Origin: a virus
Length of the DNA: 48,776 bases
IMG/VR virus record: IMGVR_UViG_3300044940_000313
Location: 1-48,776 of that record
Strand: one strand, 5' to 3'
The notes under the pieces are model-generated. The model saw only the letters and a program-made list of their open reading frames with translations, had not been told where the DNA came from and made no database searches. Positions 1-48,776 of the stretch are shown here, one piece after another. The translations under genes were made by a program, and so were the position numbers. The first letter of the stretch is position 1; every line of letters begins with the position of its first letter.

Positions 1-145
1 TCATTTCAGCCATAATCTGCTGCTTTATATTCATCATTCGTACATTGCTTGGCTGACCAGCGAAACGTTTCTCCCACACAATTCTCGTCAACGCTTGACT
101 CTCGCACCAACGCATCTGCTCATCACTCAGCGTGTATTTCAACAT
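1..145 (-). CDS. Partial second copy of the 47398-47871 gene (5' part only)
   Basis: The window opens inside a minus-strand reading frame that starts at 145 (MLKYTLSDEQ) and runs off the edge at base 1. Its 48 codons are nearly identical to the start of the complete gene at 47398-47871 (MKYILSDEQ). The differences are confined to the first few codons and the upstream DNA. This is best explained as the other end of a circular or permuted genome, carrying a slightly different allele, rather than as a real gene duplication. Function is unknown; see the complete copy. Confidence 0.7.
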   Translation of the reverse strand, partial: MLKYTLSDEQMRWCESQALTRIVWEKRFAGQPSNVRMMNIKQQIMAEM

Positions 146-355
146 TTGCCCATAGCCCCTCTTCCCCCTACCCTAATTGGGTTGAAGGAACATTGCATAT
201 CTGCTGCCTAGAGCTGGGTCCCAAGTAAGGCACTACACAATAAATTTAGTTCTACGACTCAATTTACTCTGTAGAACCCTACTCGTGGCGTCAACCGTCA
301 CCCTCTGCTTCAAAACTTACTCCCAGAAACCTCAATACAACGCTTGGCATTGCAT
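146..355. other. Non-coding part of the variable end locus
   Basis: This stretch has no convincing reading frame on either strand and no match to the corresponding stretch after 47875 at the other end of the window. The two copies of the locus diverge here immediately upstream of the MLKYTL start. I see no clear promoter, hairpin or repeat in it. Confidence 0.4.
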
Positions 356-574
356 CTATTCCCCCTGCACTCGGTACTTCTCGAATTCCGTTTCGCAATC
401 CGAATGCGCCAGTATCTCCCCATGAGCTTCATACTCACCCAGGATTAGCTTGTCTTGTATTGAAATTTCCTGCGCATATTTGCCTTCCTGGCGTTTAGGA
501 CTGCGCGTGGTCCAGGACGTATTACTACGCCCGTACTTCTTTGGACCTGTGTTTTGAAAGGTTAGGCCCAACAT
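356..574 (-). CDS. Hypothetical protein, 72 aa (allele-specific, doubtful)
   Basis: A 72-residue minus-strand frame, hydrophilic and rich in charged residues, with no family I recognise. It lies exactly where the other copy of this locus carries the winged-helix gene 47968-48456, so it may be the alternative occupant or a decayed remnant. The start is weak: AAAGG sits directly against the ATG with almost no spacing. No signal peptide, membrane segment or cysteine motif is visible. Coding status is uncertain. Confidence 0.3.
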   Translation of the reverse strand: MLGLTFQNTGPKKYGRSNTSWTTRSPKRQEGKYAQEISIQDKLILGEYEAHGEILAHSDCETEFEKYRVQGE

Positions 575-716
575 CCTTTAGCAATTTCAAGAATTAAGTT
601 TGCTTTTCGCCAGCAGCTCTATTATGCTGCACTTAATTCTTGTTTCTCGCTGAACAGAATATGGCCCCAGCAGCTCAAGTTTGAAAGCAAAAAGTTGCTG
701 GGGCTATTTTTTTTTT
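554..716 (+). ncRNA. Candidate plus-strand structured small RNA
   Basis: A possible promoter has TTGAAA at 554-559, a 17-nt gap and a weak TTTAGC at 577-582. It would start a transcript near 588. There a 12-bp perfect inverted repeat (588-599 with 631-642) encloses an inner GCAGC/GCTGC hairpin. About 20 nt later comes an intrinsic terminator (664-716). The order promoter, nested hairpins, terminator fits a small RNA of about 125 nt antisense to the main transcription direction. The -10 is poor, so this is an inference from structure only. It might instead be a cruciform or replication-linked element. Confidence 0.3.
664..716 (+). terminator. Intrinsic terminator, plus strand (first copy)
   Basis: Perfect 9-bp stem GCCCCAGCA / TGCTGGGGC (664-672 with 696-704), followed by A and ten T. 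It would end rightward transcription just before the 3' end of the leftward dioxygenase gene. The copy at 48554-48606 keeps the fold with changed stem and loop bases, which supports a conserved function. Confidence 0.7.
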
Positions 717-776
717 CTGCTTATCTTTTCGATCAAACTGTTATAGCCTTCGAGCCCTATTTTTTTAATCAAAGCA

Positions 777-1616
777 CTACGCGCAAATTTTTGCAAGTAA
801 TAGCCGATTTTCTGTTGTTGCAGCAACCCTGGCCTTTTCCGTGCTGACAATTTTTACGCGCTCAAACTCTTTCGAATATGGATAGCAATGCTTTAAGTTA
901 GACATGCTATAAAAAACAATACTAGCACGAATGGCGTTTGGCCCTGTTGGCGCAATCGGTGTAATGCCGTGAACCAGTGACCTGCCGTCAAAAAGCGTCA
1001 ATGCACTACCCCTCTGGCTTAAAGTGACGCCCAGCTCTGGGCAACACAACTCGCCACCGCGTATGTTGTGCTTAACTATCAAAACAGTTGATAGTGCAGA
1101 TTTAAAATTCCCATTATCCCTATGATACTTAATAGCATGATTCACATTTACGTTTATTGTCAGGTATGGCGTGTCATTATAGCGCCAAGATTTGTCCACA
1201 CTTGATGCAATTTCTTCCTTTGCGGCCTTGTAGTGCTCTGGAAAATAACGCTCGTATAAACTAGCAGCATACTCTAGTGCTGTGCTTAAGATAGCAAAAT
1301 TGGAAATTTCTTTTTTTGTTGGAGAAGTGAAGCGACAATAATTATTCATTGTGGAATGTCTAGGCATAACCCCCAGTACGACGCTCTTTGTTGGCAAGCC
1401 CCAAGTCCTATGGTCATTACTAAGTTTGACAGACATTGCAGCTCGTCGAACGTCTTTCATGAGTGAATCCGGCATAAAAAAATAGCCAAGAATTGGCTCG
1501 CCTGCTTCGTATATGATTGTTGGCTTATCTATTAGCTTACCAACTATGCTTGCTGGAGTTTTTTTTATTAAATGGTCAAATGATGCGTCTCGCTTGCTTA
1601 TATATAATTTATCCAT
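777..1616 (-). CDS. JBP/TET-like 2-oxoglutarate/Fe(II) dioxygenase
   Basis: 279 aa. The C-terminal half has the double-stranded beta-helix pattern of the JBP/TET branch of Fe(II)/2-oxoglutarate dioxygenases. An H-x-D metal pair lies at H165/D167 in YHRDNGN, then GGELCCPELGV (187-197), the distal metal ligand H216 in LVHGITP, and a 2-oxoglutarate-binding Arg at R230 in RASIVFY. JBP/TET enzymes hydroxylate the methyl group of thymine or 5-methylcytosine in DNA, so base oxidation is the favoured role, but the substrate is not shown. The next gene upstream is ParB-like (4-nt gap), and a methyltransferase and glycosyltransferase follow. The stop at 777 may be an artefact or a mutation. A second partial copy at the window end lacks one A in an A-run and reads on for about 32 more residues. 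Confidence 0.75.
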   Translation of the reverse strand: MDKLYISKRDASFDHLIKKTPASIVGKLIDKPTIIYEAGEPILGYFFMPDSLMKDVRRAAMSVKLSNDHRTWGLPTKSVVLGVMPRHSTMNNYCRFTSPTKKEISNFAILSTALEYAASLYERYFPEHYKAAKEEIASSVDKSWRYNDTPYLTINVNVNHAIKYHRDNGNFKSALSTVLIVKHNIRGGELCCPELGVTLSQRGSALTLFDGRSLVHGITPIAPTGPNAIRASIVFYSMSNLKHCYPYSKEFERVKIVSTEKARVAATTENRLLLAKICA

Positions 1617-1620
1617 ACTG

Positions 1621-2229
1621 CTAACCTAAAACCATCATCTTAACTGCGTCGCTGTAGTTATCTAGCCCATTATCCTTGCAATACTCATCAAGTTTTCTGG
1701 TAATCTCTGCGTAATCACTTTCATTGTACGTCAAACGCAAAGTCCTAATTTCACTTTCAAGATAAGAAAGTAGCTTATCCGCCTGGTCTTTGTATTTTTT
1801 CTGGTTGCTAAGATTATCCTTTTCAAAGAAATCAACAGTAAAACCGCTGATACCAAGCATATTGATATCAAACTCAGGCCCAAGGTCGCCCAAGTCAGAA
1901 TTGATTCCAGACAAATCTAAACTAGCCCACGCCGCAATCGCATTATCCGATACCTGCGACGCGTACTCCTGCTCCTCACTGTCAAAATCCTGATAAATAA
2001 CTGGCAATTTTTTTAAGCCAAGTTTTTTCGCAGCCTCTAGCCTGCCGTGGCCGCTCACAAGAAAGCCGCTTCTGTTTGACACTACAAGTGGAATTCTGAA
2101 GCCCTGATATTTTATAATTTCGCAAAGTCTATCTATTTGTTCGGTCGAATGAATGTTTCTGTTCTTTGGGTTTGGCTTGATTTCGTTTATATCAACAATT
2201 TCTATTTTCTTACTTTTAATCTCACTCAC
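1621..2229 (-). CDS. ParB-like N-terminal domain protein
   Basis: 202 aa. Residues 8-110 match the ParB/Srx-like fold: an N-terminal strand with 'INEIKPNPKN', a helix, then the ParB box VSGHGRLEAAKKLG at 58-71. No partition partner (ParA) is present. In phages, stand-alone ParB-like domains often sit in DNA methyltransferase or base-modification operons, where they may act as nucleases or nucleotide-binding regulators. Here the gene precedes the JBP/TET-like dioxygenase by 4 nt and is presumably co-transcribed with it. The C-terminal 90 residues are charged, helical and unrecognised. A role in chromosome segregation is unlikely. Confidence 0.7.
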   Translation of the reverse strand: MSEIKSKKIEIVDINEIKPNPKNRNIHSTEQIDRLCEIIKYQGFRIPLVVSNRSGFLVSGHGRLEAAKKLGLKKLPVIYQDFDSEEQEYASQVSDNAIAAWASLDLSGINSDLGDLGPEFDINMLGISGFTVDFFEKDNLSNQKKYKDQADKLLSYLESEIRTLRLTYNESDYAEITRKLDEYCKDNGLDNYSDAVKMMVLG

Positions 2230-2254
2230 GCTGCGCTCCCTCTGCTGTAATCGT

Positions 2255-2330
2255 TGGCTGCGCGGGAAGGATTCGAACCTTCGACCTAGGCATTAACAGT
2301 GCCCTGCTCTACCAACTGAGCTACCACGCA
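2255..2330 (-). tRNA. tRNA-Asn (GUU)
   Basis: On the minus strand a full cloverleaf can be drawn. The acceptor TGCGTGG pairs with CCGCGCA with one G-T pair. The D stem is GCTC/GAGC. The anticodon stem GGGCA/TGCCT encloses the loop CTGTTAA with anticodon GTT. The T arm is GAAGG-TTCGAAT-CCTTC. The discriminator G and an encoded CCA follow. It is the only tRNA seen. It lies inside the modification cluster between the ParB-like gene and a methyltransferase gene. Confidence 0.95.
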
Positions 2331-2372
2331 ATCCTCTAAATAAGATTAGTAATGCATAACAAATAAAGTCAA

Positions 2373-2897
2373 TTAGCTTAGTTCAACAATTAAATCACCG
2401 CAGTCAAGCCGCGCCTCAAGCCCGCATAACTCCTCACAATCACTCTCATGCCACGCCACTCGTTTTATCAAATTAAACCCAGCACGCTCGGCTTGCAGCT
2501 TCATCTCTGAAAAGTCTAAAACGTACTTATGGCCCCACAGAGACAAGCCGTGATTCACCATCTCGCATGGCGTTTCAGGGCTCCAGCCAGGTGACCAGCG
2601 ATTGATTCGACCTGCCGCGTAATCCATCACGATCGTCTCAAGATCAGGGCATGAAATACGCATGATGCCCCCAACTTTAAGCACACGCCTACATTCTTTT
2701 AAAAACAAAAACTGTTCATGCTTTGTTAGATGCTCAATACCATGCTCGCTGTAAATAAAATCAACTGAGCCACTTTCGTGTGGAAGAACGTTTCGTAAAT
2801 CAATGGCAATCACGCCAGGGAACGGCTGCGCGTCGTAATTTATCCAACCTGGCATTGCATGAGGACCACAAAAAAGATTCAGCTTCACTACATTCAT
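2373..2897 (-). CDS. Class I SAM-dependent methyltransferase (small)
   Basis: 174 aa. It begins KLNLFCGPHAMPGWINYD, a variant motif I typical of short predicted SAM methyltransferases, followed by VDFIYSEHGIEHL (motif IV region) and a helix-strand RRVLKVGGIMRISCPD as in Methyltransf_11 proteins. There is no DPPY/SPPY or Pro-Cys motif, so it is more likely a sugar, lipid or small-molecule methylase than a DNA base methylase. It overlaps the upstream glycosyltransferase by ATGA, implying coupled translation and a shared pathway, perhaps methylation of the transferred sugar. Confidence 0.7.
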   Translation of the reverse strand: MNVVKLNLFCGPHAMPGWINYDAQPFPGVIAIDLRNVLPHESGSVDFIYSEHGIEHLTKHEQFLFLKECRRVLKVGGIMRISCPDLETIVMDYAAGRINRWSPGWSPETPCEMVNHGLSLWGHKYVLDFSEMKLQAERAGFNLIKRVAWHESDCEELCGLEARLDCGDLIVELS

Positions 2898-3643
2898 GCT
2901 ATGTGACCACTATTCCTAAGCCAAGTTTCAAAATCTAGGTTTTTTCCAAGCATCACATGATCCCACTTCCACTGCTTATATAGTAAGTCCTCGCCTGGGT
3001 TGAATTTCAATCGCTCATCCTCTGTCCAATCAGGTAGATAAACCCAGCGATACCCCTTTGCACGAATGTGTGGCCACATGGCAATTTCAAGACCGCCATA
3101 AAATTCGTGCGGCTCATTGAACCAACCGGCGTTTTTTATCCACCAACCCTTCCATGCGCAAACCGAATTCACTGCTGGCGTATGAGTTTCTCTAACCCTC
3201 ACCTGAGCTGCCATGCGCTCAGTGAACCCACGAGCGTTTAACTCCGCACTCGTATTCACGCCCCAAAGACTGGCCCACACAGTGCTAGCATCAGCCATCA
3301 GTGCAGTGACCAAAGCCATGTCCCAGCCGCGCTCGCACGGATAACTATCCCCATCGTAGCCAATCACAATGTCATCCTCGGCCAGGCCGTATGTCTGAAG
3401 TGCCCAATTTAGACCGTGATGCAAGCCAAGATTCTTACCTGGACTCATGTACTCACAGCCATTATCTGAAGCGATTTTTTTAATCTGCTCTGACACTCTC
3501 AATTTGTCTGGCAGCGGATAGTGCTGATCAATCATTAAATGAACAAGCGGCAGCCCGCCGTGTTTTGTTTCATGAAATCTTCTAATTGAAAGATCAATAA
3601 TTTCTGGCTTATTGTAGCATAGTGTTACAGCAATGACTCTCAT
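2894..3643 (-). CDS. GT-A fold glycosyltransferase-like protein
   Basis: About 249 aa from the ATG at 3643, which overlaps the previous stop as ATGA; an in-frame codon at 3655 is less likely. MRVIAVTLCYNKPEIIDLSI is a typical GT2 N-terminus, and IVIGYDGDSYP (about residues 92-102) holds the D-x-D metal and nucleotide-sugar motif. A Trp-rich C-terminal half (KGWWIKN, MWPHIRAKGYRW) could bind the acceptor. Neighbours are a lipoprotein upstream and a methyltransferase downstream. Acceptor unknown; candidates are modified DNA bases, virion protein or host surface glycan. Confidence 0.65.
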   Translation of the reverse strand: MRVIAVTLCYNKPEIIDLSIRRFHETKHGGLPLVHLMIDQHYPLPDKLRVSEQIKKIASDNGCEYMSPGKNLGLHHGLNWALQTYGLAEDDIVIGYDGDSYPCERGWDMALVTALMADASTVWASLWGVNTSAELNARGFTERMAAQVRVRETHTPAVNSVCAWKGWWIKNAGWFNEPHEFYGGLEIAMWPHIRAKGYRWVYLPDWTEDERLKFNPGEDLLYKQWKWDHVMLGKNLDFETWLRNSGHIA

Positions 3644-4104
3644 TGCGTACACCACTTAAGAAGTCGCTCCATATCCGCTGGCGATGTGCAGATGTAATTA
3701 GCCATATGTGGCCAAGATAAGAAAAACCCATCATCAATTGGGCTGGCACTATCAGCACACCATGCGCCCTTTTCTTCTGATGCTACAACACAAAACGCAA
3801 AGCGCGTGGGTCGCTTCTCAACACACGCTTTCAAAAGCCGCTCCTCACTCTCGGGATCTATACAAATATAATTATCAGCAGACTCGATCGTTCGGGAGTA
3901 CCCAAGTCGAGCGTTTATCCTTGCATCAAAGCAATCCATTGCAAGCCTCTGCTCATCTCCATCAACTATGCAGCGCTCAACCTTCGGACCTCGTGCGCAG
4001 CCGGACAAGCTAAGAGCCAATACGGCCAACAATACTAACAAGTTTCCTAGCGGCAGCAACACGCTCTGCCGGTGTTTTCGCGTTGCTTGCTGCGTCTGTA
4101 GCAT
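3640..4104 (-). CDS. Cys-rich lipoprotein
   Basis: 154 aa from the ATG at 4104, which has GGAAGGA eight nt upstream. The N-terminus has a basic stretch (TRKHRQS), a hydrophobic core and the lipobox LSGC, so the mature protein would be an exported lipoprotein. The mature part contains about eight further cysteines and two similar blocks (NYICIDPESEERLLKAC and NYICTSPADMERLLKWC), suggesting an internal duplication. The 5' part overlaps the upstream gene by about 95 nt in another frame. It could be an outer-membrane superinfection-exclusion factor or a spanin component. Function not known. Confidence 0.6.
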   Translation of the reverse strand: MLQTQQATRKHRQSVLLPLGNLLVLLAVLALSLSGCARGPKVERCIVDGDEQRLAMDCFDARINARLGYSRTIESADNYICIDPESEERLLKACVEKRPTRFAFCVVASEEKGAWCADSASPIDDGFFLSWPHMANYICTSPADMERLLKWCTQ

Positions 4105-4222
4105 CTTCGATTTCCTTCCACATGCCATCTTTTTTCATTTTCTGAATCGTAGCCCCCCATGAGTTAATCATCTTGATTAACTCAGGGAGAGCCTGGAGAA
4201 ACGCCACAATAGCTTGAAGCAT
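4010..4222 (-). CDS. Small helical phage protein, 70 aa
   Basis: 70 aa: an N-terminal hydrophobic stretch (LQAIVAFLQALPELIKMI) followed by an amphipathic helical tail ending in AERVAAARKLVSIVGRIGS. It resembles short proteins often found beside holins in phage lysis regions. It lies three nt after its upstream neighbour stops, and its own end is overlapped by the lipoprotein gene. I do not recognise a defined family. A minor lysis or virion role is a guess from context. Confidence 0.5.
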   Translation of the reverse strand: MLQAIVAFLQALPELIKMINSWGATIQKMKKDGMWKEIEDATDAASNAKTPAERVAAARKLVSIVGRIGS

Positions 4223-4225
4223 ATT

Positions 4226-4594
4226 TCAAGACTTTGTTGAATCGGTAGAAGCAGAATCTTTTTTCGTTAATGTAACAACAATCTTACGAATACCTAGCAG
4301 CACTTCAAGCGACGCCAGCACAACATCCTTTGATTTTTCATCACCTAAAGCCAACTCGCTTGCTACAGCGGCAACCAACTCAGCGCCTTCAGCGCTAGAT
4401 AAATCCATAACCTCAGCGGGCAATTTATCAATGCCGTCAAGACCGGCAATCACCTTCGGCAGAGCCATCATCAGGTGAGAAAGATCATCAAGCCCCAGTT
4501 TTTTATCCGCAGCAATAGCAACACAAGCATTGGCAAGTGCCACTGCACCTAAAACGGCTTCCTTCGTTTCTTTAATTCCATGTAAATCACCCAT
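4226..4594 (-). CDS. Hypothetical protein next to holin candidate, 122 aa
   Basis: 122 aa from the ATG at 4594, nine nt from a GGGGG Shine-Dalgarno; an upstream in-frame TTG at 4600 is too close to it. The sequence is Ala/Leu-rich and predicted helical (EAVLGAVALANACVAIAADKK, then LSHLMMALPKVIAGL), with no clear membrane-spanning segment longer than the first Ala-rich helix. Proteins of this type occur beside small membrane proteins in myophage lysis/internal-protein regions. No enzyme motif is visible. Confidence 0.55.
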   Translation of the reverse strand: MGDLHGIKETKEAVLGAVALANACVAIAADKKLGLDDLSHLMMALPKVIAGLDGIDKLPAEVMDLSSAEGAELVAAVASELALGDEKSKDVVLASLEVLLGIRKIVVTLTKKDSASTDSTKS

Positions 4595-4600
4595 GACCAA

Positions 4601-4792
4601 CTACCCCCTATTTTTGTATTTTTTGTATAACCCAACAACTACACTAGCGACGAGAGACACTAGCGTCAAGAACAACGCAAGCACGCTGCCAGGCCCGCCC
4701 TTTGTTTGTGACCGCTTCCCAAGCGCGTATTCGATCAACATGTGGATAATTCCTGCAATGACTAACGCTAACTGTATTTTTTCGCAGCCCAT
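4601..4792 (-). CDS. Two-TM holin candidate
   Basis: 63 aa with two hydrophobic segments (about 7-25 and 37-57) separated by a short basic hinge GKRSQTKGG, and a strongly basic C-terminus KKYKNRG. Size, two spans and positive tail fit a class II holin, which would release the endolysin through the inner membrane. The endolysin gene is far away (28141-28566), so the assignment rests on topology alone. The nearby lipoprotein and helical small proteins are consistent with a lysis region. Confidence 0.55.
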   Translation of the reverse strand: MGCEKIQLALVIAGIIHMLIEYALGKRSQTKGGPGSVLALFLTLVSLVASVVVGLYKKYKNRG

Positions 4793-4825
4793 TGCTTAAT
4801 TGTACCCGAAAAAACGGAACTAGCG

Positions 4826-5425
4826 TTATAGCTTATCTAAGCGTCTTGCAGGATTACCAACCCAAACCTGCTTCTCTGGCACGTCCTTTGTGACAACCGC
4901 CCCCATGCCAACCGTTGCCCCATCGCCAACAGAAACCCCCTCGCGAAGAGCGGCGTTCGTTCCAATGTAGCAACACATTCCAATCGTGCATCGGCCAGAA
5001 ATATTCGCGCCAGGGCTTATTGTTGTAAACATGTCAACTGTTGTATCATGCCCAATCGTGGCTGCGAGATTCACAATAACACCGCGCCCAATTCGGACAT
5101 CCGTCGTTAGCACAGCCATCGGACAAATAATCACGCCAGGCTCAAGAATTACCTGATGCCCAAGCACCGCACTCGGATGCACTACTGCATCTGCTGGAAT
5201 TAATCCGCAGCCAAGCGCGTATGACCACAGCTTGTTTTTCGTAGCCGGATCACCAACTGCCACAATAAAGCGCTTGCCCTCAAGGCCGCCAAGGCTACCA
5301 AGCACCCGAACGGGACCAGCACTCTGTCCACCGCCATCTTGATACATCGCTTCAACCCTGTGGCCAGCATCTTCGGCCCAACACATTGCTTCCCTAGCAA
5401 AGCCGCCAGCACCAAGAATAATCAC
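4826..5425 (-). CDS. PglD/NeuD-type sugar O/N-acyltransferase
   Basis: 199 aa, starting at a GTG that overlaps the aminotransferase stop as GTGA. The N-terminal Rossmann-like half begins IILGAGGFAREAMCWAED, as in PglD and NeuD. From about residue 85 a left-handed beta-helix of hexapeptide repeats follows (VVHPSAVLGHQVILEPGVII, ISGRCTIG, VSVGDGATVGMGAVV), ending VWVGNPARRLDKL. Known relatives transfer acetyl from acetyl-CoA to a UDP- or dTDP-linked amino sugar. Direct coupling to a DegT-type aminotransferase strongly suggests N-acylation of the amine that enzyme installs. Confidence 0.85.
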   Translation of the reverse strand: MIILGAGGFAREAMCWAEDAGHRVEAMYQDGGGQSAGPVRVLGSLGGLEGKRFIVAVGDPATKNKLWSYALGCGLIPADAVVHPSAVLGHQVILEPGVIICPMAVLTTDVRIGRGVIVNLAATIGHDTTVDMFTTISPGANISGRCTIGMCCYIGTNAALREGVSVGDGATVGMGAVVTKDVPEKQVWVGNPARRLDKL

Positions 5426-6510
5426 TTTACACCTGCCGAATTATTACTTGCCGACTCGATTATGAAATCAATTACCATATCCGCCTGCCTTTGATTGACA
5501 TCGCTCGGCAGCGCCGCGCAGGTTTTAAAAAACTTTGATGATTTACCTACACGCAGAACCTGCGACAAAGCTGGCATTTCCGTCAAAGGAATATAATAGC
5601 GCCTAACCGTGATCCCACGCTTTATACCGTCTTGCTCCAATTTCGTAGCATTTAAGCCAGAAACCACAGAAAGACTCGGTGCTGCCCCGCCATGATGCAA
5701 AGTGTGAGGAGTACAAAACCCATCAAGCCTAGCTTGATAATAATCAATCAACGCACTCTTAGCCGACACACGCTTTTTCACGCGCTCGATGTCATCAAGG
5801 TGAGCCAGCAGCACCGCGCACGTCAATTCCGAAACTTTAAGATTGTCCGCATAGATTGATTGAATAAGCCGATCCGGACCAGTAGCAAAATTCATTAAAC
5901 GCCTAGCCAAATTAGCTTCTTTTTCACTACTGAAAACAACCAAGCCCCCCTCACCGCATGGCATTGACTTCGTCGCATGTAGTGAGTAGCAGCGCGTGTT
6001 TTCCGTACCCTGCGTATCCATTAAAAAGCCGCCAGCCAGGTCATAAACGACATGCAAGCCATAACGCTCGCAAAGCCGATCATAAAAAGTAAAATTAACT
6101 CTGTACCCAAAAGGAGATACGACAACCACTGCCTGGCAACTCTTCGCTGCCGCAGTAATACTCTCTTCACTCAAAGTCCAGGTTCTCTCATCACAAGAGC
6201 CGAAAACCGGCACCATACCAGCAGCCACAACAGCGTGTAGCGTTCCAACATGCGTGAAATCAGGAATTAACACACGGGAGCCGCGCCTAAGCCTTGCCTG
6301 CAATGCCAAACGTATAGCTGACGCCCCAGAACTACTAATTAGCCAATACCCGCCGCCATACTCGCATGACAACCTGCGCGTGGCTTCATCGTAGCAAGGA
6401 CCAAAGTTAGAAAGCTGCCCCGCCACAAGGGACTTTCTATAATGCTCCCACACCTTGTTTCGAGTCGGGAATATTGGCTTGATTAATGGAATAGCGTCGC
6501 CTGTTATCAT
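5422..6510 (-). CDS. DegT/DnrJ/EryC1-type nucleotide-sugar aminotransferase
   Basis: 362 aa. It begins IPLIKPIFPTRN, with SSSGASAIRLAL (59-70) forming the phosphate-binding turn and D157 in VVYDLAGGF contacting the PLP ring nitrogen. K181 in SLHATKSMPCGEGG is the Schiff-base lysine of the family. These enzymes move an amino group from glutamate to a keto sugar bound to dTDP or UDP. The likely substrate is the 4-keto-6-deoxy sugar made by RmlB (31171-32100), possibly after RmlC. Its ATG overlaps the upstream membrane protein by ATGA and its end overlaps the acyltransferase. Confidence 0.88.
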   Translation of the reverse strand: MITGDAIPLIKPIFPTRNKVWEHYRKSLVAGQLSNFGPCYDEATRRLSCEYGGGYWLISSSGASAIRLALQARLRRGSRVLIPDFTHVGTLHAVVAAGMVPVFGSCDERTWTLSEESITAAAKSCQAVVVVSPFGYRVNFTFYDRLCERYGLHVVYDLAGGFLMDTQGTENTRCYSLHATKSMPCGEGGLVVFSSEKEANLARRLMNFATGPDRLIQSIYADNLKVSELTCAVLLAHLDDIERVKKRVSAKSALIDYYQARLDGFCTPHTLHHGGAAPSLSVVSGLNATKLEQDGIKRGITVRRYYIPLTEMPALSQVLRVGKSSKFFKTCAALPSDVNQRQADMVIDFIIESASNNSAGVK

Positions 6511-6794
6511 ACATCGAGCTTAGACGCATGTCCCTGGCCTCGCAAGACGTACTCAATCACAGCGTGCTGCTTTTCGATCAAATGCACACGATGCGATAAA
6601 TCAGACAACTCCCTAACTCGCTCACTTAGCACCGTATGCTTTTCCATAAGCATGTTCTGCTGCAATGAAACTTTTTCGCTAATCTTTGATGCCTCATCAA
6701 CTTTCTTAACCAGCCGATTCACAAACCACGCATTGAGACCAAGCGCGCCAGAGATTAAACAGCCAATAACAGCCAAGACAATCTGCTCCTGCAT
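6507..6794 (-). CDS. Small membrane-anchored coiled-coil protein (spanin-like)
   Basis: 95 aa from the ATG at 6794, seven nt from a GGGGGG Shine-Dalgarno. One N-terminal membrane span (IVLAVIGCLISGALGLNAWFV) is followed by a long charged helix with heptad spacing (VKKVDEASKISEKV, MEKHTVLSERVREL), the layout of an inner-membrane spanin. The lipoprotein at 7528-7713 could be its outer-membrane partner, although a hypothetical gene separates them. The protein could equally be a membrane-anchored accessory of unknown role. Confidence 0.5.
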   Translation of the reverse strand: MQEQIVLAVIGCLISGALGLNAWFVNRLVKKVDEASKISEKVSLQQNMLMEKHTVLSERVRELSDLSHRVHLIEKQHAVIEYVLRGQGHASKLDV

Positions 6795-6820
6795 GGTCGT
6801 GCCCCCCGACAAAAATAAGT

Positions 6821-7531
6821 CTAGCACCCAACTCCAAATTCAACAAAGGGATGATCCACACCATAGTAAGAAGAAAAAACATCTCGCATTCCCTTTGGGT
6901 ATTTTTTAAACAGACCAACCTTCCACTGCTCTCTCGCTCGTATGACGCTAATCGACTTTTCTTCTGATAGCGCGCAGTAGAGAAGCCAATCCAATATTCT
7001 GCCCCTAGGGCTACTGCTTAATGAATTGACCGTTAGCCGAAAAACAGCAAACGATCTTTCTAGCGCGCCAAGCCCAACGCCAGCGCAAGACGTTACAACC
7101 GGAAGCACTATGGGCTGCCTCACCAATAACGAACGAAATGACCACGCGCCAGGCTTCAAATTGTCATACGTCCCAAAGTATTTTTTCAGATGATGATATG
7201 CCCAAAGCGCAACAAGACCGCCATCAAGATGCTTGCTTGCAACGCAAAGACCAATTAAATCATCATGCGCGATTTTCTCTTCTTTTTTTCTAGGTCCGCG
7301 ATGAACCAAACCAGGGAAGCCTTCTACAGCACTTTGGCTGTAACACTCTTTAAACAAGTGACGCATTTCTTCACTGCTTAACTCACCTCTTATCGCAGAA
7401 ATGCAACTCATTACTCCCCAGCCATGCCAGCCGTTACCCGTATTCGGCCCATCGCCCGAGTTTGGATCCTCAAGCACCATGCCATCTTCATCAATGTGGC
7501 CCGTTGCCAACATGGCTTCAAAAAGCGTCAT
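6821..7531 (-). CDS. Hypothetical protein, 236 aa
   Basis: 236 aa, start overlapping the previous stop as ATGA. No signal peptide. The middle contains AHDDLIGLCVASKHL and LVALWAYHHLKKYFG, followed by SFRSLLVRQPIVLPVVTSCAGVGLG. I do not recognise the family. It sits between a lipoprotein and a spanin-like protein, after the fibre genes, so host-surface interaction or lysis are possible settings. No catalytic motif is evident. Confidence 0.6.
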   Translation of the reverse strand: MTLFEAMLATGHIDEDGMVLEDPNSGDGPNTGNGWHGWGVMSCISAIRGELSSEEMRHLFKECYSQSAVEGFPGLVHRGPRKKEEKIAHDDLIGLCVASKHLDGGLVALWAYHHLKKYFGTYDNLKPGAWSFRSLLVRQPIVLPVVTSCAGVGLGALERSFAVFRLTVNSLSSSPRGRILDWLLYCALSEEKSISVIRAREQWKVGLFKKYPKGMRDVFSSYYGVDHPFVEFGVGC

Positions 7532-7713
7532 AACTCATCACACAAGTATTCTTTACGCATATCAACCTTGCGACAAGATTTCATCACGTCTGCCTTCCCA
7601 CAAACCCAAACGTCAACGCGGTTATTCACCATGTCGCATGGCGGGCTTTTAACCCTTGGCTTAGGCGCGCAAGCTGAAAGAACTAGCACTGCGATGATAA
7701 ATGTTTTTTTCAT
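7528..7713 (-). CDS. Small lipoprotein (o-spanin-like candidate)
   Basis: 61 aa from the ATG at 7713, which overlaps the fibre stop as ATGA and has AGG seven nt upstream. It starts MKKTFIIAVLVLSACAPKPR: basic n-region, hydrophobic core and lipobox LSAC, giving a mature peptide of about 47 residues with several cysteines. Short outer-membrane lipoproteins are typical o-spanins, and a coiled-coil membrane protein lies at 6507-6794. The extra cysteines and lack of a Pro-rich linker make the call tentative. Confidence 0.55.
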   Translation of the reverse strand: MKKTFIIAVLVLSACAPKPRVKSPPCDMVNNRVDVWVCGKADVMKSCRKVDMRKEYLCDEL

Positions 7714-10463
7714 TGGCATACCTGCTTAATGATACCGAAGTCATCGAAATTGACTCCGTTTGTTGTTGAATTCTGGCCGGTGCTTTGCTCGGCAGAAATT
7801 TTATTGCTAATTGGAATTACTTTTGTAATACCAGGCTGACCTACATCTGTGGCCCCATCGTAAGAAACCGTAGATGAGCCAACAATTACTTTCGCGTAGC
7901 CGTATCTTATTCCAGTGCTTATAACAGACTGAGGACCACTAATGTTAGAGTTTTCATCGTAAAAAGCAAACGGTGAAAAAAGAGCCGTAGTGTTGTAGCC
8001 AAAAACTGAAATTGTATTCAGTGTGTCGTATCCAAACTCAACCCACGTTCCACCCGATTTGCTTAAATTGTAATATATTCTTACATTTGTACCATCGTTT
8101 ACAAAACGAATTCGATAATAAGTGCCAGCAGTAAGGCCTGTTGACGTGCTTGTAATTGTTGTAAACGCACTGCCATTTGCGGCTCTTATCCCTATTTTTC
8201 CATCGCCAGAACTGATAAAACATTGAAAGCCCCACCATGTGTTTACAGCAGTTGCGATAGCATGATTGAAAAGTGTTTTTTGACTTGATAAGTTTGTTGG
8301 CTTTACTTCTTGTTCAAGTACAAACTTTCTATTGTGTAAATTTCTAAATACTGGCGCATCATCATAGAATATCAGCCTACCAGTTGTTTGAGGCTCAAAC
8401 GCTCGCCCATGCAAGAAATCCGAATCGTTTACAAAATCTGCTGAAGTAATCGAGGTATAAGTTGCGCTATGATTAAAGCCCGACCTTTCTTCAGCAGCCG
8501 ATACCGTATCCACAACTCCAGTTGTGACGTTTTTTCTGCTATAATTGTTTAAGCCTGGAACCGTTAAAAAAACTAAATTAGGATCATAATTAGCGTACCC
8601 AGCCTGGGACGGTGTTGTAAACGTAGATGCAGACGTTCCAGTGCCAAAAGTCAGCTCTGATTTAAAAACATGACCACTGACTGGGAGATACGACGTACTC
8701 GATGCGTTAGTTCTTCTAGTTACAAGCTGCGCCTTTCCAGCTCCAGCAAGGCTAACGCCGACTTCCTGGTCCCACATTGCAGAGCCAAGCACATGGCTTG
8801 CAAGCGCGGTTGAGAAATCATAAATCCACTCGCCGTTGACTTCAAAAACGAAATCCTCGCCAGAGTTTGCAGCCCAAGTAGAGCCATCATAGCTGGCTGA
8901 TGTTCCACCCGAATACGGGTTCGAGTTTGAGTGCGCGATTTCTATGTAGTTTGAACTACTGACTGGGTAGGTGCTTTTAATAACAAAAGAGTGGCTTCCG
9001 GTTAGGGATAAGGTATCAACTGTGAAAAAACACCACTGGCCACTTGTGTTTTTTGTTATTTTGTCAGCTTGATAGCTATTTATTGACGTTGCTAGCGCTG
9101 TGTTATCTGGGAACCCACCTGACTGTCCCTGCACTTCAAGCGTAATATTGTGGCCAGTAGGCACACTTCCAGTTTGCCGCAAGCGAACTGCCACAGTTCT
9201 AAAACGGCTAGAAGACGTTGTTAGAGTCTGCCCCATCTGCGTTCGAGCTGTAATGTCTCGAAGCCCACGCCAAACATTTTGTGAATACTGCGAAATATTC
9301 GCGCCAACGAAGCTAGTAATATCCCTAACCTCAACAGCAGACGCTCTGCGAATTCCGTCAGGATGGACAGTGGCGTAAGACAAAAGTAAATTGTTAGCCG
9401 CCGATGGGTTTGATTTTAATTCTGATCTTAAAGCCCTAAATTCGTTTTCGCTCTGAATTGATGACCAGCCAAGATGTGTATCCAGCGTGACTGCTTGCGT
9501 AGTTACTCTTTCGGCTGGAGTTGCGGGCGAAGAAATTGGCAAAGAAAATAAAACAGAGATCCCGTCTGAAATCCTGCGAGCTGATATAGCAATATTAGCA
9601 CCCGCAATTGTGGCGTCTCGCAAAGCGTAGTTGCCATTTTGCAAAACATCAGATGATGTCGATGTTAAATTGGGTTGATCAAAATATCTAAAATTAATAT
9701 TACTAGAGCCGTTTTTTGTAAGAATAAAAGACCTATGAGAGCCCCCCGATCCAGTGACAACAGAAATCAAAGGCGAAGACGCTGAGTGGCTAATTGAAAT
9801 AGATGATACACCCACATGCGTAGCGCCGCCATTTGAGTAGAAACGCATATCAGCGAATGAACTACTTAACGCAACGGCTATCCAGCTTAAATCAGTTTTG
9901 TCAGCGTCTACGTTTCCATAAACTGAGTTGCCGCTTATGTAGCCAACACGCCCAGCGGCAGCCGAAGTCATATACCCATCAACACCAGTGCTTGGCGTGT
10001 CAGAAAGGGTAGGGCTTGCATCTGATAAATCAGTGTAAACACCGAAAACAGCGCGGTCAGTAGAAATATTTCCAGAGTAAAGACAAAATACCTTTCCGTT
10101 GTTGGCTACAACTATATGACCATTGTTGTTGTTTTCAAATAACCCACTAAATGATTCATTAAAATTAGAGCCAGAATCCTTTGTGGTCACAAATTTAGTC
10201 CAATTAACGCCAGAATCCTTTGTGTAGAAAAAGTGATAAACGCTATTGCCAGAAGTTTTTTCAAGAACCTTGGCGAAGCCATAAACTCCGTTTGGCGACA
10301 TTTGAGACGCACTAGCTAAAACACTTCCAGTCAAATTGCCCTGCTCGGTAAATATATCCTCAAGGCTTGAGCACGAGCTCTTCCAGAAAGAAAAAGGAAT
10401 GCAAAAGCCGGAACTAATAACGAATAAAACAACTATAGATAATAGTTCTGTAATTTTTTTCAT
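7710..10463 (-). CDS. Large fibre-like protein with signal peptide and lectin-like C-terminal domain
   Basis: 917 aa. It begins MKKITELLSIVVLFVISSGF, a Sec-type signal: two lysines, then a hydrophobic core, with cysteines just after. The rest is Ser/Thr/Asn/Gly-rich and predicted beta, like tail-fibre or tailspike ectodomains. Residues of roughly 690-830 (KFVLEQEVKPTNLSSQK, GFQCFISSGDGKIGIR, TAGTYYRIRFVNDGTNVRIY) resemble a concanavalin/LamG-type jelly roll that could bind glycans. Position after the baseplate genes suggests receptor binding. An N-terminal signal is unexpected for a virion protein assembled in the cytoplasm, so a secreted or outer-membrane role is possible. Confidence 0.65.
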   Translation of the reverse strand: MKKITELLSIVVLFVISSGFCIPFSFWKSSCSSLEDIFTEQGNLTGSVLASASQMSPNGVYGFAKVLEKTSGNSVYHFFYTKDSGVNWTKFVTTKDSGSNFNESFSGLFENNNNGHIVVANNGKVFCLYSGNISTDRAVFGVYTDLSDASPTLSDTPSTGVDGYMTSAAAGRVGYISGNSVYGNVDADKTDLSWIAVALSSSFADMRFYSNGGATHVGVSSISISHSASSPLISVVTGSGGSHRSFILTKNGSSNINFRYFDQPNLTSTSSDVLQNGNYALRDATIAGANIAISARRISDGISVLFSLPISSPATPAERVTTQAVTLDTHLGWSSIQSENEFRALRSELKSNPSAANNLLLSYATVHPDGIRRASAVEVRDITSFVGANISQYSQNVWRGLRDITARTQMGQTLTTSSSRFRTVAVRLRQTGSVPTGHNITLEVQGQSGGFPDNTALATSINSYQADKITKNTSGQWCFFTVDTLSLTGSHSFVIKSTYPVSSSNYIEIAHSNSNPYSGGTSASYDGSTWAANSGEDFVFEVNGEWIYDFSTALASHVLGSAMWDQEVGVSLAGAGKAQLVTRRTNASSTSYLPVSGHVFKSELTFGTGTSASTFTTPSQAGYANYDPNLVFLTVPGLNNYSRKNVTTGVVDTVSAAEERSGFNHSATYTSITSADFVNDSDFLHGRAFEPQTTGRLIFYDDAPVFRNLHNRKFVLEQEVKPTNLSSQKTLFNHAIATAVNTWWGFQCFISSGDGKIGIRAANGSAFTTITSTSTGLTAGTYYRIRFVNDGTNVRIYYNLSKSGGTWVEFGYDTLNTISVFGYNTTALFSPFAFYDENSNISGPQSVISTGIRYGYAKVIVGSSTVSYDGATDVGQPGITKVIPISNKISAEQSTGQNSTTNGVNFDDFGIIKQVCQ

Positions 10464-10464
10464 T

Positions 10465-10980
10465 TTAGAAATCCTGTACTACGCTTCCATAAACTGTCGA
10501 GCCATCATACACGAAAGTATACACGTCTGATTTGTTGCCTACGGTCTGCGTGGGCGCAGTGCCGCCGGACCACAAAACGCTAGCTGGCCACGTCACTGTA
10601 TAGTTTGAAACTGTATTGGTAACACGAACGACAATCACGCCTACGCGAAGGTTAGAAAACGTGAATGTTGTGTTAGCCGATAGGGTTTTCGTGAAAATAT
10701 TCCCTAGTGACCAATCAATATTGGACGCGCTGATTGGGGTAGATGGTCCCGCTTCCGTTGGGCTAGTAATATCTTGAAACGTAGTGCCATCGTTCGTGAA
10801 TTGCCACTTGCTTGTACCGTCATTCCACTTGATGGAAGGTCTAGTCGCTGCTGGCGCGGTCGTCCTTGCGCGAATCAGCTTATCACTATCAGTGCCGTCG
10901 CCGATATCAAGTTTATTCGTAAGTATTTGAGCGTTTGCCGAAGCTGATAAAAATAAAAATAACGCGACTATGGCTTTCAT
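10465..10980 (-). CDS. Signal-peptide-bearing fibre-like protein
   Basis: 171 aa. The ATG at 10980 overlaps the previous stop (TAATG). MKAIVALFLFLSASANAQIL is a textbook Sec signal with an ANA-Q cleavage site. The mature part is Ser/Thr-rich and beta-predicted, with SIKWNDGTSKWQFTNDGTTF resembling fibre-shaft modules, and ends in aromatic-rich strands. It lies between a tail-fibre protein and the 917-aa signal-bearing protein, so the two are probably partners. No family recognised beyond general phage fibre character. Confidence 0.6.
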   Translation of the reverse strand: MKAIVALFLFLSASANAQILTNKLDIGDGTDSDKLIRARTTAPAATRPSIKWNDGTSKWQFTNDGTTFQDITSPTEAGPSTPISASNIDWSLGNIFTKTLSANTTFTFSNLRVGVIVVRVTNTVSNYTVTWPASVLWSGGTAPTQTVGNKSDVYTFVYDGSTVYGSVVQDF

Positions 10981-11792
10981 TAGATGCTCCTCCAAGTGAT
11001 TGCATTCGAGTATAAGTTTAATTTTTGATACTGAGTATCCAGTTCTACAGTATTCGTTCCATTGATTCCGTCACCGCCAGACACCACGCAATCGTTTGAC
11101 GAGTTATCAACACGAATAATCGTGTAATGGCGACCTTCGGCGGCCTTTGCGCCAGGAAGCGTAAACGTTCCACTAGCGTTGCTACAATCTAGTTCTATGA
11201 TGTCATCATTCACTGAAATAGCAGAATTGCCCTTCAGCACTTTAACTCGGCTGCGACGCTTTCGTGGACGATCCGTCACGCCAATATCTAGGTTTGCTTG
11301 CGTCAGAACTGTTGTCGATGGCTCGCTATACACGCCTGCAAGCACAATGTCGCCCGCTTGAGTCGCGGGATACGCAGGATTAACACCCTGCGCTCCGTTA
11401 AGAAGTAAAAAATCATACCCAAACTGTTGGTGCAAAGGTACTTGGTTTGATGGGTTCGTCGGCTGCGGGATCAAAGTAGTGTTTGTAACTTTTGGCCGAA
11501 GAATCAACAAATCACGCCTGGGGTTCAAAGTGGGGGCTGTAATAGTTGTGGAAAGAGATGGGCTAACCACTACCATTCTACCGTTTTCATTTACTGCTAT
11601 ACCAGTAGACACAGTGAGTGTCATGCCGCCGCCTGGCGAAACGACAAGGCCATCAAGGACAGCAGCTCCAGTTAGTCCTTCAAAAAGTCCTTCAATGGAG
11701 CCGCGAAGCCACTGCTGTAAATTCTGGAAATCAGTTGGTGACCATAAATATTTCTGATAAAAATTGAAATTTCTGATGTCTGTCAGAGCCAT
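10980..11792 (-). CDS. Tail fibre / baseplate-distal protein
   Basis: 270 aa with GGAG ahead of the ATG. The N-terminal 120 residues (FYQKYLWSPTDFQNLQQWLRG, then DGLVVSPGGGMTLTVSTGIAVNENGRMV) resemble the baseplate-attachment part of phage fibres. The C-terminus (SNASGTFTLPGAKAAEGRHY) looks like a beta-helical or knob segment seen in many fibre ends. It follows gp48 in the baseplate operon, where Mu-like phages carry the fibre gene. Probably a short fibre or fibre adaptor. Confidence 0.6.
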   Translation of the reverse strand: MALTDIRNFNFYQKYLWSPTDFQNLQQWLRGSIEGLFEGLTGAAVLDGLVVSPGGGMTLTVSTGIAVNENGRMVVVSPSLSTTITAPTLNPRRDLLILRPKVTNTTLIPQPTNPSNQVPLHQQFGYDFLLLNGAQGVNPAYPATQAGDIVLAGVYSEPSTTVLTQANLDIGVTDRPRKRRSRVKVLKGNSAISVNDDIIELDCSNASGTFTLPGAKAAEGRHYTIIRVDNSSNDCVVSGGDGINGTNTVELDTQYQKLNLYSNAITWRSI

Positions 11793-11807
11793 TCTTGCAT
11801 CTCCATT

Positions 11808-12650
11808 TTATGTTGTAAGTCCACTGTAACCAGTAGAGCTCAAGTTATCTATTGTTATGCAATTGACGCCGGATGTTTCATCAACATCTGTGACTACGTT
11901 AGTCAAAGCATAATCTGCTGGGTTTAAGTTTTGTATTATCATCTCTGGACTCCTCGCCGGTGCTGTGTCAGACAGTTGACGCTTCAACTGCTCAAGGCTA
12001 GTACCTGTTATTTGATAATTAAATACTCTAATCGTGTAGCCATAGAATGAAAACTGAGAGTCATAAAGATCAGGTCCGTAAACATCTGATAGCTTCGTAT
12101 CATCACCAATTTTGTTTTCGCCTAAGCGCCAACCGAGGTCTTTAATCACATTGCAGTATTCAGCATTACTAAAGCCATACTCATGCCAATGCTTAAACCC
12201 CCTGAGATAAGTTTCAGTGCCTAGCTTTGATTCGCCAAGCGCCCACACGTTTTTTCCATCCCCACACTCTTCGACAACTTGAACATAAACGCCAGGCGGG
12301 ACGTATGACGCTACAAGGATCAATACTTCCCAAAGATTAATCTTTGGCTGCTTTCTAACTTTAGCAATAACTCGATCTCTTAGGTCCTGTAGCGTGACTG
12401 ATGAATCAAAACTCGCGCCAATAAACATTTTTTCTACCCAGCTTGCTATTCTTTCATCAGCAGTTTGAGGGAAGTTATTGGCGTCAATTCTTTCTAAATT
12501 TTCATAAGCAGTAGCAAGGACTCCGGCAATGCTATCCATATCCGCAGTGGAATAAAACGCCGAAGGCGCACCGTCAGGGTAAACACCTTCCGGCAGCTCT
12601 CTTTGTAGCAGTCGGTATAGCTCATTTCTTGTTAGAAACTTGCCTGGCAT
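11808..12650 (-). CDS. Mu gp48-like baseplate/tail protein (DUF2313 type)
   Basis: 280 aa, ATG immediately after the gp47 gene's upstream boundary. The N-terminal half (LLQRELPEGVYPDG, DMDSIAGVLATAYENLERI, ADERIASWVEKM) follows the gp48/DUF2313 pattern, a baseplate wedge protein linking gp47 to the fibre. It lies between gp47 and the fibre gene, the usual Mu-like order. It is longer than Mu gp48 owing to a Trp/Tyr-rich insert with two similar units (VWALGESKLGTETYLRG and WRLGENKIGDDTKLSD). Confidence 0.75.
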   Translation of the reverse strand: MPGKFLTRNELYRLLQRELPEGVYPDGAPSAFYSTADMDSIAGVLATAYENLERIDANNFPQTADERIASWVEKMFIGASFDSSVTLQDLRDRVIAKVRKQPKINLWEVLILVASYVPPGVYVQVVEECGDGKNVWALGESKLGTETYLRGFKHWHEYGFSNAEYCNVIKDLGWRLGENKIGDDTKLSDVYGPDLYDSQFSFYGYTIRVFNYQITGTSLEQLKRQLSDTAPARSPEMIIQNLNPADYALTNVVTDVDETSGVNCITIDNLSSTGYSGLTT

Positions 12651-13844
12651 TTAGAAAAGCTCCACAGTTATTGTTCCAGGCTCTGGTAAATCAGTTTCAA
12701 GCACATAGCGGTTAGCTCCCGACGCGCTTAGATTCAGCACCTGCCTATCAGTCACAAACTCACCAATTGCGCCAACGGTTATTGGGCTAGATGATAAATT
12801 GAAGTCGATCGTCTCTTCGATTTCGGATGCTACAACAAAGCCAGACGCACCGAACCTGCGTCCACCGGCAGGAGTCTTGTAAATAGCGCGCTTCACTTCA
12901 CGAACGACAAGCTGCTCTTGCGTTAGCTGCTGGCCAGCCGGTATCGTATTAAGCCCGCCGTCAACAAAGCGCACCTTGACTGTGACGTCAATACTGATAG
13001 GCGTGGGCTTTAAAACCGTTGCGCAATCAGTTAGCGGCTTTTTAATATCAATGTACTCTTGCACGCGCTGAACCAATTGGTTTGATGGCTCACGCACTAC
13101 GGGGTCGCCAGCGTCGACGGCAGCATCTATGTCCGTAGTTCCAGCGGTCAGTACAACCCCAACGGTTCCAGGTCCGTATAAGAAGCGAATTACTTCAGCA
13201 TCTACTACAGATGGATCTGCTTCCTTTGCCCAGGCGCGATAGTCATTTCGCGTGCCGCCAGCGGGCGGGGTTCTTAATCTTGCAAGTATTCTCTCCCTTG
13301 CTTCATCATTACTCTCGACGTTTCTACCATCAGAAATATCAGTCAAAGCTACTGCTGTGGAATTTACTCCGATTATTGGGCTTGAAAACGTCAAAGATGC
13401 GCCCTCTAGCAAGTTTTGATCTTGCCCAGCGGCAACAGAAATCACAGGCACGGAACCAGTAGTAGTCGTAAACGTGAAGCTGTTACTCGTCTTATACACG
13501 TTGCCGTTTGGCGAATAAACAAGCTCAGTGTTAATAGCAATTGCAGCGCCCACAGTGCCAGTGACGCCGATTGTTCCCTCGGCCTGCTGCGCCTGAATGA
13601 AGCCGCTGCCGAAATACAAATCAAGATGACGCTCAAGCGCATCCCGCCTTGCAGATTGTGGAAACGCGTCGTCAGAGATTTTTCTTTGATCCGCGTATGC
13701 GCCAGCAACAACACCGCCTACGACCTGCCCCCTAATAAACCAATCAGAATCCTGCTGGTCTCGATTAATCTCGGGCTTTAAGCCCTTGAGGTAAGTCAAA
13801 TACTCATTTGCGATTTCTTCAGGCGTTTTAAATTTAATTGCCAT
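12651..13844 (-). CDS. Baseplate J-like protein (Mu gp47)
   Basis: 397 aa with AAAGGA before the ATG. Features of the baseplate_J/gp47 family: an N-terminal DADQRKISDDAFPQSARRDALERHLD-type segment, and a central NDEARERILARLRTPPAGGTRNDYRAWA region in which the 'PP-GGT-DY--WA' pattern is diagnostic. It is the wedge protein that triggers baseplate conformational change. Directly precedes gp48. Confidence 0.92.
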   Translation of the reverse strand: MAIKFKTPEEIANEYLTYLKGLKPEINRDQQDSDWFIRGQVVGGVVAGAYADQRKISDDAFPQSARRDALERHLDLYFGSGFIQAQQAEGTIGVTGTVGAAIAINTELVYSPNGNVYKTSNSFTFTTTTGSVPVISVAAGQDQNLLEGASLTFSSPIIGVNSTAVALTDISDGRNVESNDEARERILARLRTPPAGGTRNDYRAWAKEADPSVVDAEVIRFLYGPGTVGVVLTAGTTDIDAAVDAGDPVVREPSNQLVQRVQEYIDIKKPLTDCATVLKPTPISIDVTVKVRFVDGGLNTIPAGQQLTQEQLVVREVKRAIYKTPAGGRRFGASGFVVASEIEETIDFNLSSSPITVGAIGEFVTDRQVLNLSASGANRYVLETDLPEPGTITVELF

Positions 13845-13860
13845 GATTATTATCCTTTAC

Positions 13861-14229
13861 CTAGACCTGCGGCAGGTCAATAACGTCTTCTTTTCCACCG
13901 TCCGACACAATGCTTGCCTGCATACCAATGCCGTGACGCGCGGTTGAGGTCGTAGTTACAGTGATCGAATCAGCTCGTGAGTCATCAAGTATTGGCTGCA
14001 ATGCTTGCGCAGCTATGCTTTCAAGAAATGAAGCATCTTCAGTGGTGCGTCGCTTTTTAACTAAATGAAAATCACTTCCAAACGTCGAACTAGGAGCGTA
14101 GAGCCACTGTAACCGCCTTGTTTTGAGCCTAAAATACGCAGGAACTGTGAGGGAATCCGTCTCAACTGGGGAACCATTATTCATAACATAATCGCCCGTT
14201 TTTGGATCAATTAGCCAGCTTTTAGCCAT
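13861..14229 (-). CDS. Mu gp46-like baseplate wedge protein
   Basis: 122 aa, shorter than or similar to other phage GP46 proteins. It begins AKSWLIDPKTGDYVM and has FLKTRR-type and SIAAQALQPILDD segments that recall gp46, followed by a basic, beta-rich C-terminus. It lies between the spike (gp45) and gp47, the expected position. It would bind the hub side of the wedge. Confidence 0.75.
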   Translation of the reverse strand: MAKSWLIDPKTGDYVMNNGSPVETDSLTVPAYFRLKTRRLQWLYAPSSTFGSDFHLVKKRRTTEDASFLESIAAQALQPILDDSRADSITVTTTSTARHGIGMQASIVSDGGKEDVIDLPQV

Positions 14230-14230
14230 A

Positions 14231-14452
14231 TTAGCTAACCGTCCCCGTCGTAGAAACGGCGCCGCCAGCGCCAGGACCGGTCAACACCGTGCCAGTACTA
14301 GAAACATCTGCGTTTGCTTGAATGTATTCCACTATTGCTTCAGAGTCGGCAAGCAACCATGCATCAAGCTGACTATCGTTAGTTGCCGGACCAAAAGCTG
14401 CGATGATTTTTGATTTACGCAGTGCCGCAAGGCCCGCACCTGTCATTGCCAT
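14231..14452 (-). CDS. Small baseplate-region protein, 73 aa
   Basis: 73 aa with the start overlapping the spike stop by one base (TAATG). It begins AMTGAGLAALRKSKIIAAFG, with SEAIVEYIQANADVS in the middle and a Gly/Thr-rich tail. Similar short proteins occur between gp45 and gp46 in myophages, but I cannot assign a function. It is probably a minor structural component, given its conserved-looking position and tight coupling. Confidence 0.6.
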   Translation of the reverse strand: MAMTGAGLAALRKSKIIAAFGPATNDSQLDAWLLADSEAIVEYIQANADVSSTGTVLTGPGAGGAVSTTGTVS

Positions 14453-15060
14453 TAATTGCCCCCCTTCTCCCCGAATATCTTATCTGAAAGTATAGCGTTA
14501 TCGTTTATCGGTGTCGCCTTCAAAGCGTTGTACTGCGCTGCGTTTTGAGGAACGCTTGTGGGATAACCTGGAAGCCCACTGACATGAGTTTCCGCAGCTA
14601 ACTGCTGCAACAAATCCTGGGCAAACTTTTTAAATACTTTGCCTAGAACAAAATTCTCATTGGCCGACTCAGAGCCGATCCGTACGTCACCTGCTTCATC
14701 TACAATCTTTGGCGTCGTAGTACGAACTGTTCCCTTTGATACATAAATTTTTTCGCCAAGCTCATTGTAGAGCATCACTTCGCCTTGCGCGAGCTGCGGT
14801 CTTTTTGAATCTCTATGGCCAATCACTATCCAATTCATGTGCTCGCCTTGCCTCGCGTTGCATTGAATCGTCCCGTTAGGCGCTCGGCTTACAAGCCCGT
14901 ACGGATGAACGACCGGCCTATTTTCAATTGTTGGCATTCCTGGGTATAGCTGGCCGATGCTTTCTGTTTGATTTGTATTGCCGTCGGTTACGCCAGAAAG
15001 AATGACTTGCATCTGGCGTTTTATTTCATTTCTAATGAACCTGATTAGCTCCGAATCCAC
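14452..15060 (-). CDS. Mu gp45-like baseplate spike protein
   Basis: 202 aa starting at a GTG right after the gpP stop. An N-terminal OB-fold region (HPYGLVSRAPNGTIQCNARQ, then QLAQGEVMLYNELGEKIYVS) is followed by a short beta-helical stretch (VRIGSESANENFVLG), the arrangement of the Mu gp45/P2 gpV membrane-piercing spike. The C-terminal tail ENFVLGKVFKKF to PINDNAILSDKIFG differs from Mu. It would form the trimeric needle at the tail tip. Confidence 0.82.
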   Translation of the reverse strand: MDSELIRFIRNEIKRQMQVILSGVTDGNTNQTESIGQLYPGMPTIENRPVVHPYGLVSRAPNGTIQCNARQGEHMNWIVIGHRDSKRPQLAQGEVMLYNELGEKIYVSKGTVRTTTPKIVDEAGDVRIGSESANENFVLGKVFKKFAQDLLQQLAAETHVSGLPGYPTSVPQNAAQYNALKATPINDNAILSDKIFGEKGGN

Positions 15061-16332
15061 TTACTTACTCCTAACATCTGCTACGATAGTGCCAAGCCTA
15101 CAAAAATAGAGCAAAGTCCTTTGGCCGCTTCGATCCATGGAATACTCAACTTGAAACAAATACATCTTTTCCTCAATGCTGCCACGATCGTATGACACAT
15201 TATAGCAAGTATCTACCTGGAATGGCTGCGCGTTATCGTTATAGTGGCCAGGCAGCGATGCTTGAACGATAACTTCTTTGTGGTTAGCCCTCGCGATTTC
15301 GCGCTTTGCATACGCTTGCAGAATTGATCCGCCAGCGGCCTGGTCGCCAACAATAGGGAACACCTCATCCCGTAGCCTTTGGCCGTTTGCCAACTCAATT
15401 GTGTTTATTTGAGATAGAGACTGAGCATCAGAGCCATTCGGAGCTGAAACAACTACCCCCTTTGGGACATTCCACTTTAGGCTTCTCAGCCTATTCGGAC
15501 CCGCTGCTGCATTATATATTCTTTGACCAACTGGGGTTCGATCTTGTGTTGCTTCCTGGCCGGACCATATCGGAACTATAATGTTTGGGATTTGTGTTGA
15601 AGACCTCAAAACTTTAATCGCAGTCACGTTTGAGTATCGCCTGCTTTTTGAAACAATTATTTCGCCAGCAGGCGCTTGCCTCATGTTTGGCTTACCGACG
15701 ACTAACGAACCATCGCCGGATAACCAGAATATGCAATTGAGTGGCTCACAAAAACGCTGTAGTGCGCTCAATTTTGTCTCACCTGGTTCGGTTGCGAATA
15801 AATAATTCCCAGTTGGCGCATCTTGTAGCACGACTTTTTGAATGACAGTATTTTCTACGAGTGTTTTAACTGCTTGAATCAATGGTGCTCTGTTTGCCCA
15901 AATTGGCTTATCCTGTACGCTTATTGCATCTTGATCCTCAAGCTGGCAAAGAAGATCACGCCCAGTGACGGTGACCATTTCACCGCCATCTCCATCGATG
16001 CCAATTTCAATGCTATCAATAACGCCAGTCGATACGCTGTAGCCGTTTGCCTCAAGCACGGCCTGGTCGCCCTCTTTCACTTGTTCATAAAACGGCGGAC
16101 CATCAGGTGCTGCAAAAGTAAATGAAAATGTGTCTACGGGAATCAGTATTGAGCTGCTAAACGAATAACTAATAAAATCTTGCAGCACGATAGAACTAGA
16201 GCCATCTAGTGGCTTAATGATAAGCCGAACGGGCGGCATTCTGCCTTCGCTTTGCAAGTATTCCTGCAAAGCGTTTTCTCTTTGCGAAGTAAAGGAGCCT
16301 TGCTTTTTTCTTGGCAGAATAGTAGTCGTCAT
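15061..16332 (-). CDS. Mu gpP-like baseplate hub (gp44/gp27-like)
   Basis: 423 aa, starting in an ATGA overlap with gpN. Hub-type features: an N-terminal beta domain (RLIIKPLDGSSSIVLQDF, FSFTFAAPDGPPF), then MVTVTGRDLLCQLEDQD and SALQRFCEPLNCIFWLSGDG, typical of Mu gpP and gp27-like hubs. It carries the spike gp45 and anchors the tail tube. Operon order gpN-gpP-gp45-gp46-gp47-gp48 matches Mu. Confidence 0.85.
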   Translation of the reverse strand: MTTTILPRKKQGSFTSQRENALQEYLQSEGRMPPVRLIIKPLDGSSSIVLQDFISYSFSSSILIPVDTFSFTFAAPDGPPFYEQVKEGDQAVLEANGYSVSTGVIDSIEIGIDGDGGEMVTVTGRDLLCQLEDQDAISVQDKPIWANRAPLIQAVKTLVENTVIQKVVLQDAPTGNYLFATEPGETKLSALQRFCEPLNCIFWLSGDGSLVVGKPNMRQAPAGEIIVSKSRRYSNVTAIKVLRSSTQIPNIIVPIWSGQEATQDRTPVGQRIYNAAAGPNRLRSLKWNVPKGVVVSAPNGSDAQSLSQINTIELANGQRLRDEVFPIVGDQAAGGSILQAYAKREIARANHKEVIVQASLPGHYNDNAQPFQVDTCYNVSYDRGSIEEKMYLFQVEYSMDRSGQRTLLYFCRLGTIVADVRSK

Positions 16333-17543
16333 GGCGTGGTCACCTGAACAGCGGTTCCCTTAGGGATGCAATTGACTGAATCAAGCTGCGGGTTCAATTG
16401 ATCTAGTTCAATGACGCGACTAACACTAAGCCCAACCGCAAAAGCGACTTCTCTTAAGCTCATAATTCGCGGAGTTACATACTCGTATGTTCTGGCGCGC
16501 GAACTAGCAATGCCAGCCTCTAGCGCGTTTTGTAGCAGTATTGCGGTGTTTTTTAATGAGACAATATCAGAGTGAAACTCTAGCGCGCCTTGACCGCCTG
16601 CGCCTTTTTCGATCAAAGTTATTTGCTTAGATAAAAACGTGCGAAGACTGGCAACGTCTCTCACTATTCTGTTTACAGCTACCGCCACGCTCGTCGCTTG
16701 CGCTTCGACAACTTGCGTGAAGCTATCGAACGGGCTCCTCGATGTCGGGAATGTGTTTTGTTGCGTTCCCCCAGTTCCGCCCTGATTGCTTGGAACAAGG
16801 CCAGGAATATCACTGCTGCCCCTGATGTTAAATGTCAGGTTAATCGTTTGTAGGTTAGAGCCGAATCTATTTTTGTATTCCGTTAGCCCTTCATTAATTT
16901 GATTCACTAAAGATCGAGCGAACAACCCTGCTCCAATAATGTTAGTAATCACATTATCAATCGTGCTCAATGCAGATAGCGCTTTCGTAAGCGCAGACTT
17001 CGCAGTGTCTTGCCCCTGAAAGCGTAGCCCGCCGATTTCAAACGTTTGTTCAAAAAATGTAACAGAAACCGCCGCAGCCATCTTTTGCTCATGACTATGA
17101 GTAATGCGCCAAGTCTCTGGCACAACACGCAATATGCCCCTCACGGGGTGTTGCAGCTCGCCTGGCTTTTCCTGATTCAGTATTTGTAAGAATTGAGACA
17201 AAGCAGTCTTGTACCTTGGACCATGAAACAAGCATTCGATTTCAAAACCCTGGGACATGCTGCCAAGGTCATCACTTGTTCCGCCGTCACGATAGGGGTA
17301 TGTGTAACGTGCCTTTCTTCTTCCGCCGTTATCCTGAATTCTAGGAAGTGCGGCCTGATAGCCCGTTGCGCTCTCAAAGACGTGAAAAAATACTTTCACG
17401 CCGTCAACGGCGTAGCTTCCTTCTTTGATGTCCCACTTTGTTGGGTCTCTTCCTAGAAGTGATAGCGTTTGAAGAACACCGGCAGCAGAGCCAAGCGTTA
17501 GTCTTTGAAAGTCCTGAGCATCGTTTAAATTGTATTTACTCAT
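16329..17543 (-). CDS. Mu gpN-like protein with DNA_circ_N domain and C-terminal LysM-like segment
   Basis: 404 aa, GGGGG Shine-Dalgarno six nt from the ATG. The N-terminal 140 residues match the DNA circularisation/gpN N-domain (YTYPYRDGGTSDDLG 81-94, FHGPRYKTALSQFL, GELQHPVRGILRVV), now regarded as a tail-tip/baseplate protein. A central helical region follows. The last 50 residues (IMSLREVAFAVGLSVSRVI, LNPQL, IPKGTAVQV) look like a LysM peptidoglycan-binding motif. It lies between tape measure and hub, as in Mu. Confidence 0.8.
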   Translation of the reverse strand: MSKYNLNDAQDFQRLTLGSAAGVLQTLSLLGRDPTKWDIKEGSYAVDGVKVFFHVFESATGYQAALPRIQDNGGRRKARYTYPYRDGGTSDDLGSMSQGFEIECLFHGPRYKTALSQFLQILNQEKPGELQHPVRGILRVVPETWRITHSHEQKMAAAVSVTFFEQTFEIGGLRFQGQDTAKSALTKALSALSTIDNVITNIIGAGLFARSLVNQINEGLTEYKNRFGSNLQTINLTFNIRGSSDIPGLVPSNQGGTGGTQQNTFPTSRSPFDSFTQVVEAQATSVAVAVNRIVRDVASLRTFLSKQITLIEKGAGGQGALEFHSDIVSLKNTAILLQNALEAGIASSRARTYEYVTPRIMSLREVAFAVGLSVSRVIELDQLNPQLDSVNCIPKGTAVQVTTP

Positions 17544-19321
17544 TGCGCTCCCCCGCGTTTCGGTGTTGCCTTGACATCAAGCCCAGGTGTTTTTGTGTCG
17601 ACTTGTATTTTTGTACGCTCCATGCCACGCGCAATGCCGTTTTCAATTGCGGAAACAATATCAGGCGTTGCGCCAATTTTTTGAGCACGAAACATTCTTT
17701 GTTCCTCAGCCCACTTTTCAGATTCTGACTGCTTATCAAGGCCAAAGAGACTAAGAAATTTACCTGCCGCTGATTGCGCATTTTCTTTAACACCTGGGAT
17801 GCTATTTACTCCCATGGCAAGAGCCCCGCCAGCAGCAAGCCCAGCGCCAGCCACACCAAAGCGAGCCAATCCAGCGAATTTACCAATTCCACCTAGTCCC
17901 CCTAGCGCTCCACCTGCTGCTATTTCAGCAGCATTGACGACGTACACTGGCTGGACGGATTGTCCCGTAATGGCTTGCGCAGCAGCTCCTCTAGCAAGGG
18001 AACCGCCAATGCCGCCGCCCAATGCTTTGCCTATCCCGCGAAGGCCAATGCCAGACAACAAAGCCGCAATTGTAGCGCCGCCCGCAACAATAGCAGCACT
18101 ACCAGTAGCGCTTTCAGATAATTCACTCATCGCTTTCGTTATGCCTTGAGTGAGCGGTGCCGTCAGGCTTGTGATTGTTGCTTTTGTTTTATTAATCGCT
18201 GCGCTGAAACTCTCGCCTAATCCCCTTGTGTCTGTAATTTGCTGGCGCATTTCAGTCATGTCGTTATTGAATTTTTTTGTTGCTTCACGCACTCGGTCCA
18301 TACTCTCGGAGAGCCTAACAAGACCTTCCGCAGCGTCTTCCGATATCCCAAGCGTTTGTGCCGCCATCCTTGGATCGCCGCCTATTCTGCCAACTACGCC
18401 CTTGATGGCAGACTCAAGTCTATCAAGGTCAATGCCCTGCTTACCAGCCACGCCCTTAAAGCCTTGCGCTTCAAAAGCTGCGCGCTGCAACTTGCTTGCG
18501 CCGATAAACTCTTCAAGAAATTTCGTCGCGTTTGGTCCTGCGACGCCAGAAATCGTCATCAACTGCCCAAGTGCCTTTGGCGATAGAGTTTTTCTTAAAT
18601 CCTGTGGCATTCTGTCAAAAATTTGTATCATTTTCTGAAGCGATTGAGTCGCCGTTGCGCCAGTAGCATTAAATGATTTTCTTACCGCCTCTGACACCTG
18701 CTCCATTGCTTTCAAATCATTCGGATCCATACCGCGCGCCTGCATCGTTTGGGCAAGCATCTTAGCAATCTCGCCCTCCTGGCCCCTTTGTCCTGTGATT
18801 TGTCCTAATGCGCCAGCTTGTCTTGCGTATGCTGTAACTGACTCACCGCCACGAACATTCGTGCCGCTTCTGGCTAGTCCTTCCATGACTGATGAGCCAA
18901 CTTCGGAACCCAAACCAAGATCACCCAAGCCCCGCGTGATTTGTTTTTGAAACTCAACAAACTGCTTACTTGTTATGCCAAAAACGCCGCCAAGTTTTCT
19001 TATGGAGTCAGACAGCTCGATTGTTTGCTGAATGCTTCCTCTGAACTGGTTTGATAGCTTTAAACTTTCTTGTAGAGCGTTAATCGACATCAGCGACTTG
19101 AAATCACTCTTTAGTTGATCGAGTACCTGCTTGCCTATGGACCGCGTTTTTTCAAAGTATGTTGTTACTTTTTTCGTGCTCTCATTGAATGATTTATCAG
19201 AAGAAGCCGCAGTCTCATCAAACGTTGTAGCCATTTCGCGCATTTTTGATTGAACATCAGAAATTGCCCGAATCAGCTCATTCATGTCGGCCTTAATCGA
19301 CAATTTGACGCTATTAGACAT
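17540..19321 (-). CDS. Tape measure protein
   Basis: 593 aa, starting at the ATG six nt from GGGGG. The N-terminal 130 residues are coiled-coil (SDVQSKMREMATTFDETAAS). A long helical body follows. Residues of roughly 410-510 are Gly/Ala-rich and hydrophobic (IAALLSGIGLRGIGKALGGG, AGAGLAAGGALAMG), the membrane-interacting part of tape measures. At about 1.5 angstrom per residue the length predicts a tail of about 90 nm. It follows the frameshifted chaperone, whose long form ends inside its first codons. Confidence 0.9.
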   Translation of the reverse strand: MSNSVKLSIKADMNELIRAISDVQSKMREMATTFDETAASSDKSFNESTKKVTTYFEKTRSIGKQVLDQLKSDFKSLMSINALQESLKLSNQFRGSIQQTIELSDSIRKLGGVFGITSKQFVEFQKQITRGLGDLGLGSEVGSSVMEGLARSGTNVRGGESVTAYARQAGALGQITGQRGQEGEIAKMLAQTMQARGMDPNDLKAMEQVSEAVRKSFNATGATATQSLQKMIQIFDRMPQDLRKTLSPKALGQLMTISGVAGPNATKFLEEFIGASKLQRAAFEAQGFKGVAGKQGIDLDRLESAIKGVVGRIGGDPRMAAQTLGISEDAAEGLVRLSESMDRVREATKKFNNDMTEMRQQITDTRGLGESFSAAINKTKATITSLTAPLTQGITKAMSELSESATGSAAIVAGGATIAALLSGIGLRGIGKALGGGIGGSLARGAAAQAITGQSVQPVYVVNAAEIAAGGALGGLGGIGKFAGLARFGVAGAGLAAGGALAMGVNSIPGVKENAQSAAGKFLSLFGLDKQSESEKWAEEQRMFRAQKIGATPDIVSAIENGIARGMERTKIQVDTKTPGLDVKATPKRGGAQ

Positions 19322-19906
19322 CGACTACCCCCTTATTTCTAAATGTACCATCTTTAAAACTGATATTTCCAGACGCAAGGGAGTGGACAACCCACCAAAC
19401 TATTTGCCCGCGTGTTGCCCTTCTTGGATCAAGTATCGGCAAACGTTCCCCAATTCCCAGAAAGATAGCTCTGTCATTGTTGAGGGATTTTTTTTTAAGT
19501 CTTCAACCATCTCTTTTAATTTTTCAGGCGGCAGCTCTTCAAGGTCCGGATCACACATTTCAAGACCTTTTTGATACTGCTTCCAGATTGATTGCAGCTC
19601 GTCCGGCGTTAGCTTACCAAGCAATAGGTCGCCCAACTGCGGATCTTCTTTGTCCTCATCACTTGTGCTCGCCAGTTTCAGCGTGTACTTTGCTAAAACG
19701 CCGTTTTCAAAAATCGGCGTCCTTCGCTCCTGCGGGACAGTTGATAAGTACGCCGCCACTTCACTTACGACTTTAGTTGTCTCGTCCATTGTCAATGGCC
19801 GAAGGTATGCAACAAACTGCCTAACTACGATCTTTATTCTGTAATTCGTGCCCTGCCTCATTGCATCGAGCTGAGGCAAGCCAACGTCGCTTTTTGACTG
19901 GAACAC
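19314..19906 (-). CDS. Tail assembly chaperone, -1 frameshift long form
   Basis: Predicted 197-aa product. It is read as the short form up to the slippery A AAA AAA at 19496-19490. It then continues in the -1 frame without a stop to TAA at 19316-19314, four codon positions into the tape-measure gene. The extension adds about 57 residues including GIGERLPILDPRRATRG and IVWWVVHSLASGNISFKDG, a protein-like composition. Many tailed phages make such a G/GT-type pair in a fixed ratio, both binding the tape measure. The position between tube and tape measure is the expected one. Slip efficiency cannot be read from the sequence. Confidence 0.75.
19400..19906 (-). CDS. Tail assembly chaperone, short form
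   Basis: 168 aa, starting at GTG 19906 with AGGAG ten nt upstream. An N-terminal beta part (IKIVVRQFVAYLRPLT) is followed by helices, and the C-terminus is acidic and helical (DPDLEELPPEKLKEMVEDL). By position between tail tube and tape measure it is the gpG-like chaperone (Mu gp41 equivalent) that keeps the tape measure soluble during tail assembly. No sequence family is obvious on its own, but the -1 frameshift confirms the role. Confidence 0.75.
   Translation of the reverse strand: MFQSKSDVGLPQLDAMRQGTNYRIKIVVRQFVAYLRPLTMDETTKVVSEVAAYLSTVPQERRTPIFENGVLAKYTLKLASTSDEDKEDPQLGDLLLGKLTPDELQSIWKQYQKGLEMCDPDLEELPPEKLKEMVEDLKKNPSTMTELSFWELGNVCRYLIQEGQHAGK
19490..19496 (-). promoter_or_regulatory. 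-1 ribosomal slippery site A AAA AAA
   Basis: On the minus strand the frame reads TTA AAA AAA AAT, within a run of nine A (19496-19488). The heptamer A AAA AAA is in the correct phase for simultaneous P- and A-site slippage, and the -1 frame is open for 57 further codons. No strong downstream pseudoknot is obvious by eye. The run of A could also permit transcriptional slippage. Confidence 0.75.
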
Positions 19907-19925
19907 TGGGGGTTATCTCCTAATC

Positions 19926-20354
19926 CTAAGCTATGCTAGTGAAGATGCTTCCGTTAAACAGAGAGCTGTTGCCAACGGCGTCAGTGATCTTGATAGCACC
20001 AAAGTTGAAAGTGCTCTTAACCTCATCGCCAACTCCACCGGCTGCGTCATCATTATCTTTTAAGAAGACGCCAGTCATCACAAGCTGATCACTACCGAAT
20101 ACCGCCGTAATTTGTACATCACTTAGGCCGTAGTCGATATTTTCAAACTTTGGTCTTGAGAGCGCATTATCAACAGCAATCTGCGCAGTGATATCAATAT
20201 CAACATTGCCACGCACATGGCCGCGGTTGTAGCGGTCGGGCGTCATTGTTGGCACTGCTCTAGCGTTGTGATTCTGCCTCACCGTGCACGACTGTAGGTC
20301 GACTACACGTTGACCATTTAATGAAAGAAAAATCCTATCAGCGTATCTTTTCAT
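19926..20354 (-). CDS. Tail tube protein
   Basis: 142 aa with GGAG seven nt before the ATG. It begins MKRYADRIFLSLNGQRVVDLQSCTVRQ and continues in beta strands with a MTGVFLKDNDDAAGG loop, the size and profile of Mu gpM-like tail tube subunits. It lies directly downstream of the sheath and upstream of the chaperones, the canonical order. Hexamers stacked inside the sheath would form the DNA conduit. Confidence 0.8.
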   Translation of the reverse strand: MKRYADRIFLSLNGQRVVDLQSCTVRQNHNARAVPTMTPDRYNRGHVRGNVDIDITAQIAVDNALSRPKFENIDYGLSDVQITAVFGSDQLVMTGVFLKDNDDAAGGVGDEVKSTFNFGAIKITDAVGNSSLFNGSIFTSIA

Positions 20355-20364
20355 TGTCGGCTCC

Positions 20365-21546
20365 TTATATTGTTACAACATCAAATCTAGTTGATGCGGC
20401 TACATTTGTTGCAATGACGTGTAGTCCTGGGACAACATTGACTGGCGTTAGCACGTCAAACCTGTGGCGGTCACTTGCATTGCGCTCAACAACAAAGTCC
20501 TTTGCCAGGTCAGATACTTTTTGGAACATGCCTTGATCCTCAAACGCTTGCGCAAGACGAATCACTTCTGAGCGTAATTCCCTGGCAGCTTCATCACTTG
20601 CTTTTCTGCGTTTGAAATCAGGCTGATTGAATCTAGTAAATAGCGTTTTTCGCCAGAAATAAAGAACATTGAAGTCTTGAACATCGTAGTAAGCGTTTAC
20701 TTCTGTAACGCCGTCGGCATCGACCGTTCTTCGGCTTGTGACCGAGCGCACAAAAGCAACATCACCGTTCGGCTTTACTTGTAGCGGCGTTATACCACGC
20801 AACAATGCAGTTTCTGACTCAAGACCGGCTCCAACTGTAATGTACTCAGATATTTGAGTGGGAGCTGCCACGCCTTTGATCGTAAGTCCATCAACTGGGT
20901 TGAAGGGCACGCCGTTCGCTGCTAGCACCGCTGCTGCTGCCGCCGCCAGCTCTCCGTTTGAGTAAACGGGCGCGCTGTCACGCTTCCAAATACCTACGAA
21001 AAATTGTGTATCCGGCTGTGGTAACAAGCTAGGATCAACCGTAGCCTGGTCTGCTGCCACAGCGAATGTGCCGAATTGATTATTCTCAACTCTTTGAGCG
21101 CCACTCATCACACTAGCAGCGTCAATAATCTTAGTGCGCAGCGTGCTGTTAGTCAGAGAGTATGGGCTAACGATATATTCTGCTTTCACAGCCTTTGCAG
21201 CAGTGAGCGCAGCATCAGATGGTCCAAAGGCAGTCTCTGTACTAGCTAGTGGCACGCACTTAATTTTTGGGAATGTTGAGCCGCCTTCATTTGCTCTAAC
21301 AGCGGCTAGTACCATTTTGGCAATTTCAGAGCCATCACCAAACTTTGTTGCAACTTCTCCGCTAGCAGCACTGAGTGAAGAAACGTTATTTACTGTGATC
21401 ACTGTATTGATTCCAGTAGCGCCAGAAGCTGCGTGGCCAATTAGCAATAACTCTTGTAGGTCGCTAGGCAGCCCCTGCTCGGCTTCGAAAGTAATCTCTA
21501 TGGGACGGCCTGGCGTCCTTTGTGTTCCGATGGAAGTTAGTGCCAT
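20365..21546 (-). CDS. Contractile tail sheath protein (Mu gpL-like)
   Basis: 393 aa with a six-G Shine-Dalgarno seven nt from the ATG. It begins MALTSIGTQRTPGRPIEITFE and has GLTIKGVAAPTQIS and GITPLQVKPNGDVAFVRSVTS, hallmarks of the Mu gpL-type sheath core, and a C-terminal sheath domain with DVQDFNVLYFWRKTL and RRKASDEAARELRSEV. It establishes the phage as a myovirus. Tube, chaperones and tape measure follow. Confidence 0.9.
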   Translation of the reverse strand: MALTSIGTQRTPGRPIEITFEAEQGLPSDLQELLLIGHAASGATGINTVITVNNVSSLSAASGEVATKFGDGSEIAKMVLAAVRANEGGSTFPKIKCVPLASTETAFGPSDAALTAAKAVKAEYIVSPYSLTNSTLRTKIIDAASVMSGAQRVENNQFGTFAVAADQATVDPSLLPQPDTQFFVGIWKRDSAPVYSNGELAAAAAAVLAANGVPFNPVDGLTIKGVAAPTQISEYITVGAGLESETALLRGITPLQVKPNGDVAFVRSVTSRRTVDADGVTEVNAYYDVQDFNVLYFWRKTLFTRFNQPDFKRRKASDEAARELRSEVIRLAQAFEDQGMFQKVSDLAKDFVVERNASDRHRFDVLTPVNVVPGLHVIATNVAASTRFDVVTI

Positions 21547-21567
21547 TTTGTATCCCCCCGTTTTACA

Positions 21568-22260
21568 TTAAACCCTTTGGTCTATAGTGACCTGTGAACC
21601 CTCAACTTGTCCATTATCTTGTAATGCGTTTACTTGTGTGACGATGCGCCGCAAGTCACCTATTGTGCGCTTGAACGGATCATCTATAGTCCTATCGCCT
21701 TGCTCCAGGTGCTCACGCCAGCGTCTTAAGTCTATTCTGAAGTTTAGTTTAATCTGCGTCAATGGAACTATGTTGTCGCCCATCTCAAAGCCAAGCCCCT
21801 TTTGTACGCTAAAACTTCTACCCAGCTCGTTTAATCCAGGGATTAAGCCAAGCAAGGATTGAAACACAACTGGCCTACTAAACTGTTGAAGAAGTGCTGA
21901 ACTGATTGTGTCTTGATATTGCTGCGTCTGCTCTCTTCTAATTAAAGGCGGGTAAATAACGTCCATGGTTACTTCGCCGTCAACAAACCAGCTTTCAAAC
22001 TCCCTACTATAGTATTCAGAATAAATTCTCAAAGCTGGTAAATTGCGAATGCCATAATCCATACGCTTGTATGAATCAATAAACCCATGCCGCTCTTCTT
22101 CATTGCCATCCGGTATGACGCCAAATAATTCTGCAAACTCCGGCACGTCTCGAATACTTTGCGCCATGTGTTTAACTAGAAACTCCCCAGGACCGTCAAT
22201 GAAGCCAGTCAGGCCGTTCGTCGTATCTAAGTAATCTATTCTATCCTGCTCGTCTATCAT
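21568..22260 (-). CDS. Head-tail or tail-terminator region protein, 230 aa
   Basis: 230 aa, acidic N-terminus, then YGIRNLPALRIYSEYYSREFESW and VTMDVIYPPLIRREQTQQYQD, followed by a helical stretch. It lies between the gpG-like protein and the sheath, where Mu carries gp37 and other phages the tail terminator. I do not recognise the sequence itself. A neck or terminator role is inferred from position and from the beta-rich 'PALRIY' segment common in terminators. Confidence 0.5.
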   Translation of the reverse strand: MIDEQDRIDYLDTTNGLTGFIDGPGEFLVKHMAQSIRDVPEFAELFGVIPDGNEEERHGFIDSYKRMDYGIRNLPALRIYSEYYSREFESWFVDGEVTMDVIYPPLIRREQTQQYQDTISSALLQQFSRPVVFQSLLGLIPGLNELGRSFSVQKGLGFEMGDNIVPLTQIKLNFRIDLRRWREHLEQGDRTIDDPFKRTIGDLRRIVTQVNALQDNGQVEGSQVTIDQRV

Positions 22261-22261
22261 G

Positions 22262-22846
22262 CTACTTGTTTAGAATCGCCGCTACTTGTCTAGCAAGCGT
22301 CTCCGTCATTTCCGCTTGGTCGTTTGTGTTCCATTGGTCAAATGGCCTGGCTGGTATTTTGACCGACTTTCTAAATATGAATTTTTCTTTTCCCTTACCG
22401 CTAGCGCGCTTTCGTAGCTGCTTTGCGTCTTCTGTGGCTGACTTCCCGCTTGGTAGTGGTATTTTTAATGCCTCTGCTCGAACTGGCCTAAGAACCCCGC
22501 CAGGCATCTTAGTTGTGCCATCGTTCATCATAGCTGCGTAGAAAAGCCTTGTTCCGATTACGACTTCACGCGAGCCAATCTCTACAATGCCGTCCGGCCC
22601 CTTCACTGGGTTTAAGCCATCATTATTCGGCGCAATGCTTTTTCGCAATACGCCACGGTCGGATAATATCATGCCAACGCGCATTTTAAGAGAAGCCCAC
22701 TTCGGATGCCCATTGTGGGCGCCTTCGGCATCGAACAACATTCCTCTATTGGTTTGAGCTGTCGCTGCAATAGTGCCCATGATTCTAGGCATCATCCGAT
22801 TCAGTTTGCCCTCTAGGTCTGGAATAGAAAACTGTACTTTAATCAT
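22262..22846 (-). CDS. Virion morphogenesis / tail completion protein (gpG-like)
   Basis: 194 aa from the ATG at 22846, which overlaps the previous stop as ATGA; a GTG at 22852 is also in frame. A basic protein with GTIAATAQTNRGMLFDAEG, HPKWASLKMRVGMILSDRGVLRKSI and VIGTRLFYAAMMNDGTTK, resembling the Mu gpG / HK97 gp10 type ('LFDAEG...W..L...T...R.....L..TG.LR.S'). It would act at the head-tail junction. Confidence 0.7.
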   Translation of the reverse strand: MIKVQFSIPDLEGKLNRMMPRIMGTIAATAQTNRGMLFDAEGAHNGHPKWASLKMRVGMILSDRGVLRKSIAPNNDGLNPVKGPDGIVEIGSREVVIGTRLFYAAMMNDGTTKMPGGVLRPVRAEALKIPLPSGKSATEDAKQLRKRASGKGKEKFIFRKSVKIPARPFDQWNTNDQAEMTETLARQVAAILNK

Positions 22847-23421
22847 TTCCACTCATCCGGCTCGTATGTGGCGTTCCACCATGATTCACTAGGCTCGTTT
22901 ATTTGTTTACTCGGATAACTTGCCTGATTCCCGTTTGGCGAAATGTTCATCGGCATTCCAACAAAGCCGTCATCTGCTTCGGTATTAAAGTAAGCCAATT
23001 CAAGGCCGAGCATGGGCGGATACGCCCAGCCAGGTCTATGACTATCCTCACTGCGCTTCATTAGCTTTTCAACTATACTATCATAGCGCTTTTTTAATTT
23101 TTCAGTGTACTCTTCGCCGTTTACTACCGTGCCACGCCCGTAATCTGTTTCAAGTATCCTCATTACGCTTTGTAATTCGGCGAGAGTCCTGATGATGTTT
23201 TTTGTCACTTCGGGTAGAGTTGAAAACTTACCGCCGCCAGTGGCCTTAAAGGGCACATGGTATCTTGGCATTAAGTCTAGCTCGACTTCACTTTCTGCTT
23301 CGGCAATGAGTCGTCTAAATAATGTAACATGCATCCTGTCTCGACTATCGGGATCATCCGTCAATTGAACCTTCCCGCGAATTCTAGTTTCAACATCAGC
23401 GTCCGCCACATATCTGCCCAT
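22843..23421 (-). CDS. Head-tail adaptor (Mu gp36/DUF1320-like)
   Basis: 192 aa. MGRYVADADVETRIRGKVQL and LFRRLIAEAESEVELDLMPRY match the N-terminus of head-tail connector adaptors ('A..dI...l.....A..eid.yl..RY.vP'). A central helix with NIIRTLAELQSVMRILETDYG follows. The C-terminal 60 residues are Pro/Trp/Asn-rich and specific to this phage. It lies between capsid and gpG genes, as expected for a connector. Confidence 0.7.
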   Translation of the reverse strand: MGRYVADADVETRIRGKVQLTDDPDSRDRMHVTLFRRLIAEAESEVELDLMPRYHVPFKATGGGKFSTLPEVTKNIIRTLAELQSVMRILETDYGRGTVVNGEEYTEKLKKRYDSIVEKLMKRSEDSHRPGWAYPPMLGLELAYFNTEADDGFVGMPMNISPNGNQASYPSKQINEPSESWWNATYEPDEWK

Positions 23422-23513
23422 TACCAGTGACTCCTAATTTTTTTTAGGGGTTGGGCTAGGAAGACCGACGAAAGAATCCCTAGCCCAAGTACACTTTGAC
23501 CTTCCCCAGCAGA

Positions 23514-23870
23514 TCAAAGTGATTCGTATAAGCTATCGAGATCCATTTCGATAGTTTTTTGAACAGCAGGCTTTTCGTCGCCCTTATACGGCACAGCTCG
23601 ATAGATTGCTTCTTTTGTGCCGCCTTCGATTTCTCCAACATGGGTATAATAGCCGCTGATTTTTGTTCCAAGTAAATCAAGCGCGCACTGCTTAGTTACG
23701 TCTACAACCTCACCGGCGACGGCAACTCTAACCGTGCCATCGGCCAACTCAACTTGGCAATCACGCACAATTTTAATCTTATACGTCTTACCTTTGCCGG
23801 ACACCAACTTTGTCTTTTTTGGCATCTCGGGAGCCGTCATTTCTGTTTTTAATTCTGGGGTAACTTCCAT
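23514..23870 (-). CDS. Hypothetical capsid-adjacent protein, 118 aa
   Basis: 118 aa from the ATG at 23870, with GAGGAG nine nt upstream; an in-frame ATG at 23930 lacks a site. Basic middle (KLVSGKGKTYKIKIVRD), beta strands, and an acidic C-terminus (KTIEMDLDSLYESL). It lies just after the major capsid gene, where small connector or capsid-vertex proteins are common. No family recognised. Confidence 0.55.
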   Translation of the reverse strand: MEVTPELKTEMTAPEMPKKTKLVSGKGKTYKIKIVRDCQVELADGTVRVAVAGEVVDVTKQCALDLLGTKISGYYTHVGEIEGGTKEAIYRAVPYKGDEKPAVQKTIEMDLDSLYESL

Positions 23871-23946
23871 TTTTTTAATCTCCTCAATTGAGTTGGGGGA
23901 GCTGTGCCTACTCAGCCCCCCCAAAGTCACGATCTACTCATCAGGA

Positions 23947-25041
23947 TTAGGCAATTACTTTAGCAGTCAATACGTCGAAGCCACGATCAAGTTTCGGTCC
24001 GCCGTACACGCCGCCAACCAAATCAAGATACGGGTTCGTTACACCGCCCTTGGTGCCAGGAGCGGTGTTGTCTTCAATGACAAGGAATTTACCGCTAGAA
24101 GGATTCTCTACAGAGCCGCCAGCTAGGTTCAAGCCTTGCACGAATTCGCCAATCTTGTCACCGCCTGGCAGGTTCGATACTTCAAAGAATATCTCGCCGT
24201 CTTGAATGAAGTAAATGGCGTTACCAACAGTGACCTTGCCATTAACGACAGTCTCTTCCTGGTACCAAGCATTGTAAACGTCGACCTCTGGCAAGCCAGG
24301 AATCAAGAAGTTTAGCACTTTGTTGACATCGTAGCCCTGCAAGCCAGGGTTTGCGCCATAGCTTGTTAAGAACTGACGAGTGTTGTTGTTATCAAGCAGC
24401 CAGCGGGCGGTGTTTGGGTTCATTACGATTTTGCTAACTGTATACTTACGGAATGGTCCCAAACCGCCAGTCAACCAATAGCGTAAATCAATAATTGGGT
24501 TTGCTGCGTTGTTAGCGTTTACGTTATCAAGTGACCAGAGTGGACCAATCGGTGTTGCGCGGTTAGCCGAAGGCAAGCCGAAACTTAAAGTCTTGCCTAG
24601 ATAGCTAAACCCGCCGTCGAAGATTGATCTCCATCGTAGCAGCTCGATTCGTGCTTCAATACGGCGATTCAAGCGATCGATGTCTTTGCTGATGTACTGC
24701 TGTACGCCACGCACGTTTCGACCGTTATTGCCCAACTCACGTAAGAACAAAATTTTACTCTCGTCATAGTGAATTGCTTCTTTCCAGAAAGGAGCCTCGT
24801 ACTCTTGCACGCGAGTGCCGAAGGATTGAATGTACTTTGGCGAAGTGCCAGGCACATGCGCTTGAGTCAATCCGCCAGTAGCCTCGATCACTTCTGTTCT
24901 GATCTTGCGAACTGGCATTGCCACTGATGGCATGTAGGCCGATCCACGGTAGGTGCTAGGGTCGTTCACAACTTCCTGAATTACCTTTTGAATCGTCTCT
25001 GTATATTCATTAGTTAAAAATTGATTTACAACTGAAGCCAT
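23947..25041 (-). CDS. Major capsid protein (gpE-like)
   Basis: 364 aa with GGGGG eight nt before the ATG. A HK97-fold major capsid of the lambda gpE type: an N-terminal helix, DPSTYRGSAYMPSVAMPVRKI, then GLTQAHVPGTSPKYIQSFGTRVQEYEAP. The P-loop-like VYNAWYQEET and a C-terminal beta domain ending LVGGVYGGPKLDRGFDVLTAKVIA follow. It sits directly downstream of the decoration protein and the protease-scaffold, matching lambda and Mu order. Confidence 0.85.
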   Translation of the reverse strand: MASVVNQFLTNEYTETIQKVIQEVVNDPSTYRGSAYMPSVAMPVRKIRTEVIEATGGLTQAHVPGTSPKYIQSFGTRVQEYEAPFWKEAIHYDESKILFLRELGNNGRNVRGVQQYISKDIDRLNRRIEARIELLRWRSIFDGGFSYLGKTLSFGLPSANRATPIGPLWSLDNVNANNAANPIIDLRYWLTGGLGPFRKYTVSKIVMNPNTARWLLDNNNTRQFLTSYGANPGLQGYDVNKVLNFLIPGLPEVDVYNAWYQEETVVNGKVTVGNAIYFIQDGEIFFEVSNLPGGDKIGEFVQGLNLAGGSVENPSSGKFLVIEDNTAPGTKGGVTNPYLDLVGGVYGGPKLDRGFDVLTAKVIA

Positions 25042-25056
25042 CTCTCATTCCCCCTA

Positions 25057-25458
25057 TTAGTATTTGAGTAGCTCAACGCCGTCAGCACCGATAATGGTTT
25101 TAGCGCCAAGATCGGCCTCAGCCCCAGCATCAAGTCCGATTAATTTATCTTTGTAAACAACGCCGCCGGCAATCACTACAGCAGTAGTCGAGCCGGTAGC
25201 CGACTCAAAAGACTCCTCTGCTACGTCTTGAAACAATACGCCAACAGCATTGTCGAGACCGCTTGCGCCGCCGTTGACATACTTATCATACAGACCGCTT
25301 ACGTTGTTTCGTGCGACAACTGTTCCAGCCAGATAGCCCGTTGCATTGTATTTCATGCGTGCTCCAATGAGCATTGCAAGCTGACGATCTTGCGCAATGA
25401 TCGCAGGATGATCCTTTCTGAAAACTTCTTTTTTGAAATTAGAGTCTATTGAACCCAT
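25057..25458 (-). CDS. Head decoration protein (gpD-like)
   Basis: 133 aa with six G eight nt before the ATG. The profile TAVVIAGGVVYKDKLIG (about 91-107) plus an internal MKYNATGYLAGTVVARN fits the lambda gpD / head-decoration family, trimers that stabilise expanded capsids. Position between scaffold and major capsid gene agrees. Confidence 0.8.
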   Translation of the reverse strand: MGSIDSNFKKEVFRKDHPAIIAQDRQLAMLIGARMKYNATGYLAGTVVARNNVSGLYDKYVNGGASGLDNAVGVLFQDVAEESFESATGSTTAVVIAGGVVYKDKLIGLDAGAEADLGAKTIIGADGVELLKY

Positions 25459-25496
25459 TTACTTAGCCCCCCTTGTTTTAAAAGCCCTGAGATGAA

Positions 25497-26501
25497 TTAC
25501 TCACGCATTGAAGCTGTTAGTTTGACCATCTCTTCATACTCATTCTGTAACTTAACTAACTCTTGTTCAAGCATAGACATGCGCTCATGTGTTGCGCCAG
25601 CGTCTTCTTGCACTGCCGCACCGTAGGACGCCAAGCCGCCCATGTAGCGCTTCTTTAGCTTTGCCTTCACCTCATCGAGCTTGCCCTCGTCCATCATTTT
25701 ACAAAGCTCATTATACTCGGTCATTAAGTCAGTATGAGGATCGGTATCAACGTGAATCTCTACTTTATCGGCCGCTCCTTCCTGCTCGCCTTCGGCAAGG
25801 CTTGATTTACGCAGCCGACTAGTGAACGGCATAGACGCCAAAATATCTTTTTCCATTTCTTTGGCTAGTCGCGCTTTTTCTGCGGCGGCCATGTTGATTG
25901 TTTGCGTAGTGCCAATTATGCCTGCAAACACAACGGGCTCCCTTGACTCGTATGATGAGAGTACGGCTTCAATTGTTGCATCGTTCTCTTTGGCCAATCG
26001 CTTAATATCTATTTTTTTAATCTCAGCGGGAGTGATCTTCATGCTGGCCTTTAAGCCAGATAGGCGACTTATGATCTTGCTTTCTTTGGCTGCTAATTTA
26101 ATGCTAGCAAGCCTAGCGCCCATTCCTTGAGATAGCTTTGCTAGCTTTTCTTGGGACTCTTTCATCATTTTTGCTTTATCTGATTCGGTCTGCTCTTCTG
26201 TAGACATTTTTTCGGTGTCGGCATTTTTAGCAGCCAGCTTTTCGTGCTCATCAACTTCAGCTTCCAACTTCTTTAAATCCTCTTGAGAAACTTCTGTTAG
26301 ATGCTTTTCTGCGGACTCCTCGTCCATGCCTTTTACAGCCATCAAATAACCCTTCATTCGGTCACGCTTGGCTTGCGCGGCTTCGGCTTCAGTCATGAGC
26401 TTCTTTTTTTCATCATCTGGCATTTCGGCCAATTTTTTTTCTGCATCTTCTGCGCTTAGTTTTTTGAAGCCAGTCAAATAGGATTTAAGTTTTTCTAGCA
26501 T
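25497..26501 (-). CDS. Internal-start scaffold protein (Mu gpZ / Nu3-like)
   Basis: Inside the protease gene an in-frame ATG at 26501 (MLEKLKSYLTGFKKLS) follows GAGGGGG at a five-nt gap, the same Shine-Dalgarno type used by the phage's capsid and sheath genes. The product is 334 aa: acidic, helical, coiled-coil ended, with no protease motif, as expected of a scaffold. Mu (I/Z) and lambda (C/Nu3) use the same nested arrangement. Confidence 0.72.
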   Translation of the reverse strand: MLEKLKSYLTGFKKLSAEDAEKKLAEMPDDEKKKLMTEAEAAQAKRDRMKGYLMAVKGMDEESAEKHLTEVSQEDLKKLEAEVDEHEKLAAKNADTEKMSTEEQTESDKAKMMKESQEKLAKLSQGMGARLASIKLAAKESKIISRLSGLKASMKITPAEIKKIDIKRLAKENDATIEAVLSSYESREPVVFAGIIGTTQTINMAAAEKARLAKEMEKDILASMPFTSRLRKSSLAEGEQEGAADKVEIHVDTDPHTDLMTEYNELCKMMDEGKLDEVKAKLKKRYMGGLASYGAAVQEDAGATHERMSMLEQELVKLQNEYEEMVKLTASMRE

Positions 26502-27284
26502 TGCATCCCCCTCGTTTAATTTAACGCCATTAACTGGCGAAAATTTACACTCAAGAACCCACAGGTTGTCAGATTCTTGCTTCATCTCCAATGATTTTAA
26601 GCCACTTACCTTTTCAAGCGCGTCCTTTGCCGCTTTGGCTCTGCCCTCATCTCCGTAATACGCGCGCGCTCCTGACTCACTCACGTCCACTTTTGTTGGC
26701 CTCACGCCTGGCACGGAGTTTACAGCTTTCTCGAAAAGAGCGCGGTATTCGGCTTGGGACAAGCTGGTAGGCCCGCGACTCATCAGGCTTGCGTTAGCCG
26801 CAGCCGGAAACGGCGTGACCGTCACTTCTTGAAACTTCCCATCTTCCAAGTCTGCTCCAATAGAAAGGTGCGTCCAGCGACCATCGAGCACTTTTTCAAC
26901 ATTTTCTTTGCCTATGATTCTGACTCTTCCGTAAAGGGCTTTCATTGTCTGATTGTCTTCAGTGTACTCGCCAACTTCTACAAGGCCAACCAGGCGGCCG
27001 ATCGTGTCTTTCGCTGAAAGAGAGTGGTCTAGCTGTATCGGGGGATAAAACTTTGCCGGCAGCTCGCCAGCGAGGCGAGTCATTATTTTCTTAAGCAGCG
27101 TGTTATGGTTTGCGGCTAAACGCTCGATATGCTCGTCCTTAACTTCCACCTGGCCGTCCATGCTTTGAAACGTGCCAGTGTAGACGAGTAGCGCGCGTCT
27201 TTCCAAAACTGATGGTACCACTTCTGGCGCTTCGTTTGCTTCTTCTGGAATTATTGATCCGATTTGAAGTCTTATCAAACTCAT
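25497..27284 (-). CDS. Capsid maturation protease fused to scaffold (Mu gpI-like)
   Basis: 595 aa, ATG overlapping the gpF-like stop, six nt from GGGGG. Residues 30-165 match the Mu gpI-like prohead protease, with PPIQLDHSLS (H87) and WTHLSIGAD (S141) as probable catalytic residues, then VTVTPFPAAANASL. From about residue 260 the protein is Lys/Glu-rich and helical (scaffold), ending in a coiled coil. Processing of the capsid and self-cleavage of the scaffold are expected. A second in-frame start at codon 262 makes the scaffold alone. Confidence 0.85.
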   Translation of the reverse strand: MSLIRLQIGSIIPEEANEAPEVVPSVLERRALLVYTGTFQSMDGQVEVKDEHIERLAANHNTLLKKIMTRLAGELPAKFYPPIQLDHSLSAKDTIGRLVGLVEVGEYTEDNQTMKALYGRVRIIGKENVEKVLDGRWTHLSIGADLEDGKFQEVTVTPFPAAANASLMSRGPTSLSQAEYRALFEKAVNSVPGVRPTKVDVSESGARAYYGDEGRAKAAKDALEKVSGLKSLEMKQESDNLWVLECKFSPVNGVKLNEGDAMLEKLKSYLTGFKKLSAEDAEKKLAEMPDDEKKKLMTEAEAAQAKRDRMKGYLMAVKGMDEESAEKHLTEVSQEDLKKLEAEVDEHEKLAAKNADTEKMSTEEQTESDKAKMMKESQEKLAKLSQGMGARLASIKLAAKESKIISRLSGLKASMKITPAEIKKIDIKRLAKENDATIEAVLSSYESREPVVFAGIIGTTQTINMAAAEKARLAKEMEKDILASMPFTSRLRKSSLAEGEQEGAADKVEIHVDTDPHTDLMTEYNELCKMMDEGKLDEVKAKLKKRYMGGLASYGAAVQEDAGATHERMSMLEQELVKLQNEYEEMVKLTASMRE

Positions 27285-28144
27285 CTGCTTCCCCCTGTGA
27301 GCCAGCCTTTTGGCAGTGGCTCAGGTTTATTATTACGCCTGGTCTTTGATTTGTCTTGTATCAATTTTTGATGGTTTGGGCTGAATGGCGTCAGAGGCAA
27401 TATCTCGCTTCGGCAATTCCAGTGAATCGGCGGCGGCAACTCAGGATCATCTTTTTCGTAAACTAGGCCATGTCTCGTCCTACACCACTTTGTTGTTCTG
27501 TGGTCTCTTATGGACATGAATAAATAATGCGTGACCTGCGGCTCACCGTTGTAAAAGTCACGCCTCACTTCATTCCAGTAGCGCGTCGTTTCTGTATTGA
27601 CGATCGTTTTAGTTCTAGCAAGCGGCGCTCTTATTTGTTTAGCTAATTCCTTAGCCATGGATTTCTTTGGCACTTCGCCACGGCGTATCGGCTCCGATGC
27701 TTTGTCATACCATCTTTTCGCTGCGCTCAGGTATTCTTTTAGAATTGATTCCGCTTGCTTTTTAATTGCTTTGGTTGGCTTACGCTTTATTCGCCATGCG
27801 TCCCATATCGTTATCCAGTAGCGCAGATCCTTTGCGCGCTTTGCTAGTCTTGATTTTTTCGGCACTGATGGCATTCGCTCTTCAATCATGCCAAGGCTTT
27901 GCATACTCGCATCAAGCATGTGATCCATCAGAAATTTTAAAATCAGCTCGTACATTTGCGCTCTGCCGCCATCGCCCTCTATGTCGCTGACGGCTAAGTA
28001 TAGCAGCTCCTCGTTTAACTCTTCGGCAATCTTATCCCACTTGCGCTCTATTTTTTCTGCCTTCTTTGCCATCTTGATCACAGATTCGGCCTCAACTGTG
28101 CCAAGAAGTTTAACAAGATCAGCCGTTGCGTGTGGGCATATCAT
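27281..28144 (-). CDS. Mu gpF-like head morphogenesis protein
   Basis: 287 aa from the ATG at 28144, which overlaps the endolysin stop as ATGA; an in-frame codon at 28192 would overlap 52 nt. A long helical N-terminal part is followed by the Phage_Mu_F signature: VNTETTRYWNEVRRDFYNG, then SIRDHRTTKWCRTRHGLVY and PPPIHWNCRSEILPL. The Cys-x-Arg/His and HWNCRS elements are diagnostic. It is a minor head protein thought to accompany the portal. Confidence 0.85.
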   Translation of the reverse strand: MICPHATADLVKLLGTVEAESVIKMAKKAEKIERKWDKIAEELNEELLYLAVSDIEGDGGRAQMYELILKFLMDHMLDASMQSLGMIEERMPSVPKKSRLAKRAKDLRYWITIWDAWRIKRKPTKAIKKQAESILKEYLSAAKRWYDKASEPIRRGEVPKKSMAKELAKQIRAPLARTKTIVNTETTRYWNEVRRDFYNGEPQVTHYLFMSIRDHRTTKWCRTRHGLVYEKDDPELPPPIHWNCRSEILPLTPFSPNHQKLIQDKSKTRRNNKPEPLPKGWLTGGSR

Positions 28145-28566
28145 TCTACTAGACCTAATTCCCCAGACTTCGCCAATTCCCGCCAATTGCACACTTCAAA
28201 GTGTGGCAGCTCTGGAAACTTAGACCCTGGCTCGCCATACCACTTGATCCAAATCTCCATACGCGCGCATATCTGCTTTTCATACCACTTGCGATTGTAG
28301 ACTGCCTTGCCGCCTTTTAGCTGAAAAATATCAATCGCTGCATTCCAATTGTGCGCGCTTTGACCATACTTTGCCCTACTTGCGCCAGTCTTGTAGTATA
28401 GCTTTTGCTTTTCAATCCCACGGCCACACTCGGAGATATGCGCGTCATTCACTATTAATTGTAAGCCCATGAACCAGCCAACAAGCGGCGAGTATGCCCC
28501 TGGGTAAAGATTAAATATCTCTAAGCACTTTTCGCATTGAGTGCCGTTGGTGTGGCGTGGCTTCAT
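28141..28566 (-). CDS. M15-family peptidase endolysin
   Basis: 141 aa, the size of a globular phage endolysin. YGQSAHNWNAAIDIFQL places the zinc ligands H72 and D79, and ELPHFEVCNW gives H122, the HxxxxxxD...H pattern of VanY/D-Ala-D-Ala and L-Ala-D-Glu peptidases. It would cut peptide bridges in peptidoglycan. There is no signal peptide, so a holin is needed (candidate at 4601-4792). Unusually, it is embedded in the head operon between the portal region and the gpF-like gene. Confidence 0.85.
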   Translation of the reverse strand: MKPRHTNGTQCEKCLEIFNLYPGAYSPLVGWFMGLQLIVNDAHISECGRGIEKQKLYYKTGASRAKYGQSAHNWNAAIDIFQLKGGKAVYNRKWYEKQICARMEIWIKWYGEPGSKFPELPHFEVCNWRELAKSGELGLVE

Positions 28567-28572
28567 CTGTGG

Positions 28573-29109
28573 CTACTGATTAATTGCGCCCATCTGATTG
28601 ACCACGTCTTTGTTGACGTGCCCTTCAGGAGTAGCGGCCTCTTTAATTGCTTCAATCACTACACGCTTGATTGCAGCTTCAATAGTGTCTGCTGCGCCCA
28701 TCTCGGTAGCCACGTCTTGATTCAAAATATCAGCAGGCTTCATTTGCATTTCTTGATCTGTTTTTTTTCGTGGCACGTCAAACATCGGATCACCGCTCTC
28801 GTCGCCAACTACAGGCGCATTGGCTGCGGGCATAGTTTGCTGCTGCTCCAGTTTCTTTTTTTCTGCTTCTTCTGTGCCTTGCATGATTTTTTCTGCTAAA
28901 CTCATTTTTTTCATATATGCCCCCGCTTGGCCATCTATCTGTGCTACTGCTTCCTTAATTGCTTCTGTAATGTCTTTCGTTCTTTTTGAGTCAATTGCCA
29001 TTCCATCAACTTGTGGAAAATAATGCTTCCAGCCGTCTTTAAAAACTTCGTAGATTGAAATTTTCTTGCCCTTGTACGGCACCACTTTGATCTGCTTCGC
29101 TACCGGCAT
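28573..29109 (-). CDS. Portal-associated hypothetical protein
   Basis: 178 aa from the ATG at 29109, five nt from a run of eight G; it overlaps the portal 3' end by 71 nt. The first 45 residues form a small beta domain (KVVPYKGKKISIYEVFKDGWKHYFP). The rest is helical and acidic, with low-complexity Met/Gln parts. No family recognised. The strong ribosome site and head-operon position suggest an abundant virion or scaffold-like component. Confidence 0.6.
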   Translation of the reverse strand: MPVAKQIKVVPYKGKKISIYEVFKDGWKHYFPQVDGMAIDSKRTKDITEAIKEAVAQIDGQAGAYMKKMSLAEKIMQGTEEAEKKKLEQQQTMPAANAPVVGDESGDPMFDVPRKKTDQEMQMKPADILNQDVATEMGAADTIEAAIKRVVIEAIKEAATPEGHVNKDVVNQMGAINQ

Positions 29110-30634
29110 ATTGTCCCCCCCCGAATACACTATTTTGCTGCATAGCTGCTTGCTTTGCTAGCATCTGCTCATTGCTAAGTGGAGTCATTCCTATTTTTTC
29201 CCTAACGGTGTTAAGGTCCTGACTGTCATTCATGTCAATTGCGCCAATATTTACAGCGCGCTCTATTGCGCCTAGCTCTTTTTCAATTTCGTCTTGAGTC
29301 AGCGTGCGCTTACTAAAATCACCTAGCCCGTATTCGGCCCATGACTCCATTGGAAAGTTATATGCAATGATTTGCTTAATTAATTGCGTAAGAATACTTT
29401 GCTTCAAGCCTTCAAGCATACCGTCACAGATTTTATCAAACGTCTTGGCGTGCTCCTGGCCGAGAGCGTATGCGCCACTACCGTCACCGCCCATGAAGAT
29501 GAGTGATGGAATCAATAGCGCACGCATGATTGATTTATTGCACAGCTCGATTGCTTGAATGAAATCTCCAGCGTTTGACGCCTGCTGAATTTGCTCAATT
29601 CCGTACACGTCATCCTTACGGCCTGGGAGAATGATCGTCGTATCATTGTGAATGTTGCGGAACAAATGACTAGCCGCGACGTCTGCCCTGATGCCTCTGT
29701 CCCTTCGTCCACGATTGTCTTCGCCAGTGTACTTGTTAGAGTCAAGCACGGTCTTCTGGCCATCGGCGTAAACAATCAAAAGCGGCGTACCCTTTCGGTC
29801 AAGGGCAGTGGCCATCATATTTAAAATTGCATCTTTCAATACATAATACTTGTACGCTCGTCTTAGAAGACTGCGACCATATGGAGACGCAAACTTCCCC
29901 TGCGCATCAAATGCGTAATGCAGGCACTTATCGCGTGGAATTCTAATCGCCAAATAGCTGTAGACATTCGCTGTTCTAAGCGGATAAGGGAAGTCGCCCA
30001 ATTTCGCAAACGGATCTGGCCTAACGGGCTGGCTTTGTAGCCCGCTTGCCGTATTAAAGCCGAAGAGGTATGCAACACCGCCAGAGAGAGCTGGGTTGTA
30101 GTTTCTTTGATACTGAAGAATACCGTCACTTGTGATCTCGCCAGTTCGCTCTGTTTCAAATAGCAAAGTCGATGGCGGAAGTGGGACCATCTTCTTTGGC
30201 ATAAAACCTTTTGAGTTGTTCTCCCACACAATTTCTTGAACAGCGAACCCTGCCCATGTTGCTGATAACAATTCTTTCACAACATTGTAGAACCCGCCTT
30301 CAATGTTCTGTAAAGCCTTGTTTACAAAGTCAGTGACTTCTTTACTCGGATGCTGATAAATCCCAAGCCTTGATGATAAAGCAGTGGTTAAAAAATCAAT
30401 GCCAGAGCCGATTGTGTCATCGGTATCAATCATGCGTTTGAATGTTTCAACGCTAACGGAACTGGGGTTCTGAATGAATCTGTAGAATTGATTGTAAAGT
30501 GCTGGGATTGGCGTCCCACGCTGTGATTTTAAGTCTTCTAAACTTTTTAATTCCGCTCTACGAGCATAGAGCGTTTCGTCAAGCATCGGATCGGTCGTCT
30601 CAAGATTCTCGTTGTAATCTATGTAGCTGCTCAT
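29039..30634 (-). CDS. Portal protein (Mu gp29/DUF935-like)
   Basis: 531 aa from the ATG at 30634, with AAGGAG five nt upstream; a more upstream codon at 30655 lies inside RmlC without a site. Portal features: LYNQFYRFIQNPSSVSVETF, LSATWAGFAVQEIVWEN, a central ALDRKGTPLLIVYADG and the long C-terminal helix region (QAIELCNKSIMRALLIPSL). It forms the dodecameric DNA entry ring. Its 5' end overlaps RmlC by 35 nt and its 3' end overlaps the next gene. Confidence 0.85.
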   Translation of the reverse strand: MSSYIDYNENLETTDPMLDETLYARRAELKSLEDLKSQRGTPIPALYNQFYRFIQNPSSVSVETFKRMIDTDDTIGSGIDFLTTALSSRLGIYQHPSKEVTDFVNKALQNIEGGFYNVVKELLSATWAGFAVQEIVWENNSKGFMPKKMVPLPPSTLLFETERTGEITSDGILQYQRNYNPALSGGVAYLFGFNTASGLQSQPVRPDPFAKLGDFPYPLRTANVYSYLAIRIPRDKCLHYAFDAQGKFASPYGRSLLRRAYKYYVLKDAILNMMATALDRKGTPLLIVYADGQKTVLDSNKYTGEDNRGRRDRGIRADVAASHLFRNIHNDTTIILPGRKDDVYGIEQIQQASNAGDFIQAIELCNKSIMRALLIPSLIFMGGDGSGAYALGQEHAKTFDKICDGMLEGLKQSILTQLIKQIIAYNFPMESWAEYGLGDFSKRTLTQDEIEKELGAIERAVNIGAIDMNDSQDLNTVREKIGMTPLSNEQMLAKQAAMQQNSVFGGGQYAGSEADQSGAVQGQENFNLRSF

Positions 30635-31184
30635 ATCGCTCCTTGATTTCACCAATGCTCGGCAATGACATGTCTTTTGTTGATACTATTGGAACAAAAT
30701 CCTTTGAAAAAGGCCACTCAATACCGATCTCTGGGTCATTCCACAGCACGCCGCCATCGCTTTCTTTGTCGTAGAGCGTCGTACAGAGATAATTCAGTAT
30801 GGCCACACTTGATGCTGTGTAGAAGCCGTGCGCGACGCCTGGCGGTATGTATATCGCTTGCGGCTGCTTCCATGTGAGCCATATCCCATCCCACTTTCCA
30901 AAAGTCTTAGAGCCATACCTTAAATCAACAAACGCATCGTAGATCGTCCCATACACACAGCGCACTAGCTTACCTTGTGGATTATTCGACTGAATGTGCA
31001 TTCCGCGTAATACGCCACTAAAGCTCACTGACTCATTTGCTTGCTTGAATTCCGTTTCAATACCCAACGCGGCAAACTTACCAGCGTTGAATGTCTCCAT
31101 AAACTGGCCACGCTCGTCCTGGTAGCTATCAAGATCAATGACGACTACGCCTTCAATTAAGCACTGCAATTCACTTTTTTTCAT
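30600..31184 (-). CDS. rmlC: dTDP-4-dehydrorhamnose 3,5-epimerase (RmlC)
   Basis: 194 aa, full length for RmlC. It shows the cupin pattern YQDERGQFMETF, ESVSFSGVLRGMHIQ (H63), GKLVRCVYGTIYDAFVDLR (K72), IYIPPGVAHGF (H119), the catalytic tyrosine Y132 and VLWNDPEIGIEWP. It epimerises dTDP-4-keto-6-deoxyglucose at C3 and C5. Overlaps RmlB by 14 nt and the portal by 35 nt, so it is translated within the structural operon. RmlA and RmlD are not in the window. Confidence 0.9.
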   Translation of the reverse strand: MKKSELQCLIEGVVVIDLDSYQDERGQFMETFNAGKFAALGIETEFKQANESVSFSGVLRGMHIQSNNPQGKLVRCVYGTIYDAFVDLRYGSKTFGKWDGIWLTWKQPQAIYIPPGVAHGFYTASSVAILNYLCTTLYDKESDGGVLWNDPEIGIEWPFSKDFVPIVSTKDMSLPSIGEIKERYEQLHRLQRES

Positions 31185-32100
31185 AATACTTGATTGTCTT
31201 TCTAAGGTTGTCCTTAAACAATTCTGGGGATGGCTTCCAACCCATAGCCATAAGTTTTTGTGGATTTACTTCATAGATTTTATCATCAGTCGGTCGGTCG
31301 TTTGTGTGAATGACGTTTGGTCTTTGGTATCCTAGCTCATCTTCCATGATGCTCATGATCTCTCTAATCACTTCAATGTTTTTCTTAACACATAGGCCGC
31401 CAATGACATAACGCTGCTCATGGCCGCTTGACATGATTTTGATTAACGCATCTACGTGGTCGCCAACCCAAAGCCAGTCCCTCATGTGCTCACCGCTTCC
31501 GTGAATTCTGATAACGCCGTTTGTTAGGTAAGCGTTAATCGTCATCGGAATCAGTTTTTCTGTATGCTGATGCGGCCCGAAGTTATTTGAACAATTCGTG
31601 ACTGTAACTGATAAGCCGTAAGTTTCGCGATAACTTAGCGCGATATGGTCTGACGCTGCTTTACTAGCAGCGTACGGGCTTCTTGGCGCGTATGGCGTGC
31701 TTTCTGTAAACGCCCCGTTGATTGCCTCACCGAAAACCTCATCGGTGCTAACGTGGATAATTCGTGCTCCAGGTACGAGTTTTCTAGCAGCTTCCATGAC
31801 GTTTGCCGTGCCTTGAATGTTTGTCTCAAAAAACTCGCTTGGATCAATAATGCTACGGCATACATGGCTTTGCGCTGCTAGGTGAAATACTACATGTGGC
31901 TTAAATTGAGCCATGCTTTTGTAGACATCGTTTTTGTTTTTAATATCAACAAAGCGCCACGGCATATTATTTATGTTGCTAGTATTTGCACCAACATCAT
32001 GGCTGTCCCACGCTTCGACTTCCATTTGCTGCATCATTCGTAGCTTGTTGTAGAGATGACTCCCTATAAAGCCCAGCGCTCCTGTAACAACTATTCGCAT
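31171..32100 (-). CDS. rmlB: dTDP-glucose 4,6-dehydratase (RmlB)
   Basis: 309 aa, an SDR fold: VTGALGFIG (NAD-binding G7, G10, G13), HVSTDEVFGE (catalytic T118-D119-E120), SPYAASKAASDH (Y142, K146) and TNCSNNFGPHQHTEKLIP, all diagnostic of RmlB. It converts dTDP-glucose to dTDP-4-keto-6-deoxyglucose. It needs dTDP-glucose from the host. Located between terminase and portal, with AAGGA seven nt before the ATG. Likely feeds the aminotransferase at 5422-6510. Confidence 0.9.
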   Translation of the reverse strand: MRIVVTGALGFIGSHLYNKLRMMQQMEVEAWDSHDVGANTSNINNMPWRFVDIKNKNDVYKSMAQFKPHVVFHLAAQSHVCRSIIDPSEFFETNIQGTANVMEAARKLVPGARIIHVSTDEVFGEAINGAFTESTPYAPRSPYAASKAASDHIALSYRETYGLSVTVTNCSNNFGPHQHTEKLIPMTINAYLTNGVIRIHGSGEHMRDWLWVGDHVDALIKIMSSGHEQRYVIGGLCVKKNIEVIREIMSIMEDELGYQRPNVIHTNDRPTDDKIYEVNPQKLMAMGWKPSPELFKDNLRKTIKYYEKK

Positions 32101-32285
32101 TTTTTCATTCCTTTGATTACGCCCATAGCCTCATCGCAAGCCTTTGCGTGCGGGTTTTCCGTTCCACAATAGCAGCAATGCCTTCCCCTACTCATTAATT
32201 CTTTCAATCTGATTAGTAATTGGCGCAGGTAATCAATTTCTGCTTGCTTTTCATCTACTACACGAATCCACATGTCATCATTCAT
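32091..32285 (-). CDS. Small zinc-finger-like protein
   Basis: 64 aa with GGGGG five nt before the ATG; overlaps both TerL (8 nt) and RmlB (10 nt). A charged N-terminal helix (VVDEKQAEIDYLRQLL) is followed by CCYCGTENPHAKACDEA, a C-x2-C...H...C arrangement that could bind zinc. No family assigned. Tight overlap suggests coupled expression in the packaging operon. Confidence 0.6.
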   Translation of the reverse strand: MNDDMWIRVVDEKQAEIDYLRQLLIRLKELMSRGRHCCYCGTENPHAKACDEAMGVIKGMKKCE

Positions 32286-33726
32286 AGCTACCCCCAGTTT
32301 CTAAAGATTGAATCAAACGAGTCATATTATGGCTAGCCACTGACTGAACGAGCTCAAGCCTTCGGCCTGGCGGGAATAGCTTCCATAGCGCGTAGCCCAC
32401 TGCGTCTGATGCGTGGGTTCGATTACTGTCGCCGCCGTCATCGAGTTTACCTCTGCCGCCTTGACCTACAATTCGCTTCCAACCAACGTGATTAATATCA
32501 CCGTGAAGCAGTGGGCAGCGGTCTGGGTTGTACGTCATTCGTACATTGCCAGCAGCGTCTCTAAGCATACGACACATATTTTCGACTCTGTTTTTCACTA
32601 GCGGGTTTGATTGGTCCACGTCGATTTCGTATTGAGCACCGGCATCTGCAAGCGTTTGAGTGATTTGGTTGTAATCAGTCTCGCCTGCATTACTAGTCGT
32701 ACCACGATTGCCCGATGCATCGCCGTATATGCGATAATAAAATCCAGGATATCTAGCCATTAAGGTTTCAGTCATTGCTATTGTTCCAGCTTCGACTAGT
32801 TTAATCTCATCGAACCAATGAATGTGTTTCGTCCAATCGAATACTTTGCCCGTTTTTTTATGCTTAAGCATTGGCCCAACCTGGCCAATTACCCAAACGC
32901 AAGGCGCTGGCGAAAAGTTGAAATCGCAGCCGACAATTAGCGGATAACGCGGATCAGGCTCCACCGCCCCCCACGGCGCACGATACCTAGCATTGTCCTT
33001 ATTACCCGAGTAATATGCTCTACCGCCAAGCACATTTACATGCATTGCGTCTAGTTCCTGCGCTGCAACAAGCGGTGAAAAGGATGATCTAAGTCCTTCG
33101 TAGTATTTTTTAGTTATCAGTCCTGCTTTGAGTGACTCAATTGTTGGGACGTGCATTGAGCCATAGAGTTTGCCGTCACCGTTTGTAAAGAAGCGTTTAG
33201 CGTCCCATGAATCGCCGTTTGTCGTCGTAGTGACGAGGGTTTTCATATAATCGCTTTCTCTCATTCGTTTAAGCACTTCGTCGAATGCTTCTTCTTTCGT
33301 GTCTCGCAGCTCATCGATCCAGGCCCACGAAAATTCCATACCGCGAAGATTATGAGGCTTACTCATCACTCGCGTATGAATTGTGACTACCCAATCATCT
33401 ACCAGGACGGATAAAATATTTTTGTAATGCTTTCTTGGCTTAAAGCCTTTTGTTCCCCACTCTCTTGGTGGACGTCTATCTTGAACATAGGGCATGTTGT
33501 AGTAATCTAGCCAGTACATGATTTCTGCCAGAGCAACGTGGGATAATTGATCGTATGTGTTCGCTCCAATGAAGCCAGATAGGTGTGGGTATTGCTTCAT
33601 GTGCAGAATGGCGAAGTGAGAGCCCACGGCTGTTTTTCCAACTGCTACGCCGCCGTAGAAACAAAAATTCTGACAGTCATTCATTAATGCGGCTACCTGA
33701 TATGCTGGCATATCAACTAGCTTCAT
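32278..33726 (-). CDS. Terminase large subunit
   Basis: 482 aa. Walker A GGVAVGKT (25-32), Walker B WAWIDE (134-139) with catalytic E139, and a TTTT coupling motif near 166-169 form the ATPase. The RNase H-like nuclease has D268 (GCDFNF), D336 (YGDASG) and D441 (HASDAVGYAL). It cuts and pumps DNA into the head. It starts in an ATGA overlap with the small subunit candidate. Which packaging strategy (cos or headful) it uses cannot be read directly; the imperfect end overlap of the window favours permuted or circular DNA. Confidence 0.93.
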   Translation of the reverse strand: MKLVDMPAYQVAALMNDCQNFCFYGGVAVGKTAVGSHFAILHMKQYPHLSGFIGANTYDQLSHVALAEIMYWLDYYNMPYVQDRRPPREWGTKGFKPRKHYKNILSVLVDDWVVTIHTRVMSKPHNLRGMEFSWAWIDELRDTKEEAFDEVLKRMRESDYMKTLVTTTTNGDSWDAKRFFTNGDGKLYGSMHVPTIESLKAGLITKKYYEGLRSSFSPLVAAQELDAMHVNVLGGRAYYSGNKDNARYRAPWGAVEPDPRYPLIVGCDFNFSPAPCVWVIGQVGPMLKHKKTGKVFDWTKHIHWFDEIKLVEAGTIAMTETLMARYPGFYYRIYGDASGNRGTTSNAGETDYNQITQTLADAGAQYEIDVDQSNPLVKNRVENMCRMLRDAAGNVRMTYNPDRCPLLHGDINHVGWKRIVGQGGRGKLDDGGDSNRTHASDAVGYALWKLFPPGRRLELVQSVASHNMTRLIQSLETGGSYE

Positions 33727-34490
33727 AGGTTTTCTGCTTCCTTCAGTAGCCGCTCGAGCTCGTCTTGGTCTTCAATGTCTTCTTTTTTGATCATGTCTTT
33801 CACAGAATCCGGAAGTAAGTGCTTTTCGACAAGCGAGCCTTCCGAAAGGTCGGCTTTCTTTTTGTTGAAATCGTAGTAATCCGTAAATCTTTCAAGGTGA
33901 TTCGTGTCTTGTTTTATGCTCCCAGCATTTGACTCGGTGTGCTTAATTACAATCTCTACCTGTTTTGGAGCTTCTAGCTTTGTTTCGTCCTCTGGAATTT
34001 GTGACGCACTATCCATCATTGCGGCCAGGTCCACATTGAATTGATCAATCATTAATGCTCTATGCTTTGCTTGAGTGATTGTGTTTATGGCTGTTGCCAG
34101 GGTTGAGAGCGTCTGAGCATCGACTTCGTGCATTCTGTTTTTCGCTGCGATTTCGTTTAAGCTCTTAATCTTATGCGCAATTAAGCCAAGCGCGGCGTCG
34201 GCCACTTGCGGATATTTTTGAATCGTGTTTTTAACGTCCGCTATCCATGCGCTCATGTTCTCGACGACCATGTCCTTTAGTCGTTCGCGCTCGGCTTGGA
34301 TTATCTTTTGTCTTTTTTCAGCACGCCAAAGTGCGCTAGGGTATTCGTCGCTATTAGATGCAACGTCTATACCCTGCGATTGACAAAACGCTCGCCACGC
34401 AAGGTGTGGACTATCCATGTAGAGCTGCTTCATCTCTTCCTTTGAGATTAGCTTTTTATTCTTTTTACTATTGGCCCTATACCTGGGCAT
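33723..34490 (-). CDS. Terminase small subunit candidate
   Basis: 255 aa, directly upstream of TerL with ATGA overlap. The N-terminal basic segment (RYRANSKKNKKLISKEEMKQ) is followed by long helices (VVENMSAWIADVKNTIQKYP, DAQTLSTLATAINTITQAKHRAL) and an acidic C-terminus ending LERLLKEAENL, which could contact the large subunit. There is no strong sequence match, so the call rests on position and overall build (DNA-binding N-term, oligomerisation helices, acidic tail). Confidence 0.6.
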   Translation of the reverse strand: MPRYRANSKKNKKLISKEEMKQLYMDSPHLAWRAFCQSQGIDVASNSDEYPSALWRAEKRQKIIQAERERLKDMVVENMSAWIADVKNTIQKYPQVADAALGLIAHKIKSLNEIAAKNRMHEVDAQTLSTLATAINTITQAKHRALMIDQFNVDLAAMMDSASQIPEDETKLEAPKQVEIVIKHTESNAGSIKQDTNHLERFTDYYDFNKKKADLSEGSLVEKHLLPDSVKDMIKKEDIEDQDELERLLKEAENL

Positions 34491-34496
34491 AAGAGG

Positions 34497-34751
34497 CTAA
34501 TCTGCCTTGCTGTTTGTTTTTTGTTCCACGTGGAACATGGCGCCGTAATCCATAAGAAGTCTATGCAATGCTTTTCTACAAAACTGGCTAACGCTCGTGC
34601 CGTTTCGCTCGCAGATTTTCTGCGCTGCTTCAAATACTTCGGGCTCGACTCGAAAACTCTTGCACACCGTTGGCTCCGTTCGCTCGGCCTGCGCGTCTTT
34701 CATTGCATCGTGGACTGTTGACATTTGCGTGCTGGGATTATTTTGTGTCAT
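34497..34751 (-). CDS. Ribbon-helix-helix DNA-binding protein
   Basis: 84 aa. KSFRVEPEVFEAAQKICERNGTSVSQFCRKAL (32-63) is an Arc/MetJ-type ribbon-helix-helix: a beta strand, helix A, a turn with G-x-S/T, helix B. Such proteins are dimeric repressors. Its promoter region contains a 21-bp operator-like inverted repeat that overlaps its own start codon, suggesting autoregulation. It heads the terminase transcript and so could set the late-gene switch. Confidence 0.75.
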   Translation of the reverse strand: MTQNNPSTQMSTVHDAMKDAQAERTEPTVCKSFRVEPEVFEAAQKICERNGTSVSQFCRKALHRLLMDYGAMFHVEQKTNSKAD

Positions 34752-34788
34752 ACATATATTGTATGACGACTCCCCCGCGTCATGTCAA
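34747..34788 (-). promoter_or_regulatory. Promoter and operator of the RHH-terminase operon
   Basis: Reading leftward, TTGACA (34788-34783, perfect -35) is followed after 19 nt by TACAAT (34763-34758, -10 type). An inverted repeat with perfect 8-bp arms GTCATACA and TGTATGAC and a 5-bp centre lies at 34747-34767, covering the -10 and the start codon. This fits repression by the product of the adjacent gene. The 19-nt spacer is longer than optimal. Confidence 0.6.
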
Positions 34789-34804
34789 GGCTCGCGCGCT
34801 TACT

Positions 34805-35191
34805 CTAGTATTGCTCGAATGATGGATCGACGACTTGAACAAGCTGTACGCTTCTTACAGTCTGGCGGCCAAGTGTTGGGCTCTCTACTACGACGTAGTT
34901 CGGCTGACCGAATTCTACTAGCCCAAGAGCTGAAGTCGAGCTGGCTGGAACATCAATATTTAGGCGACCGCACTTTGCAACCGCTACTACGACTGGAAAC
35001 GCACATGCTGCGTCATTATCACCTACGAAATACGCGCTAGCCGTTGCGCCTGTAAGGTCAGCATCGCGGCGATACCTTGCGTAGCGGTCCACTACGTTTG
35101 CCTCAAGTTTCCAATCGTCCCCGCGAGTTAGTAGTACAGTTGCCGTTATCGGATCAACATGCTTTTTGTCATACTCTAGCTGTAGCGCCAT
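34805..35191 (-). CDS. Beta-rich hypothetical protein, 128 aa
   Basis: 128 aa of alternating strands: MALQLEYDKKHVDPITATVLL, DADLTGATASAYFVGDND, GRLNIDVPASSTSALGLVEFG. Its profile recalls phage BppU/fibre N-terminal domains that attach to a baseplate ('g.t....l..g'), but I cannot confirm. It lies at the end of a run of unfamiliar genes before the terminase operon. No SD stronger than average. Confidence 0.5.
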   Translation of the reverse strand: MALQLEYDKKHVDPITATVLLTRGDDWKLEANVVDRYARYRRDADLTGATASAYFVGDNDAACAFPVVVAVAKCGRLNIDVPASSTSALGLVEFGQPNYVVVESPTLGRQTVRSVQLVQVVDPSFEQY

Positions 35192-35195
35192 GTTT

Positions 35196-35801
35196 TTAGC
35201 CCAGCCTTTCTAGCTTCACTAAAGTTGCAGCATAATCAGCTCGGACTACGGCTTCATTACTCATTAAATTAATAAACTGCTCGGTTAGTGTTATTGCAGA
35301 GATGATTTCTTCTTTCGTAATCTCGCAGCCAGGAAGAACATCGGAGCTGCTAAGTGCGCCAACCACTGCTGAGACATATGTTCCGAAATATAATTTTTGT
35401 AGAGAAAGGCAGCGATTCTTAGTCGTCAAAACATCAGTGCCCAACTGCTTCATTGCGTTACCGATTGCTTCTAAGTCTTGACTAAGAGGTCTTGCCAGAA
35501 CGGCAGAGCCGTTCGTTAGAAGCATAGCACGCTGCGTATTATCGCTCACCGTGACTGCTGAATTGTTGAAAAAATTAACAATCGACTCACTTAGCGTTAC
35601 ACCTTCAATCACGCTACTTTTTGTCAGCGCACTTGCTTGCGTGGCCGGTGCTTCATCAGCAGGTAGCAGTGATACGATTGATGCAGCAGGTGTAGCAAAG
35701 TACGCTTTTTGAATATAACTTGCCTGAGCGCTAATAACGCGCATACCCGCAGATATAGACTTAATATTTGACTGCGCTAGCAGCAATAGATTTTGAGACA
35801 T
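35196..35801 (-). CDS. Hypothetical helical protein, 201 aa
   Basis: 201 aa with six G eight nt before the ATG, suggesting strong expression. Predicted mostly helical, Ala/Ser/Leu-rich: MSQNLLLLAQSNIKSISAGM, LTLSESIVNFFNNSAV and a similar later segment ISAITLTEQFINLMSNEAV, hinting at an internal repeat (residues of roughly 60-90 and 160-190). No recognised family. Probably a virion component given the ribosome site and neighbours. Confidence 0.5.
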   Translation of the reverse strand: MSQNLLLLAQSNIKSISAGMRVISAQASYIQKAYFATPAASIVSLLPADEAPATQASALTKSSVIEGVTLSESIVNFFNNSAVTVSDNTQRAMLLTNGSAVLARPLSQDLEAIGNAMKQLGTDVLTTKNRCLSLQKLYFGTYVSAVVGALSSSDVLPGCEITKEEIISAITLTEQFINLMSNEAVVRADYAATLVKLERLG

Positions 35802-35806
35802 TGTAC

Positions 35807-36412
35807 TTACCCCCCGTGAATTTCTACATTCATAATAACTCTAACTTTACTAGAAATGATCCAAAGCGATTTTTTAAACACAAATTCCAATGTGCTCTCT
35901 GTACTCGTTTGCAGATTATCTATTGAAAAAGATAGCAATAACTTGCCCGTGTTCCCGTGGCTTGGCTCAAAATATTTCAACACCGTGCTTTGGTTCTCAT
36001 CGCCAATCTTTAAAGCATCGGAAGGCGTCACTACATTTATTGATAAAAGAGCATCGCCGTGCCCATATGAATCAGTGACTGCGCTAACAATAAGCCAACA
36101 CTTTCTGCAATCTTTGTTTAAGTTTCTAGGTATTTGTAAGGTATGACGAGTCAGTTTAGAACTATTTTCAAGATGAAACTCGGTACCTTGAGCGAAAAGC
36201 AGCTCAGTCTTTGGCTTCATTGACACCAAAGACTTTGATTGAATCATCATGCGGATTGCTTGCTCATAGTCTTCATTTTTATTTGATTTTTGAAGCTGAG
36301 TAAAAACCATAAGCCTTGGATTAATTGCAGTTATGGCTTCGCTGCTTTCGGTGAAGAACAAATCTTTACCGTGGTCTAGGCTTGAAAAAGCCTGCCAATT
36401 TAAATTTATCAT
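35807..36412 (-). CDS. Hypothetical protein, 201 aa
   Basis: 201 aa, start overlapping the signal-bearing protein's stop by ATGA. Mixed alpha/beta, with KSLVSMKPKTELLFAQGTEF and VSAVTDSYGHGDALLSINVV; the C-terminal half looks like a beta sandwich (TGKLLLSFSIDNLQTSTEST). No cysteine motif or signal. Function unknown; context suggests a surface or virion complex with its neighbours. Confidence 0.5.
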   Translation of the reverse strand: MINLNWQAFSSLDHGKDLFFTESSEAITAINPRLMVFTQLQKSNKNEDYEQAIRMMIQSKSLVSMKPKTELLFAQGTEFHLENSSKLTRHTLQIPRNLNKDCRKCWLIVSAVTDSYGHGDALLSINVVTPSDALKIGDENQSTVLKYFEPSHGNTGKLLLSFSIDNLQTSTESTLEFVFKKSLWIISSKVRVIMNVEIHGG

Positions 36413-37494
36413 AGTGCTACTCCAGTTGAATAAACGCTAAACTCACCGCTACTACCGGATAGGTTTTGTATTATGTAAGTCAATGTATCTCCTGAAGAGA
36501 ATGACTCAACTGGATCGATTGTCGTTTGAAAAGTAGAGCCCGCCTGAAAAAACGCCTTGAAAAGAGGCGTCACAGCTCCGGTAAACCTTACATTATCCCA
36601 CCAAAGACTATTCGACCTATTTGCTCCATCAAACATCCTAAGCCTAACCACTGCTACTCGACTAATGTCAAAGCCTGCTGTATTTGTTGTCGGATTTAAG
36701 ATTTCGCCTTCTAGTGTTACCCAGCCAGTCACCCCAAATGGAACGGTGCCAACATTGTTTACTCCGCTAAGTGAGAACGTTCTAGTTAGCCCTGAAGCGT
36801 CCTCAAGGATTATTAATATTGTTCTTGTTGTATTGGCCCCCGCTGGTCTTACATTGTAGAACCTCGCAGAAACATAGCGCCACACTGAAAGATCAATCGC
36901 TGGCGAATACTGATAGCTGACTTCAGGATAATTATTAATGTTGCTTGCAGTGAAAGTAATTCTTACGGAAGAAGATCCCTCGTCGAATATCGAAGTGTCG
37001 CGGTTTAGCGGCAGCCCAGCCGATGCTCCAATGCCTGTGCTGCTCCACAATGCAATGTCGCCATTGCTATTAAACCCCCCGCCTGGCAGAAGGTTTGTCG
37101 TAGCAGAAACTAGCTTTGCAAGCGTAATGGCTCCCGCCTGCGTGCCACCGGCTAGGATTTTTTTTATCCCAGTGCTTTGCGCAACGCTATACGTCTTATA
37201 GAACGCCTGATTATCTGCCACAAATTGGTTAAAAACAAACTTCCCGTTTGGAACGTCAGCCTTGATGGCAAAGCTAATAGGATTTGTAGCCGTCCCAAAC
37301 GCAACGCCATTTTGATCTCGCAGGTTTATGTGCAATCCGCGATGAGGCGTCATTCTCATTATGCCCGTCTCGCCTTCGCCAACCACTGACGGCGATACGT
37401 CATCAACCTCGCCAGCCACGTTGAATTGCGGCTCTTGGGCAAGCGTTAGTTTTGAAAAAGCTAGTGCTGCTATTATTGCTATTATTTTTATCAT
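36409..37494 (-). CDS. Exported beta-sandwich protein with signal peptide
   Basis: 361 aa. MIKIIAIIAALAFSKLTLAQ is a Sec signal with likely cleavage TLA-Q. The mature part is beta-rich. Residues of roughly 165-310 (SSVRITFTASNINNYPEVSY, PAIDLSVWRYVSARFYNV, ISRVAVVRLRMFDG, LWWDNVRFTG) resemble a carbohydrate-binding jelly roll. It could bind surface glycan. Location is unusual: upstream of the terminase among unfamiliar proteins, and exported rather than cytoplasmic. Confidence 0.6.
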   Translation of the reverse strand: MIKIIAIIAALAFSKLTLAQEPQFNVAGEVDDVSPSVVGEGETGIMRMTPHRGLHINLRDQNGVAFGTATNPISFAIKADVPNGKFVFNQFVADNQAFYKTYSVAQSTGIKKILAGGTQAGAITLAKLVSATTNLLPGGGFNSNGDIALWSSTGIGASAGLPLNRDTSIFDEGSSSVRITFTASNINNYPEVSYQYSPAIDLSVWRYVSARFYNVRPAGANTTRTILIILEDASGLTRTFSLSGVNNVGTVPFGVTGWVTLEGEILNPTTNTAGFDISRVAVVRLRMFDGANRSNSLWWDNVRFTGAVTPLFKAFFQAGSTFQTTIDPVESFSSGDTLTYIIQNLSGSSGEFSVYSTGVAL

Positions 37495-37534
37495 AACAAA
37501 ACGCTACACCCAGAAGCTCGGTTTTTCATTCTAT

Positions 37535-38098
37535 TTAAGACACAACTTCAACACAATTTAGACTGGCTCGTAGCGGAGATTGCTTGGCAGGACCGCTGCC
37601 AAAGTTATAAGCACGAATACGCAGCACCGCAGACGACGCGCCGGATGCCACACTAAACTCAAGTGGATTATTGCCAAGATCATCATTATATACGCCAGCA
37701 TCAAGCACGCTATCTTCTAAAATCGTCTCAACGGAATCGACAACTGTTAGCATTTGAAAAAGAGCTGGCTGTCTACAGCTAACTTTTCCAAATACGTTCG
37801 TGTAAGTGCTGCCAGGTGTTAATGTAATTTGCGTCACAGTTACAAAAGTCCCGCTAGGGGAGCCCGCCGCGACTTCGCCTCGACTCCTAAGCGCATTGCC
37901 TGCTGAGTCAAAAGTTACGGGCAGCCTATTATCAGCGGTCAGCGTTGGCATCGTTACATTGCCGGAAGAGTCCCTGAAGCTAAAGCCTAAAAGTCCACTT
38001 TTCGCATTAGGCGAGTCACCGATCTGCACTTCTCTAGCCGCAACTCCAGTGCCACTGGCGTCCTCTAAGATTGCAAACGATGGTCTTAATTCACTCAT
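37535..38098 (-). CDS. Beta-rich virion-like protein, 187 aa
   Basis: 187 aa with six G eight nt before the ATG. It begins ELRPSFAILEDASGTGVAAREVQIGDSPN; the C-terminal half reads as beta strands (QALFQMLTVVDSVETILEDSV-like, then SSAVLRIRAYNFGSG). The composition is like other capsid/fibre surface proteins of this phage. No family assigned. The strong ribosome site favours a structural role. Confidence 0.55.
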   Translation of the reverse strand: MSELRPSFAILEDASGTGVAAREVQIGDSPNAKSGLLGFSFRDSSGNVTMPTLTADNRLPVTFDSAGNALRSRGEVAAGSPSGTFVTVTQITLTPGSTYTNVFGKVSCRQPALFQMLTVVDSVETILEDSVLDAGVYNDDLGNNPLEFSVASGASSAVLRIRAYNFGSGPAKQSPLRASLNCVEVVS

Positions 38099-38132
38099 AT
38101 AACTTGCCCCCCAGTGCTATTTTTTTTGAGAC

Positions 38133-38663
38133 CTAAGCTGAATAAAGTTTACCATCTACAGAAACAGCTACAAGCGCAGAAGGCGGCACCCCAACTCTCG
38201 ACTCATGTGTGACAGTGATTACCTGACCTGCCGCAACATCTGACTGAACAATAGGGATGCTGACTGTGGGCTGCCCTGGCCCCGTACGGATTACTCTAAC
38301 TACCGTTCCGTTCACCTTTACCCGCATCACACCATCGAAAGAGCACGCTAGTGTTGCCGAAATAAATTTAAAAACTTTATTGGCAGGCACGGTGTATGAC
38401 GCCAAAGTTTGTTCCGAGATTGATGTATTTGCTTCAGCGAAAATTGGCTGCGGCGTTCCTGCATTGCCAATCGTGTCTACAGGCAGTGGATTTAATACCG
38501 ATGCAGGACAAAAAATTCCGCCTGGCGACAAAAAGCCCACAACCACTCCCTGGTAATAGACTTTGTTGCCGCCAATGATTTCTTCGTGAGCGCCAATCTT
38601 GGTACCAGCACCTGGCGCAACAGTCGTCGTCAGACTATAGAAGCCGATTCCGCCTAGACTCAT
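38133..38663 (-). CDS. Beta-rich virion-like protein, 176 aa
   Basis: 176 aa, start overlapping RusA by ATGA. Gly/Val/Thr-rich with GGIFCPASVLNPLPVDTIGNAG and a C-terminal SVPAN-type jelly-roll pattern (LASYTVPANKVFKFISATLA, FDGVMRVKVNGTVVRVIRT) found in many phage surface proteins. It begins a block of structural-like genes (34805-38663) inserted between recombination and packaging genes. Confidence 0.55.
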   Translation of the reverse strand: MSLGGIGFYSLTTTVAPGAGTKIGAHEEIIGGNKVYYQGVVVGFLSPGGIFCPASVLNPLPVDTIGNAGTPQPIFAEANTSISEQTLASYTVPANKVFKFISATLACSFDGVMRVKVNGTVVRVIRTGPGQPTVSIPIVQSDVAAGQVITVTHESRVGVPPSALVAVSVDGKLYSA

Positions 38664-39175
38664 ATTTTAAAACCCAACTTTTCTGGAATGTTGGCCACAG
38701 CAATCTCCGTAAATTCTAGCTTTTCTGATGGTACCTTGTGGGCTTCAATGTGCCAATACAAAGCGTCGTCTACGGGTATAATGCCGCCTTTATCGGCTCG
38801 CCCCGTGCCGTGCAGCATATCTAAAAGTGTTTTTATTCTATTATCAATATCCATCGTCAGGCTTGCTTTGTTTTTTTTTGTTACAAACCTAGGGCTATGA
38901 AAGCATATACAAATTGCAAGCGGCGATTTTTCAATAGTCGGTAAGCAGTCCCTGGCGAGCGATCGGCGGTTAGTGTCTATATAGTTTTGATACTCCTTTG
39001 ATCTTATTTTTGATCCGTAGCGACCACGACGTGGAATCCATGCGTGGTTCGCCGAAGGCGGTAGGCCGCTAATGACAGTTATCAAAACAATGCCAGACCT
39101 ATAATGCTCAATAAATTTTAATGCATGAGCACTAGGCTCCCACAAGTCCACGAATGATTTCTTCTCTTTTGTCAT
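38660..39175 (-). CDS. RusA-like Holliday junction resolvase
   Basis: 171 aa. The RusA pattern is present: LPPSANHAW (39-47) at the N-terminus, TMDIDNRIKTLLDMLHGTG with two of the metal-binding aspartates, and IIPVDDALYWHIEAHKV with the third. It resolves branched DNA after replication or recombination, probably with Bet. It starts inside the glycosyltransferase gene (44-nt overlap) without a clear ribosome site, so the true start may be slightly downstream. Confidence 0.85.
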   Translation of the reverse strand: MTKEKKSFVDLWEPSAHALKFIEHYRSGIVLITVISGLPPSANHAWIPRRGRYGSKIRSKEYQNYIDTNRRSLARDCLPTIEKSPLAICICFHSPRFVTKKNKASLTMDIDNRIKTLLDMLHGTGRADKGGIIPVDDALYWHIEAHKVPSEKLEFTEIAVANIPEKLGFKI

Positions 39176-40160
39176 TTGCGTCTGACACGATTCGGTAACA
39201 CTTCCTAGATTCCCTGGCTTCTCTAACCTTCGCGTTTACCTGCTCATCGCTCATTTCTGCGACTTTCATTATTTTTTCATAAAATGAGCCCTGTTTATAT
39301 TCGTAATTCAATGTCGCTGGGTTTGACCACTCCGTCATGTTTGGCCCAATGCAAAGAGAGCCAGCCCAAAGCCCTTCAAGGTAGGCAATGTCAGACTTGC
39401 AGTTATTAAAGTAATTGCTTGCTAGTGGAACTAGCATACACTTTGGCTGCAATTGCTTAAGCGTGTAGAAGTAATCCAAAATGTCTATTGCGCCAAATAT
39501 TTCCATGTTTTTAGTAGCTTGTTTTTTAAGCCGCCACGGCACATCGCCTTGAAAATAAAAAGTGTGGTCACTTAAATCACTTGCAGCGTTTAGAATGTCC
39601 TGAATCCACAGCTCAACATCTTCATTATGAGTTGCCGAACCGCGCCAGCAGAATAGTTTGTTTCTTTTTTTCGGCAGCAAAGGCATCTCAGGTATAATGT
39701 GTGTTGGCAGTGCGTTTCTTATAACTTCACACCTTTTCGCAAGTGGACCGGTCGGAGCATCTTGCAGCGCAGCACGCAGTGGCTCTGTGCTAACGGTTAC
39801 AACGTCTGACTTTGCTATTATTGTTGCAATTATTTTTCTAGTCTTATCATTTGAGTATGTTGCGTGGGCTGGGTTTGATTCCGGCACGCTGAATAGGTCA
39901 TCATCGTAGTCAACCCAGACGGGCTTGTTTTGTCTCTTAGCTAGTTCTAGCATTGTCAGATGATCTTCCTTGTACGGCCTTTGCATGAAAAGAATATCGC
40001 AGCTTGCGGCAACCACTGGCCAAGAGACCGAGCTTGGCTCCATTACTTCAATGTTCAGATTATCGCGCCTTGTCAGCTCCGAAAGAGGCCCAATGCTTCT
40101 GTAGAAACTTGTGGCATCGTTTCGGTTCGGTATAATTGATAAAATTCTTATTTTTTTCAT
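39132..40160 (-). CDS. GT4-like glycosyltransferase
   Basis: 342 aa, a GT-B fold. It starts KIRILSIIPNRNDATSFYRSI; the acceptor domain follows, then VIRNALP (about 145-151) and LFCWRGSATHNEDVEL. The C-terminal donor domain has LVPLASNYFNNCKSDIAYLEGLWAGSLCIGPNM, the E-x7-like sugar-nucleotide signature of GT4. It could transfer the amino-dideoxy sugar predicted from RmlB/RmlC and the aminotransferase. Acceptor unknown. Overlaps RusA. Confidence 0.72.
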   Translation of the reverse strand: MKKIRILSIIPNRNDATSFYRSIGPLSELTRRDNLNIEVMEPSSVSWPVVAASCDILFMQRPYKEDHLTMLELAKRQNKPVWVDYDDDLFSVPESNPAHATYSNDKTRKIIATIIAKSDVVTVSTEPLRAALQDAPTGPLAKRCEVIRNALPTHIIPEMPLLPKKRNKLFCWRGSATHNEDVELWIQDILNAASDLSDHTFYFQGDVPWRLKKQATKNMEIFGAIDILDYFYTLKQLQPKCMLVPLASNYFNNCKSDIAYLEGLWAGSLCIGPNMTEWSNPATLNYEYKQGSFYEKIMKVAEMSDEQVNAKVREARESRKCYRIVSDANDKREEIIRGLVGA

Positions 40161-40171
40161 GACGTCGGCCT

Positions 40172-40459
40172 TTATTTTTTAACAGGAATAAACCGCAGCC
40201 TAGCACGTGTCCTGTCAGGGACGTCAAGCCCATCTTGAAGCAATTTATTGACAAGCAACTCCCAGTCTGAAATTCCTACAGCATTCATTGGGTTAATCCT
40301 TAGCGCGCAGGCTGCGCATACAATTTTATTGTCACACTGTATTTCGTACTTATCATTTTTTCCACTGACGTATGGCATAACCAAGACAGGAATGTAGAGC
40401 GCTCTATAGCCGCCAGGGCAATCATCGTAATAGCAAGATTTTAAATCTTCTTTTGTCAT
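40172..40459 (-). CDS. Cys-rich hypothetical protein, 95 aa
   Basis: 95 aa. CYYDDCPGG at the N-terminus and CDNKIVCAACALRI in the middle supply five cysteines in CX4C and CX5CX2C spacing that could form a zinc site. The remainder is a helical segment and a basic tail (RTRARLRFIPVKK). No family recognised. Lies between the sigma-like regulator and the glycosyltransferase; probably early or regulatory. Confidence 0.55.
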   Translation of the reverse strand: MTKEDLKSCYYDDCPGGYRALYIPVLVMPYVSGKNDKYEIQCDNKIVCAACALRINPMNAVGISDWELLVNKLLQDGLDVPDRTRARLRFIPVKK

Positions 40460-40498
40460 TACTTAATCTGAACATAAGCGCACTCGTGTTGCACAATG

Positions 40499-41275
40499 TT
40501 ATTTTTTTGACCTTATTCTCTCGATTTCTTTATTCATTACTTGGCAAACCCTTGGACCACTTACCCCAAACACTTCGCCAATTTCTTCATTCGTCAGCCC
40601 ATACTTGAATGAAAGATATATGTATGCACGCGCTAGTTTATTCTTAAACTTCAAAACCGAAAGATCAGCGTTTACAAATGATGGGGTCTGATTTTCGCTT
40701 ATGCTCAACTCCTCTAGCCCCGTTCCAGATATGGGATCACTTGCTAGATTGTGTGACAGTTTATTCTTTTGATACTCAGTATCATCACATGCCCTGCCGT
40801 TTTTTTTTCTCATGTAATCTACCCAGAGCTGTGCAACAAATGAATTTCTTCTGCCACGCAGATATTCTAAGCATACCCACTGCGCAAAGTCTTCGGCGTC
40901 ATTGTAGTAGCCTTTTTTGTTGCAATACCAGATTGCTACTCGGCGCATGTCCTCAATTGTTTTATCGTTTATTTCTTTTTTCTGCTCGGCTAGTTTTTTC
41001 TTAAACCTGCGGGATACGTTTTTAATAACGTGAATACTTACGCCTAGCTTTTCTGCCGCACCACGAACCCCTAACTCTTTGGCAAGGCTAACTATGCGCT
41101 CCATCTCTCGAAACGATCTGCCTTCCATCGGGTTTACACATTTAATTCCATGCTTTTTACAATGGTAGCGCACGGCATCTACAGTTATGCATAACTCTTT
41201 AGCAATTTCTTTCTTGTTTTTTGTGCTAGCTAGCTTTTTTATTTTTTCAATCAAAGGCTTTAATCCATGCTTCAT
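40499..41275 (-). CDS. Sigma-factor-like regulator
   Basis: 258 aa with helix-turn-helix units at about 20-44 (KEIAKELCITVDAVRYHCKK) and 66-90 (GAAEKLGVSIHVIKNVS). There is a region-2-like stretch AEDFAQWVCLEYLRG (127-141) and a C-terminal region-4-like HTH (YIYLSFKYGLTNEEIGEVFG, 215-235). This order resembles phage-encoded sigma-70-type factors. It could switch transcription to late promoters. The stop of the Acb2-like gene abuts its ATG (TAA ATG). A 24-bp piece of its 5' part is repeated upstream of that gene. Confidence 0.6.
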   Translation of the reverse strand: MKHGLKPLIEKIKKLASTKNKKEIAKELCITVDAVRYHCKKHGIKCVNPMEGRSFREMERIVSLAKELGVRGAAEKLGVSIHVIKNVSRRFKKKLAEQKKEINDKTIEDMRRVAIWYCNKKGYYNDAEDFAQWVCLEYLRGRRNSFVAQLWVDYMRKKNGRACDDTEYQKNKLSHNLASDPISGTGLEELSISENQTPSFVNADLSVLKFKNKLARAYIYLSFKYGLTNEEIGEVFGVSGPRVCQVMNKEIERIRSKK

Positions 41276-41767
41276 TTAAGCCAGACTCGTTCCTTCTACA
41301 CCTCTAGCCTCTCGGTCAGATTTTCTGTCCTTCAATGCTTGCAGTGCGGATTGAAGGTGTGACAAAGCCAGCTCATTTTCTTTGCATTGGTGCTGCATGT
41401 TGAGCGAATTAAGCAGTGCGTACGCCATTGATATTACAGTGTCAATCTGACAGCCGTTTACGCCAACCTCTTTAATTGGCCCATTTTGAAGAGTGAAAGA
41501 CAATGAATTTTTATCTAGTCTTACATATACAAACTTGTTTGGCCTGATTTCTTTTTCAAACCACTCCCAGTCCATCTGACCACTTTCAGTGAACCTCTCC
41601 GGAAACTGCTCTCGAAGTTTGTCCATAATAACGACATCAAAGCCATCAACTGAGCCTATATTCTCAACATGCTTTAACATTTTATTGACTCCTTTTAATC
41701 AGTAGAGCGATTTTCCTTGGTACAAAAACGAATAGAAGTGTAACTAGCTTTTTTATTTTTTCAATCA
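41230..41767. repeat. 24-bp direct repeat pair
   Basis: The same 24 bp (T-rich, starting CTAGC and ending CAATCA) occurs at 41230-41253, near the start of the sigma-like gene, and at 41744-41767, upstream of the Acb2-like gene. On the coding strand both can encode IEKIKKL. The pair brackets the Acb2-like gene and may reflect a local duplication or the boundary of an inserted segment. Confidence 0.6.
41276..41680 (-). CDS. Protein with Acb2/Tad1-hairpin-like C-terminus
   Basis: 134 aa with AAGGAG nine nt before the ATG. The N-terminal 85 residues are alpha/beta and unassigned (KEIRPNKFVYVRLDKNSLSF). The C-terminal hairpin CKENELALSHLQSALQALKD then DREARGVEGTS (99-132) resembles the helical hairpin of phage Acb2/Tad1-type proteins. 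These bind cyclic nucleotides and so block CBASS or Thoeris defence. Many uncharacterised phage proteins share this tail, so the anti-defence role is a hypothesis. It precedes the sigma-like gene. Confidence 0.55.
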   Translation of the reverse strand: MLKHVENIGSVDGFDVVIMDKLREQFPERFTESGQMDWEWFEKEIRPNKFVYVRLDKNSLSFTLQNGPIKEVGVNGCQIDTVISMAYALLNSLNMQHQCKENELALSHLQSALQALKDRKSDREARGVEGTSLA

Positions 41768-41768
41768 T
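41682..41768 (-). CDS. Tiny hydrophobic ORF (28 aa)
   Basis: ATG at 41768 opens 28 codons (MIEKIKKLVTLLFVFVPRKI...) ending at TAA one base before the next gene's start. The first codons repeat a 24-bp sequence also in the sigma-like gene. It contains the AAGGAG site of the downstream gene. Could be a coupling leader or membrane peptide, or a non-coding fragment of a partial duplication. Confidence 0.3.
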   Translation of the reverse strand: MIEKIKKLVTLLFVFVPRKIALLIKRSQ

Positions 41769-41802
41769 TGACGATTTAACAATTACATAATCAATTAAAA
41801 AG

Positions 41803-43527
41803 ATGCACCCCAGACTTATCAATCAATTATTTGAAAACCCAGAATTTTTAATTGATGAACAATCTCTAGGTTACTTGGTGAGAGATATCATCAACATGAA
41901 TTGGTGGAACACAGCAGGCTACCTGCTTGGTTATAAGAAAAACAAAAGAGTCAGTGGAAAGTTTACAGAAACACAAAAACGAATAGCTGTTCAGCTAAAG
42001 GAATATTATCGCTACAGAACAATAGCAACAAAAGATCATGATAAGTTTGTTAATGAAATAAGAGGCTACATAAGCGGGAACATCTCTTCGCTTAATCAGC
42101 TAGGCGCATACTCGATGCGCGCTAGGGCAAACCCAAGCCAATTCTTTCATACCCCTGAAGGCGAGATGACTTGGGTTGATTGCACATCGAGAGCGACGTA
42201 TGCGGCAAAGTACGTTTTTCAAAACGGCTATATTGATTTTGATGGAGTGTGTCGACTTATTGGCTGCCGTGATGTCGTAAACGCAATTGATTCAGGTAAC
42301 TGCTTTGATCTTGGAATCAAAGATTATTTTGTTGAGGGAGATAATTCAGTCAAAAAAGAGATTTTCTCTCAAAAAAATGATCAACTGAGCGTCAAAGAGT
42401 GGGTTGATAAATTAAACATAAAACCAATAAACGAAAGACTTTGGCTTCTCGACGCAATAGGTCACGTCAGAACAGATCCGTTTAAAAAATATGAAGCGAA
42501 ACTCGTTTCGGCAGGTCTCGCAAAGGGAGTAAATGAATGTCTTTATGGATTTAAAACTTCTGCCAGTTTTGACAGTTCCGACATTTCAACTCGTGTAAGC
42601 AGCGCAAGTCATGCAAGCCGATCAAGCAATGCAAGCCGCGAAAGCCATGCAAGCCGCGAAAGCCGATCAAGCCATGCGAGCAATGTAAGCAGTGCAAGCA
42701 ATGCAAGCCGCGCAAGTGACGCAAGCCGCGCAAGCAGCGTGAGCGATGCGACGCATGAAAGCAGTGCAAGCCGCGCAAGCAATGCAAGCCGCGCAAGCAG
42801 TGCAAGTGGCGCAAGCGAAGCAAGCAGTGCAACTGATGCAGGCTGTACAACATTTAATGGGTTTAGCTGGGCAATGTGTGATGCAGCTATTACAAAGCCC
42901 GAAGGGCTTGAGTATCCTAAAGTATTCAGAAAAAACATTTTCGCGATAGCTGGCAATTGGAAGATAGACAAATCAGTTACATCACTTTGCAAAATAGCTT
43001 GGTTTGATCCTTTTTCGGGACACGGCACTACACCACTTTATTGTAAGCGTTATGGCATTAAGTATCTTGGCTTCGACACGAACAAGCGAGCGTTTGATGA
43101 ATATTTAAATATAATAAATGATGAACTGATCAATGCTCCTGGACCATCAGTGAAAGTTGTCAACACTGACTCAACTATCTTCTATGAAGATTTAGTAAAT
43201 TCATTTGATCTATGCTACACATCTCCGCCATATTTTGATTTCGAAGAGTACGGCGGGAATACTGCTCACTTCGCTGGTTGCGAAACATACATGGACTTCC
43301 ACAACAAAATAACAATCCCCGTTTTCACTAACGTCTACAAATATCTCGTGGACGGGGGAACACTTGCATTACAGCTTGAAAAGAACAAAGCAGCAGTTGA
43401 GCTGTGGAAGAGTGTCATTCAAAAAATAGGCTTCAAGCTAGTTGATGAAAAAATCACTGGACAAGAAAAGAATAAATACTCAACACTAAGCAAGCGCGAT
43501 CAAAGCCTAGTTCTTTTCACAAAATGA
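41803..43527 (+). CDS. DNA methyltransferase (SPPY type) with Ala-Ser-x repeat linker
   Basis: 574 aa, on the plus strand unlike nearly all others. The N-terminal 255 residues are unrecognised and could hold the target-recognition domain. A low-complexity Ala-Ser-x tripeptide repeat occupies about 267-346. The catalytic domain follows: FDPFSGHGTT (401-410, SAM-binding motif I) and TSPPYFDF (473-480, motif IV). TSPPY is typical of N4-cytosine and some N6-adenine methylases. Recognition specificity is not readable. Two paralogous Imm5-like genes lie just downstream. It may be a self-protection methylase against host restriction. Confidence 0.75.
   Translation: MHPRLINQLFENPEFLIDEQSLGYLVRDIINMNWWNTAGYLLGYKKNKRVSGKFTETQKRIAVQLKEYYRYRTIATKDHDKFVNEIRGYISGNISSLNQLGAYSMRARANPSQFFHTPEGEMTWVDCTSRATYAAKYVFQNGYIDFDGVCRLIGCRDVVNAIDSGNCFDLGIKDYFVEGDNSVKKEIFSQKNDQLSVKEWVDKLNIKPINERLWLLDAIGHVRTDPFKKYEAKLVSAGLAKGVNECLYGFKTSASFDSSDISTRVSSASHASRSSNASRESHASRESRSSHASNVSSASNASRASDASRASSVSDATHESSASRASNASRASSASGASEASSATDAGCTTFNGFSWAMCDAAITKPEGLEYPKVFRKNIFAIAGNWKIDKSVTSLCKIAWFDPFSGHGTTPLYCKRYGIKYLGFDTNKRAFDEYLNIINDELINAPGPSVKVVNTDSTIFYEDLVNSFDLCYTSPPYFDFEEYGGNTAHFAGCETYMDFHNKITIPVFTNVYKYLVDGGTLALQLEKNKAAVELWKSVIQKIGFKLVDEKITGQEKNKYSTLSKRDQSLVLFTK
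42601..42840 (+). repeat. 9-bp tandem repeat encoding Ala-Ser-x
   Basis: About 27 imperfect 9-bp units of the form GCA AGC NNN, in frame inside the methyltransferase gene. The third codon is mostly AAT, CGC, AGT or CAT, giving Asn, Arg, Ser or His. The array separates the N-terminal region from the catalytic domain and could expand or contract by slippage. It is coding, with no spacers, so it is not a CRISPR array. Confidence 0.85.
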
Positions 43528-44115
43528 ATTCGTGTTATTTTTTGAATCTCTTTCAAGAATTTTTACAGCTTTTCTGATTAAACGAAGCTCAAGTTTGTCT
43601 CGATTATAAGATGCTCTAAGTGCATCATCAATTGCATAGTATGCGTTATTTTCTGATTTGTTAATCGGCTCTTCAGCCACTGCCGCAGCCCAAGCTGCTG
43701 AATTTCCAGCAGTGGCAGCATCTTTAAGTTCATGCGAATTAGTATACATGCATATATTATCTGCTTGTAAATGAGTATAGTACGATATTCCTCTGACGAA
43801 ATCATAATAATTTATAACTTTACCAGTTTCCGCAAAATGATTAGCAACATTTATTGCAATACGCGCTATTTGATTTTTCTTCGCTTTTTTTTCAAAGATG
43901 CTTAACACTGATTTCGCAGCGTAAGCAGCAATTTCTGCGCGCTGACGATGATTCATCATTTTTATGTACATTAAACGAGCTTCAACTGAATCATCTTCGT
44001 TTAATGTTGTCAGCGTTTTTAACAAATCTTCGCTTCCGTATTTTTCATACCAATCAAGAATATCTTTGCTTAAATTAAATGATTGCAGCATTTCTTTATT
44101 AATTTTAATCGACAT
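43507..44115 (-). CDS. Imm5-like protein, copy 1
   Basis: 202 aa with GGAG six nt before the ATG. The first 100 residues (MSIKINKEMLQSF, WYEKYGSEDLLKTLTTLNE, RQRAEIAAYAAKSVLSIFEKK) parallel the protein at 44423-45082, and both end in KILERD-type sequence. The helical, Ala-rich build with A/x-LP-I-E and 'RKAIEAA'-like segments resembles the putative immunity (Imm5-like) family. Its 3' end overlaps the methyltransferase 3' end by 21 nt (convergent genes). Function unknown; immunity to a toxin or inhibition of a host system is conceivable. Confidence 0.6.
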   Translation of the reverse strand: MSIKINKEMLQSFNLSKDILDWYEKYGSEDLLKTLTTLNEDDSVEARLMYIKMMNHRQRAEIAAYAAKSVLSIFEKKAKKNQIARIAINVANHFAETGKVINYYDFVRGISYYTHLQADNICMYTNSHELKDAATAGNSAAWAAAVAEEPINKSENNAYYAIDDALRASYNRDKLELRLIRKAVKILERDSKNNTNSFCEKN

Positions 44116-44146
44116 ACATTACTCCTTTTTTTTGTGATTAATATAT

Positions 44147-44198
44147 AAATAGTATATAACATTGATTGTGTTTTTGCAAGCAATTTTGTATACTATTT
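44147..44198. promoter_or_regulatory. Overlapping divergent promoters with 10-bp inverted repeat
   Basis: A perfect 10-bp inverted repeat (44147-44156 with 44189-44198) contains a TATACT -10 on each strand. Rightward: TTGTGT (44166-44171), 17 nt, TATACT (44189-44194). Leftward: TTGCAA (44179-44174), 17 nt, TATACT (44156-44151). The two promoters overlap face to face and the half-sites lie 42 bp apart, about four helical turns. This suits control by a dimeric regulator, perhaps the small plus-strand protein next door. Confidence 0.65.
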
Positions 44199-44231
44199 TT
44201 ATTAATTGCTTAAAGGAGTTAGTGATTAGCT

Positions 44232-44414
44232 ATGAAAATCAAAAAAATAACAAAGTTAAAAAAGCGTTATTTTCAGTGTCGCGTTTCGATTGATACTTTG
44301 AAAAAAGCCGAAGACTTAGCTAGGTCTGAGGGCTTTGTTGACGGGCATGGGGTACAGTGGGGTATGATAATTGAGCAGTTACTCGATTATTGGATTAATT
44401 CAAATAAGAAATAA
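44232..44414 (+). CDS. Small RHH-like DNA-binding candidate
   Basis: 60 aa on the plus strand, with GGAG ahead of the ATG and its own promoter. A basic N-terminus (KIKKITKLKKRYFQCRVSI) forms a possible beta strand, followed by two helices (LKKAEDLARSEGF and WGMIIEQLLDYWINS), compatible with a ribbon-helix-helix. It could bind the inverted repeat in its own upstream region. Ends eight bp from the convergent copy 2 gene. Confidence 0.5.
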   Translation: MKIKKITKLKKRYFQCRVSIDTLKKAEDLARSEGFVDGHGVQWGMIIEQLLDYWINSNKK

Positions 44415-44422
44415 CGCAATAA

Positions 44423-45082
44423 TCATGCATTATCTCTTTCGAGTATTCGCACTGCTTCATTGATTATATTTAACTCAGTTTGTTTTTGGTTTTCTGAAGC
44501 ATCAGCGGCACTAGCAGCACTAGCAGCAGCAGAAGCGACAGTGGCAGCAGCAGCGTAAGCAGCATCGGCACTAGTAGCGCAAGCAGAAGCAGCAGCATCA
44601 GCGGCGGCAGCGGCAGCGTAGGCAGCAGCAGAAGCGACAGTGGCAGCAGCAGCGTAAGCAGCATCGGCACTAGTAGCGCAATCAGCATCGTAAGCAGCAG
44701 CGGCACTAGCATCAGCGGCGTAAGAAGCGGCAGCGGCAACGTAAACAGCAGCAGCATCAGCAACAGCGTAAGCATCAGCAGTACCAGTTTTTAAATAGCA
44801 CTTAGCTGCTTCAATTGCTTTTCTAACTCTTTTATCGTTTGGGTACATTATTTCATAAATTGGTAGCACTAGCTCTGCTGAGTAAATGGCAATTTCTACA
44901 CATTGCTTTTTATTCATCATACGAGTAAATAGCCAGCGCGCCCATGTTTGGTTGTATTCATTTAAATCTATCAATGTTTTTAATAGATCCTCACTGCCAT
45001 GCTCGTCGTACCAAGACAAGCCCCTTTCGCACGGCTTTTGTGGAAGCGACATTAGTATTTCTTTGTTTATTTTAATTGGCAT
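44423..45082 (-). CDS. Imm5-like protein with poly-Ala region, copy 2
   Basis: 219 aa from the ATG at 45082, six nt after AAGAAG; the ATG at 45088 has no room for a site. The N-terminal 100 residues (MPIKINKEIL, WYDEHGSEDLLKTLIDLNE, CVEIAIYSAELVLPIYE, RKAIEAAKCYLKTG) match the Imm5-like pattern and copy 1. Residues of about 105-195 are an extreme Ala/Ser/Asp/Tyr region with a 33-residue tandem repeat, then NEAVRILERDNA. The Ala tract could be one long helix or a tract that has expanded by slippage. Confidence 0.6.
   Translation of the reverse strand: MPIKINKEILMSLPQKPCERGLSWYDEHGSEDLLKTLIDLNEYNQTWARWLFTRMMNKKQCVEIAIYSAELVLPIYEIMYPNDKRVRKAIEAAKCYLKTGTADAYAVADAAAVYVAAAASYAADASAAAAYDADCATSADAAYAAAATVASAAAYAAAAAADAAASACATSADAAYAAAATVASAAASAASAADASENQKQTELNIINEAVRILERDNA
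44523..44681 (-). repeat. 60-bp direct repeat with 99-bp period
   Basis: 44523-44582 and 44622-44681 are identical over 60 bp, offset by 99 bp (33 codons), inside the poly-Ala part of the Imm5-like copy 2. The period is a multiple of three, so the reading frame is kept. Confidence 0.85.
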
Positions 45083-45093
45083 AATCATCTTCT

Positions 45094-45309
45094 TTATCTT
45101 TGTGTTGCTTCTGTTATTTCATTCCAGATTTTTGATTCAAGTTTATCAATCAACCAGGCGGGGGGTTCGGCGTCCGATGGCTCACATGAGCCTGGCTCGA
45201 AATATTTCGTTATTTCATAATCAAGAAAGCCAGATGCGATTGAGTAGTCTTTTATATCGACGTGGAAGTAGTGTTTGTCCACTTCATACTCATCTTTAAA
45301 GTTAATCAT
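45094..45309 (-). CDS. Hypothetical protein, 71 aa
   Basis: 71 aa, acidic and aromatic (DEYEVDKHYFHVDIKDY, WLIDKLESKIWNEI). The ATG overlaps the stop of a tiny upstream membrane peptide (ATGA). No family recognised. It ends a chain of coupled small genes that begins with Bet. Confidence 0.5.
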   Translation of the reverse strand: MINFKDEYEVDKHYFHVDIKDYSIASGFLDYEITKYFEPGSCEPSDAEPPAWLIDKLESKIWNEITEATQR

Positions 45310-45389
45310 AAACTTGGCCCATGCGGCGACAACAAATAAACTGCCAGTATTGCGACAATTAAAAGAAGTGACGAGATAACTCGACTCAC
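45306..45389 (-). CDS. Tiny single-span membrane peptide, 27 aa
   Basis: GTG at 45389 with GGAG five nt upstream opens 27 codons, V/M-SRVISSLLLIVAILAVYLL then SPHGPSL, ending in an ATGA overlap with the next gene. One hydrophobic span fills most of it. Good ribosome site and tight coupling on both sides support translation. Function unknown. Confidence 0.5.
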   Translation of the reverse strand: MSRVISSLLLIVAILAVYLLSPHGPSL

Positions 45390-45391
45390 AA

Positions 45392-45490
45392 TTACTCCAA
45401 TTTTTTTATTGCTTGATCTATGAAGTGCAGCGCAGCACATAGAATAAAAACCTTTGCGATAATCCAAAGCGCGTCAGATTCTGGCGTCAT
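45392..45490 (-). CDS. Tiny membrane peptide, 32 aa
   Basis: ATG at 45490 overlaps the previous stop (ATGA) and opens 32 codons: a short acidic start (TPESDALW), a hydrophobic span (IIAKVFILCAALHF) and a basic end. It ends two nt before the next GTG. Coupling in a chain of overlapping genes is the main evidence that it is real. Confidence 0.45.
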   Translation of the reverse strand: MTPESDALWIIAKVFILCAALHFIDQAIKKLE

Positions 45491-45750
45491 GCGAAATAAA
45501 TCCATGCGCCCTCTGTGGCTTCAGTTTCTTTAGCGCGTTTACCCAATGCGCACATTGAGCATGTGTGTGGCGTCTTGCAGCCTGGCCGAAATAAATTCGA
45601 GCATCGTAGGCATTGACGTAATACGTTTTTGTACTTTGCGCATTTAGGACAATTTTGTCTTGCTTTTTTTAGGCCGTAGCCATCTGTCATTGGCCTACCA
45701 CAAAGCCCAGCGCCTACTTTGATTTTATGCTTTGATCTTCCGGCAGTCAT
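45487..45750 (-). CDS. Zinc-ribbon-like protein, 87 aa
   Basis: 87 aa, basic, with C-x2-C pairs at CPKC (34-37), CLRC (47-50) and CSMC (63-66) plus further cysteines, a pattern for one or two zinc ribbons that bind nucleic acid. It lies directly after Bet, three nt after its stop, among recombination/replication genes. Specific family not recognised. Confidence 0.6.
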   Translation of the reverse strand: MTAGRSKHKIKVGAGLCGRPMTDGYGLKKARQNCPKCAKYKNVLRQCLRCSNLFRPGCKTPHTCSMCALGKRAKETEATEGAWIYFA

Positions 45751-45753
45751 TTT

Positions 45754-46758
45754 TTAATCCAATAAATTTGGGTCTTCGTCTTCTTCCCATGCATCGCCAT
45801 AATAGCTATTGGTTGGCTCGACTGGCTCTTGTTCCTGGGGTTTGGTTGTTTCCATCCAGGTGCATAGATAATCGTACTCCTCTCTTGTGAGTGGGGTTGT
45901 TCCTGGCTCGACGCCGAATTTTCGCTTTCTTTCTTCGGCGACGGATTCTTTCGTATGCTTGTGCGCTTTCATGATTGCGTACATTCGGTTCATTTGTGCC
46001 TGCGATGGCTTCCAAACGTTTGAGTTGCGCTGTCCTTCCATCTTGGTTGACGAATCAGCGTTGGGGACATTCGTGCGGAAGCCATTCGCAGGCTCCGACG
46101 CCGGAGAGCCGACGATACTCTCGCGAGAGGCATCGGGATTTTTAAAAGCATTTTCATCATCGCTTGGGTATTCTTCTGTTGTGTAAAGTCCGCTTAGTTC
46201 TTGCGGGAATGCTTTTCTTAACGCAAGGCTTTCGGCCACTTTGGCAAGCATCATGGCTGGCATTTTCGCCCACATTGGTGATGTTTTCGTTTGGCCACTT
46301 GTTCGATCATTATAAGTTTGCACGTACTCGCTCCATAGTGCTACAGCGAAAAGCGGCTCCTTAAAGCCCTGGCGCAAGACGCCTACCTTTGCCGCGAGCG
46401 GCGGGGTTGATTTATATAGCCACACGTCGCGCCAGACGCCGTCTTCGCCGCACCAAAACGGTCCCACTTGGCCAGCGTAGTCGCCACTTCGCTCTGCGAT
46501 GAGGCGAAAGCCATCAATGCTGGTCTGCGTCGTCATTACTTCGCGCTTTAGTTTGCTGTCATAGCGTTTGACTGCATAGATTTGTCTCGCAAGTGGGTCA
46601 AGCCCCGTGCGCTTGGCAATGTACATGAATAACTGAAGCTCGTCGTCAGTTGCGCCTTGAAATATTGTTTCTTTAATGAGCTGAATTTGTTCTTTAGTAA
46701 AATTGATTTTATTTTGAGTAATGTTTTTGTTTTCTTTCGTCGTTATATCTTTCGTCAT
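45754..46758 (-). CDS. bet: Phage recombination protein Bet (RecT-family annealase)
   Basis: 334 aa. Residues 15-200 match the lambda Bet family: [65 protein letters not shown] and a [22 protein letters not shown] segment. It anneals complementary single strands during recombination and replication. AAGGA seven nt before the ATG. No exonuclease partner is found beside it; the C-terminal tail (about 220-334) is long and charged. Confidence 0.92.
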
Positions 46759-46780
46759 ATTTTTTCCTTTTTTTTAATGT

Positions 46781-47305
46781 TTATTTTTTACCGCCAACGT
46801 AGCTACGAAGCGCGAAGCCAGGAACAAGCCTTGCGCCTGGCACTTCATTGCCTTTTTCGAGCTCGGCTCGTATGCGCTCGCGATCAATCTCGTAGGTCAT
46901 GATTTGTTTTTTAAACGCTGCTGGTATTTGAGATTCATCAATGTCGAGAGCGTCTTTCGTGCGGGATAGCACCATTCGGGTTTTTTCACCGAAAATTTCT
47001 GTCACGCCGCGTGATTCCATGACGTATTTAATTGTTGCCTTCATTCGCTCTCTGGCGGTCTTCATTGCGCGTGCGGCTGCGTTATATTTCGAAGCCTCAT
47101 CCTTCAGCGCAGCTTCTTCTTTTTCGAGTCGCGTAATGATGTATTGATACGCGTCTACCTTTTCTGCGAATTTTTCCGTCAGTTCAGAAAAAAACGCTTC
47201 GAGCTGATCGTCCATCTCGCCGCCCGTTTCCATCAGACGGTAATTAATCCACTGCCACTGTCTATGAAGCGCAAGCATAGAAGTGTTGTCTTTTTCGTCG
47301 CTCAT
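46781..47305 (-). CDS. Gp157-like siphovirus-type protein
   Basis: 174 aa. A helical, charged N-terminal half (MLALHRQWQWINYRL, EEAALKDEASKYNAAARAM) is followed by a beta C-terminus (FGEKTRMVLSRTKDALDIDES), the profile of the Sipho_Gp157 family. Such proteins usually sit beside Bet or Erf recombinases, as here (22 nt upstream of Bet). Its role may be in recombination or in resistance to host restriction; not settled. Confidence 0.82.
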   Translation of the reverse strand: MSDEKDNTSMLALHRQWQWINYRLMETGGEMDDQLEAFFSELTEKFAEKVDAYQYIITRLEKEEAALKDEASKYNAAARAMKTARERMKATIKYVMESRGVTEIFGEKTRMVLSRTKDALDIDESQIPAAFKKQIMTYEIDRERIRAELEKGNEVPGARLVPGFALRSYVGGKK

Positions 47306-47397
47306 ATTTTTTCGTCGTCCTTTCGTCGTAGCCGCTTGTCGTCATACGCGGCATGAACGAGTTATGCATCATATTTTTTAATATGCAAAGTTTTTTT

Positions 47398-47871
47398 TTA
47401 ATTTACTAATTTGCTGTAGCTTTGTTTCAACACGTTTAAACGCTCTAGCATTTCGTGTATTGGTTTTAATTCGTAGTTCCTAACTAACACCTCACCTGAT
47501 AGCCGCACGCCCGTTTGAGGCGAATCTTGCGATAATTTTACCCATCCCTGTAGCGTCACCTGACGGCCAACCACTTCACAACAAAGCCAAGCCTTATTAC
47601 TCAAGTAATCATTCGGAATGTAGAGATTTCCGTTTCGAGAGACGCCAACCACGATGCCGTGATACAAGTCGCCAATCTCTTTGTGGCTTGGACCAAGAAT
47701 CACACCAACATCTAAAAGTTTACCAGCGCTCATTTCAGCCATAATCTGCTGCTTTATATTCATCATTCGTACATTGCTTGGCTGACCAGCGAAACGTTTC
47801 TCCCACACAATTCTCGTCAACGCTTGACTCTCGCACCAACGCATCTGCTCATCACTTAATATGTATTTCAT
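47398..47871 (-). CDS. Hypothetical early protein, 157 aa
   Basis: 157 aa from the ATG at 47871 (MKYILSDEQMRWCESQALT); upstream in-frame codons to 47931 lie in the palindromic regulatory DNA and look non-coding. A helical N-terminus is followed by beta strands (GIVVGVSRNGNLYIPNDYLS, GRQVTLQGWVKL). No family recognised. The N-terminal part is repeated at window bases 1-145 as another allele. Probably the first or second early gene. Confidence 0.65.
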   Translation of the reverse strand: MKYILSDEQMRWCESQALTRIVWEKRFAGQPSNVRMMNIKQQIMAEMSAGKLLDVGVILGPSHKEIGDLYHGIVVGVSRNGNLYIPNDYLSNKAWLCCEVVGRQVTLQGWVKLSQDSPQTGVRLSGEVLVRNYELKPIHEMLERLNVLKQSYSKLVN

Positions 47872-47914
47872 TATTTCGTTAAACTCGTAAAAAAAAAAGC
47901 AATACACTACCCAT

Positions 47915-47933
47915 ACACATGCATAATGCATGT
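47915..47933. promoter_or_regulatory. 19-bp perfect palindrome, operator candidate
   Basis: CACATGCATAATGCATGTG reads the same on both strands apart from its central base. It lies about 44 bp upstream of the early gene start at 47871 and just after the winged-helix gene's stop. On the leftward strand a ten-base T-run lies about 17 nt beyond the palindrome, so a poor terminator is an alternative. Likely a repressor or activator site. Confidence 0.5.
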
Positions 47934-47967
47934 GCTCAACTCCACTCTCTCTGTAAAAAAATAGCTG

Positions 47968-48456
47968 CTAAATAATAAATGAACGCTTAAACCAGTTTTG
48001 TAGCTCTGGATTCTGGCTTATTGCCTGCTTCCAAGAAATATATTTAGCCTCTTGTTCAAAATTATTCTTGTTACACGTAACGTGGTTTACTGCTTTTTCT
48101 GTTTTTGGCTTACTCAGGTTTACTGCTTTTTTAGAGCCAAAAAAAACAGACTTCCACGATATGTTTTTCCAACTACCTTGAGCCTTGGCAGCGCGCTCTT
48201 TTTCTGTAAGGTAATTGTCTGGTATTTCGTACTTATTACTTTGCCCGCGCTTGCCCTTGTGGACAATGATCATTCCCATAGCTTTTAATTTTGTGAGTCT
48301 ACGAATCACGGTTACATGACTGCACCCAGCCAATTGCGCAATTCTTTTAATGCTCGGGAAGCATCGTGGAAAATGTGATTTGATTGCTGAATAAACAGCT
48401 TGAGTATATGGATCAGACCCCAACATAGCAGTTGGAGTCATTACAAACATACTCAT
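47968..48456 (-). CDS. Winged-helix replication-initiation-type protein
   Basis: 162 aa from the ATG at 48456, five nt after GGAGG; the GTG at 48462 overlaps that site. Residues of about 15-70 (AVYSAIKSHFPRCFPSIKRI, LAGCSHVTVIRRLTKLKAMGMIIV) form a winged helix (HTH_36 type), as in phage replication O/DnaA-like or repressor proteins. The C-terminal half is basic with several Trp and a 'KNISWKSVFF' segment. It is the most upstream early gene. It is absent from the other allele at 146-700. Confidence 0.65.
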   Translation of the reverse strand: MSMFVMTPTAMLGSDPYTQAVYSAIKSHFPRCFPSIKRIAQLAGCSHVTVIRRLTKLKAMGMIIVHKGKRGQSNKYEIPDNYLTEKERAAKAQGSWKNISWKSVFFGSKKAVNLSKPKTEKAVNHVTCNKNNFEQEAKYISWKQAISQNPELQNWFKRSFII

Positions 48457-48462
48457 TTGCAC

Positions 48463-48553
48463 CTCCTATAAATTTAAAAAATATTATGTTGCATTTTAAT
48501 AAAAACATTTATACAACTGTAGTTGTCATTACAAAAGTACTCATGTACCTTTT
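48463..48553. promoter_or_regulatory. AT-rich regulatory region of early genes
   Basis: This stretch holds inverted repeats ACAACT-GT-AGTTGT (about 48512-48525) and AAAGTAC-TCAT-GTACC (about 48533-48546) ahead of the winged-helix gene. It is strongly A+T-rich, as expected of an early promoter or origin. No ideal -35/-10 pair is visible; TTGTAA-type and TATAAA-type boxes are weak. Confidence 0.4.
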
Positions 48554-48606
48554 ACCCCCAGCAGTCCAGGCTTAAAAGCTAAAAGCTGCTGGGGGTATTT
48601 TTTTTT
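48554..48606 (+). terminator. Intrinsic terminator, plus strand (second copy)
   Basis: 11-bp stem ACCCCCAGCAG / CTGCTGGGGGT (48554-48564 with 48586-48596), then A and nine T. Equivalent to 664-716, but with compensating stem changes and a different loop containing an inner AGCTTTT-type fold. Ends rightward transcription before the leftward dioxygenase gene. Confidence 0.7.
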
Positions 48607-48776
48607 CTGCTTATCTTTTCGATCAAACTGTTATAGCCTTCGAGCCCTATTTTTTTAATCAAAGCACTACGCGCAATTTTTGCAAGTAATAGCCGATTTT
48701 CTGTTGTTGCAGCAACCCTGGCCTTTTCCGTGCTGACAATTTTTACGCGCTCAAACTCTTTCGAATATGGATAGCA
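48579..48776 (-). CDS. Second copy of the dioxygenase gene, 3' part only
   Basis: A minus-strand frame enters from the window edge and matches the 3' end of the 777-1616 gene at base level. It lacks one A where that copy has three, so its frame continues past KIA through RSALIKKIGLEGYNSLIEKISRKK to TAG at 48579, inside the terminator. It therefore shows a longer C-terminus, which looks like genuine protein. Interpreted as the genome end overlapping itself. Confidence 0.7.
   Translation of the reverse strand, partial: CYPYSKEFERVKIVSTEKARVAATTENRLLLAKIARSALIKKIGLEGYNSLIEKISRKKNTPSSF

Follow-up and report, generated by a model that had tools for sequence, protein, structure and literature searches.

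The window analysed here is the whole of the IMG/VR virus record IMGVR_UViG_3300044940_000313 (positions 1 to 48,776; 48,776 bases), which carries the portal, terminase, sheath, and baseplate genes of a contractile-tailed phage. The locus under study comprises a gene for a TET/JBP-type dioxygenase (hereafter TET) and, upstream of it, genes for a ParB-like protein, a tRNA, a small methyltransferase, and a putative glycosyltransferase (Table 1). The TET and ParB genes lie on the same strand (2229 to 777) with a gap of 4 bases. The original prediction had named a dioxygenase with H165-x-D167, H216, and R230 in a JBP/TET-type context, lying beside a ParB-like gene, a tRNA, and a small methyltransferase; each of these was recovered, and the residue numbering was exact.

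Table 1 Features of the ParB-TET locus and its upstream neighbours.
Feature	Position	Strand	Basis
TET/JBP-type Fe(II)/2-oxoglutarate DNA dioxygenase, 279 aa	777..1616	-	PF12851, invariant residues, AlphaFold, Foldseek
ParB-like partner, 202 aa	1621..2229	-	PF02195 E=3.8e-8
tRNA-Asn(GTT), between methyltransferase and ParB, outside the conserved unit	2255..2330	-	ARAGORN
Small class-I SAM methyltransferase, probably outside the unit	2373..2897	-	PF08241 Methyltransf_11 E=1.3e-8
Putative glycosyltransferase, probably outside the unit	2894..3655, ATG start at 3643	-	Motif only

The dioxygenase matches the Pfam family Tet_JBP with an E-value of 4.4e-17 and 62.2 bits (cut-off 34.9). The predicted iron ligands H165, D167, and H216 (H165-R-D167) and the 2-oxoglutarate (2OG)-binding R230 are invariant in three alignments of 11, 29, and 26 sequences (the window protein with 10, 28, and 25 relatives, respectively). 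The AlphaFold model, calculated from a 26-sequence alignment that held only window and viral-contig sequences, has a mean pLDDT of 90.6. In the Foldseek comparison with the PDB, the best 26 matches of this model were all of TET type (fungal CcTet, human TET2, Naegleria NgTET1, and CMD1), FTO and AlkB ranked next, and prolyl hydroxylases were absent among the best 50. The fold thus speaks against a prolyl or small-molecule hydroxylase, and the placement with protein or small-molecule hydroxylases that the original prediction had named as a check was not found. Pfam recognised only the oxygenase domain in the 279 residues, and the base J-binding domain of JBP1 proper was not found. By sequence and predicted fold, the window enzyme is a TET/JBP-type DNA oxygenase, and its predicted target is a methylated pyrimidine of DNA.

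The window begins and ends with same-strand homologous segments (1‒141 and 47730‒47869, 97%; 665‒887 and 48556‒48776, 96%). Between these segments the sequences differ, and the right copy holds an ORF (47968‒48462) that the left copy does not have. The contig is thus one turn of a genome that is circular or circularly permuted and measures about 47.8 kb, and it ends on two variants of one place. Since the ends are homologous, the phage genome in the window is nearly complete, and the absence of a C5-cytosine methyltransferase (PF00145) and of a thymidylate synthase/hydroxymethylase (PF00303) in profile searches of the record is therefore a property of the phage and not the effect of a fragment. 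The former absence had already been noted in the original prediction and now extends across the near-complete genome. The sole DNA methyltransferase in the window (41803‒43527, plus strand) carries SPPY, an amino-methyltransferase motif, whereas SPPC is the motif of the newly described cytosine C5-carboxymethyltransferases (PMC12783734). A C5-modified cytosine made by a wholly novel route is possible, as PF00145 does not span every route. The phage also encodes RmlB-like, RmlC, DegT, and VioB-like enzymes, which likely constitute a dTDP-4-acetamido-sugar route to a phage-made amino-sugar; this sugar is probably transferred to a molecule of the virion or cell surface rather than to DNA.

Two harvests yielded 149 viral-contig loci with related TETs. 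A ParB-like gene is located directly upstream of TET on the same strand in all 140 viral loci with enough upstream DNA (74/74 and 66/66), a pairing that holds for this TET family and not for all phage TETs, the harvest being biased to relatives of the window TET. In these loci, ParB usually overlaps TET by a few bases. The pairing was also found in 8 of the 11 loci of named phages with enough upstream DNA, and the TETs of the three exceptions (the Nonlabens phage, Caulobacter Cr30, and Synechococcus S-CBWM1) are more distant. The conserved functional unit is therefore ParB-TET, in which ParB is almost obligatory.

The window ParB consists of a ParB core (residues 1‒142) and a TET-associated C-terminal tail (about 143‒202). 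In ParB partition proteins, ParB_N is followed by an HTH DNA-binding domain; in the window ParB, only ParB_N and no such HTH domain was found, and the protein instead ends in the TET-type tail. An HMM profile built from the C-terminal ~60 residues of TET-adjacent ParBs of the close clade matched 127 of 164 TET-adjacent ParBs, no other ORF of the loci, and none of 16 other ParBs, the latter being a small set partly picked for similarity to the window core. The window tail matched this profile with an E-value of 2.6e-10. The window core is 54‒65% identical to the ParB domains of N6/N4-methyltransferase fusions (L093‒L100; PF01555 E=2e-35 in L093), and its identity to other TET-adjacent cores is at most about 36%, except for L149 (61%). 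The ParB beside the sister of the window TET (L013) was recognised by neither core profile.

The simplest reading of these comparisons is that ParB cores have been swapped while the tail stays with TET. A conserved tail combined with an exchanged core fits a subunit that would target TET or load it onto DNA and would dock it through the tail. We tentatively suggest that ParB might be an exchangeable targeting subunit, in which the family-specific tail docks TET and the swappable core, here of the amino-methyltransferase-fusion kind, sets the DNA sites, so that the system would be a modular, ParB-guided, and possibly site-specific thymine hydroxylation. A weak SerK match raised the alternative that ParB phosphorylates the hydroxymethyl group. 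This role is disfavoured, since the ParB cores nearest to that of the window occur in methyltransferase fusions and a separate kinase is present in many loci.

Decorating genes in the related loci come immediately after TET, in many cases with an overlap. In the first harvest (92 loci), the amino acid:DNA transferase ADDT (PF18724) is found downstream of TET in 40 loci, often together with a P-loop kinase (29) and an FAD enzyme of the DAO type (13) or a PLP enzyme (11). Alternative sets behind TET contain the TET-associated glycosyltransferase (7), other glycosyltransferase-like proteins (8 and 4), or an FkbM methyltransferase (4); the Pfam names of the decorators were checked on representatives, and one glycosyltransferase-like cluster without a Pfam match is labelled by sequence only. 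Close TET relatives in the tree (L031, L047, and L069) carry different decorator sets, which is read most simply as one common hydroxymethyl base that is finished differently. Eight decorator-family profiles, including ADDT and the kinase clusters, gave no match in the window.

From these observations, we infer with a probability of about 0.6 that the two-gene ParB-TET operon modifies finished phage DNA. TET, with Fe(II) and 2-oxoglutarate, would hydroxylate the 5-methyl group of a pyrimidine, most likely converting thymine to 5-hydroxymethyluracil. The ParB-like protein would bring TET to DNA or to certain sites, the core handling DNA and the C-terminal tail coupling to TET. The product would probably be a plain hydroxymethyl base, or one to which an unrecognised enzyme adds a decoration, and may shield the DNA from host nucleases or mark sites.

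Thymine is most likely the substrate since the near-complete genome has neither a C5-cytosine methyltransferase nor a thymidylate synthase-family hydroxymethylase. Among related records, PF00145 was found in 7 of 50 in one set and in 4 of 32 in another (absent from 71 of 82), and whole-genome searches of the 11 named phages gave no match. ADDT and the kinase belong, as reported by Lee et al. in 2018 and 2022, to pathways starting from 5-hydroxymethyluracil. Given these partners in the wider family and the rarity of C5 methyltransferases, thymine, one of several substrates considered in the original prediction, is now the best supported, although this argument crosses from sister clades and the closest clade has no kinase and no ADDT.

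A modest chance remains for host-made 5-methylcytosine (5mC), which TET would oxidise to 5-hydroxymethylcytosine (5hmC) in phage DNA, as in TET systems with a C5 methyltransferase. Some relatives do carry PF00145, directly after TET in the case of L021, and window N170 aligns with Asn1387 (N1387) of TET2, which we take to be the base-contacting residue of this 5mC oxidase. N170 itself was rejected as a guide to base specificity, the residue being the same as in the 5mC enzyme. The rarity of C5 methyltransferases described above, including their absence from the window genome, and the ADDT and kinase partners, which point to hydroxymethyl-thymine, argue against the oxidation of 5mC.

The window TET is sister to the TET of L013 (46‒49% identity, SH-aLRT 99), and both belong to a clade of the tree that has full support. 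This closest clade now contains some 80 loci, whose TETs are 38‒49% identical to that of the window; a search of genome contigs for prophage hosts of the clade found no relative. In at least 60 of 72 loci of the clade (a motif count and thus a lower bound), TET is closely followed by a terminase-like gene, at a median of 324 bases and usually with one small terminase-like gene in between, and the ParB-TET-terminase order also occurs in Microbacterium and Mycobacterium phages. No ADDT, kinase, or known TET-linked glycosyltransferase adjoins ParB-TET in the clade, the exceptions to the undecorated arrangement being an FkbM methyltransferase in one sub-branch and the C5 methyltransferase of L021. 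In other systems, proteins of the ParB family work at defined sites on DNA. Together with the gene order, this is in line with the idea that the mark set by ParB-TET is confined to certain sites, for example the packaging or origin region, and does not cover the whole genome, with the hydroxymethyl base as a signal for terminase or replication. We consider this idea unlikely, since gene adjacency alone is no proof of function and since TET lies away from terminase in the window and also in its nearest relative L013, in both cases beside replication and recombination genes (the window being read across the join).

The original prediction had further joined the adjacent glycosyltransferase and methyltransferase to the dioxygenase in a hypermodification pathway, and this part did not hold up. 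The putative glycosyltransferase, which the original prediction had labelled GT-A, shows a DGD motif behind what could be a strand. It has no match in Pfam, PHROG, or NCBIfam and no credible PDB-sequence match, searches of phages, viral contigs, and genome contigs gave no relative, and its single-sequence fold has a pLDDT of 32, so that the GT-A label was not confirmed. With no match to PF20691 (TAGT) or any other decorator profile, it was rejected as a TET-associated enzyme, though it could belong to an unrecognised family. The methyltransferase has one weak relative (28%, E=2.5e-4), located directly before ParB in L030, that is, in 1 of 149 loci, and neither gene matches any of the eight decorator families near related TETs. 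The glycosyltransferase and METHYLTRANSFERASE are both upstream of ParB, beyond tRNA-Asn, whereas the real decorators are directly downstream of TET. Read from the ATG at 3643, the glycosyltransferase shares an ATGA overlap with ORF 3640‒4128, and an overlap of this kind also joins the methyltransferase to the glycosyltransferase. Because of these overlaps with an ORF assigned to the lysis region (from its position and lipoprotein-like start, not from a profile), the two genes look like the end of a late operon. A sample of 116 proteins encoded upstream of ParB consists mostly of unrelated proteins, and the 25 families listed include no glycosyltransferase family.

It is thus improbable that the glycosyltransferase, with or without the methyltransferase, decorates the hydroxymethyl base, perhaps with the amino-sugar from the RmlB, RmlC, DegT, and VioB-like enzymes. 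The physical closeness of these genes to ParB-TET, the likely sugar route, the methyltransferase relative in L030, and the presence of TAGT and other types of TET-associated glycosyltransferases in related loci are in keeping with such decoration, but in the closest clade TET is not directly followed by a glycosyltransferase, and the link of the window glycosyltransferase to TET is unsupported. A glycosylation pathway should not be read from gene proximity alone. Hydroxylation of a protein or small molecule is very improbable, for although the double-stranded beta-helix fold is common to many 2OG oxygenases, the leading structural matches, the constant ParB partner, and the DNA-modifying neighbours all point to DNA.

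Phage TET enzymes are of interest as a source of DNA-modifying chemistry and as a way round host defences. The window TET has the fold and catalytic residues of the eukaryotic enzymes TET2, NgTET1, CcTet, and CMD1 at an identity of about 10‒14%, but it is a single short domain with a ParB partner and likely has a different substrate. In comparison with the 5hmC-type pathway (C5-methyltransferase-TET-glycosyltransferase), the window has neither the C5 methyltransferase nor a recognised TET-associated glycosyltransferase.

The association of ParB with TET in phages was reportedly predicted by Iyer et al. in 2013. It is already known from Rhodococcus phage Tonitrus, in which ParB-TET with an ADDT/kinase set has been proposed to hypermodify thymidine (PMC11955845). 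The Tonitrus-type cassette (ParB-TET-ADDT/aGPT-Pplase2-5hmU kinase) resembles the window in that ParB lies upstream of TET in one operon and neither genome has a C5 methyltransferase. It differs in that the window has no ADDT, kinase, or FAD/PLP enzymes, its TET is about 26‒29% identical, and its ParB core is of another type. The TET-TAGT loci (PF20691; Arthrobacter phage Prairie and L031) have the ParB-TET core in common with the window, but their glycosyltransferase is directly downstream and of a different family from that of the window.

The ParB-TET-terminase loci (L014‒L023 and L102‒L170, viral contigs) form one supported clade with the window TET, are mostly undecorated, and have ParBs with the same C-terminal tail, whereas the window and L013 have no adjoining terminase and the window ParB core is of the amino-methyltransferase-fusion type. 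What exactly ParB domains do beside phage DNA methyltransferases has been stated to be unknown (PMC12783734). The tail of TET-adjacent ParBs and the core exchange are the most informative new element here, and the near-obligatory ParB-TET pairing, the TET-only tail, and the natural exchange of cores make the question of ParB directly testable. The ParB-DNA amino-methyltransferase fusions (PHROG 498-like; L093‒L100) carry the same kind of core as the window ParB but continue into an N6/N4 methyltransferase as their C-terminal half; they do not have the TET tail, and no TET gene was found near them.

The two ends of the window are homologous and represent two variants of one region, which differ by an ORF present in only one of them. 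Although the ends share no exact end repeat, these two variants mean that the record is an almost complete genome of mixed strains. Just past the 3′ end of TET, a GC-rich hairpin is followed by a T-run, and this element occurs in both end variants.

Features of the window
Feature	Positions	Strand	Remark
End variants	1-887; 47730-48776		
ORF differing between ends	47968-48462		
Hairpin and T-run	665-711; 48555-48600	+	
Sugar genes	4826-6510; 30600-32100; 39132-40160		VioB/NeuD-like acetyltransferase, DegT aminotransferase, RmlC, RmlB-like enzymes included
SPPY-type DNA methyltransferase	41803-43527	+	Sole long gene on this strand
PHROG 38757 pair, mutually related	43507-44115		Weak Imm5-like matches
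	44423-45088		Long Ala-rich stretch

A run of repeats rich in Ser, Ala, His, Arg, and Asn (SRASHAS...), ~80 residues long, interrupts the methyltransferase. The sugar genes probably encode a dTDP-4-acetamido-sugar route, and the acetyltransferase matches VioB in the PDB (E = 1e-32). A second glycosyltransferase is encoded among them.

In the comparison loci L031, L047, and L069, the ParB-TET pairs are closely related, yet the decorating enzymes encoded behind them differ, comprising a glycosyltransferase, an amino acid:DNA transferase (ADDT) with a PLP enzyme, and another glycosyltransferase-like protein. Two tandem ParB genes lie directly upstream of TET in L043, L044, L048, L059, L061, L065, and L081. 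Phage TETs are labelled ‘queuine tRNA-ribosyltransferase’ in L005, L003, other actinophage public records, and PHROG 6059. The proteins so labelled bear clear HxD...H...R motifs, and the label is apparently a propagated error.

Follow-up and report, generated by a model that had tools for sequence, protein, structure and literature searches.

Tad1 is a hexamer comprised of three dimers (review PMC12043709). Its six inter-protomer pockets take gcADPR or cyclic dinucleotides, cyclic trinucleotides are held at two trimer interfaces, and ligand capture keeps the Thoeris and CBASS effectors off (PMC12043709). For phiKZ, injection of its Tad1 into the host has been reported (PMC13282480). A SBSphiJ7 protein (UPI13470.1) is labelled Tad1 in its own record.

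The window analysed here (IMGVR_UViG_3300044940_000313, the whole stretch) is a linear virus contig 48,776 bases long. It encodes a portal, terminase, baseplate hub, RecT, Mu Gam, replication initiator and RusA. No close isolated phage was found in the isolate collection by megablast of the 28-48.8 kb part. The gene of interest had been placed correctly by an earlier sequence-only reading; it runs on the minus strand from an ATG at 41680 to a TAA at 41278-41276 and its product ends in KSDREARGVEGTSLA. Relatives of the product occur on many virus contigs, at about 70 environmental virus loci, with identities of 37 to 65%. The ORF is a real coding gene, as evidenced by these relatives and by the Shine-Dalgarno sequence upstream. 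The features of the locus are listed in Table 1.

Table 1. Features of the Tad1-like gene and its surroundings (window positions).
Feature	Position	Strand	Basis or remark
Tad1-like gene (tad1), 134 aa	41276..41680	minus	ORF, relatives, PDB Tad1 matches
Shine-Dalgarno AAAAGGAG, 8 nt 5' of tad1 ATG	41689..41696	minus	Read from sequence
N-terminal module, residues 1-57	41510..41680	minus	Alignment and AF2
Tad1/Acb2-hairpin core, residues 58-134	41279..41509	minus	Tad1 sequence and structure matches
Gly-rich loop QNGPIKEVGVNGCQID, residues 65-80, last strand to helix 1	41441..41488	minus	Conservation
Hairpin helix 1, residues 79-96	41393..41446	minus	AF2 model
Hairpin helix 2, residues 100-126, invariant N102, R119, R123	41303..41383	minus	AF2 and conservation
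C-terminal tail GVEGTSLA, residues 127-134	41279..41302	minus	ORF and conservation
Downstream gene, 258 aa, sigma-70 region 4/HTH-like	40499..41275	minus	ORF and domain match
27-nt direct repeat, copy 1	41227..41253		5' end of sigma-like gene; encodes IEKIKKLA at protein start
27-nt direct repeat, copy 2 (26/27)	41741..41767		Upstream of tad1

In a phmmer search of the PDB the protein matched CmTad1 (4e-11) and phiKZ gp184 (8y6v; 7e-6), both from about residue 62. A profile of its relatives matched CmTad1 (1.2e-25), gp184 (6e-14) and CbTad1 (about 1e-10). BLASTP against the SBSphiJ7 Tad1 gave an E value of 2e-15 with 39% identity over 72 aa of the core, and hhalign with a profile of 28 Tad1s gave a probability of 99.9% (7e-33). 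The Pfam family PF24729 (Acb2_Tad1_hairpin) was matched by 14 of 20 alignment members. The query alone did not reach PF24729 in Pfam, where the only hit was HP1451_C at 0.006, below the cutoff; this miss reflects the detection limit rather than a biological trait and is superseded by the direct Tad1 matches. The protein carries the REN...RxxxR...GVEGT hairpin signature. By its sequence it belongs to the Acb2/Tad1 hairpin superfamily, with clear Tad1 homology over residues 61-134 or so. This region of about 74 residues comprises the last beta strand, the Gly-rich loop, both helices and the tail. The sequence-only reading had likened the last 35 residues to the hairpin; the likeness is real and the extent is about twice that given. 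Its remark that the DREARGVEGT tail recurs among phage proteins agrees with RxxxREARGVEGT being a hallmark of the Acb2/Tad1 hairpin.

The AlphaFold2 model of the full protein (61 sequences) had a pLDDT of 94.1. The best 19 Foldseek matches in the PDB were all Tad1. With VIA-align, residues 63-134 (72 residues) superposed on CbTad1 at 1.5 Å (Z 9.6) and on CmTad1 at 1.0 Å (Z 9.5). The comparison of a predicted structure with Tad1, proposed beforehand as a check, thus matched the hairpin, and the proposed assignment to a sponge family is supported by the CmTad1 E values, the hhalign result and the model alike. The model has the Tad1 core fold of a strand, a Gly-rich loop and two long helices. The core, residues 61-134 approximately, shares common descent and a common fold with Tad1. 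A full-length structural match (TM 0.94, 41% identity) was found to A0A516MPI8, a viral protein without a name, and the complete architecture is therefore already present in a public viral protein.

The query belongs, with the short forms, to a group whose Gly-rich loop contains NGCQ. A branch of length 0.93 with support of 100/99 sets this group off from classical Tad1, and we know of no tested member. Residues E71, G73, N75, G76, C99, E101, N102, R119, R123, R126 and G130 are near-invariant in this group and in Tad1. The Gly-rich loop QNGPIKEVGVNGCQID is a putative ligand loop by analogy with Tad1. We take F82 and N92 of CbTad1 to be contacts to gcADPR, and the Arg pair R109/R113 to be part of the ligand sites. 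The helix 2 Asn and the Arg pair have their equivalents in N102, R119 and R123, which are 100% conserved in the query-group alignment, as are their equivalents in the Tad1 alignment. The Phe before helix 2 is replaced by Leu93; Leu is found here in 92% of the query group, compared to Phe in 96% of Tad1s. For this reason the protein was classed as Tad1-like within the hairpin superfamily and not as a proven gcADPR sponge. The branch split, the different N-terminal part and the Leu also mean that the ligand range may be shifted from that of Tad1. Given the changed N-terminal part and the Leu, gcADPR binding is less certain than binding of cyclic oligonucleotides, and the protein would more likely keep cyclic trinucleotides than gcADPR.

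The Tad1 homology, the fold match and the invariant Asn102, Arg119 and Arg123 all support a sponge that would act on the Tad1 principle. We put the probability of this reading, drawn from sequence and model, at roughly 0.7. Counted against it are the lack of a PF24729 match for the query, the long branch to classical Tad1 and the Leu in place of Phe. Its C-terminal two-helix hairpins would probably bring the protein together as an oligomer (in Tad1 a hexamer), which would sequester host nucleotide alarm signals without cutting them. The signals would be CBASS cyclic oligonucleotides, Thoeris cyclic ADP-ribose isomers or both. With the signals mopped up the death effectors would stay off. This would widen the Tad1 sponges by a large environmental branch, apparently still untested, that carries an N-terminal module of its own and differs in a pocket residue.

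The N-terminal module was modelled as a helix (2-7), strand (14-18), helix (19-25), helix (38-45) and strand (51-54). Its conserved pattern is MD.LR..P..F..SG.MDY.WFE..IRP..F.YVR.D, with ten invariant columns across 43 aligned sequences in residues 1-55 approximately. Modelled alone, the N-terminal part had a pLDDT of 87.6. No credible match to it was found in the PDB by sequence or by Foldseek (best Foldseek E 4.6, chance rows), no significant match among 50,697 isolated phage records (best E 7) and no alignment to Tad1 profiles. Fragments of HP1451_C (18 residues, 0.001, below cut-off) and L41e (0.016) were considered as known domains and rejected. The N-terminal half of the model has strands at 14-18, 51-54 and 59-62 and two extra helices, compared to the antiparallel beta-sheet b1-b4 of Tad1, and residues 1-62 were left unaligned to Tad1 in clean superpositions. 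The module, of about 50 to 55 residues, is a small alpha/beta module of a sort unseen in the sponges studied so far. It probably occupies the place of the N-terminal beta part of Tad1 and helps to shape the pocket or the dimer. The sequence-only reading had described an extra 85-residue N-terminal domain foreign to known sponges. This holds for residues 1-55 or so, which have no PDB counterpart, but residues 61-85 are Tad1 core; "extra" is also too strong, as an N-terminal beta part is present in Tad1 itself and a long N-terminal extension already occurs in phiKZ gp184.

The module is present in many recovered virus loci. Among the loci inspected none had it on a protein without a hairpin; behind it stood the Tad1 hairpin, or a decayed one in L106 and L237. 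The L106 protein (L106:3001-3366, same as L107 and L237) has the module and a hairpin without the REN, RxxxR and GVEGT residues, making it a candidate decayed or re-purposed sponge. Loci L073-L084 and L262 form a sub-branch that has the same module with the Gly-rich loop KPASEGGDLNRCQ as against GPIKEVGVNGCQ, keeping REN and RxxxR, and the rewritten loop is a candidate change of ligand. In other family members the hairpin is the same but the N-terminus is shorter or of another kind. A hairpin-only tree took 9 changes for the N-terminal type of the query, 3 of them forced by starred branches, and suggests that N-terminal types were exchanged several times around the hairpin, with many forks left open by the short alignment. 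It is doubtful, though conceivable, that the module is an exchangeable specificity part, with phages placing different small N-terminal modules on one hairpin scaffold so as to alter which immune nucleotide is caught, and that this one captures a signal outside the known Tad1 range. If the module does set ligand choice the group would be a natural panel for selection between CBASS and Thoeris signals, and perhaps a route to signals not yet known.

A sponge blind to the known signals was also considered, in which the module and the altered pocket bind some other nucleotide, such as a Thoeris or CRISPR signal that known Tad1s do not bind. The conservation of the module (unlike Tad1), the Leu ahead of helix 2 and the apparent swapping of N-terminal types around one hairpin speak for it. 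The presumed ligand loop and the helix 2 residues are conserved, however, and the model is a monomer from which pocket geometry is not readable. We consider this explanation improbable.

The stop codon of tad1 directly abuts the start of the sigma-like gene (TAA, ATG). Across about 70 loci no conserved operon partner or neighbour family was found; the commonest neighbour family, the terminase large subunit, accounted for 4 of 77 neighbours. The lack of a conserved neighbour is consistent with a mobile accessory gene that stands by itself, and counter-defence genes are expected to be of this kind. The 27-nt direct repeat flanking tad1 was matched by none in 100 shuffles, and the pair may have been left behind by an insertion. 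Relatives of the sigma-like neighbour were sought for an empty-site comparison and none were found. A second, weaker repeat (80%) links 41722-41746, in the region upstream of tad1, with 41973-41997, in the methyltransferase gene; the stretch between the genes resembles a patchwork drawn from its two flanks.

Other genes of the window were noted. A DNA methyltransferase gene (N6_N4_Mtase) lies at 41803-43527 and contains a Ser/Ala/Arg-rich array at 42597-42832 with 9, 18 and 27-nt periods. A TET/JBP-type oxygenase (PF12851, 4.4e-17) is encoded at 777-1616, labelled queuine tRNA-ribosyltransferase in PHROGs, and together with a gene at 39132-40160 that is glycosyltransferase-like it gives a hint of hypermodified DNA bases. 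The proteins of 43507-44115 and 44423-45088 both match phrog_38757, a family of unassigned role, and are possible duplicates.

A structural role was weighed against the sponge, the hairpin then being a generic phage oligomerisation module that acts in the particle. The hairpin domain occurs in a 201phi2-1 protein similar to phiKZ gp184 that was detected by mass spectrometry, gp184 is part of the solved structure 8y6v, and the annotation of some homologues reads "structural protein". PMC13282480, however, describes the phiKZ Tad1 both as a sponge and as an injected protein, so that a protein found in particles can still be a sponge. The relatives have varied neighbours (terminase, methyltransferase, ParB, exonuclease) and lack a constant structural setting, and the gene here sits between replication/recombination genes and RusA. 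This role is quite improbable. An Acb2 homologue is extremely improbable, since the Pfam family unites Acb2 and Tad1 hairpins but the credible PDB sequence matches and strong Foldseek matches were all Tad1 or gp184, no Acb2 chain appeared in PDB sequence or profile searches up to E 10, and the core contains the Tad1 strand and Gly-rich loop; Acb2 was rejected as nearest kin and the protein is nearer to Tad1.

Residues 61-134 are like those of CmTad1 and CbTad1 (PDB 8kbb-8kbd, 8kbe/8kbf, 7uav/7uaw, 8smd) at 1.0-1.5 Å, sharing the last strand, Gly-rich loop, two-helix hairpin, REN motif, RxxxR and G-T tail. The N-terminal 55 residues or so, the Leu for Phe before helix 2 and the separate branch set it apart from both. 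The SBSphiJ7 Tad1 is alike in the core but its N-terminus, ELKHELLPTRHTQVFHEDKDKMEFNAPHHFVVV, is unmatched by that of the query. Acb2 belongs to the same Pfam hairpin family, but no Acb2 chain was matched by sequence. In Burkholderia phage FLC9 gp131 (L196:718-1731), a natural fusion, the Tad1-like hairpin at the C-terminus is preceded by a prolyl isomerase of the cyclophilin type (PF00160, 2.5e-44). In phiKZ gp184 and 201phi2-1 gp280, Tad1s with an N-terminal extension, the C-terminal hairpin matches that of the query, whereas the extension of about 155 residues ahead of the gp184 hairpin is unrelated to the module described here. N-terminal additions to the hairpin are thus not new in principle, as gp184 and the cyclophilin of FLC9 gp131 show.
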